Shown: piece after piece, positions 1-48,397 of the stretch
Layout of the letters: every line of letters begins with the position of its first letter
Position numbering within the stretch: position 1 is the stretch's first letter
Origin: Deltaproteobacteria bacterium
Lineage (GTDB): Bacteria; Desulfobacterota; Binatia; UBA9968; JAJDTQ01
Reading direction: 5' to 3'
Assembly: GCA_028821115.1 (NCBI GenBank)
Contig: JAPPHF010000013.1
Coordinates: 1 to 48,397 of the forward strand
Length of the DNA: 48,397 nucleotides
Notes under the pieces: generated by a model
Told to the model about the DNA's origin: nothing
Seen by the model: the letters and a program-made list of their open reading frames with translations, nothing else
Database searches by the model: none
Translations under genes and position numbers: made by a program

Positions 1-428
1 GCCACCGCGGCGGCCTCGGCTTCGTCCGCGAATACCGCATCCTCCAGGACGAAGTCCGCTTCTCCATGCGCACCGACAAACACGCCCTCGCCCCCCAGGG
101 CATCGACGGCGGCCGCCCGGGCGGCACCGGGGGCTGCATCATCAACCCCGGCAGAGAGGACGAGCGCAGCATGCCTTCGCGGTTCGGCGACCAGCGGCTG
201 AAGACCGGCGACGTGCTGCGGGTGGAGAGGCCGGGCGGCGGCGGCGTGGGAGCGGCCTTTGAGCGAAATCTGGAGGCGGTGCTGGACGATGTGCGGCAGG
301 GGTACGTGTCGGTGGAGAGGGCGCGGAGTGACTACGGGGCGGTATTAGGCGGCCAAGAGGACGAGGTCGTCCTGGATCGGGCCGCGACCCGGGCACTGCG
401 TGGCAAACAAGGTGACGGTGCCTGTTGA
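1..428 (+). CDS. Hydantoinase B / oxoprolinase family protein, C-terminal part
   Basis: This is the 3' end of a HyuB-type gene; its start lies left of the window. The open frame continues upstream of the listed ATG at 66 to the window edge and reads HRGGLGFVREYRI, then DGGRPGG and a tail with GYVSVERARSDYG. Those blocks are typical of the C-terminus of the B subunit of ATP-dependent N-methylhydantoinase and 5-oxoprolinase enzymes, which open cyclic amides in the cytoplasm together with an A subunit. The partner gene is not visible. Gene body and stop look normal. The exact substrate cannot be told from this fragment. Confidence 0.8.
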   Translation, partial: HRGGLGFVREYRILQDEVRFSMRTDKHALAPQGIDGGRPGGTGGCIINPGREDERSMPSRFGDQRLKTGDVLRVERPGGGGVGAAFERNLEAVLDDVRQGYVSVERARSDYGAVLGGQEDEVVLDRAATRALRGKQGDGAC

Positions 429-450
429 TCCGGCACCGCGTAGCGACATG

Positions 451-828
451 TCATGCAGTCGGTTTCTTGACCTTGGCGATCTGTCTCATTGCCAAGGCAG
501 CCACGGCCAGCCTGCGGACATCTTTCCAACAATCATAGGATTGCAAAGCTTCGATCGTCCAATTTCCGGAATTTGCTTCGCCGCTCATTTGGTCAAGTTT
601 ACGGTCCAAAGACTGGAGTGCTAGTAGTTCGTCTTGTGTCAACTGGTTCCGTGACTCCGCGTCGGTAACGACCCAGCAATTGTCGTTGTAGTCGAGCGCC
701 AGCTCATCGACCGCTCGGCAATCACCTGCCGCCTCAAGTATCGCAAGCTGTTCACTGGCGGGAAGTGCAAGGTTGAGGACTGCATCCCACAGGGTCGCAA
801 GTTGTTCCTTCGATGTCGACTTGGGCAT
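451..828 (-). CDS. Small hypothetical protein, possible partner of the upstream broken gene
   Basis: A 125-residue soluble, acidic, probably helical protein with no signal peptide or membrane segment. I do not recognise the family. It starts only 4 bases after the TGA that closes the damaged gene upstream (frame ending at 833), which suggests one translational unit. Its base composition is less GC-rich than purF and the hydantoinase gene on either side. A small intact gene placed directly behind a larger damaged one is the arrangement of a toxin and its immunity or antitoxin partner, but that role is inference from position only. Confidence 0.55.
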   Translation of the reverse strand: MPKSTSKEQLATLWDAVLNLALPASEQLAILEAAGDCRAVDELALDYNDNCWVVTDAESRNQLTQDELLALQSLDRKLDQMSGEANSGNWTIEALQSYDCWKDVRRLAVAALAMRQIAKVKKPTA

Positions 829-832
829 CGCG

Positions 833-1506
833 TCAATCTCTGTCAGATCTTGATGTGATCACGACGCGGGCGTCCCGAGAAATGATTACATAAATCTGTT
901 CGTCCACACCCTTGATCCACCTGAACCTACCCATAGTGCACTGCTGTTCCGCACACCACTTCACTGATGGCGCGCGCCTTCGACACCGGCAATGACATTG
1001 GCGTCTACAATGTGGTGGAATGCTCGCCTCCACCACCCTCCATGTATATCTATGCCGAGCTCGTCTGCTTGGTACTGAATAGGATTGCCCTGTTCATTGG
1101 TATCCCACCGAACGCGAATGCGATGTGCGCATTCGTACGGATCATCCGGAACGTGGTGGGAAAAATAGTACTCTGAAGTCGTGCTTCCAATTGCCAATTC
1201 CCCTGGGTTGTTGCTGTTTGGCATTAACACCGTGCTGCCAATCGGAATAAGACTAAAGCCGTGCAAGTATCCAGCTACGTGCCGAGGGATATCCTGCCAG
1301 TTGTAACAGTCAGCTACAGCCTCTGCCCCATCGTCCATCAGGTTTCCTACACCCGGCCAGCCTATGCGCACGAAGCTGTCCGCCAAGCATTTGCTGTAAT
1401 AGCTGAAGAAGGTTTGCGGATATTCGGGAGGCTCCCCTGGAACGAAGCAGTTTTCTACATTAGGATTGTTGTGGGCCGTGTGTCCGTTTACTCTGATGAA
1501 ATACAC
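833..1506 (-). pseudogene. Broken gene: EVE/Mrr-N-like head with frameshifted tail
   Basis: The intact reading frame is 961-1506 (181 residues, GTG start with GAGG eight bases upstream). It has the spacing FVRIGWPGVG, then IPIGSTVLMPN, then IGSTTSEYYFSH and RIRVRW, which resembles the EVE/Mrr N-terminal fold that reads modified bases; this is a resemblance by eye only. After residue about 176 the sense continues in other frames: RAISEVVCGTAVHYG, then RFRWIKGVDEQIYVIIS and VVITSR up to a stop at 833. That tail resembles DUF4258-like or RelE-like toxin ends. Two indels would join the three pieces into a protein of about 224 residues. It lies 15 bases behind purF on the same strand and is lower in GC. 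Confidence 0.5.
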
Positions 1507-1521
1507 TTGTCGTTCCTCGGG

Positions 1522-2949
1522 TCACCGCCGGCTCACCGCCTCAAACAAATGCAACTGCGGCGTCTTCCCGTTGTCGTCCGCTAGCACGGGGTAGTTGGCG
1601 GTGAAGCAGGCGTCGCAGTAGCCGGTGGTGTCGCCCTTGAAGAAGGTGTAGAGGCCTTCGCGGCTGAGGTAGGCGAGGGAGTCGGCGCCGATGAAGGCGC
1701 GGATGCCCTCGACGGAGTGGACGGAGGCGATGAGCTCCTTGTGGGTGGGGGTATCGATGCCGTAGTAGCAGGGGCTGATGGTGGGGGGTGAGCTGATGCG
1801 CACGTGGACCTCGGCGGCCCCGGCTTCGCGCAGCATGCGGATGATCTTCTGGCTGGTGGTGCCGCGGACGATGGAGTCGTCCACCACCACCACGCGCTTG
1901 CCCTGGAGCACCTCGCGCATGGCGTTGAGCTTGATCTTGACGCCGAAGTTGCGGATGTGCTGCTGCGGCTCGATGAACGTGCGGCCGACGTAATGGTTGC
2001 GGATCAGGGCGAGGTCGAGCGGGATGCCGGACTGCTCGGCATAGCCGATCGCAGCGGGGACGCCGGAATCGGGTACCGGAGTCACCAGATCGGCGTCCAC
2101 GTGGCTTTCCCGGGCAAGCTGGCGGCCCAGCTCCTTTCGGTACTGGTAGACGCTGTGGCCGAAGACGTTGCTGTCGGGCCGGGAAAAGTAGATGGACTCG
2201 AAGATGCACCGGGCGGGCGACGTCTCCGGAAAAGGCTTGAGGGACTCCATGCCGCCGGGGCCGACGACCAGCACCTCTCCGGGTTCCACCTCGCGAACGT
2301 ACTCGGCTTCGATGAGGTCGAGCACGCAGGTTTCCGATGCCACCACGTAGGAGTCCGACTTGTCGGCTCGCGGGAAACGGCCCAGGATCAACGGCCGGAA
2401 GCCCACGGGGTCGCGGGCGGCGATCATGGTGTCGGCGGTCAGGAACACCAACGAGTAGGAGCCTTTGACCTGACGGAGTGCGTCGATCACCCGGGCGGTC
2501 AGGGTGGTCTCCCTCGAGGTGGCGATGAGGTGGATGATCACCTCGGTGTCGGAGGTGGACTGGAAGATGGAGCCGGACTCCTCAAGCTGCTCCCGGAGTT
2601 GGTTGGCGTTGATCAGGTTGCCGTTGTGGGACACGGCGATGGGTCCGTTAGCGTACTCCACCACGAACGGCTGGGCGTTCTTGATGTCGGTGTGCCCGGC
2701 GGTGGAATAGCGGTTGTGGCCAATGGCCGAGGTACCCTGCAGGTTCTTGATGATATCTTCGTTGAAGACATCGGCCACCAGCCCCATCTGGCGGTGGGAG
2801 ATGAGGGCGCCGCCGTCGGATGACACGATACCCGAGGACTCCTGGCCGCGGTGCTGCAGCGCATAGAGCCCCAGGTACACCATGTTGGCGGCTTCGGGGT
2901 GGCCATGGACTCCGACCACCGCGCATTCTTCATGGAACTTGTCGAACAT
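1522..2949 (-). CDS. purF: Amidophosphoribosyltransferase
   Basis: This enzyme catalyses the first step of de novo purine synthesis: PRPP plus glutamine gives 5-phosphoribosylamine. The 475-residue length is normal. The N-terminal Ntn-hydrolase domain has its nucleophile at Cys9 (EECAVVGV), so an eight-residue propeptide is expected to be removed. The PRPP-binding motif VVVVDDSIVRGTTS lies in the C-terminal phosphoribosyltransferase domain. Cysteines at PARC, SPC and GYCDAC near residues 445-448 match the set that binds a [4Fe-4S] cluster in the Bacillus-type enzyme. It is the last gene of the pur block, 84 bases behind purL, with half a REP palindrome in the gap. Confidence 0.97.
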   Translation of the reverse strand: MFDKFHEECAVVGVHGHPEAANMVYLGLYALQHRGQESSGIVSSDGGALISHRQMGLVADVFNEDIIKNLQGTSAIGHNRYSTAGHTDIKNAQPFVVEYANGPIAVSHNGNLINANQLREQLEESGSIFQSTSDTEVIIHLIATSRETTLTARVIDALRQVKGSYSLVFLTADTMIAARDPVGFRPLILGRFPRADKSDSYVVASETCVLDLIEAEYVREVEPGEVLVVGPGGMESLKPFPETSPARCIFESIYFSRPDSNVFGHSVYQYRKELGRQLARESHVDADLVTPVPDSGVPAAIGYAEQSGIPLDLALIRNHYVGRTFIEPQQHIRNFGVKIKLNAMREVLQGKRVVVVDDSIVRGTTSQKIIRMLREAGAAEVHVRISSPPTISPCYYGIDTPTHKELIASVHSVEGIRAFIGADSLAYLSREGLYTFFKGDTTGYCDACFTANYPVLADDNGKTPQLHLFEAVSRR

Positions 2950-2974
2950 GACGTCCCTGTCCCAAGCAAGGCGT

Positions 2975-2991
2975 TAGAAACCCGCCCCTAC
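2975..2991. repeat. Half copy of the GGGCGGGTTT REP-like palindrome
   Basis: The sequence AGAAACCCGCCCCTAC in the purL-purF gap matches the right arm and tail of the palindrome seen complete at 10419, 14322, 19937 and 25041. The left arm is missing. Confidence 0.5.
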
Positions 2992-3033
2992 GACCTGTTT
3001 GGCCTGCCAAACGCTACTCCATCCGTATAAGTT

Positions 3034-5303
<2,270 letters not shown>

Positions 5304-5307
<4 letters not shown>

Positions 5308-6008
5308 GAGCCGCTCCCGCGCCGGATCTCGTCGACCATGGACGAGAAGATCTTGAGGCCGCTCTCTCCCCCGAGCACGGCTTCGGTGGCGTCCTCGGGA
5401 TGCGGCATGAGGCCGAACACGTTGCGCGCGCGGTTGCAGATGCCGGCGATGCCGTCCGCCGAGCCGTTGGGGTTGGCCTCTTCGGACACCTCGCCCGCCG
5501 CGTCCGCGTAGCGCAGCAGCACCTGTCCGTTGTCGTCGAGCTGTTTCAGGGTGGCGGGATTGGCGTAGTAGCGGCCTTCGCCGTGCTTCACTGGCATCTC
5601 CAGCAATTCGCCGGGCTCGGCCAGACGCGTGAACGGGGAGCGGTTGTCCTCGACCCGCAGATACACCCGCCGGCACACGAAACGTAGCGAGGCATTACGG
5701 GTCAGAGCCCCAGGCAGCAGCCCCGATTCGCAGAGGATCTGGAAACCGTTGCAGATGCCGAGCACCAGCCCGCCCGACCCGGCGAAGTCGACGATGCCCT
5801 GCATGACCGGCGAGAAGCGGGCCATGGCGCCGGCCCGCAGGTAGTCGCCGTAGGAGAAGCCGCCGGGCAGCACCACGCCGTCGCAGCCGCCGGGGAACGG
5901 GTCCTTGTGCCAGAGGGTGCGGACATCCTGCCCGAGCACGTTGCGCAGGCAGTGGAGGACGTCGTCGTCGTCGCAGGAACCGGGAAAAACGGCCACTCCC
6001 CAACGCAT
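5304..6008 (-). CDS. purQ: Phosphoribosylformylglycinamidine synthase, glutaminase subunit
   Basis: A class I glutamine amidotransferase of 234 residues that makes ammonia for PurL. The nucleophile is Cys86 in GICNGFQIL and the His-Glu pair is in MPHPEDA near residue 203; [17 protein letters not shown] is the PurQ-specific oxyanion region. It overlaps purL by four bases. Its upstream junction with purS has been split by a 184-bp inverted-repeat element. The AGGA that now precedes the ATG by eight bases lies inside the element's terminal repeat, so the element appears to supply the ribosome binding site. Confidence 0.97.
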
Positions 6009-6011
6009 GCT

Positions 6012-6195
6012 TAGTGTCCTGTCTGGTCCATTCGCACGACAATCTGCTGGTCTTTTTCGCCGTCGGCTGCGTTGCTCTTCCTCGCGTGGTACCCGCCCTG
6101 GGGCGACCTACGGTCGCCCCCACTCGTCATCGCGCCTTGCCGACAACGAAAAATCCTGCGCATCTTGCCGCGCGAATGGACCAGACAGGACACTA
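6012..6195. mobile_element. MITE-like element with 24-bp terminal inverted repeats and TA duplication
   Basis: TAGTGTCCTGTCTGGTCCAT at 6012 is repeated in perfect inverted form ending at 6195; the identity runs 24 bases. Inside the ends, imperfect complementarity continues (for example CTTTTTCGCCGTCGGC against ATTTTTCGTTGTCGGC), so the whole element can fold into one long hairpin. Near the centre is a perfect nine-base stem with a TAC loop, GGGGCGACC/GGTCGCCCC at 6100-6120. TA at both edges fits the target duplication of the IS630/Tc1-mariner group. It holds no credible gene. Removing one TA plus the element restores a purS TAA stop two bases ahead of the purQ ATG. Confidence 0.85.
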
Positions 6196-6444
6196 TTCCG
6201 CGGGTTCCAGGATCTCGAAGCGGTAGTCTTCGATGACGGGGTTGGCGAGGAGCTTGTCGCACATGCGCCGAGCCTGCTGCTCCGCGTCCTCGGCCGCAGA
6301 CACGTCCATGTGAAGCTCCAGGTATTTGCCGACGCGGACGTCTTGCACCGCGCCGAAGCCGAGGCTGTGGAGGGAGTTCTGGACCGCCTTGCCCTGGGGG
6401 TCCAGGACTCCCTCCTTGAGGGTCACGAAGACTTTGACGAGCAA
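6193..6444 (-). CDS. purS: Phosphoribosylformylglycinamidine synthase, PurS subunit
   Basis: PurS is the small structural subunit that docks PurQ on PurL and helps ammonia transfer. The 83 residues match the family length and pattern: VKVFVTLKEGVLDPQGKAV at the start, LGF..V..VRVGKY in the middle and a C-terminal CDKLLANPVIEDYRFE. Its stop codon TAG coincides with the edge of the inserted MITE-like element; before insertion the stop would have been TAA. It starts nine bases behind purC. Confidence 0.96.
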   Translation of the reverse strand: MLVKVFVTLKEGVLDPQGKAVQNSLHSLGFGAVQDVRVGKYLELHMDVSAAEDAEQQARRMCDKLLANPVIEDYRFEILEPAE

Positions 6445-6453
6445 GGTGCGGTC

Positions 6454-7161
6454 CTAGCCGCCGGTGACCCGGCGGCAGACCTCCTGGTAGGCGTCCTCGA
6501 CGCCGCCCAGGTCGCGGCGGAAGCGGTCCTTGTCCATCTTCTCGAGGGAGCCCTTCTGCCAGAAGCGACAGGTGTCGGGGCAGATCTCGTCGGCGAGGAC
6601 GACCTGGCCGTCGCGCTTCCCGAACTCGAGCTTGAAGTCCACCAGGATCAGGTCCCGCTCGTCGAAGAACGCCGTCATCAGATCATTGATGCGGAAGGTG
6701 AGACGCTTGATCTCCGCCAGCTCCTCGGCGGTGGCATAGCCCAGCGCCAGGATGTGGTAGTCATTGATGATCGGGTCATCGAGCTCGTCGCACTTGTAGC
6801 AGAACTCCAAGATGGTGGTGGACAACGACTGCCCCTCCTCCAGCCCGAGCCGCTTGGCCATGCTGCCGGCGACGATGTTCCGGATAATGACCTCGATGGG
6901 AAGCATGTCCAGCTTCCACACCAGCATCTCCCGCTCGTCCAGGCGCTCCAGGAAGTGCGTCGGCACGCCGTTGTCTTCCAGGTGCTTGAACAGCACCTCG
7001 GAGATGGCGTTGTTGACGATCCCCTTGGAGGTGACGGTGCCGAGCTTCTTCTTGTTGAAGGCGCTGGCGTCGTCCTTGAAATACTGGATCATCTTGGCGG
7101 GGTCGTCGGTGGCGTAGAGCTTCTTCGCCTTGCCCTCGTACATGAACTCGCGCTTTTCCAT
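6454..7161 (-). CDS. purC: Phosphoribosylaminoimidazole-succinocarboxamide synthase
   Basis: SAICAR synthetase joins aspartate to CAIR with ATP in purine synthesis. The listed frame begins upstream at 7293, but the family N-terminus is MEKREFMYEGKAKKLYAT, so I place the start at ATG 7161, with GAGGAG six to eight bases upstream; this gives 235 residues, the usual length. Conserved blocks include DDASAFN, NDYHILALGYA-like sequence and LVDFKLEFG with the later DEICPDTCRFW. It lies 58 bases behind purB and is followed closely by purS. Confidence 0.96.
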   Translation of the reverse strand: MEKREFMYEGKAKKLYATDDPAKMIQYFKDDASAFNKKKLGTVTSKGIVNNAISEVLFKHLEDNGVPTHFLERLDEREMLVWKLDMLPIEVIIRNIVAGSMAKRLGLEEGQSLSTTILEFCYKCDELDDPIINDYHILALGYATAEELAEIKRLTFRINDLMTAFFDERDLILVDFKLEFGKRDGQVVLADEICPDTCRFWQKGSLEKMDKDRFRRDLGGVEDAYQEVCRRVTGG

Positions 7162-7219
7162 GGCTCTCCTCGTGCGCCCCTTGGGCGCGTGTTGAATCCC
7201 GTCCGGCGCAGCCGCCGCT

Positions 7220-8518
7220 TCACGCTTCGCCGAACACACGGTCAAAGATCGCGTCCACGTGCCTGAAGCAATCCTTGAGGTCCCAGATTTCATCGATCTC
7301 GCCGGCGGTCAGGCTCTCCATCACCGTCGGGTCTTCGAGCAATTGCTGCTTGAGGTCCTTTCCCTCCTTGGCGGCCACGAGACCGTGGCGCTGGACGATC
7401 TTGTAGGCATCGTCGCGGGAAATGCCCTTCTCCACCAGCCGCAGGAGGACGCCCTGCGAGAACACCGCGCCGCCGCTCAGCGCGAGGTTGCGCTCCATGT
7501 TCTCGGGATAGACGCACAGGTTCCGGATCACGTGGGTCACCCGGTACAGCATGAAGTCCAGCAGGATGGTGGCGTCCGGGCCGATGACCCGTTCCACCGA
7601 GGAGTGGCTGATGTCGCGCTCGTGCCAGAGGGCGACGTTCTCCAGCGCCGAGACGGAATACGACCGCACCAGCCTGGCTAGCCCGCAGACGTTCTCGGTC
7701 AGGATCGGGTTGCGCTTGTGGGGCATGGCCGACGAGCCCATCTGCGTCGCCGCGAACGGCTCCTCGGCTTCCAGCACCTCGGTGCGCTGAAGGTGGCGGA
7801 TCTCCACCGCGAACTTCTCGATGGAGCTGGCCAGCACCGCCAGGACGCTGAAGAAGTAGGCGTGACGGTCGCGCTGGATGATCTGGTTCGACACCGGATC
7901 GGGGGTGATGCCCGCGGCCTTGCACACGTAGGCTTCCACTTCCGGGGGGACCTGCGCGTAGGTGCCCACCGCGCCGGAGATGATGCCGCAACTGATCTCG
8001 CCGGCGGCGCCCTCCAGACGCGCCAGGTTCCGGCGCATCTCCTCGTGCCACAGGGCCATCTTGAGGCCGAAGGTGATGGGCTCGGCGTGGATGCCGTGGG
8101 TGCGGCCCATCATCGGCGTGTCCTTGTAGCGGAACGCCTGCTCACGCAACGCCGACAACAACTCGCGCACGTCCTCTACCAGGAGCGCGCTGGCGTCCTT
8201 GAGCTGCAGCGAGAACCCCGTGTCCATGACGTCGGACGAGGTCATGCCGACGTGCACGAAGCGGGCGTCGTCGCCGATAGACTCGGCCAGGCAGCGCAGG
8301 AACGCGATCACCTCGTGATGGACCTCGCGCTCGATCTCTCGGATACGGGCTACGTCGATGCGAGCGTTCTCACGGATACGCGCCGGCGCGTCCACGGGTA
8401 CCTTGCCCATGCCGGCCAGCGCTTCCGTGGCCAGGATCTCGATCTCCAGCCACTTGGCGAAGCGGTTCTCCTCCGACCATATCCGCGCCATCGCGGGCCG
8501 TGTGTAGCGTTCTATCAT
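7220..8518 (-). CDS. purB: Adenylosuccinate lyase
   Basis: PurB removes fumarate twice in the purine pathway, from SAICAR and from adenylosuccinate. The 432 residues match the family. It carries the fumarase/aspartase signature GSSAMPHKRNPI near residue 265, the mobile loop with the catalytic serine, the N-terminal IERYTRPAMARIWSEENRF and the TSSDVMDTG block with MGRTHGIHAEP. It is the first gene of the pur set and follows dut by one base, so it is probably on the same transcript as the ribosome and RNA genes upstream. Confidence 0.97.
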   Translation of the reverse strand: MIERYTRPAMARIWSEENRFAKWLEIEILATEALAGMGKVPVDAPARIRENARIDVARIREIEREVHHEVIAFLRCLAESIGDDARFVHVGMTSSDVMDTGFSLQLKDASALLVEDVRELLSALREQAFRYKDTPMMGRTHGIHAEPITFGLKMALWHEEMRRNLARLEGAAGEISCGIISGAVGTYAQVPPEVEAYVCKAAGITPDPVSNQIIQRDRHAYFFSVLAVLASSIEKFAVEIRHLQRTEVLEAEEPFAATQMGSSAMPHKRNPILTENVCGLARLVRSYSVSALENVALWHERDISHSSVERVIGPDATILLDFMLYRVTHVIRNLCVYPENMERNLALSGGAVFSQGVLLRLVEKGISRDDAYKIVQRHGLVAAKEGKDLKQQLLEDPTVMESLTAGEIDEIWDLKDCFRHVDAIFDRVFGEA

Positions 8519-8519
8519 C

Positions 8520-9104
8520 CTACTTCGATGTGTGACCGAAGCCTCCGGCGTCGCGCGCGGATGCCGGAAGCTCGTCCACTTCTTCCCAGCGCACCCGGGC
8601 GACGCGCTGGACGACCATTTGGGCGATCCGGTCGCCGCGACGGATGGTCACGGGCTCGGACCCCAGGTTGATCATAGCCAGTTGAACCTCGCCCCGGTAG
8701 TCCGAATCGATGGTGCCGGGGCTGTTCACCAAGGTTACGCCTTGTTTGAACGCCAAGCCGCTCCGCGGACGGATCTGGGCCTCGAAACCCGCGGGCAGTG
8801 CCAGGGCGAAGCCCGCCGGTATGAGCACCCGTTCCAGCGGCGCCAGCACGATGTCATCCCCGATCGCCGCGGCGACATCCAGGCCCGCCGAGCCCTCGGT
8901 CATGTACCGGGGCAACGGAACCGCCGGCTCGCCGTGCCGAACCCGCTTGATCGCGACCTTGACTTCGGCGGTGAACTCCGGCGTCGTTTTCGCGCCCAAG
9001 CGGCTCTCCTCCGCGGGTACCGACACGGGCGGGTTGAAGTCCGCCCTATAGTTGTTCGAATCGATCAGCGGATCCGGCAAGCTGCCGGAAGTCTGTTCGA
9101 GCAA
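8520..9104 (-). CDS. dut: Deoxyuridine triphosphatase
   Basis: dUTPase hydrolyses dUTP to dUMP and diphosphate, keeping uracil out of DNA. All five trimeric-dUTPase motifs are present in order: [26 protein letters not shown] with the catalytic Asp, [10 protein letters not shown], and a C-terminal GGFGHTSK close to the usual P-loop-like tail. The protein is about 45 residues longer at the N-terminus than the family, and the TTG at 9104 lies directly behind the M16 peptidase stop. A later start just before VKVAIKRVR is possible, but I see no clear ATG or GTG there. Confidence 0.93.
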
Positions 9105-10400
9105 TCAGGAATCGATTGCGGATGCAGCCACCGAGGGCTGCACGGGATTGCCAAACGGTAGCCCTTCGACGCTGTGCCCGTCAAGGTCGCCCAGCACGGT
9201 GGCGGTCAGGGATCCGGCGACGAAACACTCGCGGGCCAGGGCCTCGACGGCGTCGAGGGACACGGCGCGGACGCCCTCGGCGATCTCGTCCAGCGATATC
9301 TGCCTGCCGTGGTGCATCTCGCACCGGGTCATGTGACTCATCCACGAGTCCGCGGACTCGAGACCCAGCAGGGTATTGCCGATGAGCTGATTCCGCGCCC
9401 GCGCAAGCTCCGCCTCGGTCACATCCCCCTTCGCCACCTTGAACATCTCCTCCAGGGCCAAGTCGATGACCTCCCGGGTCCATTCCGCCTTGGTGCCGAC
9501 GTAGACGCCGAGGTAGCCCACATCACAGTACGAGGACAGAAAGGAATAGACCGAGTAGGCCTTGCCGCGCCGCTCGCGGATCTCCTGGAAGAGGCGCGAG
9601 CTCATGCCGCCGCCCAGCAGCGTGTTGAGCACGTGCGCGACGTAGCTCCGAGGATCGCCGTGAGGCAGTCCCGGCGCCCCGAGACAGATGTGCACCTGCC
9701 CCAGCTCCCTGGGATGCTGGAACAGGCCGTGGCCGATGTCGGGAGGAACGTCCGCGCCCTCCAAAGAGCCGGAAGGAAGCGCGCCAAACTCGCCGGCCGC
9801 CGCGTCCACCAACTCGGCATGCGAGAGGTTGCCGGCGCCGGCGATGATCACCCGGCCCGGGAGATACCTCTCCGCCATGAAGCCGACCAAGTCGGCGCGG
9901 GTGAAACCGTCGACCGTTGCCGCTTCCCCGCTGATCGGCCGGCCCAGCGGGTGGTCCCCGAAATAGTCGCGGCTGAACAGGTCGTGGACGAAGTCCTCGG
10001 GGTTCTCGTCCGCGGAGGCGATCTCCTGGAGTATTACCGTCCGCTCCCGCTCGATCTCGTCGGGATCGAACACCGAGTTGAGAAAGATGTCCTTGAGGAC
10101 ATCCACCGCCAGCGGCAGGTGCTCGTCCACCACCTTGGCGTAGTAACAGGTGGTTTCCTTGCCGGTGAAGGCATTGATGAAACCGCCGACGGAATCCATC
10201 TCCTCGGCGATACCTTGCGCGCTACGCCGTTCTGTTCCCTTGAACAGCAGGTGTTCGACGAAGTGCGACAGTCCGCCCTGCCGGCGTTGCTCGTGACGGG
10301 AGCCGTTCTGCACCCAGACGCCGAGACTCACCGCCCGGGTCCCGGTATGCTGCTCCGTCAGAATCCTGATGCCGTTGTCCAGAACTGTCTTTTCGAACAT
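9105..10400 (-). CDS. M16 family zinc metallopeptidase (processing-protease type)
   Basis: A 431-residue single-unit M16 protein of the YmxG/PqqL kind. The inverted zinc motif HFVEH lies at residues 46-50 and the third ligand glutamate is expected in the ERERTVILQEI helix near residue 115-125. NAFTGKETTCYYAKV is the conserved substrate-binding strand of the N-terminal domain, and the C-terminal half (GGGMSSRLFQEIRERRGKAYSVYS) is the inactive-half signature with the R/Y pair. No signal peptide is seen, so it is probably cytoplasmic. Placement right after pnp is common in many bacteria. A REP-like palindrome sits just ahead of its ATG. Confidence 0.93.
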   Translation of the reverse strand: MFEKTVLDNGIRILTEQHTGTRAVSLGVWVQNGSRHEQRRQGGLSHFVEHLLFKGTERRSAQGIAEEMDSVGGFINAFTGKETTCYYAKVVDEHLPLAVDVLKDIFLNSVFDPDEIERERTVILQEIASADENPEDFVHDLFSRDYFGDHPLGRPISGEAATVDGFTRADLVGFMAERYLPGRVIIAGAGNLSHAELVDAAAGEFGALPSGSLEGADVPPDIGHGLFQHPRELGQVHICLGAPGLPHGDPRSYVAHVLNTLLGGGMSSRLFQEIRERRGKAYSVYSFLSSYCDVGYLGVYVGTKAEWTREVIDLALEEMFKVAKGDVTEAELARARNQLIGNTLLGLESADSWMSHMTRCEMHHGRQISLDEIAEGVRAVSLDAVEALARECFVAGSLTATVLGDLDGHSVEGLPFGNPVQPSVAASAIDS

Positions 10401-10418
10401 CGGAAAAGATTCGGAGAC

Positions 10419-10444
10419 GGGCGGGTTCTAAACCCGCCCCCTAC
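10419..10444. repeat. REP-like palindrome GGGCGGGTT/AACCCGCCC
   Basis: Nine-base perfect arms around CTA, followed by CCCTAC, in the pnp-M16 gap. It belongs to the same family as the copies at 14322, 19937 and 25041. As RNA in the long operon it would form a stable stem. Confidence 0.75.
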
Positions 10445-10485
10445 AGGACTTGCCTGGATCGGGCGCAGGCGGGATCGAGCCCCCC

Positions 10486-12585
<2,100 letters not shown>

Positions 12586-12655
12586 ACAGGTATCCCCTCA
12601 AGGGTAGTGGGGGCTGAAGAGAAGAACGCGGGAAGGGACGCCAGCAGCGGGTATT

Positions 12656-12925
12656 CTAGCGGCGAATACCCAGGCGCTGGATCAAAGTCTGATACCTCTG
12701 AACATCCCTTTTCTTGAGATAATCCAGAAGCCGCCGCCTTTTTCCGACGAGCTTGAGCAGGCCCATCCGCGTGTGATGGTCCTTTTTGTGAGTTCTCAGA
12801 TGCTCTGTCAGGTAAGCGATGCGGTGGCTGTGAATTGCGACCTGCACCTCAGGCGAACCGGTGTCGGTGTCGTGGAGTCTGAATTTCTTGACCGTCTCGC
12901 TGGTCTGCTCCCGAGCTGATTCCAT
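12656..12925 (-). CDS. rpsO: 30S ribosomal protein S15
   Basis: The 89-residue protein binds the central domain of 16S rRNA early in 30S assembly. The family blocks are clear: [45 protein letters not shown] and [13 protein letters not shown]. It lies between truB and pnp, 70 bases upstream of pnp. I see no strong terminator or obvious pseudoknot-type autoregulatory element in its leader, though the leader is purine-rich (GGGAGAAAG) before the ATG. Confidence 0.98.
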
Positions 12926-13005
12926 CTGACCCTTTTCTTTCTCCCTTTTTCTCGTATTTCACATGGTTTGTAGCATACGGGTCCCGCGCCTGTAAAGCTG
13001 TCCGC

Positions 13006-13911
13006 TCAGGGGCGATCGTCGAAAACCCGCAGGAGCCGCCACGCCTCGGCGGCCTTCTCCCAGCCTATCAGCGCCACCAGGTGACCCTCCGGATCCACCA
13101 CCCGGCGGGTGGTCTCGGCGGCCGCGGGCTCCGCGACCTCCGCCAGGGCGCCCTGGATGCCGCGCCGGAGCCGATCCGCCGCCTCCGCCCCCAGGACGGC
13201 GCAATCCAGATGCGCCAGGGCGTCGTTCAACGGCACCAGGGGAACGGCATCGCCGTCCTCGAGCGCCTCGAGGTCGTCCAGGAGCGCGGCGTCGGCGATC
13301 CGGAACCCGCCGGACGCCACCCGACGGAGACGGCTCAGGTAGGCGCCGCACCCCAGGGTGCGGCCGATATCGGCCGCCAGGGTCCTCACATAGGTCCCCT
13401 TGGAGCACGTGAGCTCGAACTCCAACTCGGCGTGGCCCACCTGCTCCAGCCGGGTGATGTCGATCCGGACGGGGCGGGGCTCCCGTTCCACCTCCAGCCC
13501 CTTGCGCGCCAACTCGTAGAGCCGGGAACCGTCCTTCTTGAGCGCCGAATACATCGGCGGCACCTGTTGGAGCGAACCGCTGAACTCGCGGCGCAGGAAC
13601 TCCATCTCCGCCGGACCGAGGCGCGGTGGCTCGCGCCGAGAAAGGAAATTGCCGGTGCGGTCCTGGGTGTCGGTCTCGGCTCCCAGCGTAATCACGCCGC
13701 TGTAGCCCTTGTCCGCGTCCAGGAAATACTGCGCGATCTTGGTCCCCTCGTTGACAGCCAGCGGCAGGAGGCCGGAAGCGAACGGGTCCAGGGTGCCAAG
13801 GTGGCCGACCTTCCGCGCCCCGGTGATCCGCTTCGCGGCGGCGACGACCCGGGCCGAGGAAGGACCTTCCGGCTTGTCCACCAGCAGGATGCCGCTCCTG
13901 ACCAGTTTCAT
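13006..13911 (-). CDS. truB: tRNA pseudouridine synthase B
   Basis: TruB makes pseudouridine 55 in the T loop of tRNAs. The 301-residue protein has the N-terminal GILLVDKPEGPSSA, the catalytic Asp42 in GHLGTLDPFASGLLP, the DKGYSGVITLG strand, and YSALKKDGSRLYELAR with GTYVRTLAADIG further on. The C-terminal segment (residues about 235-301) fits a PUA-like domain. It follows rbfA by 11 bases on the same strand. The separate longer frame listed over this region is a shadow. Confidence 0.96.
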   Translation of the reverse strand: MKLVRSGILLVDKPEGPSSARVVAAAKRITGARKVGHLGTLDPFASGLLPLAVNEGTKIAQYFLDADKGYSGVITLGAETDTQDRTGNFLSRREPPRLGPAEMEFLRREFSGSLQQVPPMYSALKKDGSRLYELARKGLEVEREPRPVRIDITRLEQVGHAELEFELTCSKGTYVRTLAADIGRTLGCGAYLSRLRRVASGGFRIADAALLDDLEALEDGDAVPLVPLNDALAHLDCAVLGAEAADRLRRGIQGALAEVAEPAAAETTRRVVDPEGHLVALIGWEKAAEAWRLLRVFDDRP

Positions 13912-13922
13912 GATCGCCCGCC

Positions 13923-14288
13923 CTACTCTTTCGGCGCCACGTCCTTGAGGATGTCGTCGATGCGCCGGGCCACGTCCGGCGCATCGTCGTAGACGAACTC
14001 CAAGGACGGGACGTAGCGGAGCTTGAGGTCGGCGGCGATACGGCCGCGGATGAAACCGGCGGCCCCGCGCAGGCCCGCGAGCGCCTCGTCCTTCGATGCA
14101 GCGCCGTCGCGCACCGTGAAGAAGATCCTGGCGTGCTTCAGATCGGGTCGGACGTCGACGCCGGTGAGCGTCACCCCCTGGACCCGTGAATCATCCAGCG
14201 TGTGCGCCAGCAGCCGCGAGACGAACTCGATCAGCAACTCGCCGACCCGCTGCGAGCGGGAGCTTTCCGTCTTTTTTCGATTCCTCAT
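13923..14288 (-). CDS. rbfA: 30S ribosome-binding factor RbfA
   Basis: RbfA is a KH-type assembly factor that binds immature 30S subunits near helix 1 of 16S rRNA. I prefer the ATG at 14288 (MRNRKKTESSRSQRVGE), giving 121 residues; the listed GTG start adds 11 residues that are REP-like repeat read as protein. The region LTGVDVRPDLKHARIFFTV and the C-terminal LKLRYVPSLEFVYDD are family hallmarks. It is followed by truB and preceded by the ylxP gene across a REP palindrome. Confidence 0.94.
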   Translation of the reverse strand: MRNRKKTESSRSQRVGELLIEFVSRLLAHTLDDSRVQGVTLTGVDVRPDLKHARIFFTVRDGAASKDEALAGLRGAAGFIRGRIAADLKLRYVPSLEFVYDDAPDVARRIDDILKDVAPKE

Positions 14289-14321
14289 GAAATTCGTCGG
14301 CCGGCGCGAGAGGCCGGGCAC

Positions 14322-14345
14322 GGGCGGGTTTGAAACCCGCCCCTA
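14322..14345. repeat. REP-like palindrome GGGCGGGTTT/AAACCCGCCC
   Basis: Ten-base perfect arms around a single G in the rbfA-ylxP gap. The CTA of its flank is the TAG stop of the ylxP gene on the minus strand, so the repeat reaches the last codon. Confidence 0.75.
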
Positions 14346-14630
14346 TTCGTGCAGGATGCGGATGTCCGACTCGCCGAGCTCGGCAAGCCCCAGCCGGTCC
14401 ACGAACTCGACCACCTGCCGAAGCGTGGCTTCGACGATCCTGGCGTTGCTGCCGACGACGCCGAACCCCAGCAGCGCACGCTGCCACAGTTCCTGGTCGC
14501 CGCACTCCGTTACCGAGATGTTGAACTTGTTGGAAACCCGGGCCTGGATCTTCCGCAGGACCGACCTCTTGCCCTTGAGGGAATGGTTCTCCGGCAGGAT
14601 CAACGCGATCTTGAGAACGCCGACCACCAT
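14343..14630 (-). CDS. DUF503 (YlxP-like) protein
   Basis: A 95-residue protein of the DUF503 family, commonly found between infB and rbfA and thought to assist ribosome assembly; its biochemical role is not settled. The family pattern is clear: VGVLKIALILPENHSLKGKR at the start, then KFNISVTECGDQELWQRA and a final hydrophobic strand ending near the stop. It is soluble with no membrane segment. Both junctions hold repeats, a REP palindrome at its stop and a different repeat between it and infB. Confidence 0.9.
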   Translation of the reverse strand: MVVGVLKIALILPENHSLKGKRSVLRKIQARVSNKFNISVTECGDQELWQRALLGFGVVGSNARIVEATLRQVVEFVDRLGLAELGESDIRILHE

Positions 14631-14639
14631 GACGCTGAC

Positions 14640-14688
14640 GTCCTTCGACTTCGCGCCGCTTGCGCGGCGTTACGCTCAGGACGAACGG
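14640..14688. repeat. Interspersed repeat of the GTTCGTCCTGAGC...CGAAGGAC type
   Basis: The infB-ylxP gap reads GTCCTTCGACTTCGCGCCGC, then TTGCGCGGCG and CTCAGGACGAACGGG. CGCCGC/GCGCGGCG can pair. Repeats with these outer words are frequent between genes in many environmental genomes, so this is probably a copy of a non-coding repeat rather than part of either gene. Confidence 0.55.
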
Positions 14689-14693
14689 GAGGG

Positions 14694-17528
14694 CTACCGG
14701 TCCGCCGAGAGCTGGGCGCCCCCGCCGTCCACTCGCGCGGCTCCCCGCGCGATGGGGACCTTCTCGAATCCTTCGATGACGTCGCCTACCTTGACGTCCT
14801 GGTAGCCGTCGATGGCGATGCCGCACTCGTAGCCCGTTCCCACCTCGCGCACGTCGTCCTTGAACCGCTTCAGGCTCGAGAGCCGGCCCTCGTGCACCAC
14901 CACCTGGTCGCGCAGGAGGCGTATCATGCTCGACCGCATGATCTTGCCGTCGGTGACCGCACAACCCGCGATGGTGCCCACGCCGCGGATATTGAACACC
15001 TCCCGGACCTGGATGCGGGCGTGGAACTCCTCGCGGAAGACCGGTTCGAGGAGACCTTCCATGGCCGAGCGGATGTCGTCGATGACCTCGTAGATGATGG
15101 TGTAGAGGCGCACGTCCACGCCCTGCTGCACCGCGAGGTTCGTGGCCTTGGGCTCGGGCCGCACGTTGAAGCCGATGACGATGGCGTTGGAGGCGCTGGC
15201 CAGGAGCACGTCGCTCTCGGTGATGCCGCCCACGGAGCCGTGGATCACCCGGATCTTCACCTCGTCGGTGGAGAGCCGCGTCACCGCCTCGTTCAGGGCC
15301 TCCACGGAGCCGTGGACGTCGCCCTTCACCACGACCCGCAGCTCCTTGACCTCGTTGGCCTTGATCTGGTCGTAGAACTCCTCGAGGGACACCTTGCTGG
15401 TCTTGGCCAGCTCGGCCTCCCGCTGCTGCGTCTCCCGGTACTCGGCGAACTGCCTGGCGCTGGCCTCGTCGGTGAGCGCCGAGAAGCCCTCGCCGGCCTG
15501 CGGCACCCCCTGAAGGCCCAGTATCTCCACCGGTACGGACGGCGTCGCGCTGTCGACCTTGCGTCCCTGGTCGTCGATCATGGCCCGCACCTTGCCGTGA
15601 TGGGGCCCCGCGAAGATGGGATCGCCGACCTTCAGCGTCCCTTCCTGGACCAGCACGGTGGACACCGGACCGCGGCCCCGCTCCAGCTTGGCTTCGACGA
15701 CCGCGCCGCGGGCCAGCTTGTTGGGATTGGCCTTGAGCTCCAGCAGGTCCGCCTGAAGCAGCAGCATCTCCATCAGGCCGGGCAATCCCTCGTGGGTCAC
15801 CGCCGAAACCGGCACGAAGATCGTGTCGCCGCCCCACGCCTCGGGCACCAGGCCATGATCGGACAGGCCGCGCTGGACGCGTTCGGGGTCGGCGTCGGGA
15901 CGGTCGATCTTGTTCACGGCCACGATGATCGGAACCTCGGCCGCGCGGGCGTGATCCACCGCCTCGACGGTCTGCGGCATGACGCCGTCATCGGCGGCCA
16001 CCACCAGCACCACGATGTCGGTAACCTTGGCACCCCGCGCGCGCATGGCGGTAAAGGCTTCGTGTCCGGGCGTGTCGAGGAAGGTCACACCCCTGCCGTC
16101 GAGCCGTACGTGGTAGGCGCCGATGTGCTGGGTAATCCCGCCCGCCTCGGCGTCGGTCACGTTGGTGCTGCGGATGGCGTCCAGCAACGACGTCTTACCG
16201 TGGTCCACGTGGCCCATGATGGTGACCACCGGGGGCCTCGGCTCCCGCGCCTCCTCGGGATCGGTGACCTCGTGCTGGTCCTGGAGCGCGGTCTCGACGT
16301 CGAAGCCGACGTTCTCGACCTGGTAGTCGAACTCGTTGGCCACCAGGGTCGCGGTGTCGTAATCCAGCACCTGGTTGATGGTCGCCATCATGCCGAGGCC
16401 CATGAGCTTCTTGATGACCTCGCCGGCCTTGATGCCCATGTCCTTGGCCATGTCGCCCACGGTGATGGCCTCGTCCATGCGGATGACCCGCTTGCGGGCC
16501 GCGGGCACCGTGATCTCGGTCTTCTTCTGCTCCTTGCCGGGCAGGGCGCGCTTCTTCCGGAGCACACGGCCGCGCGGAGACCGGAACTCGCGCTCCTTGA
16601 GCTCGATGACTTCCTGCTTCCGGATGACCCGTTTCTTGCCCTTGGCGCCCTTGCCGGCCTTGTCCTGTCCGTCGGCTTCCGCCGGCTGCTGCCCGTCGCG
16701 CGCCGTCGCCGGAGCCGCCGTCTTGGAGGGCGCGGACTTTGCCGGCGCCGGTGTCGCCTTCCGGCTCAAGTCGATGCGGCCGAGGATCCGCGGCCCGGTG
16801 ACGGCGGGTTGCCCCGGCGTTGCCTCGGCGTCCTCTTCCGCGGGGGCGGCTGCACCGTTGGCGCCGCTGGCGGCCGCCTCCGGCTCGAGCTCCTCTACCG
16901 AAGCCGGCGAAGCCGGCTCCTCCGCTCCAGCCTCCTGTCCGGTTTCCGCCTGAACCTCCACGGCGCCCGGAGCTTCGGTCTCGGCCGGCTCCTCCGTGTC
17001 GCCGGCGGCGGGCGAAGCGTCGACCTGCTCGGCGGCGGGCGCCTCGACCTCGATTTCCGCGGGCGCGGCTTCCTCGGGAGCTGCCTCGGACGGGGCGGCT
17101 TCCGCAGACGCGGCCTCGACGGCCGCCTCCGCGGCTTCCTCGGCCGCGGCTTCCTCGGCCTCCGCTTCCGGCTCCTCCCGTTCCACCGGATGAATGGGCT
17201 TGCGAGTGACCAGCTCGACCGTGCTTCTGCGGCGCCGGATGACGTTGGCGCGGACGCGGCGCTCGACCACCTTCTCGTGCGCCTGCACCTCGCCCATGTC
17301 CTGGTCCTCGGCCGTGATCGTGCGATCGACGACGACGCGTTCCTCGCCAACGGTGACCTTCGGCTTCTCCATGGCGGCGAGGGCCGCCTTGACCGCCTCG
17401 ACTTCCGACTCCTCGAGGGAGCTCTGAGGCTTCTTGCCGCGGATCCGGATCTTTTCGAGTTGGGCGATGAGATCCTTCGGCTCGATCTCGAGCTGCTTGG
17501 CCAGTTGGTGCACTCTCACTTTGCTCAT
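14694..17528 (-). CDS. infB: Translation initiation factor IF-2
   Basis: IF-2 is the GTPase that brings fMet-tRNA to the 30S subunit and drives subunit joining. The 944 residues start with an IF2-N domain ([19 protein letters not shown]) and a second small N domain near 325-375 ([21 protein letters not shown]). Between them is a long low-complexity Ala/Glu/Pro linker at about 110-260. The G domain follows at about 435-600 with [22 protein letters not shown] and NKID, then domains II, III and C2. It overlaps the rnpM stop by four bases (ATGA). Confidence 0.98.
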
Positions 17529-17788
17529 TTCCCACTCCGTTGGGCTCGAAGCCTTCCCAGCAGTTCCTCCCGATCCTTACGGGGCAGATCGCGACGGAAC
17601 GCGCGATAGACGCTCTTCCGTTTCAGGAAAGCTCGCCAACAATCCTCGCTGTTATGCAGGTAGCCTCCTCGTCCCCTGAAATCTTCCGGTTGCAGGCCGT
17701 CCTCCGTCACCGTGATCCGCCGCAAGACAGCCTTGTCGTCGCGCTGACCGCAACCCAGGCAGGTCCGTACCGGCGAACGGGCGCTCAT
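17525..17788 (-). CDS. rnpM: RNase P modulator RnpM / YlxR family protein
   Basis: An 87-residue YlxR-fold protein, located as usual between nusA and infB. The signature [18 protein letters not shown] and the later [20 protein letters not shown] match the family. YlxR was found to bind RNA and, in Bacillus, to modulate RNase P, hence the name. The two N-terminal cysteines and the later Cys are conserved features. It starts 16 bases behind nusA and its stop overlaps the infB start. Confidence 0.92.
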
Positions 17789-17803
17789 TCCCGGCGTGCC
17801 GCT

Positions 17804-19300
17804 TCAAGCCCCCTGCCGGGAGCTCGACTCCGCCTCCTCTTCATCCGAGGCCGCGGCCGGCTCCTCCACGGCTTCCGTCGCCGCGGCTTCTTCCGCCGTC
17901 TCCAGGGATTCGCCTTCCGCCGCCGTGGTTTCGCCCGCCGTGTCCACGGGATCGCCTTCCGTCTCGTCGGATTCGCCTACCGTCTCCTCCGCCCCGCCGG
18001 CCTCCGCCGCCTCCTCCTCCGCCCGCGCGGCCTCTTCCGCCTCCCGGGCCGCCCGCTCGCGCTCTTCCTCCACGTGCTGCGCGGCCGCCTCCAGGATCAC
18101 CGAGGCCTTCTCCAGCTCGATGCCGGTGATCTCGTTGATGGTGGCCGGCTCGGCCTCCGACAGGTCCTCGGCGGACTTGAACCCCGACTGGTAGAGCAGC
18201 TCCGCCATCACCTCGCTCACGCCCGGGATCGCGGACAGCGATTGCCTTGCCAGCCGGCTCTCCTCGTCCGCCTCCGACTCGCTGCGGGCGTCGATGCCCC
18301 AGCCGGTGAGCCGGGACGCCAGCCGGACGTTCTGACCCTTGCGGCCGATGGCGAGCGAAAGCTGCTCGTCGGGAACGATGACCTCCATGCTGTGAGCGTC
18401 CTCGTCCAGCAGGATCTTGGTAACCTTGGCCGGGGCCAGCGCCCGGCAGACATACTCGGCCTGCTCGGGGATCCAGTGGACGATGTCGATCTTCTCTCCC
18501 CGCAGCTCCTGCACCACCGATTGGACCCGGGTGCCCTTCATACCCACGCAGGCGCCCACCGGATCCACGTCGGGGTCGTTGGAGGTCACGGCGATCTTCG
18601 CCCGGCCGCCCGGCTCGCGGGCCGCTCCCTTGACCTCGACGATGCCTTCGTAGATCTCCGGAACCTCCTGCTCGAACAGCTTGATCAGCATGCCGGGGTG
18701 GGTGCGCGAAAGAACGATCTGCGGGCCGCGGCTGGTCATCTCGACGCTGACGATGTAGGCGCGGATGCGGTCTCCCTGCCGGTAGCGTTCCCGCGGCACC
18801 TGCTCCTTCTCCGGCAGGATCGCGTTGGTCCTGCCGAGGTTCACGATGATGTTGTTCTTCTCGAAACGCTGCACGATGCCGTGCACCAGCTCGCCCTGGC
18901 GGTCCTTGAACTCGTTGAAGATGATCTCGCGCTCGACGTCCCGCACCCGCTGCACGATGTTCTGCTTAGCCGCCTGGGCGGCGATGCGGCCGAACACCGT
19001 GGCGTCGATTTTCATCAGCAGCTCGTCGCCCAGCTCCACGTCCGGATCCAGCGTCTCGCGGGCCTCGTCGAGATCGATCTCAAGGTCGGGGTCGGCGACG
19101 TCGTCCACCACCACCTTGGCCTCAAAAATCTCGACCTCCCCGATATCGGGGTTGTACTGAGCCTCGAAGGTCCGCTCCGCTCCGAACGTCTTCTTGGCCG
19201 CCGACACCATGGCCGACTCGATGGCTTCGACGAGGATCTCCTTGTCGATGCCCTTTTCCTTCGTCACCTGCTCGATGACTCGAACCAGATCCTGCTGCAT
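17804..19300 (-). CDS. nusA: Transcription termination/antitermination protein NusA
   Basis: NusA binds RNA polymerase and controls pausing, termination and antitermination. The 498 residues run N-terminal domain (1-130), S1 (about 135-200; GELVHGIVQRFEKNNIIVNLG), KH1 and KH2 (VGACVGMKGTRVQSVVQELRG; LAIGRKGQNVRLASRLTGW), then one helix-hairpin-helix-like repeat (about 360-420) and an unusually long acidic, Ala/Glu-rich tail of about 75 residues. The tail resembles the linker of IF-2 in composition. It follows rimP by 28 bases. Confidence 0.97.
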   Translation of the reverse strand: MQQDLVRVIEQVTKEKGIDKEILVEAIESAMVSAAKKTFGAERTFEAQYNPDIGEVEIFEAKVVVDDVADPDLEIDLDEARETLDPDVELGDELLMKIDATVFGRIAAQAAKQNIVQRVRDVEREIIFNEFKDRQGELVHGIVQRFEKNNIIVNLGRTNAILPEKEQVPRERYRQGDRIRAYIVSVEMTSRGPQIVLSRTHPGMLIKLFEQEVPEIYEGIVEVKGAAREPGGRAKIAVTSNDPDVDPVGACVGMKGTRVQSVVQELRGEKIDIVHWIPEQAEYVCRALAPAKVTKILLDEDAHSMEVIVPDEQLSLAIGRKGQNVRLASRLTGWGIDARSESEADEESRLARQSLSAIPGVSEVMAELLYQSGFKSAEDLSEAEPATINEITGIELEKASVILEAAAQHVEEERERAAREAEEAARAEEEAAEAGGAEETVGESDETEGDPVDTAGETTAAEGESLETAEEAAATEAVEEPAAASDEEEAESSSRQGA

Positions 19301-19328
19301 CTCTATCCCCTAACCACGCTTTACCGGA

Positions 19329-19823
19329 TCACCTTGATGACGCCCAGTCGTACTCGACGTTGGCCCTCACGATAAGGCCGAACGGGATAAACACCTCGCG
19401 CCCGTCCTGCAGCAACACGACACCGCCGGCGGCGGCGTCGTGCAGCGGTCCGAGAAAATTTCTGCGGCCGCCGATCATCTCGCCGGTATGGACCCGGACC
19501 CTCTGCCCGACGCACCGGGCGAAATGCTCCGGTTTCCTGAGCGGCCGGTTGATGCCGGGCGAAGAGACCTCCAGGGTGTAGGAACCTTCCACCACGTCAT
19601 AGACGTCGAGGATATCGCTCAGCTCCCTGCTGACCCGGCTCAACTCGTCCACGCCGGGCGCCTCGTCTTCGTGCCGCTTCTCGAGTAGGTCCAGGTAGAC
19701 GCGCAGCACGCGGCCCGATCTCCCCTCGTGCCGAAGCTCGATATCCACCACCTCCAATCCCTCACCCGCGGCCAGCGGATCCACCAACTCCCAGAGACGG
19801 TCCAGCGTCTCGCTTCTCGCCAT
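19329..19823 (-). CDS. rimP: Ribosome maturation factor RimP
   Basis: RimP helps 30S subunit assembly. I place the start at ATG 19823 (MARSETLDRLWEL) with GAGG five bases upstream, giving 164 residues. Family marks are GLEVVDIELRHEG, LRVYLDL, and the central YTLEVSSPGINRPLRKPEHFARCVGQRVRV with the C-terminal Sm-like barrel. It is the first gene of the minus-strand block and shares a 170-base divergent region with the ntrB-like gene. Its leader holds a terminator-like hairpin, listed separately. Confidence 0.95.
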   Translation of the reverse strand: MARSETLDRLWELVDPLAAGEGLEVVDIELRHEGRSGRVLRVYLDLLEKRHEDEAPGVDELSRVSRELSDILDVYDVVEGSYTLEVSSPGINRPLRKPEHFARCVGQRVRVHTGEMIGGRRNFLGPLHDAAAGGVVLLQDGREVFIPFGLIVRANVEYDWASSR

Positions 19824-19836
19824 CGGCACCTCAAAT

Positions 19837-19859
19837 AAAAAAGCGGGCAAGGCGCCCAC
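19837..19859 (-). terminator. Terminator-like hairpin in the rimP leader
   Basis: On the minus strand GTGGGC-GCCTT-GCCCGC (six pairs with one G-T wobble) is followed directly by six T. It lies 14 bases before the rimP start, with no minus-strand gene close upstream to terminate, so it may act as an attenuator of the rimP-nusA operon. A weak promoter candidate (TTGCAT, 16 bases, TGTAAA) ends only about ten bases earlier, which is short for an attenuator. Confidence 0.4.
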
Positions 19860-19936
19860 TGATGCCTATTCTTTTACAACAATGACGCGCCCCAATGCAA
19901 ACCAGGAGTTCCCGAGGGCCCCTTCGCGGAGGCCCC

Positions 19937-19957
19937 GGGCGGGTTTGAAACCCGCCC
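19937..19957. repeat. REP-like palindrome GGGCGGGTTT/AAACCCGCCC
   Basis: Ten-base perfect arms around one G in the divergent rimP/ntrB region. The listed ntrB frame from 19882 reads through it, which argues for a later start of that gene. Confidence 0.75.
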
Positions 19958-19992
19958 CCGCACGGGCTATCATCCCGTGTCTGAAGCCACCC

Positions 19993-21114
19993 ATGTTGAA
20001 GCCTCGGCCCATGCCCACCGCAACGCACCCAAGCGACGTTTCGGCGGCGGTTTCCTGGCAGGACGTCCTCACCAGCCTGGAAGACGCCGTCATGGTGGTG
20101 GACCTGTCACGTACCCTCTCTTTCGTGAACCAGGCCGCGGAAACCCTCACCGGACTTTCCGCGCGCAAGCTGCTGGCGAGGGCTTCCGACGACCTCTTCG
20201 GCGCCAACCGGTGGCTGCTGGACATGATCGACAACAGCCTCGGCCCCAACGAGAGCACCAGCCGGGCGGAGAACGAGTTCGTCAAGCCGCGGGGAAAGAA
20301 CGTACCCGTGAGCGCCCTGGTGTCGCCCCTCCGGGATCAGGACGGCCGGCTCGCCGGCAGCGTGCTGCTCCTCCGCGACCGGACCCTGAGGCAGGCCATG
20401 GAGGAAGACCTGCGGCGCTCGGACCGGCTGGCCCTGCTGGGCAAGCTGGCGGCGGGCTTGGCGCACGAGATCAAGAACCCCCTCGGGGGGATCAAGGGAG
20501 CGGCCCAACTGATTCGCGCCGAGGTGGCGCACGACGCCTCGCTGCTGGAAAACACCGACATCATGATCCGGGAGGTGGACCGGGTGAATCAGCTCCTGGA
20601 CCAGCTCCTGGACCTGGCGCGTCCCGCCGGACTCCAGGTGGAGCCGCTGAACGTCCACGAGCTCCTGGAGCACGTCCTCAGGCTGGAGGTCCACGCGGCG
20701 ACCGCCGCCAAGGTCCGCGTCCAACGTTTCTTCGACCCCAGCCTGCCGATGATCATCGGAGACCGAAGCCGGCTGATACAGGTGTTCCTGAACCTGGTGG
20801 AGAACGCGCTCCAGGCCAAGCCCACCCGTGTCGCCGTCACCACGCGCATCGAGACGGACTTCTTTCTCCGCACCGGGCAGTCCAGCGCCACCAAGTTTGT
20901 CAGCGTGGACTTCCGGGACGACGGTTCGGGCATCGACGAGGACGACCTGCCCGACATCTTCTCGCCTTTCTTCACCAGAAAGCGCCGCGGCACCGGCCTC
21001 GGGCTGGCCATCTGCGACCGCACCATCAAGGAGCACGGCGGCCGCCTGGGAGTGGAAAGCCGACTGGGAGAAGGATCGGTGTTCAGGGTGTCGCTGCCCG
21101 CTCAACCCGACTAG
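19993..21114 (+). CDS. NtrB-like sensor histidine kinase
   Basis: A soluble, cytoplasmic two-component sensor of about 373 residues. A PAS-type domain comes first (WQDVLTSLEDAVMVVDLSRT), then the dimerisation helix with the phosphorylated His in LAAGLAHEIKNPLGGIKGAAQ, then an ATPase domain with N box QVFLNLVENALQA, G1 box DDGSGI and G2 box GTGLGLAI. No membrane segments are present, as in NtrB. The start is uncertain; ATG 19993 or 20011 fit better than the listed start, which runs through a REP repeat. The gene is followed five bases later by its response regulator. Confidence 0.9.
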   Translation: MLKPRPMPTATHPSDVSAAVSWQDVLTSLEDAVMVVDLSRTLSFVNQAAETLTGLSARKLLARASDDLFGANRWLLDMIDNSLGPNESTSRAENEFVKPRGKNVPVSALVSPLRDQDGRLAGSVLLLRDRTLRQAMEEDLRRSDRLALLGKLAAGLAHEIKNPLGGIKGAAQLIRAEVAHDASLLENTDIMIREVDRVNQLLDQLLDLARPAGLQVEPLNVHELLEHVLRLEVHAATAAKVRVQRFFDPSLPMIIGDRSRLIQVFLNLVENALQAKPTRVAVTTRIETDFFLRTGQSSATKFVSVDFRDDGSGIDEDDLPDIFSPFFTRKRRGTGLGLAICDRTIKEHGGRLGVESRLGEGSVFRVSLPAQPD

Positions 21115-21119
21115 TTGCC

Positions 21120-22592
21120 ATGGAACAGGGCCGTATCCTGCTGGTGGAAGACGACGAGTCCCTGAGCCGCGTGCTCAGGAAGGCGCTGGAGGGCCAGGGA
21201 TACTGGGTTGCGTCCACCGGAACGGGAGCCGAGGCTCGAAAACTGATGGAGGAGGCCGCGACCACCGCCACCACCTGGCCGCGCCTCGGGTTCGACGCCG
21301 TGGTGCTGGACATCGGGCTGCCGGATATCGAGGGGCTCGCGCTCCTGGACTTCGCCAAGGAATCCGGCCTGCAAATGCCGTTCATCGTCATGACCGCGCA
21401 GAACACCATGCGCAACGCCATCGACGCCATGAAGGCCGGCGCCTTCGATTACCTTACGAAGCCGTTCGACCTCGACGTCCTGATGGTGGTGGTGGAACGG
21501 GCGCTGGACCGACGCCAACTGACCCGGGAGCTCAGCGATCTCAAGAAGGAGGTCAAGAAACAGTACGAGCCCGGCGTCAACATGATCGGCACCAGCGCGG
21601 CCATGCAGCAGGTCTTCAAGACCATCGGACAGGTGGCCGGCACCGACACCACGATCCTGATCCACGGGGAGAGCGGCACCGGCAAGGAACTGGTGGCGAA
21701 GACGATCCACTACAATTCGCCACGCTGGGACAAACCCTTCGTGCCCGTGAACTGCGCGGCGATTCCCAGGGACCTGCTAGAATCCGAGCTGTTCGGCCAC
21801 GAGAAGGGGGCTTTCACCGGGGCGTTGGAACGGCATCTCGGGACCTTCGAGCTGGCCCAGGGAGGAACGCTTTTCCTCGACGAGATCGGCGAGCTTCCGC
21901 TCGAACTTCAGACCAAGCTGCTGCGGGTGCTGCAGGACGGCTCGTACCGGCGGGTGGGCGGAAAGGACATGCTCCAGTCCGACGCCCGGCTGCTGGCGGC
22001 CACCAACCAGGACCTGGAAAAAGCGGTGCACGAGAACCGTTTCCGGGACGATCTCTACTTCCGCCTGAACGTCATACCGCTCCACATCCCGCCCTTGCGG
22101 GAGCGGAGCACCGATCTCCCTTCCCTGGTGGACTTCTTCATCGCCAAGGTCAACAGCGACATGGGTACGCAGGTGTCGGGGGTTTCGCCGGACGCGTTGA
22201 AGGAGCTCCAGCAATACGACTGGCCGGGCAACGTGCGCGAGTTGGAGAACGTCATCATCCGCGCGGCGGTGCTGTCGCCGGGACCGATCCTGTCGTCGAG
22301 GGACTTCGCCCTGTCGAGTGCGCCCGAACCCGCGTCCAATGACTACGACAGCCTGTCGCTGGAGGAGATCATCCGCGGCAAGCTCGCGGACTACTTCCGG
22401 CGCACCCGAGGCGTCCAGGTGGAGAACCTCTACTCCGTGGTCATGGCCCGGGTGGAGCGGCCCCTCATCGAGCTGACCCTGCAAGCTACCCGGGGCAACC
22501 AGATACGCGCCGCCCAGCTCCTCGGCATCAACCGCAATACCCTGCGGAAAAAGATCACGGACCTCAAGATCACCGTGAAGCGGGAGCCATGA
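21120..22592 (+). CDS. NtrC-family sigma-54-dependent response regulator
   Basis: A 490-residue regulator made of a receiver domain with the phospho-acceptor at Asp64 ([13 protein letters not shown]), an AAA+ domain, and a Fis-type HTH at the end ([19 protein letters not shown]). The AAA+ part has Walker A GESGTGKE, the sigma-54 contact loop GAFTGA and [14 protein letters not shown]. The receiver has about ten extra residues ahead of the Asp, with a Thr/Ala run. It is the pair of the kinase five bases upstream and probably activates sigma-54 promoters in response to nitrogen or a related signal; the actual signal cannot be read. Its stop overlaps thiE. Confidence 0.94.
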
Positions 22593-23206
22593 GCGTTCTT
22601 CCGTCGCGACTCTACGCCATCCTGGACCCCGACCAGACCGGGGACCGTCCGTTGGCGCCGGTCCTCGACGCCATGCTGGCGGGGGGCGTCTCGGTGCTCC
22701 AGTTGAGGGTGAAGGAACGGCCGGCGGACGAGTTCCTGCGGCTGGCCCTGACCGTTCGCGAACGCACCTCCCGCGCGGGCTGCCTCTTCATCGTCAACGA
22801 CCGGGTGGACATCGCCCTTGCCGCCGGCGCCGACGGCGTGCACCTGGGACAGGAAGACCTGCCGCTGGAAGCGGCGCGGCCGCTGGTGGGGGAAAAGCTC
22901 ATCGGCGTCTCGACCCACAGCGTGGAGCAGGCCGAGGGGGCGGAACGGGGCGGCGCCGACTACATCGGCTTCGGGCCCATGTTCCCCACCCGCACCAAGG
23001 AAACCGGCTACGAGACCCGCGGCCTCTCGATGCTGGCGTCGGTGCGGCGGCGGGTGAGCTTGCCCATCGTCGCCATCGGCGGCATCACCGCGGAAAACGT
23101 CGCGCAGACGTGGAGCAGCGGCGCGGATGCCGCGGCCATGATCAGCTACCTCACCCGTGGCGGCGACGTCGCCGCGCGCGTGAAGGAGATTCTGACGCTC
23201 GGCTAG
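22589..23206 (+). CDS. thiE: Thiamine phosphate synthase
   Basis: ThiE joins the thiazole and pyrimidine parts of thiamine to give thiamine phosphate. The 205-residue TIM barrel shows VLQLRVKERP, FIVNDRVDIALAAGADGVHLGQEDL and GADYIGFGPMFPTRTKE, with the phosphate-binding AIGGI near residue 165. It overlaps the ntrC-like stop by four bases (ATGA), so translation is probably coupled. Its stop codon overlaps the dnaB stop on the other strand: the four bases CTAG serve both genes. No other thiamine gene and no TPP riboswitch are seen nearby. Confidence 0.93.
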   Translation: MSVLPSRLYAILDPDQTGDRPLAPVLDAMLAGGVSVLQLRVKERPADEFLRLALTVRERTSRAGCLFIVNDRVDIALAAGADGVHLGQEDLPLEAARPLVGEKLIGVSTHSVEQAEGAERGGADYIGFGPMFPTRTKETGYETRGLSMLASVRRRVSLPIVAIGGITAENVAQTWSSGADAAAMISYLTRGGDVAARVKEILTLG

Positions 23207-24573
23207 GACTGTTCGGCGTCCGAATAGCCTTCGTCCTCGCGCCCGGAGTAGTCCTCGAAGCGAGTGTACTCCTTCAGGAAAGTCAACCTGAGGGTGTCCA
23301 CCGGACCGTTGCGCTGCTTGGCGATGATGATCTCGGCGAGGCCGGGGTTCTTGGTGGCGTCGTAGGCCTCGTCGCGGTAGACGAACATGATCACGTCGGC
23401 GTCCTGCTCGATGGCGCCGGACTCCCTGAGGTCCGCCATCACGGGATGCTTGTCGCCGCGTTCCTCCACCCGCCGGTTGAGCTGCGACAGCGCCACCACC
23501 GGGACCTGCAGCTCCTTGGCCAGGGCCTTGAGGGAGCGCGAGATCTCGGAGATCTCCTGCTCGCGGTTGGGCGAGTCGCGGTGTGCGCGCATGAGCTGCA
23601 GGTAATCGATGACCACCAGGCCGATCTTGCGGCTGCGGTCGCGCACCAGCCGCCGGGTCTTGGCGCGAACCTCCAGCACCGTCACCGCCGGGGTATCGTC
23701 GATGTAGACCGGCGCGTCTCCCAGCCGCCCGGCCGCCTTGACCAGCGCGGGGAACTCGGTGTCCCTGAGGTAACCGGTGCGGAGCCTCGAGTGATCCACC
23801 CGCGCTTCGGAGCAGAGCATCCGGAGAACGAGCTGTTCCATGGCCATCTCGAGGGAGAAGACGGCCACGCCGATTCCCCGGAACGCCGCGTTCACGGCGA
23901 TGTTGAGGGCGAACGCGGTCTTCCCCATGCCCGGCCGCCCGGCGACGATGAGCAGGTCCGAGGGCTGGAAACCCGCGGTCAACCGGTCGAGGTCGCGATA
24001 GCCCGTGGCCACGCCGGTGACCATCTCCTTGCGCTGGTAGAGCTCGTCGACCTTCTTGATGGTCTCGGTCATGACGTCGCCGACCCGGACGAAGGACGAG
24101 CTGATGCGCTTTTCCGCAATGTCGAAGATGGCCTGCTCCGCGTCGTCGAGGAAGTCGTCGACGTCGCCGCGTTCCTCCAGGCCGCGGGAGGCGATGTCGG
24201 TGGACGCGCGGATCAGGTGGCGGAGGATCGCCTTCTCCCGCACGATGCGCGCGTAGTAGGCGATGTTGGCGGCGGTGGGGACCTGGCCCGCGAGCTCCGC
24301 GAGATAGGCGGATCCGCCCACCGCTTCGAGGTCGCCGTTGGCCTTCAGTTGGTCGCTCAGGGTGATGAGATCCACCGGCTCGCTACGGTCCCATAGATCC
24401 ACCATGGCGCGGAAAATCTTGCGGTGCGACTCCCGGTAGAGATCCTCGGCGTTGACCAGCTCCAGCACCGTGTTGATGGCCTCGTTCTCGAGCAGCACGC
24501 CGCCGAGAATGGAAGCCTCGGCCTCCAGGTTCTGGGGTGGAAGCCGGTGGAGGCTTTCCGTCACGTCGGCCAT
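23203..24573 (-). CDS. dnaB: Replicative DNA helicase DnaB
   Basis: DnaB is the hexameric 5'-3' helicase of the replication fork. The 456-residue protein has the N-terminal primase-interacting domain (PPQNLEAEASILGGVLLENEAI) and the RecA-like motor with Walker A GRPGMGKTAFALNIA near residue 210, Walker B VIDYLQLM, and the family C-terminal RNGPVDTLRLTFLKEYTRFEDY. There is no intein. It starts three bases behind queF on the same strand and is convergent with thiE. The acidic tail is short. Confidence 0.97.
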   Translation of the reverse strand: MADVTESLHRLPPQNLEAEASILGGVLLENEAINTVLELVNAEDLYRESHRKIFRAMVDLWDRSEPVDLITLSDQLKANGDLEAVGGSAYLAELAGQVPTAANIAYYARIVREKAILRHLIRASTDIASRGLEERGDVDDFLDDAEQAIFDIAEKRISSSFVRVGDVMTETIKKVDELYQRKEMVTGVATGYRDLDRLTAGFQPSDLLIVAGRPGMGKTAFALNIAVNAAFRGIGVAVFSLEMAMEQLVLRMLCSEARVDHSRLRTGYLRDTEFPALVKAAGRLGDAPVYIDDTPAVTVLEVRAKTRRLVRDRSRKIGLVVIDYLQLMRAHRDSPNREQEISEISRSLKALAKELQVPVVALSQLNRRVEERGDKHPVMADLRESGAIEQDADVIMFVYRDEAYDATKNPGLAEIIIAKQRNGPVDTLRLTFLKEYTRFEDYSGREDEGYSDAEQS

Positions 24574-24576
24574 GGG

Positions 24577-24966
24577 TCACCCTCCGCCGGGATCTTGCCC
24601 AGAGTCCCCGGGCGCCGTTCCGTGTTCCGCGGTCACCACCGTGTGGATGCCGCCTCGGACGTTGAAGTCGCCGGTGACGCTCATGTACTTGGGCGAACAG
24701 GCCGCCACCAGGTCGTCGAGGATGCGGTTGACCACGTCTTCGTGAAAGGCCCCCTCTTCCCGGAACGACCACAGATAGAGCTTGAGCGACAGCAGCTCGA
24801 TGCAGCGCGGACCGGGAACGTAGCGGATGCGAATAGTGGCGAAGTCCGGCTGCCCGGTCTTGGGGCACACGCAGGTGAACTCCGGACACTCCATGGCCAC
24901 CTCGTAGTCCCGGTCCTCACGCGGGTTGGGTATGGTTTCTATCTGCTTGCTGGGTTGCGTTGGCAC
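24577..24966 (-). CDS. queF: NADPH-dependent 7-cyano-7-deazaguanine reductase
   Basis: QueF reduces preQ0 to preQ1 for queuosine in tRNA. At 129 residues it is the short unimodular type. The catalytic Cys is in [14 protein letters not shown], and the substrate Glu and QueF motif appear as [21 protein letters not shown]; the usual E(S/K)KSLKLYL has changed to ELLSLKLYL. The last 15 residues are Gly/Pro-rich and poorly conserved. It precedes dnaB by three bases. No other queuosine gene is in the window. Confidence 0.94.
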
Positions 24967-25040
24967 AGTGCCCGCCTTTCATCCGCGGCGTGTCGACCGG
25001 TTCTCGGCGCGGACACTCAGGTCCCGCTCGATCCGGACGC

Positions 25041-25065
25041 GGGCGGGTTCAGAACCCGCCCCTAC
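25041..25065. repeat. REP-like palindrome GGGCGGGTTC/GAACCCGCCC
   Basis: Ten-base perfect arms around one A, followed by CCTAC, between queF and the small plus-strand gene. It is the same family as the other copies, with a compensatory T-A to C-G change in the innermost pair. Confidence 0.75.
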
Positions 25066-25120
25066 ATCCGTTCCACCCTCCGCCTTGACTTGGCCCCGCC
25101 CGGACGCAAGACTCACGCCC

Positions 25121-25369
25121 ATGAAACTTGACATCCACGTTCCTTCCATCGACGGCGTCGTCAGGGTCGAGATACGGTCGGTCGAGGAAAGCGGCTCGTG
25201 GGCCGCCTACCCCATCCTCGTCGGCGGCGCCGCGCTGGACGATGCCTGCCTTGTGCTGGCGCGCTCGGGTATGCCGCTTCGTTTCAGCGGCGAGAGCGCC
25301 GCCGCGGCCGAAACCACGGCCAAAGAGCACGTCCAGGCCCACTACCGGGTCCAGCGCATGATCTGGTGA
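25121..25369 (+). CDS. Small hypothetical protein (82 residues)
   Basis: A compact soluble protein starting MKLDIHVPSIDGVVRVEIRS. I do not recognise it. The listed frame from 24926 is too long because its first 65 residues cross a REP palindrome. Codon use and alternation of charged and hydrophobic residues suggest a real gene, but the ribosome binding site is weak. Residues 55-80 look like a helix rich in Ala and Glu. It stands alone between the divergent queF and convergent aguA genes. Confidence 0.5.
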   Translation: MKLDIHVPSIDGVVRVEIRSVEESGSWAAYPILVGGAALDDACLVLARSGMPLRFSGESAAAAETTAKEHVQAHYRVQRMIW

Positions 25370-25440
25370 AAGCCGCGCCGAAGGCCCCGCCCGACGACGC
25401 GCGCCATGACACAGGACACTAGAAACACGCGGGCGGCGTG

Positions 25441-26499
25441 TCAAGTCGCGGGCTGTTGCTGGGTCACGCAGTGGATGCCGCCGAGGCCGAGGATCAGCGC
25501 GCGCGCATCGATGCCCGCCACCCGGCGGCCCGGGAAGAGCCCTGCCAGCGTGTCCAGCGCGACACCGTCCTTCGGACCGCCGTAGAGCGGCACCAGCACC
25601 ACGCCGTTGGCGATGTAGAAATTCGCATAGCTTGCCGGCAGGCGTGTCCCTCCGGCCGTCACCGGATCGGGCTGCGGCAGCGGAACGACGCGCAACCGCC
25701 GCCCTCCCGCAGCGGCGGCGGACTCCAGGCAGCGGTAGTTTTCCTGAAGGGCGCGATGGTTCTCGTCCCGCGGATCCTCCTCGACCACGCACACGACGGT
25801 CTCCGTGTCGACGAAGCGCGCGAGGTTGTCGACGTGCCCGTCGGTATCGTCCCCCGCCATGCCCGCCGGCAGCCAGACGATGCGCCGGAGCCCCAGCGCC
25901 GATCGCAGCAGCGCCTCGATATCCTTCCTGCCGCGGCCGCGGTTGCGGTTGGGATTCAGCAGACACTGCTCGGTGACCAGACAGCAACCGGCGCCGTTGA
26001 CCTCGATGGAGCCCCCTTCCAGGACGATCTCGGGCGAGAACGCCGGCAGGGCCAGGGACTCGTTGATCCGCAGCGGCACGGTGTCGTCCGCCACGTAGTC
26101 GGGGTACTTCAGTCCCCAAGCGTTGAACCGCCAGTTGACCAAGGCCAACGCCGCCGGGGGCTCCGCGCCGGTGATGAAGGTCGGCCCGTAGTCCCTTATC
26201 CATACGTCGACGGTCGGAATGTGGTGGAAGGTGACTCGGCCCGTGTCGACTCCGCCTTGCCGGAGACGCGCGGCCGCCGCGGCCTCGGAGGATGCGTCGT
26301 TGACCAGGAGGTTGACGGTCTCGCCCGCGACCAGCGCACGGATCATCTCCGACCAGGTCCCCCGCACCCGCTCCAGGTCGGCCGGCCAGGTGTCGAGGTT
26401 GTGCGGCCATGCAAGCCACGTGGCGGCGTGAGGCTCCCACTCCCCCGGCATGCGATAGCCCGCGCCCCGCGGATCCGCCAACCGGACATCCCGTCCCAC
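25441..26499 (-). CDS. aguA: Agmatine deiminase
   Basis: AguA converts agmatine to N-carbamoylputrescine and ammonia, the first step of putrescine formation from arginine via agmatine. The 352-residue protein belongs to the guanidine-modifying (peptidyl-arginine deiminase-like) superfamily. It shows the WxxWPHN start, the Asp of VDVWIRDYGPTF, the DDTDGHVDNLARF His-Asp region and the catalytic Cys344 in LGGIHCVTQQQ. The first 16 residues may be extra (MPGEWEPH could be the true start). It follows aguB by three bases, so both steps are on one transcript. Confidence 0.96.
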   Translation of the reverse strand: MGRDVRLADPRGAGYRMPGEWEPHAATWLAWPHNLDTWPADLERVRGTWSEMIRALVAGETVNLLVNDASSEAAAAARLRQGGVDTGRVTFHHIPTVDVWIRDYGPTFITGAEPPAALALVNWRFNAWGLKYPDYVADDTVPLRINESLALPAFSPEIVLEGGSIEVNGAGCCLVTEQCLLNPNRNRGRGRKDIEALLRSALGLRRIVWLPAGMAGDDTDGHVDNLARFVDTETVVCVVEEDPRDENHRALQENYRCLESAAAAGGRRLRVVPLPQPDPVTAGGTRLPASYANFYIANGVVLVPLYGGPKDGVALDTLAGLFPGRRVAGIDARALILGLGGIHCVTQQQPAT

Positions 26500-26502
26500 G
26501 GA

Positions 26503-27372
26503 TCAATCCAGCAAGTGCTTGGTGAGGCCGCCGTAGGCGTCGATGCGCCGGTCCCGCAGGAACGGCCAGTTCTGACGGGCTTCGGCGATGACTCGGAGGT
26601 CGCAGTCCACCAGCAGGGTTTCGGGCTTGTTGGTCCCGGCCTGAGCCAGGACCCGACCGGAGGGATCGGCGGCGAAGGAGCCGCCCCAGAAGGTGATCTT
26701 CCCCTCGCGCCCCACCCGGTTGACGGCGGCCACGTAGACGCCGTTGGTCACCGCGTGAGACCGCTGCACCAACTCCCAGGCTTCGCGCTGGGTCCGGCGC
26801 TCGGCCCGGGCCTCTCCAGCGCCCCAGCCAATGGCGGTGGGATAGAAGATGATCTCGGCGCCGCCCAGGGACGCCAGCCGCGCCGCTTCCGGGAACCACT
26901 GGTCCCAGCATATGAGCACGGCGACTCTCGCATGGCGGGTCTGGAACGTACGGAAGCCCAGGTCGCCGGGAGTGAAGTAGAATTTCTCGTAGAAGCCCGG
27001 ATCGTCAGGTATGTGCATCTTGCGGTACCGGCCCACGATCTCACCGTCCGCGTCGATGACCAGGGCGGTGTTGTGGTAGACGCCGGGCGCGCGGGCCTCG
27101 AACACCGAGGCCACGATCACCACCTCCAGCTCCCGCGCCAGGGGACACAGCCGCTCGGTCGTGGGACCGGGAACGGGTTCGGCCAGGGTAAAGGCCGCCG
27201 TGTCCTCGGTCTGCGGAAAATACCGGGACCGGAACAGTTCCTGGACGCAGACGATCCGCGCGCCTTCCCCGGCGGCCAGGCGGATGCGCCGGGCGGTGGT
27301 GGCAAGGTTGCGGTCCGGGTCTGCGACCGCCCGGGACTGGATCAACCCCAGTGTCACGCGTTGGCTGGTCAT
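26503..27372 (-). CDS. aguB: N-carbamoylputrescine amidase
   Basis: AguB hydrolyses N-carbamoylputrescine to putrescine, CO2 and ammonia. It is a nitrilase-superfamily enzyme with the Glu-Lys-Cys triad: Glu in VCVQELF, Lys in YRKMHIPDDPGFYEKFYF and Cys in LICWDQWFPEAARL. The FYEKFYF-FTPGD stretch and WGAGEARAERRTQREAW are typical of the AguB branch. I place the start at ATG 27372 (MTSQRVTLGLIQSR), giving 289 residues, rather than the listed GTG. The adjacent aguA supplies its substrate. Confidence 0.94.
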   Translation of the reverse strand: MTSQRVTLGLIQSRAVADPDRNLATTARRIRLAAGEGARIVCVQELFRSRYFPQTEDTAAFTLAEPVPGPTTERLCPLARELEVVIVASVFEARAPGVYHNTALVIDADGEIVGRYRKMHIPDDPGFYEKFYFTPGDLGFRTFQTRHARVAVLICWDQWFPEAARLASLGGAEIIFYPTAIGWGAGEARAERRTQREAWELVQRSHAVTNGVYVAAVNRVGREGKITFWGGSFAADPSGRVLAQAGTNKPETLLVDCDLRVIAEARQNWPFLRDRRIDAYGGLTKHLLD

Positions 27373-27477
27373 GGCTTCAATCACGCCGGACAGAGGGAAC
27401 TGGAACACGCCCACCCGCCGGAACGCCGAGTGCGATTCAAGGCTGGTCGCGAAACACGATGTGGCGGGATTGGCGTC

Positions 27478-28773
<1,296 letters not shown>

Positions 28774-28971
28774 ACCTCGTTCCTCTCCATTTACGATTTC
28801 GAAAGTAGCACTCTTAGACTATCCCCGGTGAGGGGTCAAGCCATATTGGGAGGCCATTCCGCTTGACATTTTGAGCGGATTTCGTTCCAGGAAACGGCCC
28901 CTGGAAGGGGTTTTTGGAGGGATTCCGGCACCGAATCGCGGGCGTCGGGCGGGACCCCTCGGGGATCGGAC

Positions 28972-29724
28972 TCACGCCCCGGTGAGCCGCATGCCGCCGT
29001 CCACCGGCAGGATCGCGGCGGTGACATGGGAGGCGGCGTCCGAGGCCAGGTACACGGCCGCCTGGGCCACGTCCTCGGGCTCTCCGATGCGCCCGAGCGG
29101 CACCCGCGTGGCGTAGCGGGCGAGCTTTTCCGGGGTCGACGTGTCCACCATGGGAGTGCGGTTGGGGCCGGGGCAGATGCAGTTGACCCGGATGTTCTGG
29201 CGGGCGTGGTCCTCGGCCATGGCCTCGGTCAGCCGGACCATTCCGCCCTTCGAGGCGCAGTAGGCCGCGCGCCCCGCCTGCCCCATCATCCCCGAGCGGG
29301 CAGCAATATTGATGATGACGCCGCCGCCGCGTTTGACCATCTCCGGGATGGCGTGGCGGCAGACGTTGAAGACACCCTTCAGGTTGGTGTCGAGGGTCCG
29401 GTCCCAATCCTCCTCGGTGATCTCCGTCACCGCGCCGTTGGTGCGGACGCCGGCGCTGTGGACCACGATGTCCAGACCGCCGTAGCGTTCCACCGCGGCG
29501 GCCACCACCGCCGCCATCTCGTCGTGGCGCCGGACGTCGGCCGCGGTGAACATGGCGTCGCCGCCCTCGGCGCGAATGAGGGCCAGGGTCTCCTCGCCCT
29601 TGCTCGCGGTGGTAGAGGTCCCCGCCACCGCGCAGCCCTCCTGGGTGAAGGCAACCGCGATGGCGCGCCCCAGGCCCGAGCCGAATCCCGTGACCAGAGC
29701 GACTTTGTCTTCGAGTTGGTACAT
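28972..29724 (-). CDS. SDR family NAD(P)-dependent oxidoreductase
   Basis: A classical short-chain dehydrogenase of 250 residues. The cofactor motif is TGFGSGLGRAIA (residues 12-24), followed by the HSAG variant of NNAG near residue 88, the catalytic Ser in IAARSGMMG and YCASK with catalytic Tyr and Lys near 155-159, then PGPNRTPM. The LPVDGGMRLTGA end is typical of FabG-like members, so an alcohol or 3-oxo substrate is likely but unspecified. Start at ATG 29724 has AAAGGAAG six bases upstream; the listed start is earlier and less likely. A REP pair separates it from the enolase-superfamily gene upstream. Confidence 0.93.
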   Translation of the reverse strand: MYQLEDKVALVTGFGSGLGRAIAVAFTQEGCAVAGTSTTASKGEETLALIRAEGGDAMFTAADVRRHDEMAAVVAAAVERYGGLDIVVHSAGVRTNGAVTEITEEDWDRTLDTNLKGVFNVCRHAIPEMVKRGGGVIINIAARSGMMGQAGRAAYCASKGGMVRLTEAMAEDHARQNIRVNCICPGPNRTPMVDTSTPEKLARYATRVPLGRIGEPEDVAQAAVYLASDAASHVTAAILPVDGGMRLTGA

Positions 29725-29751
29725 GGGTTCTTCCTTTCTGCCTGCATCGAG

Positions 29752-29853
29752 CGTCATTCCCGCGGAAGCGGGAGTCCAGGTGGGGTGCGGCGGAGAAGCA
29801 TGCCGGTTTGCCCCCCTCCCCGCCCTAGATTCCCGCTTTCCGCGGGAATGACG
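29752..29853. repeat. Inverted pair of CGTCATTCCCGCGG REP-like units
   Basis: CGTCATTCCCGCGGAAGCGG at 29752 and its near-exact inverse CCGCTTTCCGCGGGAATGACG ending at 29853 flank about 45 bases. Each unit has its own small palindrome (CCCGC/GCGGG). This inverted arrangement is like paired REP units in other genomes. A single, smaller copy is at 31713. Confidence 0.75.
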
Positions 29854-29881
29854 ACACGTGGGTCGCCGCCGTTCCCCGCGT

Positions 29882-31006
29882 TCAACTCCGGGCGTATTCC
29901 CGCACCGCGTCGTCGTTCAGCACCATCCCGTGCCCGGGGGTTTCCGGCAGCGTCACCCAGCCGTCCTCGGGCTCGGGCGGGTCCTTGTAGAGGGTCCTGG
30001 CCATGTGCCAGTCGTTCACGTGGAACTCGGTGCGCCAGCCGTTGGGCACGGCGGCGTGCAGGTTCATGTCGTAGTAGGCGCCGTTGCCGATGGGCAGGTC
30101 GAAGGCCTGCGCCACCGCCGCCGCCTTCATGCCCATGGTGAAGCCGCCCACGGAGCCGACCTGGATGTTGAGGAAATCCACGGCATCGGCCCGTGCCAGG
30201 CCCGTCAAGCCGTAGAAGTCCTCCCACTGCCCGGCGGCGATGGGAATGGAGGTTTGGCGCCGCAGCGCCGCCAGCTTGGCCGGGTCGTTCCTGAGAAGGG
30301 GCTCCTCGAACCACATCAGGTTGTAGGGCTCCAGCCGCTTGCACCAGCGGAGCGCCGCGTCGTAGCGCAGCAGGCAGGCGGCATCCACCATGAGCTCGAC
30401 CTCGTCCCCCACGGCTTCCCGAACCGCCCGCACCCGGCGCTCGTCCTCCGACGGGTCGTCCTCCCGGTGCGCTCCGCTGGCGCCGCGCATGTCGATCTCG
30501 CCGTGGACGTTGACCCGTCCGACCATCAGCTTGAGGCGCTTGTGGCCGCGCTCCACCCAATGCCGCGCCGCCTCCACCAGAGCGTCCCGGCCATAGCTCC
30601 TGACGCCGAAGGTGAAGTAGCAGGGGACCGACTTCTGCGCTCCTCCCAGCAAACGCCAAACCGGCAGATCGTAGAGCTTTCCCTTGATGTCCCACAACGC
30701 CACGTCGATGGCGCTTACCGCGGCGTTCCACACACCCGGCTCGGCCCGGGGGTTGAAGCGCCAGCGCATCTCGTGCATGAGCCGCTCGTTCTCCAGGGGA
30801 TCGCGGCCCAGGAGGAACGGAGTCAGGTCGGCCTCGATGAACCGCAGGATGGCGGATCCGGGACCATGGCCGATCTCCGCCGTACCGGTCAGCCCCTGGT
30901 CGGTTTCCACCCACACGAGGTCGACAGAGGCGGTCCGGCGTTCGTGGAACGGCAAGTCCAGGGGAATGTTCGCGAGCCGCGCGGTCTTGATGACGCTGAT
31001 CTTCAT
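29882..31006 (-). CDS. Enolase-superfamily (mandelate racemase/muconate lactonizing-like) protein
   Basis: A 374-residue protein with the capping domain first and the TIM barrel after. Metal-ligand positions Asp (VELMVDAACL) and Glu (MWFEEPLL) are kept. Other expected residues differ: the KxK base motif reads KLMVG, so the second Lys is Met; the third ligand region reads AAGQWE rather than GE; the QPD strand reads NIQVGSVGG; and the usual His strand reads IGNGAYYD. So it is probably not a standard mandelate racemase-type catalyst. The start at ATG 31006 (MKISVI) fits the family better than 31027. The sequence between 31007 and 31144 holds no gene. Confidence 0.88.
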   Translation of the reverse strand: MKISVIKTARLANIPLDLPFHERRTASVDLVWVETDQGLTGTAEIGHGPGSAILRFIEADLTPFLLGRDPLENERLMHEMRWRFNPRAEPGVWNAAVSAIDVALWDIKGKLYDLPVWRLLGGAQKSVPCYFTFGVRSYGRDALVEAARHWVERGHKRLKLMVGRVNVHGEIDMRGASGAHREDDPSEDERRVRAVREAVGDEVELMVDAACLLRYDAALRWCKRLEPYNLMWFEEPLLRNDPAKLAALRRQTSIPIAAGQWEDFYGLTGLARADAVDFLNIQVGSVGGFTMGMKAAAVAQAFDLPIGNGAYYDMNLHAAVPNGWRTEFHVNDWHMARTLYKDPPEPEDGWVTLPETPGHGMVLNDDAVREYARS

Positions 31007-31144
31007 GGTGTCGGGGTCTCCGTTCATGTCAGGGGAACGTCCTTAGACTACCCAACCCAAACCAAAGGCCGCAAGGGGAATAGGGCCGCTCCACCGGTCG
31101 GGCGGAGCGGAGCGGAGCGGTGTCGAATGAAGCGGTTTCAACCG

Positions 31145-31694
31145 CTAGTTGTCATCCGCATCGAAAGCCTGATGGCGCACGAACACCTCCGCATCCTGGG
31201 GCAGAAAGAACACGAGCCGGACTTCCTCAACGGAGGGCATCCTGGATGGCTTGGGACGACACTGCGGCGGCCTCATCCATGGGATAGCCGTAGATGCCGG
31301 TGGAGATGGCCGGGAAGGCCACCGTGGTCAATCCCGCCTCGGCGGCGATGCTCAGGGAGTTGCGGTAGCACTCGGACAGCTTCTCCTCCTTGTCCGGGCC
31401 GCCGCTGCCGTACACCGGACCCACGGTGTGGATTACGTGGCGTGCCGGCATCCTGCCTGCCGTCGTAAGGACCGCGCCGCCGGTGGGAAGGCCGTCCGCG
31501 TAGCGCGTGGCTCGGATGTCCCTGCACTCCTCCAGGATGGCCGGCCCGCCAGCGCGGTGGATCGCCCCGTCCACACCGCCGCCGCCCATGAGGGTCCCGT
31601 TGGCGGCGTTGACGACCGCGTCCACCGCCTCCTGGGTGATGTCTCCCACCTTCACGACCACACGGCCGTCAAGGAATCGCTCATGTGCCCTCAT
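31145..31694 (-). pseudogene. Macro-domain ADP-ribose hydrolase, frameshifted near the end
   Basis: A macro domain of the YmdB type, which removes ADP-ribose or O-acetyl groups from ADP-ribose. VNAANGTLMGGGGVDGAIHRAGG is the ligand-binding loop and STGIYGYPMDEAA the second loop. The intact frame stops at 31227 right after AIQDAL, but the family's last strand is found one frame over: PSVEEVRLVFFLPQDAEVF, ending at a TAG at 31145. One missing or extra base near 31232 explains it, either true decay or an assembly error. I place the start at ATG 31694; the listed start upstream crosses a REP repeat. Confidence 0.75.
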
Positions 31695-31712
31695 ACTCCC
31701 CAGCCCCAGATC

Positions 31713-31732
31713 CGTCATTCGCGGGAATGACG
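31713..31732. repeat. Single CGTCATTC/GAATGACG REP-like palindrome
   Basis: Perfect eight-base arms around GCGG, between the macro-domain gene and the MetE-like gene. It is the same family as the pair at 29752-29853. The rest of the gap contains two copies of GCCAATCGAA 24 bases apart and no gene. Confidence 0.6.
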
Positions 31733-31789
31733 AAACCCGATGCGGAACGGTGCCAATCGAAGTCGAGCAAAAGGCGCCAATCGAAACGG

Positions 31790-32936
31790 CTACCGCCACA
31801 CCTGCCGCGCCGTCTCCACCACCCGCTCGAGCTTCCGCTTCTGGTCGTCCGGCGTGATGAGGTTGCCCACCACGTCCGAAGAGAAGCCGCACTGGGGGCT
31901 GATGGCCAGTTGCTCCAACGGCAGGAACCGGGCGGCGTCATCGATGCGCCGCCTCAGATCGTCCACGCTCTCCAGCTCCGGCACCTTGGTGCTCACCAGG
32001 CCCAGCACCACCACCGTGCCCTTGGGGACGAACCGCAACGGCTCGAAACCGCCGGCGCGTTCGGAATCGTACTCCAGCAGCAGCCGGCTGTGCTTCAGTC
32101 CGCCGAACAAGCGCTCCGCCACCGCGTCGTAGGAGCCCTCCCGGTGCCACATGCTGCGTTGGTTGCCGCGGCACAGGTGGATGCCGGAAACAGCGTCGCC
32201 GAAGGCTTCGAGGATACGATTGTCGGCGTCGATGGACCGTTCCAGGTTCACGTCCGGGTCTTCGCCCCGCTGCCGCATGGCCTCGAGCGAAGGCTCGTCG
32301 ACGTAGGCCGTGTAGCCCGGCGCGTCGATCTGGACGTAGCGGCAACCGGCCTCCACCACGCTCGCCACCATGGTCTTCTCGATGGCCACGACGTCGGCGA
32401 GGAAGTCATCCACCGTGGGGTAGATGTCGCGCGAGTTCTCGTGATCGAAGCGCTGGCTGATGCGGTCCGGGCCGATGAGCGGTGACCTTGGCCGGGGTGC
32501 GGGCCACGGTGCTGACATGGCGGTACTCGTCGAGGGGGAGGTTGCGCGCAAGGCGCAGCCGCTCCGCCGCCGGCAGCCGGTGCCAGACGGGTACTCCGGC
32601 CTCCACGTCCCGGTGGACGTCCCAGCGCTGCAGCGCTTTTCCGTGCCGGGACTGATTCTCCAGAGTTTCAATGCGGGCCGCTACCGAACGGAACCCCTCG
32701 ACACAGGCGCCGAAACTGTCCTGAAAATTCAGCCTGCGGAGCTCGCCGTCGGTGACCACCTCCAGGCCCGCGTCTTCCTGCAACGCCACCGCCTCCCGAA
32801 TGCACTCATCCTCCACCACCCGTAACTCCGCGGCGTCCGCCTCGCCCGCATCGAAACGATGCCGCGCTTGCTTGAGCCGCTCCGGACGAAGCAGGCTGCC
32901 GATCACGTCGGTTCTCATGGTTGCCAAGTCGCTCAT
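31790..32936 (-). pseudogene. Cobalamin-independent methionine synthase-like protein, frameshifted
   Basis: A MetE C-terminal-domain-only protein of about 380 residues in two frames. The first part, from ATG 32936 (MSDLATMRTDVIGSLLRPERL), runs to about ARTPAKVT; the second continues one frame over with LIGPDRISQRFDHENS through CRYVQIDAPGY to the end. One extra base near 32480 would explain the shift. The zinc-type residues are present in SGIHLCRGN (His and Cys) and ISPQCGF (Cys). Such stand-alone proteins often act on methylthio- or methyl-transfer substrates other than methionine. The listed 248-residue frame wrongly includes ligase debris ahead of ATG 32936. Confidence 0.8.
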
Positions 32937-32955
32937 TCCGGTCTCCGCCCACCCC

Positions 32956-33111
32956 GCGGGATACTGCGGGCTCGCCTGAAGGTCGTTGAAACCGCTTCCA
33001 CCCCCGCCTCCGGTAGCACGTAACAGGTGTGCCGGCCCGGCGGTCTCAAGCCGCTGCAAGAACTCCGTCTGCTCCATGAGCATGGCGTCTGTCAAGTCCT
33101 TGAAGGTGTTG
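32956..33111 (-). pseudogene. Fragment of an ATP-dependent DNA ligase gene (C-terminal part)
   Basis: The minus-strand frame reads FKDLTDAMLMEQTEFLQRLETA and FNDLQASPQYPAG, which match residues of the intact ligase at 44266-45804 (FKGLTDAMLREQTEILQRLETA; FNDLQASPQYPAG). The DNA is also close, for example GGTCTCAAGCCGCTGCAAGA. The middle has a small deletion and the last 35 or so codons are absent. The fragment is fused in frame to the MetE-like gene, making a misleading longer ORF. Confidence 0.85.
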
Positions 33112-33207
33112 TCCGGTTCCAGCCAGAGATCCGAGGTGAAGGGATCGCTCACCCTTGACTCCTGGGAAAGGAATCTGGGAAAGAGAAGGGAGAACCCCCC
33201 TTGACGG

Positions 33208-33285
33208 CGGCCCTACGACATCATGTTTTCATCACCGCATACATTGACAGCGGCTACCGCGATTGGGAAGGGTTGCCGTGTAACG
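33208..33285 (+). pseudogene. Fragment of a DUF3891 gene
   Basis: CGGCCCTACGAC at 33208 and the codons for DSGYRDWEGLP match residues about 38-62 of the intact DUF3891 protein at 47151-47969 (RPYDTMVF, DSGYREWEGLP). One missing base after the ATG of the fragment breaks the frame. The remaining 200 or so codons are absent; the TRAP transporter gene begins right behind. Confidence 0.8.
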
Positions 33286-33307
33286 ACAGGCTGGGGGAGT
33301 CACAACG

Positions 33308-35230
33308 GTGAACGAAACCCAAGGCGGATCTGAAACCCCCGGCAATCGGACCCTTATCGGTCTCTTGATCGCTGGCTTGTCGTTATTCCTCGCCCTTTTT
33401 CATCTGTACACGGGTGTGTTCGGCACTCTGAATGCGATGCTGCAACGCAGCATTCATTTGGGGGTCGCCTTGGTGCTGGTTTTTCTGATTTACCCTGCGA
33501 AAAAGGGGGCCAAGGGCACGCCGGGCGTCTCCAATTACGTTTGCCTGGCGCTCACGATCGTGTCGATGGGCTATCTCTATTGGAATGTCGAGTATCTGAC
33601 CCAGGAACGCATCTCCATGTTAACGCCGGCCACCTTGGTCGAGACGGTCCTCTGCATTTGCCTAATATCGGTTGTTCTCGAAGGCGTGCGAAGAACGCTC
33701 GGGATGCCTCTGGCCATCGTCGTTGCCGTGTTCATCCTGTACTACATCGTCGGCCCGTATTTCCCGTCCGACGGCATCGGTTATGCGGCGCTCGGCTACG
33801 AAGTCTTTATCGACAATCAATACCTGTCGCTGGCCGGCATGTTCGGCCTGGCGCTGGGCATCTCGGCCACGTTCCTGCCGCTGTTCATCATCTTCGGACG
33901 CATCATGCACGCCACCGGTTTCGGTGGGTTCCTGACGGACTTCGCCATGGGCGTCGCGGGACGCACACGGGGCGGGCCGGCGAAGGTTGCGATCATTTCC
34001 AGCGCGCTCTTCGGCACCATCAACGGCAGCGCCACGGCGAATGCGCTGACCACGGGCAATTTTACCATCCCGCTGATGAAGCGCTCCGGCTACTCGAGCC
34101 ACTTTTCCGCCGGGGTCGAAGCCTCGGCCTCCACGGGCGGCCAGATAATGCCGCCGATCATGGGAGCGGCTGCCTTCCTGATGGCCGAGTTTGCCCGGAT
34201 TCCCTACGTCACCATCATGCAGTACGCGATCTTTCCGGCGATCCTCTTCTTTCTGGGTATCTTCGTCACGGTCGACCTGGAGGCCAAGAAACTGCGGCTC
34301 AAGGGCCTCGCGAGCGACGAACTGCCGGACTGGAAATCCCAAGTCACGAAATATCTTCACTTGCTGGTGCCCATCGGACTCCTGGTATGGCTGATCGTCC
34401 AGAACCGCTCGCTGATGTATTCGATAACGGTCTCGATCATCGCCTTGTTCGTTCTCGCCTATTTGCGCAGCGCGACCCGCATGGGCTGGGGGGCGCTGTT
34501 CGACGCCCTGGTCGCATCGAGCCGCGACATTCTCGGGGTGGCGATGGCGACGGCGGCGGTCGGAATCATCGTCGGGATCGTCGGCTTGACAGGGTTGGGG
34601 ATCAAGCTCTCTTCCCTGATGGTGGACCTGAGCGTCGGCAATCTGTTGGCGTCGCTGCTGCTCGCGTTCCTGGGCGCGATGGTCCTCGGAATGACCATGA
34701 ACACCTCGGCGGTTTACCTGCTGCTGGTGGCGCTGATCATACCGGGATTGCTCAAGGTCGGTCTCGCGGTGCCGCAGGCGCACTTCTTCGGCTTCTACTT
34801 CGGCGTGCTGGCCCAGGTCACCCCTCCCGTGGCAGTGACCGCCTATGCGGCAGCAGGGCTTGCCCAGGCCGACCTGAACAAGACGGGCTATGCCGCGATC
34901 AAGCTGTGCGCATCCGGCTTCGTGGTCCCGTTCATGTTCGCGTACTCACCGGAATTGATGTTGATCGGCTCCTGGCAGGATATCGCCATCGCCATACCGT
35001 CCGCCCTGATCGGCGTCTACGTGGTGTCGGTGGTGGCGTCGGCGTACTGGCTGACGCACATGCGCTGGTATGAACGCCTGGTGGCGTTGGGTGGCGCCCT
35101 TCTGAGCATCTTCCCCGGAATCTGGTCCGATATCATCGGACTCGCGCTGATCGCGCTCGTGTTGGCCGGCCAGTTCAAGCGCGTCCGGGACGAGGACGCG
35201 CGTACCGACGCCCGGGAACCGTCGGAATAG
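33308..35230 (+). CDS. TRAP transporter fused permease (4TM/12TM, DctQ-DctM)
   Basis: A 640-residue inner membrane protein that couples uptake of an anionic small molecule to ion gradients, together with the TAXI protein next door. The N-terminal third has about four membrane segments of the DctQ type; the rest is the 12-segment DctM part with the signature NGSATANALTTGNF and GVEASASTGGQIMPPIMGAAAF. The GTG start at 33308 is preceded by GGGGGAG. It opens the plus-strand catabolic cluster and follows debris of a ligase/DUF3891 copy. The substrate is not readable from sequence. Confidence 0.95.
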   Translation: MNETQGGSETPGNRTLIGLLIAGLSLFLALFHLYTGVFGTLNAMLQRSIHLGVALVLVFLIYPAKKGAKGTPGVSNYVCLALTIVSMGYLYWNVEYLTQERISMLTPATLVETVLCICLISVVLEGVRRTLGMPLAIVVAVFILYYIVGPYFPSDGIGYAALGYEVFIDNQYLSLAGMFGLALGISATFLPLFIIFGRIMHATGFGGFLTDFAMGVAGRTRGGPAKVAIISSALFGTINGSATANALTTGNFTIPLMKRSGYSSHFSAGVEASASTGGQIMPPIMGAAAFLMAEFARIPYVTIMQYAIFPAILFFLGIFVTVDLEAKKLRLKGLASDELPDWKSQVTKYLHLLVPIGLLVWLIVQNRSLMYSITVSIIALFVLAYLRSATRMGWGALFDALVASSRDILGVAMATAAVGIIVGIVGLTGLGIKLSSLMVDLSVGNLLASLLLAFLGAMVLGMTMNTSAVYLLLVALIIPGLLKVGLAVPQAHFFGFYFGVLAQVTPPVAVTAYAAAGLAQADLNKTGYAAIKLCASGFVVPFMFAYSPELMLIGSWQDIAIAIPSALIGVYVVSVVASAYWLTHMRWYERLVALGGALLSIFPGIWSDIIGLALIALVLAGQFKRVRDEDARTDAREPSE

Positions 35231-35342
35231 CGTTGATGCGAGTGTCACGAAGTGAGAAAGGAGGACAATAGCCAGACCCTTTGGAATGCGTTCAATGACA
35301 CGGCCCATATCCGCTGACCGTCAATACCAAGGAGGAAATGTG

Positions 35343-36320
35343 ATGAACAAAGGGAAATCGGCGGCGCTCTTCGCCGCGGCTGTCCTGATCTCGATTTCGG
35401 TCGTGTTCTCCGGCATCCAGAGCGCGGCCGCACAGAGCAAGACGGTTGACTTCTTCCTGGCCACCTCCGGCCCCGGCAGTTCGTTCTATCCGCTTTCGGT
35501 GGCTCTCGCGGAGGTGTGGAAGAAAAACATTCCCGGACTCAATGTCAGCCTGGCGCCGGGCGGTGGTGTCGGATCGGTAGTCGCCACCGGCACGGCCAAG
35601 GCTCATGTCGGCATGACGCTATCCAGCGCCGCCGTGGACGGGATCAAGGGCAGGCCTCCGTTTCCGCAACCGCATCCGGACGTGCGCGCCCTGGCATCGC
35701 TCGACCCGCAAGCCTTTCAGTTCCTGGCCTACAAGCGGTCGGGGCTCAGCAAGTTTGAAGAGCTGGCCGGCAAGCGTGTCTACGTCAAGCCGAAGAGATT
35801 TGCCGCCCATGCCATCAATCTGCTGGTGCTGAAGGTTCACGGAATGACGCTCAAGAGCCTCTCGAAGGCCGAGACGGTGTCCAAACCCGACGCGGTCAAC
35901 CTGTTCAAGGACGGTCACGTCGATGCGATGATGTGGATGGGGCCGGTTCCGGACTCGCTCATCATGAACGCCTCGCTCAACCGTCCCATCAATCTTCTGC
36001 GGATATCCGATGCGAAGAAGCAGGAGCTTCGGAAGATCAACCCGGGTATCGTTCCGCTCGTGCTGCCCAAGGGGCTTTACCCCGGCGTGGAGGCGGATTT
36101 CCAGACCCTGTCCGTGCCGCGCGTGCTGGTCATGAGCAAGAACGTTTCGGATGACAGGGCCTACAGCCTGGCGAAGGTCCTGGTCGAGAAATGGGAAGAC
36201 CTGAAACTGGCCGATCCGGGGCTCAAGCTGGTGAAGGTCGAGAGCACCGCAACCGACTTCGGCGTCACCTATCATCCGGGCGCCGCCAAGTACTACAAGG
36301 AACGGGGCTGGATGAAATAG
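35343..36320 (+). CDS. TAXI family TRAP transporter solute-binding protein
   Basis: A periplasmic binding protein of 325 residues with a signal peptide (Lys then a hydrophobic stretch ending IQSAAAQ near residue 30). TSGPGSSFYPLSVALAEVW, GGGVGSVVATGTAKAHVGMT and LSKFEELAGKRVYV are family blocks. TAXI proteins often bind glutamate, 2-oxoglutarate or other carboxylates. The start at ATG 35343 is chosen because AAGGAGG sits eight bases upstream; the listed start is earlier. It is 112 bases behind the fused permease, its partner. Confidence 0.95.
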   Translation: MNKGKSAALFAAAVLISISVVFSGIQSAAAQSKTVDFFLATSGPGSSFYPLSVALAEVWKKNIPGLNVSLAPGGGVGSVVATGTAKAHVGMTLSSAAVDGIKGRPPFPQPHPDVRALASLDPQAFQFLAYKRSGLSKFEELAGKRVYVKPKRFAAHAINLLVLKVHGMTLKSLSKAETVSKPDAVNLFKDGHVDAMMWMGPVPDSLIMNASLNRPINLLRISDAKKQELRKINPGIVPLVLPKGLYPGVEADFQTLSVPRVLVMSKNVSDDRAYSLAKVLVEKWEDLKLADPGLKLVKVESTATDFGVTYHPGAAKYYKERGWMK

Positions 36321-36404
36321 GACTGTAGGACTACCGGGTGGACGAAGGGATCGATCCCGTTTCGCCGGGTCTCCGCCCGGCGCGGCGGGGTCGGTCCCCT
36401 TCGC

Positions 36405-36428
36405 CGTTGCACACTACGTTGCACGCTA
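36405..36428 (+). repeat. Tandem 12-mer CGTTGCACRCTA and nearby hairpin upstream of the E1 alpha gene
   Basis: CGTTGCACACTA is directly followed by CGTTGCACGCTA. About 35 bases before it is a GC-rich hairpin, GCCGGG...CCCGGC. The pair lies 3 bases ahead of the possible start at 36431. It could be a binding site or chance; nothing else supports it. Confidence 0.3.
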
Positions 36429-36430
36429 GA

Positions 36431-37477
36431 ATGGAGAGGAAGACATTGCCGGCACTTGAGTCCATGAAGGACAGATTCGAACGAATGCTCCTGATCCGGC
36501 GCTTTGAGGAAGGCATGTTGCGCCTGCACGGGCGGGGCATCCTGCCGTGCCACTTTCACGTTTCCATCGGGCAGGAAGCCACGGCAGTCGCGGTCTGCCG
36601 CGCCGCCGAGGAGCATGATGTGCTCTTTACCAATCACCGGAGCAACGGGCACCTGATCGCCCGCGGGGCGGATCCGGGATGGATGTTCGCGGAGCAGTTG
36701 GGCCGCGTCGGCGGCAACACCAACGGCAAGGGCGGAACACTGCACATGATCGCGCCCGAGCTGGGGATGCCCTGGACCACCTCGCTGGTCGGTTGCAGCG
36801 TCCCCATGGCGGTGGGCGCGGCCCTGGTCCGCAAGCAGCAGCGCCGACCCGGCGTCGTCATCGTCTTCTTCGGTGACGGCGTGATGGAGGAGGGCGCGTT
36901 TTACGAGGGGATCAACCTGGCCGCGTTGTGGCGGGTGCCGCTTGTTTGCGTTTGCGAGAACAACGGCGTACCGGCCGAGCTGCGAGGGCTCGACACCACG
37001 CAGCCCTCCACGTTCCTGGCCAGACGCCTCACCGACATTCCGTCCGCTTTCGGCATCCCCTGCGCTACTATCGACGGCGCGGACGTGGAGGGGCTGTTCG
37101 ACCTGATGACGGAGGTGGTCGGCACGGTGCGGCGCGACGTCGCGCCGTATTTCGTCGAGGTCCGCACCACGCGCTACCCCGGCAACCGAGCCCTGTGGCC
37201 AGAGCTGGCAGGGGCAGAAACCGACCTCGGCTGGGCCTGGGACGAAGGTGAACCGCCCGAGGAACTGGCCGCCTGGAGCCGGGACAGCGATCCGCTGATG
37301 GGCTTCGTTCGCAGGCTCCTGGGCCAGGGCGCGGTTTCCCGCGATGAGGTGACCCGGATCGACGCCGCCATCGCCGCCCGCATCGATGAGGCGATGGAGT
37401 CAGCCATCCGCAGCCCGCAGCCGCCGCCCGATAGCGCCTACACGGATGTCTGGGCCGCTCGGGAGGGCTCGTCATGA
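36431..37477 (+). CDS. Thiamine-dependent 2-oxo acid dehydrogenase E1, alpha subunit
   Basis: Alpha chain of a pyruvate/acetoin dehydrogenase-type E1, which decarboxylates a 2-oxo acid or cleaves acetoin using thiamine diphosphate. The TPP motif is complete: GDGVMEEGAFYEG ending in ENN. TNHRSNGHLIARG and GKGGTLHM are the substrate-side blocks. Start is ambiguous among ATG 36431, TTG 36446 (GAGG six bases upstream) and ATG 36464; the listed start at 36338 adds unlikely sequence. It overlaps the beta gene by four bases. No dihydrolipoyl acyltransferase or lipoamide dehydrogenase gene is nearby. Confidence 0.92.
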   Translation: MERKTLPALESMKDRFERMLLIRRFEEGMLRLHGRGILPCHFHVSIGQEATAVAVCRAAEEHDVLFTNHRSNGHLIARGADPGWMFAEQLGRVGGNTNGKGGTLHMIAPELGMPWTTSLVGCSVPMAVGAALVRKQQRRPGVVIVFFGDGVMEEGAFYEGINLAALWRVPLVCVCENNGVPAELRGLDTTQPSTFLARRLTDIPSAFGIPCATIDGADVEGLFDLMTEVVGTVRRDVAPYFVEVRTTRYPGNRALWPELAGAETDLGWAWDEGEPPEELAAWSRDSDPLMGFVRRLLGQGAVSRDEVTRIDAAIAARIDEAMESAIRSPQPPPDSAYTDVWAAREGSS

Positions 37478-38472
37478 AGATGTCGTACCTGCAAGGCCTG
37501 GCGCTCGCCATCGACGAAGCCATGGCGGCCGACCCCAGGGTCATCCTGATGGGCTCTCGCATGGGGGGCCACCTCACCGCGCAGGAAAACGAGGCCTTCG
37601 CTGCCGTGCTGGAACGCCACGCGGAGCGGATCTTCATGAGCGTGCCGATCGCGGAGTTCGGACTCGCGGGCGCCGCGGTCGGCGCCGCCCTGGCGGGCGG
37701 GCGGCCGCTGCTGAGTTTCAACATCGCCAGTTTCATGCTGCATGGCTTCCCGCCGATAGTGAACGAGGCCCCCAACGTTCACTACACCACCGGCGGACGG
37801 TGCATCGCGCCGGTGACATGCTACGCACTGGGCGGCATCCGGGGGGGCGGTTCGTCCCAGCATTCGCACCGGTTGCAGGCGATGCTGGGCAACGTTCCGG
37901 GGCTGCAGATCTTTGCGCCGGCGACGGCCGGCGATGCCTATGGACTGCTCAAGTGGTGCCTGCTCGAGAGCCGGAACCCGACTGTCTTCTTCGCGCACAC
38001 CGCTTTGCTCCTGTCCGAGGACGAGGCCGATCCGGCGAAGCCGGTGCTGCCCGTCGGGTCGGCCCGCGTCAGCAGGACCGGGCATGACATAACCCTGATC
38101 GCGCATTCCGTGGCGGTGCCGAGGGCCCTCCAGGCGGCCGACGCCCTGGCGGCGGATCACGGCGTTTCCGCCGAAGTGATCGATCTGCGGACGCTGGCGC
38201 CTCTCGACGCGGCGACCGTGGTCGAGTCCGTGAGAAAAACCGGACATGCCGTGGTCGTCGACGAGTGCCACAAGAGCTTCGGCGTCAACGCCGAAATCGC
38301 GGCCACGCTGGCGGAAGCGGCCTTGTCGTATCTGAAGGCGCCCATCTGCCGCGTGGCCACGGCCGATGTGCCGATCCCCTACAACTTGAACCTGGAGCAC
38401 GAGATCAGCGTGACCCCGGACAAGATCGTCCAGGGGACCCTGTCAACGCTGGAGGGTCGGGCATCGTGTTGA
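37474..38472 (+). CDS. Thiamine-dependent 2-oxo acid dehydrogenase E1, beta subunit
   Basis: Beta chain of the E1 pair; with alpha it would form a heterotetramer with two active sites. At 332 residues the length is standard. It has PIAEFGLAGAAVGAALAG with the Glu that activates thiamine, HSHRLQAMLGNVPGL and the C-terminal transketolase-like domain with DLRTLAPLDAATVVESVRKTG. The first 50 residues differ from usual PDH beta chains. It sits between the alpha gene and the MDR oxidoreductase, so the pair probably serves a pathway-specific keto acid rather than bulk pyruvate. Confidence 0.93.
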   Translation: MKMSYLQGLALAIDEAMAADPRVILMGSRMGGHLTAQENEAFAAVLERHAERIFMSVPIAEFGLAGAAVGAALAGGRPLLSFNIASFMLHGFPPIVNEAPNVHYTTGGRCIAPVTCYALGGIRGGGSSQHSHRLQAMLGNVPGLQIFAPATAGDAYGLLKWCLLESRNPTVFFAHTALLLSEDEADPAKPVLPVGSARVSRTGHDITLIAHSVAVPRALQAADALAADHGVSAEVIDLRTLAPLDAATVVESVRKTGHAVVVDECHKSFGVNAEIAATLAEAALSYLKAPICRVATADVPIPYNLNLEHEISVTPDKIVQGTLSTLEGRASC

Positions 38473-38512
38473 CGGAAAAACGAGACGCTCCCGTTCGGAT
38501 GAGGTGCCGGAC

Positions 38513-39499
38513 ATGAAAGCGATGGTCGTCGTCCAGAGAAACGGACACGGAGAGTTGGTGCTGCAAGATGTTCCCGATCCCGTTGCGGGCCAGGGCCAGG
38601 TGGCGATCCGCATGGAAGGGACCGCCGTCAGTTTCGGCGACATCGAGATGCGCAAGGGCGATTACCATACCCCTCGCAAGCCGCCCGTCATTCCTGGACA
38701 CGACGTCGTCGGCACCCTGGCCGCCCTGGGCCCCGGGACGACCGGGTTCCGCGTCGGCGAGCGGGTCACGGCGATCTCGCTAACCGGGACCTACGCCGAG
38801 ATCGTCGTGGCGCCCGCCGCCATAACCTGGTCGCTGCCGGCCGAGGTAGACATCATCTCGGCCGCGGCCTTCCCGACCAATGGCGTGACGTCATACAACC
38901 TGCTCACCATGGCCGGACGCCTGGCGGCCGGCGAAACGGTGTTGATCCACGCGGCGGCGGGCGGCGTGGGGACAACCAGCTGCCAGTTGGCCAAGCTGCT
39001 CGGTGCGGGCATGGTCATCGGCACCGTCGGTGACGAATCCAAGGTCGACTTGGCCCGCAGCCTGGGCTGCGATCACGTCATCCTGTACCGGACGGAACCC
39101 ATCGCATCCCGGGTCATGTCCATCACGGAGGGCAAGGGCGCCGACGTGATTCTCGATTCGATAGGGGGTTCGGTCACGGAGCAGAACCTTGCCTGCCTGG
39201 CCCCCTGGGGCCGCATTGTCGCCTGCGGCAAGTCAAGCGGGACGGCCGGTCAGATCCCGACCGATCTCCTGCACGCCGGAAACAAGGCCGCGATCGGGTA
39301 CAGTACCGGCGGGCACCGCTACGAAAGGCCGGAAGCGTTGCGGCCGGCCGGCGACGCCGTGCTTGGCTACCTGCGCTCGAAGCGACTTAAGATGGTGGTG
39401 AGCGCCCGGTTTCCCCTCACCGAGGCCAACGCGGCTTTGGACCTGGTGGCGAGCCGCAAGAGCACCGGAAGGGTCGTTCTGACCAACTCCTCGGCGTGA
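38513..39499 (+). CDS. Zinc-free MDR family oxidoreductase (quinone oxidoreductase-like)
   Basis: A 328-residue medium-chain dehydrogenase/reductase. The N-terminal GroES-like part has VPDPVAGQGQVAIRM and KPPVIPGHDVVGTL; the NADPH-binding fold has AAAGGVGTTSCQLAKLLGA. The zinc-binding cysteines and structural zinc lobe of alcohol dehydrogenases are absent, which places it with quinone oxidoreductase/crotonyl-type members. I place the start at ATG 38513 (MKAMVVVQRNG), with GAGG eight bases upstream. It is 40 bases behind E1 beta and its role may be reduction of an enone or quinone in the cluster's pathway. Confidence 0.92.
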   Translation: MKAMVVVQRNGHGELVLQDVPDPVAGQGQVAIRMEGTAVSFGDIEMRKGDYHTPRKPPVIPGHDVVGTLAALGPGTTGFRVGERVTAISLTGTYAEIVVAPAAITWSLPAEVDIISAAAFPTNGVTSYNLLTMAGRLAAGETVLIHAAAGGVGTTSCQLAKLLGAGMVIGTVGDESKVDLARSLGCDHVILYRTEPIASRVMSITEGKGADVILDSIGGSVTEQNLACLAPWGRIVACGKSSGTAGQIPTDLLHAGNKAAIGYSTGGHRYERPEALRPAGDAVLGYLRSKRLKMVVSARFPLTEANAALDLVASRKSTGRVVLTNSSA

Positions 39500-39586
39500 C
39501 CACGAAGAAACGTTGTTGCGTAGTATTCAGGGAGAAGAATGACGGTACGCCGCTACAAGAGGCTGTCCTAGCCAGGGAGACCCGAC

Positions 39587-41794
39587 ATGCTTCCCATCAC
39601 CGCTTATGCCGACCGCTACTCGGTAGCCCCCGGCCAGACCATCGCGTTCAAGGTGAGCTCGGCCGCGTCCGAGGACTACGAGGCGCGCTTGGTGCGGGTC
39701 ATCAGCGGCGACCCTAAACCGGACGGGCCCGGCATGCGTGAGGAACCCGTGGATGCCGCCTTCGCCGGGCGTTATCCGTCGCGGGTACAGCCGATCCACA
39801 GCGGCTCTTATGTCCGGATTGCCGGTGCCGCGGCTTTGGACGCCCTTGGGAGCTTCACGGTGACGGCGATCATCTGGCCGACCCTGCCGGTCCTCCCCCG
39901 CCGACAGGCCCTCGTGTCACGGGTCGACGCCGCCACCGGCGCGGGCTTCGCCCTCGAGATCGACGAGGAAGGTTCGCTCGCCGCCACGTTGAACGACGGC
40001 ACCACGACGAGCAGCGCAAGCGTCGGCAAGGAGTTGCGCGCCCGCGCCTGGTACCGGGTCTTCCTCAGCTACGACGCGGACAGGGGCGAACTTAGACTAG
40101 GCCAGCAGCCATTCGCGCCGGCGATGATGGTCGACGACTCGGGTGTTGTTTCCACCTCCGCGGCGTTCGGTGGGAGCTGTGCGGGGAGCGGCGACCTCCT
40201 GTTGGCGGCACGCGCGGGCTCGCCCCCTTGCGACCACTACAACGGCAAGCTCGAGGCGCCGCGGGTTCTGGGGACGGCGCTCGACCCGGACGCGGCGTTC
40301 CAGGCCGCGGGGGAGGCTCCCGGCTCCGGCGCGGCGGTGGTCGGGGCATGGGACTTCTCCCGCGAGATGTCGTCAGCGCGCATCATCGACACCGGCCCTC
40401 ACGCCATGCACGGCGAGACGGTCAACCTGCCGACGCGCGCCATGAAGGGCTCACGGTGGACCGGCGAGGAGATGTGCTGGCGCCATGCCCCGGAGCACTA
40501 CGGCGCCATCCACTTCCACGACGACGACCTCTACGACTGCGGCTGGGAGACCGACTTCAGCTTCGAGGTGCCGGAGGACTTCAGGAGCGGCGTCTACGCG
40601 GTGCGGCTGCGCGCGGGCCAGGACGAGGACATGGTGCCCTTCTTCGTGCGCGCCGCCCCGGGGCGGCCCCAGTCGAGCGCCTGCGTGCTCATCCCCACCT
40701 TCACCTACATCGTCTATGCCAACTCCGTCCGCGACCGGGCCAACGACGCCTACCGTGAGCACGTGGCGCGCTGGGGAGCGAGCCCCTGGACGCCGGACGA
40801 GCATCCCGAGTACGGCCTCTCCACTTACAACTTCCACCCTGACGGCAGCGGGATAAGCTATTCGTCGCGGCTCCGTCCCATCCTGAACCAGCGCTCCGGC
40901 TACTTGTCCTACGCGGATCCCAAGGCCGGTTCCGGCCTGCGCCATTTCCCCGCTGACACCCACCTGCTGGCATGGCTGGAGGCACTGGGCCACGACTTCG
41001 ACGTCATCACCGACGAGGACCTCGATGCCGACGGCGTCGACGCCATCGCGCCGTACAAGGTGGTGATGACCACCACGCACCCCGAGTACCACACCCCGCG
41101 CTCGCTCGACGCCCTGGCCGACTACACCGGGCAAGGCGGGCGCCTGATGTACCTCGGGGGCAACGGCTTCTACTGGCACGTCGCGGTCAGTCCGGAGTTC
41201 CCCGGCGCGGTGGAGATCCGCCGGGGCGAGACCGGCATCCGCGCCTGGGCGGCGGAGCCCGGGGAGTACTACAACGCCTTCGACGGCTGCTACGGCGGAC
41301 TGTGGCGGAGCAGCGGCCGCGCTCCCCAGCGTCTGGCGGGAGTGGGGTTCATCTCACAGGGCGACTTTCGCGGCACCTGCTACCGGCGCCTGCCGGCTTC
41401 CGACGACCCACGCGCCGCCTGGATCTTCGAGGGCATCGACGACGAAGTCCTCGGCGACTTCGGACTGAGCGGCGGGGGCGCGGCCGGCTTCGAGCTCGAC
41501 GCGCTCGACACGAAACTTGGATCTCCGCCCCACGCCCTCGTGCTCGCCCGCTCCGAGGAGCCGGACGACAGCTTCACGCTGGTCCCGGAGGAGATCGTGG
41601 CCCTCTACCGCAGACGTCCCCACCTCGTGCGGGATCTCCTCCGCGCCGAGATCGTGTTCTTCGAGACGCCCAACGGCGGCGCGGTGTTCTCGGTGGGCTC
41701 CATCACGTTCTGCGGCAGCCTTCCCCACAACGACTTCGACAACAACATCTCGCGCATGACCGACAACGTGCTGCGGCGGTTTCGCGGCGAGTGA
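39587..41794 (+). CDS. N,N-dimethylformamidase large (beta) subunit homologue
   Basis: A 735-residue protein of the dimethylformamidase beta-subunit family. The first part (about 1-110) is a beta sandwich; a LamG-like segment follows (about 75-235; VTAIIWPTLPV, YRVFLSYDADRGELRLG), then a class I glutamine-amidotransferase-like fold. Tyr/Glu-rich patches that could hold the single iron are PTFTYIVYAN (374-377), SGYLSYAD (about 439-442) and HPEYHTP (Glu500). The known enzyme hydrolyses N,N-dimethylformamide and is alpha2beta2; the small alpha chain, usually next door, is not found here. It closes the plus-strand cluster, 87 bases behind the MDR gene. The natural substrate is probably another amide. 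Confidence 0.85.
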   Translation: MLPITAYADRYSVAPGQTIAFKVSSAASEDYEARLVRVISGDPKPDGPGMREEPVDAAFAGRYPSRVQPIHSGSYVRIAGAAALDALGSFTVTAIIWPTLPVLPRRQALVSRVDAATGAGFALEIDEEGSLAATLNDGTTTSSASVGKELRARAWYRVFLSYDADRGELRLGQQPFAPAMMVDDSGVVSTSAAFGGSCAGSGDLLLAARAGSPPCDHYNGKLEAPRVLGTALDPDAAFQAAGEAPGSGAAVVGAWDFSREMSSARIIDTGPHAMHGETVNLPTRAMKGSRWTGEEMCWRHAPEHYGAIHFHDDDLYDCGWETDFSFEVPEDFRSGVYAVRLRAGQDEDMVPFFVRAAPGRPQSSACVLIPTFTYIVYANSVRDRANDAYREHVARWGASPWTPDEHPEYGLSTYNFHPDGSGISYSSRLRPILNQRSGYLSYADPKAGSGLRHFPADTHLLAWLEALGHDFDVITDEDLDADGVDAIAPYKVVMTTTHPEYHTPRSLDALADYTGQGGRLMYLGGNGFYWHVAVSPEFPGAVEIRRGETGIRAWAAEPGEYYNAFDGCYGGLWRSSGRAPQRLAGVGFISQGDFRGTCYRRLPASDDPRAAWIFEGIDDEVLGDFGLSGGGAAGFELDALDTKLGSPPHALVLARSEEPDDSFTLVPEEIVALYRRRPHLVRDLLRAEIVFFETPNGGAVFSVGSITFCGSLPHNDFDNNISRMTDNVLRRFRGE

Positions 41795-41808
41795 ACGACG
41801 GGCCTCGG

Positions 41809-41870
41809 CCGGCCCTGTTCACCGATGGCCGCACCGTAGACGGCGCCCACGGTCTCGATGGTGTGAGCGG
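41809..41870 (-). pseudogene. Fragment resembling the last codons of the DNA ligase
   Basis: ACGGTCTCGATGGTGT is shared exactly with the end of the intact ligase gene (44266 side), and the minus-strand frame reads HTIETVGAVYGAA against DTIETVRAIHAAE. It lies just behind the dimethylformamidase-like gene. The match is short, so it is weaker than the fragment at 32956. Confidence 0.5.
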
Positions 41871-41925
41871 TTGTTCCCAGAATCGGCGAGCAACCGGAAT
41901 CGCGTTCCAAGCCCAAAGAAAACCC

Positions 41926-41961
41926 TTGACAGGTGGAGCTGCAGACAGTACCCATTGGTAC
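41926..41961 (+). promoter_or_regulatory. Promoter candidate with GTACCCATTGGTAC palindrome
   Basis: TTGACA at 41926 is followed 17 bases later by a near-palindrome GTACCCATTGGTAC (41948-41961) that overlaps the expected -10 position. The same 14-base word, perfect (GTACCAATTGGTAC), lies near another promoter at 48092. It may be an operator for a common regulator. Confidence 0.45.
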
Positions 41962-41992
41962 GGTTTCTAGCGAAAACCCAAGGAGGCGCGAT

Positions 41993-42457
41993 ATGCTGGC
42001 TGCTCGTTTCGTCATTCTTGTAGTCGTGAGCCTACTCTACGGCACTGTAGCCTTCTCACAACAATCAGATGAATACTGGGGAGCGTTCGTTGAGGGCAAG
42101 CCGCATCAAAGGGGAGGAGGTGAAGCTATGGGCGTTGCTTGGAACTATCCCACGGCAAGAGAAGCCATTGATCGTGCCGTCGCGGAGTGCTCCAAGCAAC
42201 CTGGATACGATTGTCTCCTCAGGATTCACGCTTTTTCGAGCTCTTCGCCGTACAACACCTGGGAGATGGATGCATTCGGATATTCAAGTATAAGTGTATG
42301 GAGATTCAGATGCGTAGCCACTTTCTACGACCCTGAATACAACGGCTGGACCGGCCTATACGGGAACACCCCGAGCGAGGCAAAAAACAGGGCGCATAGG
42401 GACGCGAGGCTCGGAGATATTTCACTTTTTGAAAAAGCATATTGCAACGCGAAGTGA
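41993..42457 (+). CDS. Secreted DUF4189-like protein
   Basis: A 154-residue exported protein. The signal peptide is clear (MLAARFVILVVVSLLYGTVAFSQ), and AAGGAGG lies six bases ahead of ATG 41993. After cleavage, WGAFVEGKP, AWNYPTAREAIDRAVAECSK and CLLRIHAFSS give the pattern of small DUF4189-type cysteine-containing secreted proteins; the function is unknown. Cysteines are few but paired (AECS, YDC, RC, YC). The lower-GC composition than the cluster on its left suggests later arrival. The listed longer start includes upstream promoter sequence. Confidence 0.7.
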   Translation: MLAARFVILVVVSLLYGTVAFSQQSDEYWGAFVEGKPHQRGGGEAMGVAWNYPTAREAIDRAVAECSKQPGYDCLLRIHAFSSSSPYNTWEMDAFGYSSISVWRFRCVATFYDPEYNGWTGLYGNTPSEAKNRAHRDARLGDISLFEKAYCNAK

Positions 42458-42487
42458 GCACCTGATCGACACCGTCCGACGAGGTTA

Positions 42488-42970
42488 TCACGCCGAGTGT
42501 TCGAAGAACTCCAGGCACTTGTCCGCGAGGGGATTTGCTCGTCTCGTCTCTTCTCGGCGAGGACGCAGTAGTAGGTATTGCCGGTTTCGACAAATCGGTC
42601 GGCCAGTGCAACGAGCGAGCCGTTGTCGAGGCATCTCTCGATGAAACCCCGCGAGCCCAACGCAACGCCCCACCTGGAGATGGCTGCTTCCAACACATAG
42701 GAATAGCTGTTGACGCCTAGGTAGCGAGGTAAGGCCCCGGGGCGGCCAGCGGCCTCGAACCAGTCTTCCCACGTCCCGTGGCTCTGTCGCTGCACCGTCA
42801 GATCGAGAAATGAAAGTCCCGTCCAGCCACCTACGGGGCCTCTCAGGATATCCTGCGTGGGTTGCGGCATAGCCGGGCGAGCACAGTGGCCCAACTGCCT
42901 CCGCTTCCTTGAGGCCTCCCAAATTTTGGGGAGGATCATGAAACCGTAGGTCGCTATACTGTTTCGACAC
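42488..42970 (-). pseudogene. Remnant of a LysR-type regulator substrate-binding domain
   Basis: The 600-base gap between the secreted-protein gene and the hydrolase gene holds parts of one LysR-type protein in two frames: YSDLRFHDPPQNLGGLKE and PLCSPGYAATHAG, then GTWEDWFEAAG and SYSYVLEAAISRWGVALGS through VETGNTYYCVLAEK, then NPLADKCLEFFEHSA. At least two frameshifts separate them, and the DNA-binding head is missing. The long ORFs listed here are artefacts of these pieces. Nothing else recognisable lies in the gap. Confidence 0.75.
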
Positions 42971-43057
42971 GAGACCGAGACATTCTGGCGAACGAGTAGC
43001 GGAAGAGGCGCCAATGAGTTGACTCTGACTCATGCTGAGACCCCCCGGGTATAGCTC

Positions 43058-44245
43058 ATGACTTCCCTGGACCAACCGCCAATGGCAACGACGCAACTCT
43101 ACTACGCGACCAACCGGCGCCACCACGGAAGAGAGCGCTGGAAACCGACGGGATATGGTCCGGAACCGAGTGAGGACGGCACCGAGAACCTCCGGTTCGG
43201 CCTCGTAACCATCCGCTACGACCACGCGAAACTGGCCCGGTACCTGGAGGAAGACTGTGGATTCGGCGCCGGGAACGGCGAGAAGCTATCGAGGTACTTC
43301 TACGACCAGAGGAGCAAGGCTACCATCAATGCCTTCACCGAAGAGCTCTCGAAGGAGGCCAACGAATCCGACCAGCCGCGGCGCAAGCTCGGTTCCAGCC
43401 GGGCGTTCTCCGAACTGCAGGCAAAGATGAACTGCGGCGACCACGTCCTCATCTTCGTCCACGGTCCCAACATGCACTGGTGGCAGGCGGTTGCATCGGC
43501 CCTCAGCCTGCAATGCATGCTGAACCGGCACCGCGGAGGCGAGGAGTCCTCGGATCAGTCGCCGCGGGTCCACGTCGTCTTGTTCGCGTGGCCGTCAGGC
43601 GACCGGGAAATCCCACACTGGTCCTATTATTCTGACCATACCGACGCCAAGGTGTCCGGTTATGCCCTCGGACGCGGCCTCCTCAAGCTTCGGGACTACC
43701 TTCTCCATGCACGGAGCCTCGCGCGTCTGAATGGCGAGTTCCCTGCCGGACAGCCGATACACCTTCTCTGTCACTCGATGGGGAACTACGTCCTGCAGAA
43801 CGCCCTGGAGCGAACCGCGAAGTTCTCCGTCGGCGGCAGGCTGCCGCGCATCTTTCAACAGATCTTCCTGTGCGCCGCGGATGTGGCTGCCGACGTGTTT
43901 CAGCCTGGAGAGCCCTTCCACAGGATGGCGGAGATGGCGGAAGCCGTCACCATCTACCACAACAGGCGTGACCCCACCTTGCCGGCTTCCGACTACGCAA
44001 AGGGCGCCACTGACAGACTTGGGTGGGACGGTGCGGAGTGGCCCGCGTACCTGCCCGACCGTGTCCATCAGGTCGATTGCAGCCGGCTCGTGAGCGGCGT
44101 CATAGAACACAGCTACTACCACTGCGGCGCGGTCAACGACGACATTCGCCAAAGCATCGAAGGGATGCCGCAGGACTCGCGCGACCGCACCCGCGAACCC
44201 GCCCGGCACGGCTGGCCGAATGTCTGGCGTCTTATAGACGGTTAG
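43058..44245 (+). CDS. DUF900-type alpha/beta hydrolase
   Basis: A 395-residue predicted soluble hydrolase. The start YYATNRRHHGRE resembles the DUF900 N-terminus; the oxyanion strand is LIFVHGPNMHWW, where HGPN replaces the usual HGYN/HGFN. The nucleophile elbow is LLCHSMGNYVLQNAL (Ser near residue 242), and later HNRRDPTL and HSYYHCG are candidates for the Asp and His of the triad. The substrate is unknown. It has no signal peptide, unlike some relatives. It stands alone, 21 bases ahead of the ligase stop on the other strand. Confidence 0.85.
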   Translation: MTSLDQPPMATTQLYYATNRRHHGRERWKPTGYGPEPSEDGTENLRFGLVTIRYDHAKLARYLEEDCGFGAGNGEKLSRYFYDQRSKATINAFTEELSKEANESDQPRRKLGSSRAFSELQAKMNCGDHVLIFVHGPNMHWWQAVASALSLQCMLNRHRGGEESSDQSPRVHVVLFAWPSGDREIPHWSYYSDHTDAKVSGYALGRGLLKLRDYLLHARSLARLNGEFPAGQPIHLLCHSMGNYVLQNALERTAKFSVGGRLPRIFQQIFLCAADVAADVFQPGEPFHRMAEMAEAVTIYHNRRDPTLPASDYAKGATDRLGWDGAEWPAYLPDRVHQVDCSRLVSGVIEHSYYHCGAVNDDIRQSIEGMPQDSRDRTREPARHGWPNVWRLIDG

Positions 44246-44265
44246 GGAGCGGGAACCGACGGTCC

Positions 44266-45804
44266 CTATTCGGCCTCGGCCGCATGGATCGCGCGTACGG
44301 TCTCGATGGTGTCCGCCTGTTCGGCGCGCTTGTCGGGCCGGTACCGCTTGACGCGGGCGAATCGCAGCGCCAGACCGGCCGGGTACTGCGGGCTCGCCTG
44401 AAGGTCGTTGAAGGCCACCTCCACCACCACCTCCGGCCGCACGTAGACCGTGTGCCGGTCCCGGGCGGTCTCAAGCCGCTGCAAGATCTCCGTCTGCTCT
44501 CTGAGCATGGCGTCCGTCAAGCCCTTGAAGGTCTTGCCCAGCATGACGAACAAGCCGCTGGACGGGTCCCGGGCGCCCAGGTGCAGGTTGCTGAGCCAGC
44601 CCTTGCGGCGGCCGTGGCCCCACTCGGCGGCGAGGACCACCAGGTCCAGGGTGTGCACGCGCTTGATCTTGAGCCAGTTGCGGCTGCGCTCGCCCGCCTC
44701 GTAGAGGGCGTCCGGGGCCTTGGCCATGACTCCCTCGTGGCCGGCCGACACGGCCGCGACGAAGAAGGCATCGGCCGCCGCCGGGCTGTCGGTGATCATC
44801 CGGGGCATCCGCAGAGCCGCGGGCACCGTGGCGGCCAGGGCGTCGATGCGTTCCCGGCCGGGTGCGTCGATCAGGGTGTTGCCATCCAGGTGGAGGCAAT
44901 CGAAGAAGTACGGGGTCAACGGCAGCTCGCGGCGCAGTTCGGCGACGTCGAGCTTGCGGCCGAAGCGCCGCATGGTGGTCTGGAACGGGTGGGGCTTGCC
45001 GTCCGGCCGAAAGGCCAGCACCTCACCGTCCAGGATCAGAGCCCCGGCGCCTAGCGCACGCACCGTCTCCACCAGTTCGGGCACGGCCGCGGCCACGTCC
45101 CGGAGTCCCCGGGTGAACACCGCCACGTCCGACCCGACCTTGTGCACCTGCACACGCGCCCCGTCCATCTTGTATTCCAGGGCGGCGGTTCCGAGCTGCC
45201 GCAGCGCGTCGGCGACGTCATCGCAGGGTTGCGCGAGCGCCGGCAGGATGGGCCGCCCCGGCGTCAACTGGAAGCCGCTCAGGCTGGCTTCTCCCTGGAT
45301 CAGCGCAACCGAGGCCACCTGCCCGAGGGAACCGTTGACGAAGTAGGCCCGCCGCACGGAGCGGGACGGCAGGCCGGACGCCTTGGCCACCGCCTCCATC
45401 ATGACACCTTCCAGGGCGCCGTGGCGCATCTCTCCCATTATCAGGCGTTGCAGGAACTCCCGTTCCGTTGCCGAGGCGCGCGCGAGCAACCCGGCCAGGA
45501 TCTCTGTCCGCCGCGCGCCCGATCCGGAGCCCGTGGTCCGGCGCACGTTCTCGAAACACGCGTCGGCATCGGCCAGGGTCAAGACACCGCTTTCCGAAGG
45601 TGCACAGGCCAGCGCGTCCTTCAGCATGGACCAACCGATGCCGATCTTTCCCTGCGGCAGCTCGCCGCACAGGTACGCGACCGCGATGGGGATCTCCCCC
45701 AGCTCCAGGCACCGCAGGCACTCGGCCAGGTGTCCGATCTTGGCCAGCCGGCCGGCGTTCCGGGTTACCCGGGCAGAGAGGTCGGTGAGTTCCTGAAGCT
45801 TCAT
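44266..45804 (-). CDS. ATP-dependent DNA ligase
   Basis: A 512-residue ligase of the archaeal/eukaryotic type, built from an N-terminal DNA-binding domain, an adenylation domain and an OB-fold. The AMP-accepting lysine is in EYKMDGAR (near residue 212), with motifs ILDGEVLAF and EGVMAKAP and the C-terminal WLKIKR. It joins nicks with ATP rather than NAD, so it is an accessory ligase to the expected NAD-dependent LigA. I choose ATG 45804 because GAGG lies seven bases upstream; the listed TTG is three bases earlier. Fragments of a second copy are at 32956 and perhaps 41809. Confidence 0.94.
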   Translation of the reverse strand: MKLQELTDLSARVTRNAGRLAKIGHLAECLRCLELGEIPIAVAYLCGELPQGKIGIGWSMLKDALACAPSESGVLTLADADACFENVRRTTGSGSGARRTEILAGLLARASATEREFLQRLIMGEMRHGALEGVMMEAVAKASGLPSRSVRRAYFVNGSLGQVASVALIQGEASLSGFQLTPGRPILPALAQPCDDVADALRQLGTAALEYKMDGARVQVHKVGSDVAVFTRGLRDVAAAVPELVETVRALGAGALILDGEVLAFRPDGKPHPFQTTMRRFGRKLDVAELRRELPLTPYFFDCLHLDGNTLIDAPGRERIDALAATVPAALRMPRMITDSPAAADAFFVAAVSAGHEGVMAKAPDALYEAGERSRNWLKIKRVHTLDLVVLAAEWGHGRRKGWLSNLHLGARDPSSGLFVMLGKTFKGLTDAMLREQTEILQRLETARDRHTVYVRPEVVVEVAFNDLQASPQYPAGLALRFARVKRYRPDKRAEQADTIETVRAIHAAEAE

Positions 45805-45819
45805 CAAGAGGCCTCGCCA

Positions 45820-47151
45820 TCACAGGCGCAGGGCGTAGAGGGGCACATACACCTCATCGGACGACAACCCGCCGTGGTTGCCCCTGTGGACCCGGGCCTT
45901 GGTCAGGGAAGCCGCAACCTGAAAGGCGTAGTCGTCCCGGGCCAGCAGAACGTAGTCGCCCACTCTGCTCCGCAGAGCGGGATGGGGTCGACCCGGCCCA
46001 AGGAGCCCGCTCCCCAGGAGCTCCTCCCCGGTGAGGCACACGCACGCTTCGGCCAGATGCCGGGCCAACACGTCGTGGAACCGCCCCACCCGCCCCGGAC
46101 GGACGAAGCACGACACCTGCCGGCCATCCCCCGCGGGAAGCAGAGTGAGACAATCCAGGAGACCCGGCACCGCGGCCAGATCGATCCGTCTGGGGGGCGG
46201 CGAGTCCACCACCCCGTGGTCCGCGGTGACCAGGAGAAGGGTGCCGGTACCGGCGAGCCGGTCCGCGAGCCTCCCGAGAGACTGGTCGATCTCGGCCAGA
46301 TGACTTCTCGTTTCCCGGGCCTGAACGCCCTTGGTGTGACAGAGCGTGTCGTACAAGGGCCAGTAGACATACGCGACCCCGCGTCCCCCTTCCCGGGCGA
46401 AGCGGACAGTCTGACGCTCCATGCCGGCCAAGGTCCTGTAGGCGCCGTAGCCATTCCAGCGAGTGCCCGCGTTGGAATAGGCGCTTTCACCCAGTGTGCC
46501 GAAGGAAAGCAGCCGCTTGTGCCGGCGCAACGACGACAGGTACGACGGCAACCCAAGGTAGCGTCTCAGATTGTAATCGTCCCTGGTCATCCGGGTTCCC
46601 GTAAGAGTCCGCCCCGGCAAGACCGCGCCGACCAGGCCCAGGTCGTGGAAGTGCAGATGCCAGCTCAGCACACCGTGCTCAGCGGGGGTAGCACCGGTGG
46701 AAAAGGTCGTCACCGCCGCGGCCGTGGTGCTCGGAAAAACCGTCGTAATGCGCTCGAAGGGATGCTTCGAAAAGAACCGGTCACCGCCGCCCGCGGCCAT
46801 GAAGCGCGTCAGTTGATTGAAACCCACGCCATCGAGGAGCAGGTAGACGATTCGCGAAGCACAGTCGAACAACCTTGGATCCAGGACCTTGAGCCTGGGA
46901 TGAGGAGAGGCTCCACCGAGCGAGTGGATGATGGACGAGAGCAGGTTCACGATGGAGCCGCCCTGGTAGTCGGGCAAGTGGAACCCACCCGCCGTTTGCA
47001 AGTGATGGAGGATGCCGGCACGGCTGGTCTGGGGCTGTGTCACAGCCAAGGAAGATAGAATAGGGAGAGCCCTTTCAACAACCGCCCTTGACTCCCTGCG
47101 GAGAAATTTGAGATGAGAAAAACAGTCCGCGGGCAAAGGAGGAGGAGGCAA
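45820..47151 (-). CDS. Alkaline phosphatase-superfamily phosphodiesterase/pyrophosphatase-like protein
   Basis: A type I phosphodiesterase/nucleotide pyrophosphatase-like enzyme of about 443 residues. The metal site is seen in VYLLLDGVG, the Thr nucleophile in FPSTTAAAVTTFSTG, LCHTKG, TADHGVVDS and RGNHGG. Activity on a phosphodiester or nucleotide is likely; the substrate is unknown. No signal peptide is obvious, so it may act in the cytoplasm. Its TTG start at 47151 lies on the divergent DUF3891 start; the first 36 residues look unlike a folded domain, and GTG 47043 is an alternative. It is 15 bases upstream of the ligase gene on the same strand. Confidence 0.85.
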   Translation of the reverse strand: MPPPPLPADCFSHLKFLRRESRAVVERALPILSSLAVTQPQTSRAGILHHLQTAGGFHLPDYQGGSIVNLLSSIIHSLGGASPHPRLKVLDPRLFDCASRIVYLLLDGVGFNQLTRFMAAGGGDRFFSKHPFERITTVFPSTTAAAVTTFSTGATPAEHGVLSWHLHFHDLGLVGAVLPGRTLTGTRMTRDDYNLRRYLGLPSYLSSLRRHKRLLSFGTLGESAYSNAGTRWNGYGAYRTLAGMERQTVRFAREGGRGVAYVYWPLYDTLCHTKGVQARETRSHLAEIDQSLGRLADRLAGTGTLLLVTADHGVVDSPPPRRIDLAAVPGLLDCLTLLPAGDGRQVSCFVRPGRVGRFHDVLARHLAEACVCLTGEELLGSGLLGPGRPHPALRSRVGDYVLLARDDYAFQVAASLTKARVHRGNHGGLSSDEVYVPLYALRL

Positions 47152-47969
47152 TGGTCATACGCGAAGTCGGTGACGGTTCAACCTACGTGAGCACTCAGGA
47201 AGAACACGCCGAGCTGTCGGCTCAGTTCGCGGCCCATTGGGGGAACGACCGGTTCCCGCGGCTTCGGCCCTACGACACCATGGTCTTCGCCACGACGTAC
47301 CACGACAGCGGTTACCGGGAGTGGGAAGGGCTGCCACGGATGGACGTCGAAAAGGGCCGGCCCTACGGACACCGGGAGAGAATTCCGGGGTTCGAAGCCA
47401 CGGAGCTCAAGGCCTACCGGCGGAACGTGGACTGGGTGCGCGGCCACGACCTTTACGCGGGTTTGCTCGTGTCCATGCACCGCACAGGTTTGTGGCGCGG
47501 CCGCTACGACGTCCTGACCAGTCCGAAACCGCGAATCCGGGATCTCAGCAGCGGCGTCCGGACCGTTCTGGGCGAACTCGAGGAGCAGCAGCAACAGGAC
47601 AAGGACGCCCTTGCCGCCGGGAACTCGGGATTCGAGGACGAGTTGTGGATCAACTACCGCATGCTTCAGCTCTTCGACCTGCTGTCGCTCTACTTCTGCT
47701 GCGACGGCTACGGCGACGACGGTTTCAAGGAAGAATGCCTGGCGCCCATCCCTGCCGGCTACGCGCCCGACGACGCTGTCGAGCTACGGCTGGCAGCCAA
47801 TTCCGATGGCTCCGTGAAGATGGATCCCTACCCCTTTGACACCGCCCCGCTACGTGTCTCCGTGCGGGCCCGGCGGATGCAGCCCGGGCAGTACGAGTCC
47901 GAAGGGGACTGCCGAGCAGCTTACTACAAGACGCCGGCGACCCTGCTGCACTTCGACATCACCGACTGA
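47151..47969 (+). CDS. DUF3891 family protein
   Basis: A 272-residue protein of unknown function, divergent from the phosphatase-like gene. Family blocks are EEHAELSAQFAAHWG, TYHDSGYREWEG, SMHRTGLW, NYRMLQLFDLLSLYFCC. His and Asp in YHDSGY and the later His suggest an HD-like metal-binding helical fold, but that is inference. A strong AAAGGAGGAGGAGG site precedes the ATG. A degraded copy of residues about 38-62 lies at 33208. Confidence 0.85.
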   Translation: MVIREVGDGSTYVSTQEEHAELSAQFAAHWGNDRFPRLRPYDTMVFATTYHDSGYREWEGLPRMDVEKGRPYGHRERIPGFEATELKAYRRNVDWVRGHDLYAGLLVSMHRTGLWRGRYDVLTSPKPRIRDLSSGVRTVLGELEEQQQQDKDALAAGNSGFEDELWINYRMLQLFDLLSLYFCCDGYGDDGFKEECLAPIPAGYAPDDAVELRLAANSDGSVKMDPYPFDTAPLRVSVRARRMQPGQYESEGDCRAAYYKTPATLLHFDITD

Positions 47970-48057
47970 AACCCGCCGCCCCGTGGCACTTCCCCTCCCG
48001 CTGCTCGAACTCAAAGCGGTATTGTAGCGCGGACCCGGTTAGACGCGATTTCCGTAA

Positions 48058-48109
48058 TTGACCGGGCGAGTCCTCTTGGTGTATACACCGGCCGTACCAA
48101 TTGGTACGG
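48058..48109 (+). promoter_or_regulatory. Sigma-70-like promoter with perfect 18-bp palindrome
   Basis: TTGACC at 48058, 18 bases, then TATACA at 48082, followed at once by the perfect palindrome CCGTACCAATTGGTACGG (48092-48109) around the expected transcription start. This is the position of a repressor operator. A variant lies at 41948 before the other secreted-protein gene. Confidence 0.6.
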
Positions 48110-48151
48110 CACCTGAAAAACGGCGAGTAGCCTGCAAGGAGGTAGGCTCTT

Positions 48152-48397
48152 CGTGGATCTATTCACTCGGACAATGGGGCTTTGTCTGATATCTGTTTCG
48201 TTGTTCGTCTTTGTCGCGCTAAGCCCTACGGCCCCGTTACGGGCTGGCGTAGTCGGCCTGAACGATGCCCATCTGGCCGTATGGAGACTACACAACGATG
48301 AACCCATACAGAACCCGAAGTTTGCAAAATATGAGGTATCAATGTCAATGGCAACTGAAAACTGCACACTTTTGGCAATCGAAAACTGCACACATTC
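48152..48397 (+). CDS. Secreted protein, N-terminal part, running off the window
   Basis: The GTG at 48152 follows AAGGAGG by 10 bases and opens a frame with a signal peptide (TMGLCLISVSLFVFVALS, then APLRAG). The mature part begins VVGLNDAHLAVWRLHNDEP. It runs to the window edge. From about 48349 the sequence has the look of an insertion sequence end (GAAAACTGCACAC twice), so the last listed codons may belong to that element and the gene may be interrupted. No family recognised. Confidence 0.6.
48349..48397. mobile_element. Possible terminal repeats of an IS21-family element
   Basis: Two copies of the unit GGCAAYYGAAAACTGCACAC, 24 bases apart, end the window. Multiple short direct repeats with this type of sequence are known at the ends of IS21-family insertion sequences. 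The transposase genes would lie outside. Confidence 0.4.

Follow-up and report, generated by a model that had tools for sequence, protein, structure and literature searches.

A MITE of the IS630 type, with a near-invariant core and varying matched ends, in the purS stop codon of a Binatia genome

A 184 bp insert inside the purS stop codon of a Binatia genome is a non-autonomous MITE of the IS630/Tc1-mariner type. The best explanation of the whole, which we hold with good confidence, is that the element was moved in trans and belongs to a lineage whose pair of ends has changed many times. The purS/purQ locus alone illustrates well an event of a type already known, a tolerated insertion in a core operon. 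In the family itself we read a near-invariant core that is combined with interchangeable matched ends.

Results

In the window (the whole stretch of 48,397 nt analysed), positions 6012-6195 consist of TA, 180 bp and a second TA, located inside the stop codon of purS and directly ahead of purQ. Profile matches gave the order purB, purC, purS, purQ, purL, with all genes on the minus strand: purC upstream (6454-7158; TIGR00081), purS (6193-6444, 83 aa; TIGR00302, PF02700), purQ (5304-6008, 234 aa; TIGR01737) and purL downstream (3034-5229, 5′ limit approximate; TIGR01736). The 24 bp end TAGTGTCCTGTCTGGTCCATTCGC occurs at 6012-6035 on the plus strand and at 6172-6195 on the minus strand. There is no mismatch between the two, and shuffles of the window never yielded a comparable perfect inverted pair. 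Complementarity of the arms reaches 36 nt at 89%. The left terminal inverted repeat or variable arm (6012-6042, plus strand; element positions 1-31), whose end adjoins purQ, was assigned to the largest arm cluster, with consensus TAGTGTCCTGTCTGGTTAATTCGCATCATAAT; its counterpart on the right (6165-6195, minus strand) was delimited by repeat comparison. Between them lie the inner arms and an asymmetric core, which copy alignment showed to be common to all copies (TTTTTCGCCGTCGGCTGCGTTGCTCTTCCTCGCGTGG ... CACTCGTCATCGCGCCTTGCCGACAACGAAAAA; 6043-6164, plus strand). At the hairpin apex lies an additional 9+3+9 palindrome (GGGGCGACC-TAC-GGTCGCCCC; 6100-6120, plus strand), which is missing in 163 bp copies (e.g. 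L010 and L008), the standard length of the family.

The purS stop codon is TAG (6193-6195, minus strand) and is made of the target TA plus the terminal G of the element. The purQ start codon lies 3 nt past the element, and the purS, purQ and purL reading frames are intact. For the RNA of the element a fold of −131 kcal/mol (z −13) was predicted, and an AGGA on the minus strand (6017-6020) precedes the purQ ATG by 8 nt. The original prediction was therefore confirmed as to the perfect TA-flanked repeats, the sparing of purS and of the purQ start, the 184-base spacer folding as a long hairpin, and the position of AGGA.

The insert is not a lone copy. The window genome (2.2 Mb in 195 contigs, 77% complete) carries more than 40 full or partial copies, as counted with the 24 bp end, many of them at contig ends. 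At least 40 were found in the 2.4 Mb surveyed of a congener, G004, and the element was present in all nine genomes of the genus, which are sponge-associated Candidatus Binatia; we take the host to be a sponge symbiont from the names of the isolates. Compared with the insert, full copies at other places in the genome and in the genus show 90-93% identity. Among 49 other relatives there was no true copy, and the sole weak match was a coding sequence resembling nuoL. With an exact 22-mer of the core, nearly all of the GTDB genomes among the matches listed were sponge-type Binatia MAGs, which shows a concentration in this group rather than strict absence elsewhere. We rejected the core as a cross-phylum motif; the two outside matches, in Eisenbacteria and Phycisphaerales, are unrelated coding sequence. 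Copies of 163-253 bp with repeats of 24 to 31+ bp, a high copy number and TA at both ends of most copies, all without a transposase, are features of a MITE. The dozens of copies, the TA duplication and the IS630-type ends bear out the identification made at the outset.

Some copies have themselves received insertions. In G004, one or two units of REP-like GGGTCAAGCCCGGGG palindromes interrupt the core at a single point, which gives copies 185, 208 and 253 bp long (for example G004:C1:427053-427260 and G004:C1:1690057-1690309). At L332-L333 (G004:C1:2239891-2241281) the elements are nested, the MITE holding a REP-like CCCCGGGTCAAGCCCGGGG repeat in its core and this repeat an IS110-type transposase gene.

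Empty sites were found in relatives. Seven congeners in which the junction was available have no insert there, and their purS-purQ spacers are 2-4 nt long, with TAG or TAA followed by 2-4 nt (TAG+CC, TAA+GGCC, TAG+CGGC). The empty site of the closest relative is GCGGAATAGCGGCATG, and the window reads GCGGAATAG...CACTAAGCATG. When the element and one TA are taken out, GAA TAA GC ATG results. The claim of a restored purS TAA two bases before the purQ ATG thus stands by excision arithmetic, but the exact string is absent from every relative. Since congeners vary at this junction, 'TAA + 2 nt' is a plausible reconstruction for the lineage of the window. At other MITE loci, clean single-TA empty sites were present in G004 (L118, L121, L168 and L019). 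Neither of the two outcomes that had been named as refuting the original prediction, a lack of empty sites or of further copies, was observed.

In the sister family, 19 of 22 purS-purQ spacers (loci L065-L086) are 30-148 nt long. Eleven of these 19 have hairpins beyond z = −2, which derive from other repeats. These findings support the view that the junction stretches easily and that the insertion in the window is tolerated, which makes the insertion less surprising. The spacers are made up of the short repeated words ACTCAGGACTCGGCACTC, TTTTGCAATTTGC and GTCAATAGTCAAC.

C...G flanks, corresponding to the target CTAG, were found in 76 of 128 copies. A preference of IS630 for CTAG has been reported (Tenzen and Ohtsubo 1991, cited in PMC2170065). 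The window's own target, ATAA, lies outside the favoured CTAG. In 2.4 Mb of G004 (G004:C1:1-2400000), CTAG occurs 627 times versus 7470 expected from base composition and is thus 12-fold depleted. A quarter (25%) of the free CTAGs are stop codons, and among the non-coding ones 50%; for G004 copies of the element the proportion at stops is 42%. Exact stop-codon insertion was seen in 35 of 66 intergenic copies from several genomes, where the gene calls come from a simple ORF picker and are approximate (it misreads the window's own 3′ neighbour). The first base of the element is G, so that the target TA is always completed to TAG whichever way round the element lies, and insertion into a stop codon does little harm. 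An element that specifically seeks stop codons is unnecessary, as 42% lies between the values for all free and for non-coding CTAGs. The case in the window fits a general pattern that is explained by the preferred target, the scarcity of CTAG and selection against insertions that disrupt genes, and no dedicated stop-codon targeting is required. The original prediction made too much of purS/purQ as an exception: stop codons hold about half of the intergenic copies, AGGA-type ends recur ahead of start codons and the junction is already stretched in most members of the sister family.

We analysed 128 complete copies and took arm counts from the 103 with TA at both ends. Identity between the two arms was 95.5% within a copy versus 62% between copies. 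The arms fall into 17 clusters, and a single genome contains several of them. The mean p-distance was 0.022 at core positions 58-112 versus 0.488 at arm positions 13-31; the terminal TAGTG is near-invariant and TA-flanked. We also located short palindromic elements by their ends alone in 2.4 Mb of G004 (n=32). The core test was passed by 31 of them, and the core of the remaining one was slightly mutated. The invariant core is not an ascertainment effect of a core-based search.

Chimeric copies with two arm types were rare (L150, L031 and L052). Their rarity weighs against a switching model, which needs them as intermediates. In the chimeras L150:464-626 and L031:2641-2803 there is one arm type per end, with exchange through the core. 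We read the copies as one MITE lineage, in which the ends for transposase recognition were repeatedly exchanged around a conserved core.

No PF13358 transposase and no parent insertion sequence was detected in the 77% complete window genome (G000). In a congener, G001, locus L090 contains an open frame of 374 aa matching the NCBIfam model transpos_IS630 (NF033545; E = 9.5e-70), and the ends of this insertion sequence are TAGTGTCACATCCCACAAAT / TAGTATCCTGTCCCACAAAT. A transposase of the expected IS630 family with such ends thus exists in the genus, although none was found in the window's own genome. Relatives of L090 in the order and class are IS elements with a series of differing ends. Over 31 positions, the right end of L346 agrees with a MITE arm at 28, and both ends of L347 agree with another arm type at 25; L349 has TAGTGGCCTGTAAC in common with further arm types. 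In this way, three to four arm types match the ends of sequenced insertion sequences. An insertion sequence with the window's own arm type was not found in any genome searched, and a phylum-wide search for this end type returned the window's own genome alone among 395, a sample without other members of the genus. These comparisons show in part that the 17 arm types may act as recognition sites for different transposases of the IS630 family.

The MITE shares the TA duplication and the terminal inverted repeats with the IS630 family (NF033545; IS630, ISY100), as well as the CTAG preference reported for IS630 (PMC2170065 and its references). Unlike these elements it carries no transposase, and its core was absent from all 12 related insertion sequences examined. 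The 2.4 Mb of G004 yielded no full parental element; the sole long element with these ends (1391 bp) is a MITE into which a REP-like palindrome and a gene of the IS110 type have been inserted. Locus L298 (G004:C1:1548217-1551214) is a 3 kb inverted repeat with two opposed IS630-like genes and a different end type, ATATAGTGACA.

We propose that an IS630-family transposase, acting in trans, would have inserted the element by TA-specific cut-and-paste at the TA within the stop codon of purS. The TA on both sides, the empty sites and the matching insertion sequences in congeners are the basis for this step. Two observations speak against the proposal: the window's target ATAA is not the preferred one, and no genome searched yielded an insertion sequence whose ends are of the window's arm type. 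purS stays intact through the rebuilt TAG, and purQ retains its start codon. For the paired change of ends we favour a route in which template switching within the hairpin would copy one arm onto the other.

The two strands of the element are not equivalent. Arm mismatches favoured G.U on the minus strand (45 versus 19 unique events, p = 0.0016; singletons 33 versus 16, p = 0.02). Three core pairs (48:117, 50:115 and 51:114) vary through minus-strand wobble only, with U.G in 98 cells versus one C.A. In 65 of 66 copies the more stable fold was predicted for the minus strand, with averages of −100.6 versus −87.3 kcal/mol. Nearly every arm pair occurs as several Watson-Crick types (at one pair UA 28, GC 18, AU 11 and CG 4). 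These observations hint at a strand-specific hairpin of RNA or single-stranded DNA. They speak for a reading in which the element is kept as such a structure, with a functional core and arms free to vary as long as the minus strand pairs; the variety of arms would then stem from compensatory changes rather than from the choice of a transposase. We consider this account unlikely. The terminal TAGTG is near-invariant and flanked by TA, and ends similar to the arm types occur in sequenced insertion sequences. Moreover, the copies share ancestry, so the counts overstate independence, and at gathering thresholds Rfam gave no match to any described structured RNA family in the entire window. Because copy orientation relative to neighbouring genes shows no significant bias overall (22 versus 17), we keep the strand signal as a lead; at very tight junctions there is a hint of orientation only (10 versus 3, p = 0.09).

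Matching arms could also arise solely by hairpin-templated mutation, one arm being copied into the other at replication, without selection for transposase recognition. New symmetrical types would then appear in one step, and the arms do match to about position 31, whereas in related insertion sequences the two ends stay alike for about 14-22 bp only. However, the adjoining inner palindrome keeps an asymmetry (left CGCCGTCGGC, right CGTTGTCGGC) that templating should erase too, and different arm types match different insertion sequences. As the sole cause, templating is in our view rather improbable.

Compared with both, repeated exchange of ends that are recognized by transposases remains our preferred reading. 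It can be extended tentatively, at somewhat less than even chances: the lineage might outlive each autonomous partner, its core being a minus-strand hairpin under selection that is refitted with matched ends for different members of one IS630 clade.

The AGGA at the purQ-proximal end had been taken for a new ribosome binding site. It is a possible Shine-Dalgarno sequence, 8 nt from the ATG. In the full predicted fold, however, its unpaired probability is 0.0, as it is fully paired with the opposite arm, and this predicted sequestration argues against efficient independent initiation at purQ. AGGACACTA ends several arm types and is found 1-9 nt before start codons at L154, L034, L173, L031, L044 and G004 position 1965460. 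When a ribosome footprint was placed over the purS stop in the folding model, the four AGGA bases became unpaired at about 0.8, 0.15, 0.3 and 0.9. A ribosome terminating at purS would thus sit on the beginning of the 5′ arm and may free AGGA in the facing 3′ arm. The model leads us to favour coupling by unfolding over AGGA as a free-standing new site, and the operon mRNA probably still serves for the synthesis of PurQ. Translational coupling by RNA unfolding is a published model (reviewed in PMC12548453), in which the ribosome on the upstream gene likewise opens a structure hiding the downstream start region. The present case, which is predicted only, differs in that a mobile insert brought in the hairpin recently and that the base of the hairpin reaches across both the stop and the start codon.

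The fully paired AGGA would also fit a damaging or silencing insert, whose hairpin blocks coupling and impairs the operon in this strain, and a screen covered in the same review found that strong structure right after a stop codon lowers coupling. Yet purS, purQ and purL are intact, and for most of the sister family the junction tolerates spacers of 30-148 nt, of which 11 out of 19 contain significant hairpins. We regard silencing as quite unlikely.

Discussion

RUP of Streptococcus pneumoniae is a 107 bp MITE with a TA target that is mobilised by IS630-Spn1 (PMC2229807). Like the element described here, it is a short bacterial MITE of high copy number with ends matching an IS630-family insertion sequence. 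It was described with the ends of one insertion sequence, in contrast to 17 end types on one core, and host and sequence are unrelated. Correia/NEMIS elements of Neisseria are palindromic MITEs near genes that form RNA stem-loops, and RNase III processing of adjacent mRNAs has been proposed (PMC2229807). For the present element no sequence relation to them is claimed.

The nearest precedent found for a core more conserved than the ends is provided by the CMITEs of Acropora corals, in which the internal region is more conserved across families than the terminal inverted repeats and is of unknown origin (PMC2872659). CMITEs are eukaryotic, piggyBac-type elements of ~100 bp with a TTAA target, and comprised eight elements in three families at first identification (PMC2872659). 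The present MITE is bacterial and IS630-type, targets TA and is represented by 128 copies with an ascertainment-checked core and covarying arms. Its IS630-type ends and TA/CTAG target set it apart from the CMITEs; the pattern is similar, but it is not a member. A bacterial precedent was absent from the literature searched, which lay mostly outside subscription journals, and a search with a 12-mer of the core returned no relevant paper.

The window illustrates why a TA-targeting element that begins with G is nearly harmless at stop codons in a CTAG-poor genome. MITEs are usually recognised by their ends, and the interior is expected to degenerate; in this family it is the interior that stays invariant and the ends that can be exchanged. 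This raises the questions of the role of the core and of the way in which the two ends change jointly. The family also offers a natural series of end/transposase pairs for measuring end recognition in the IS630 family.
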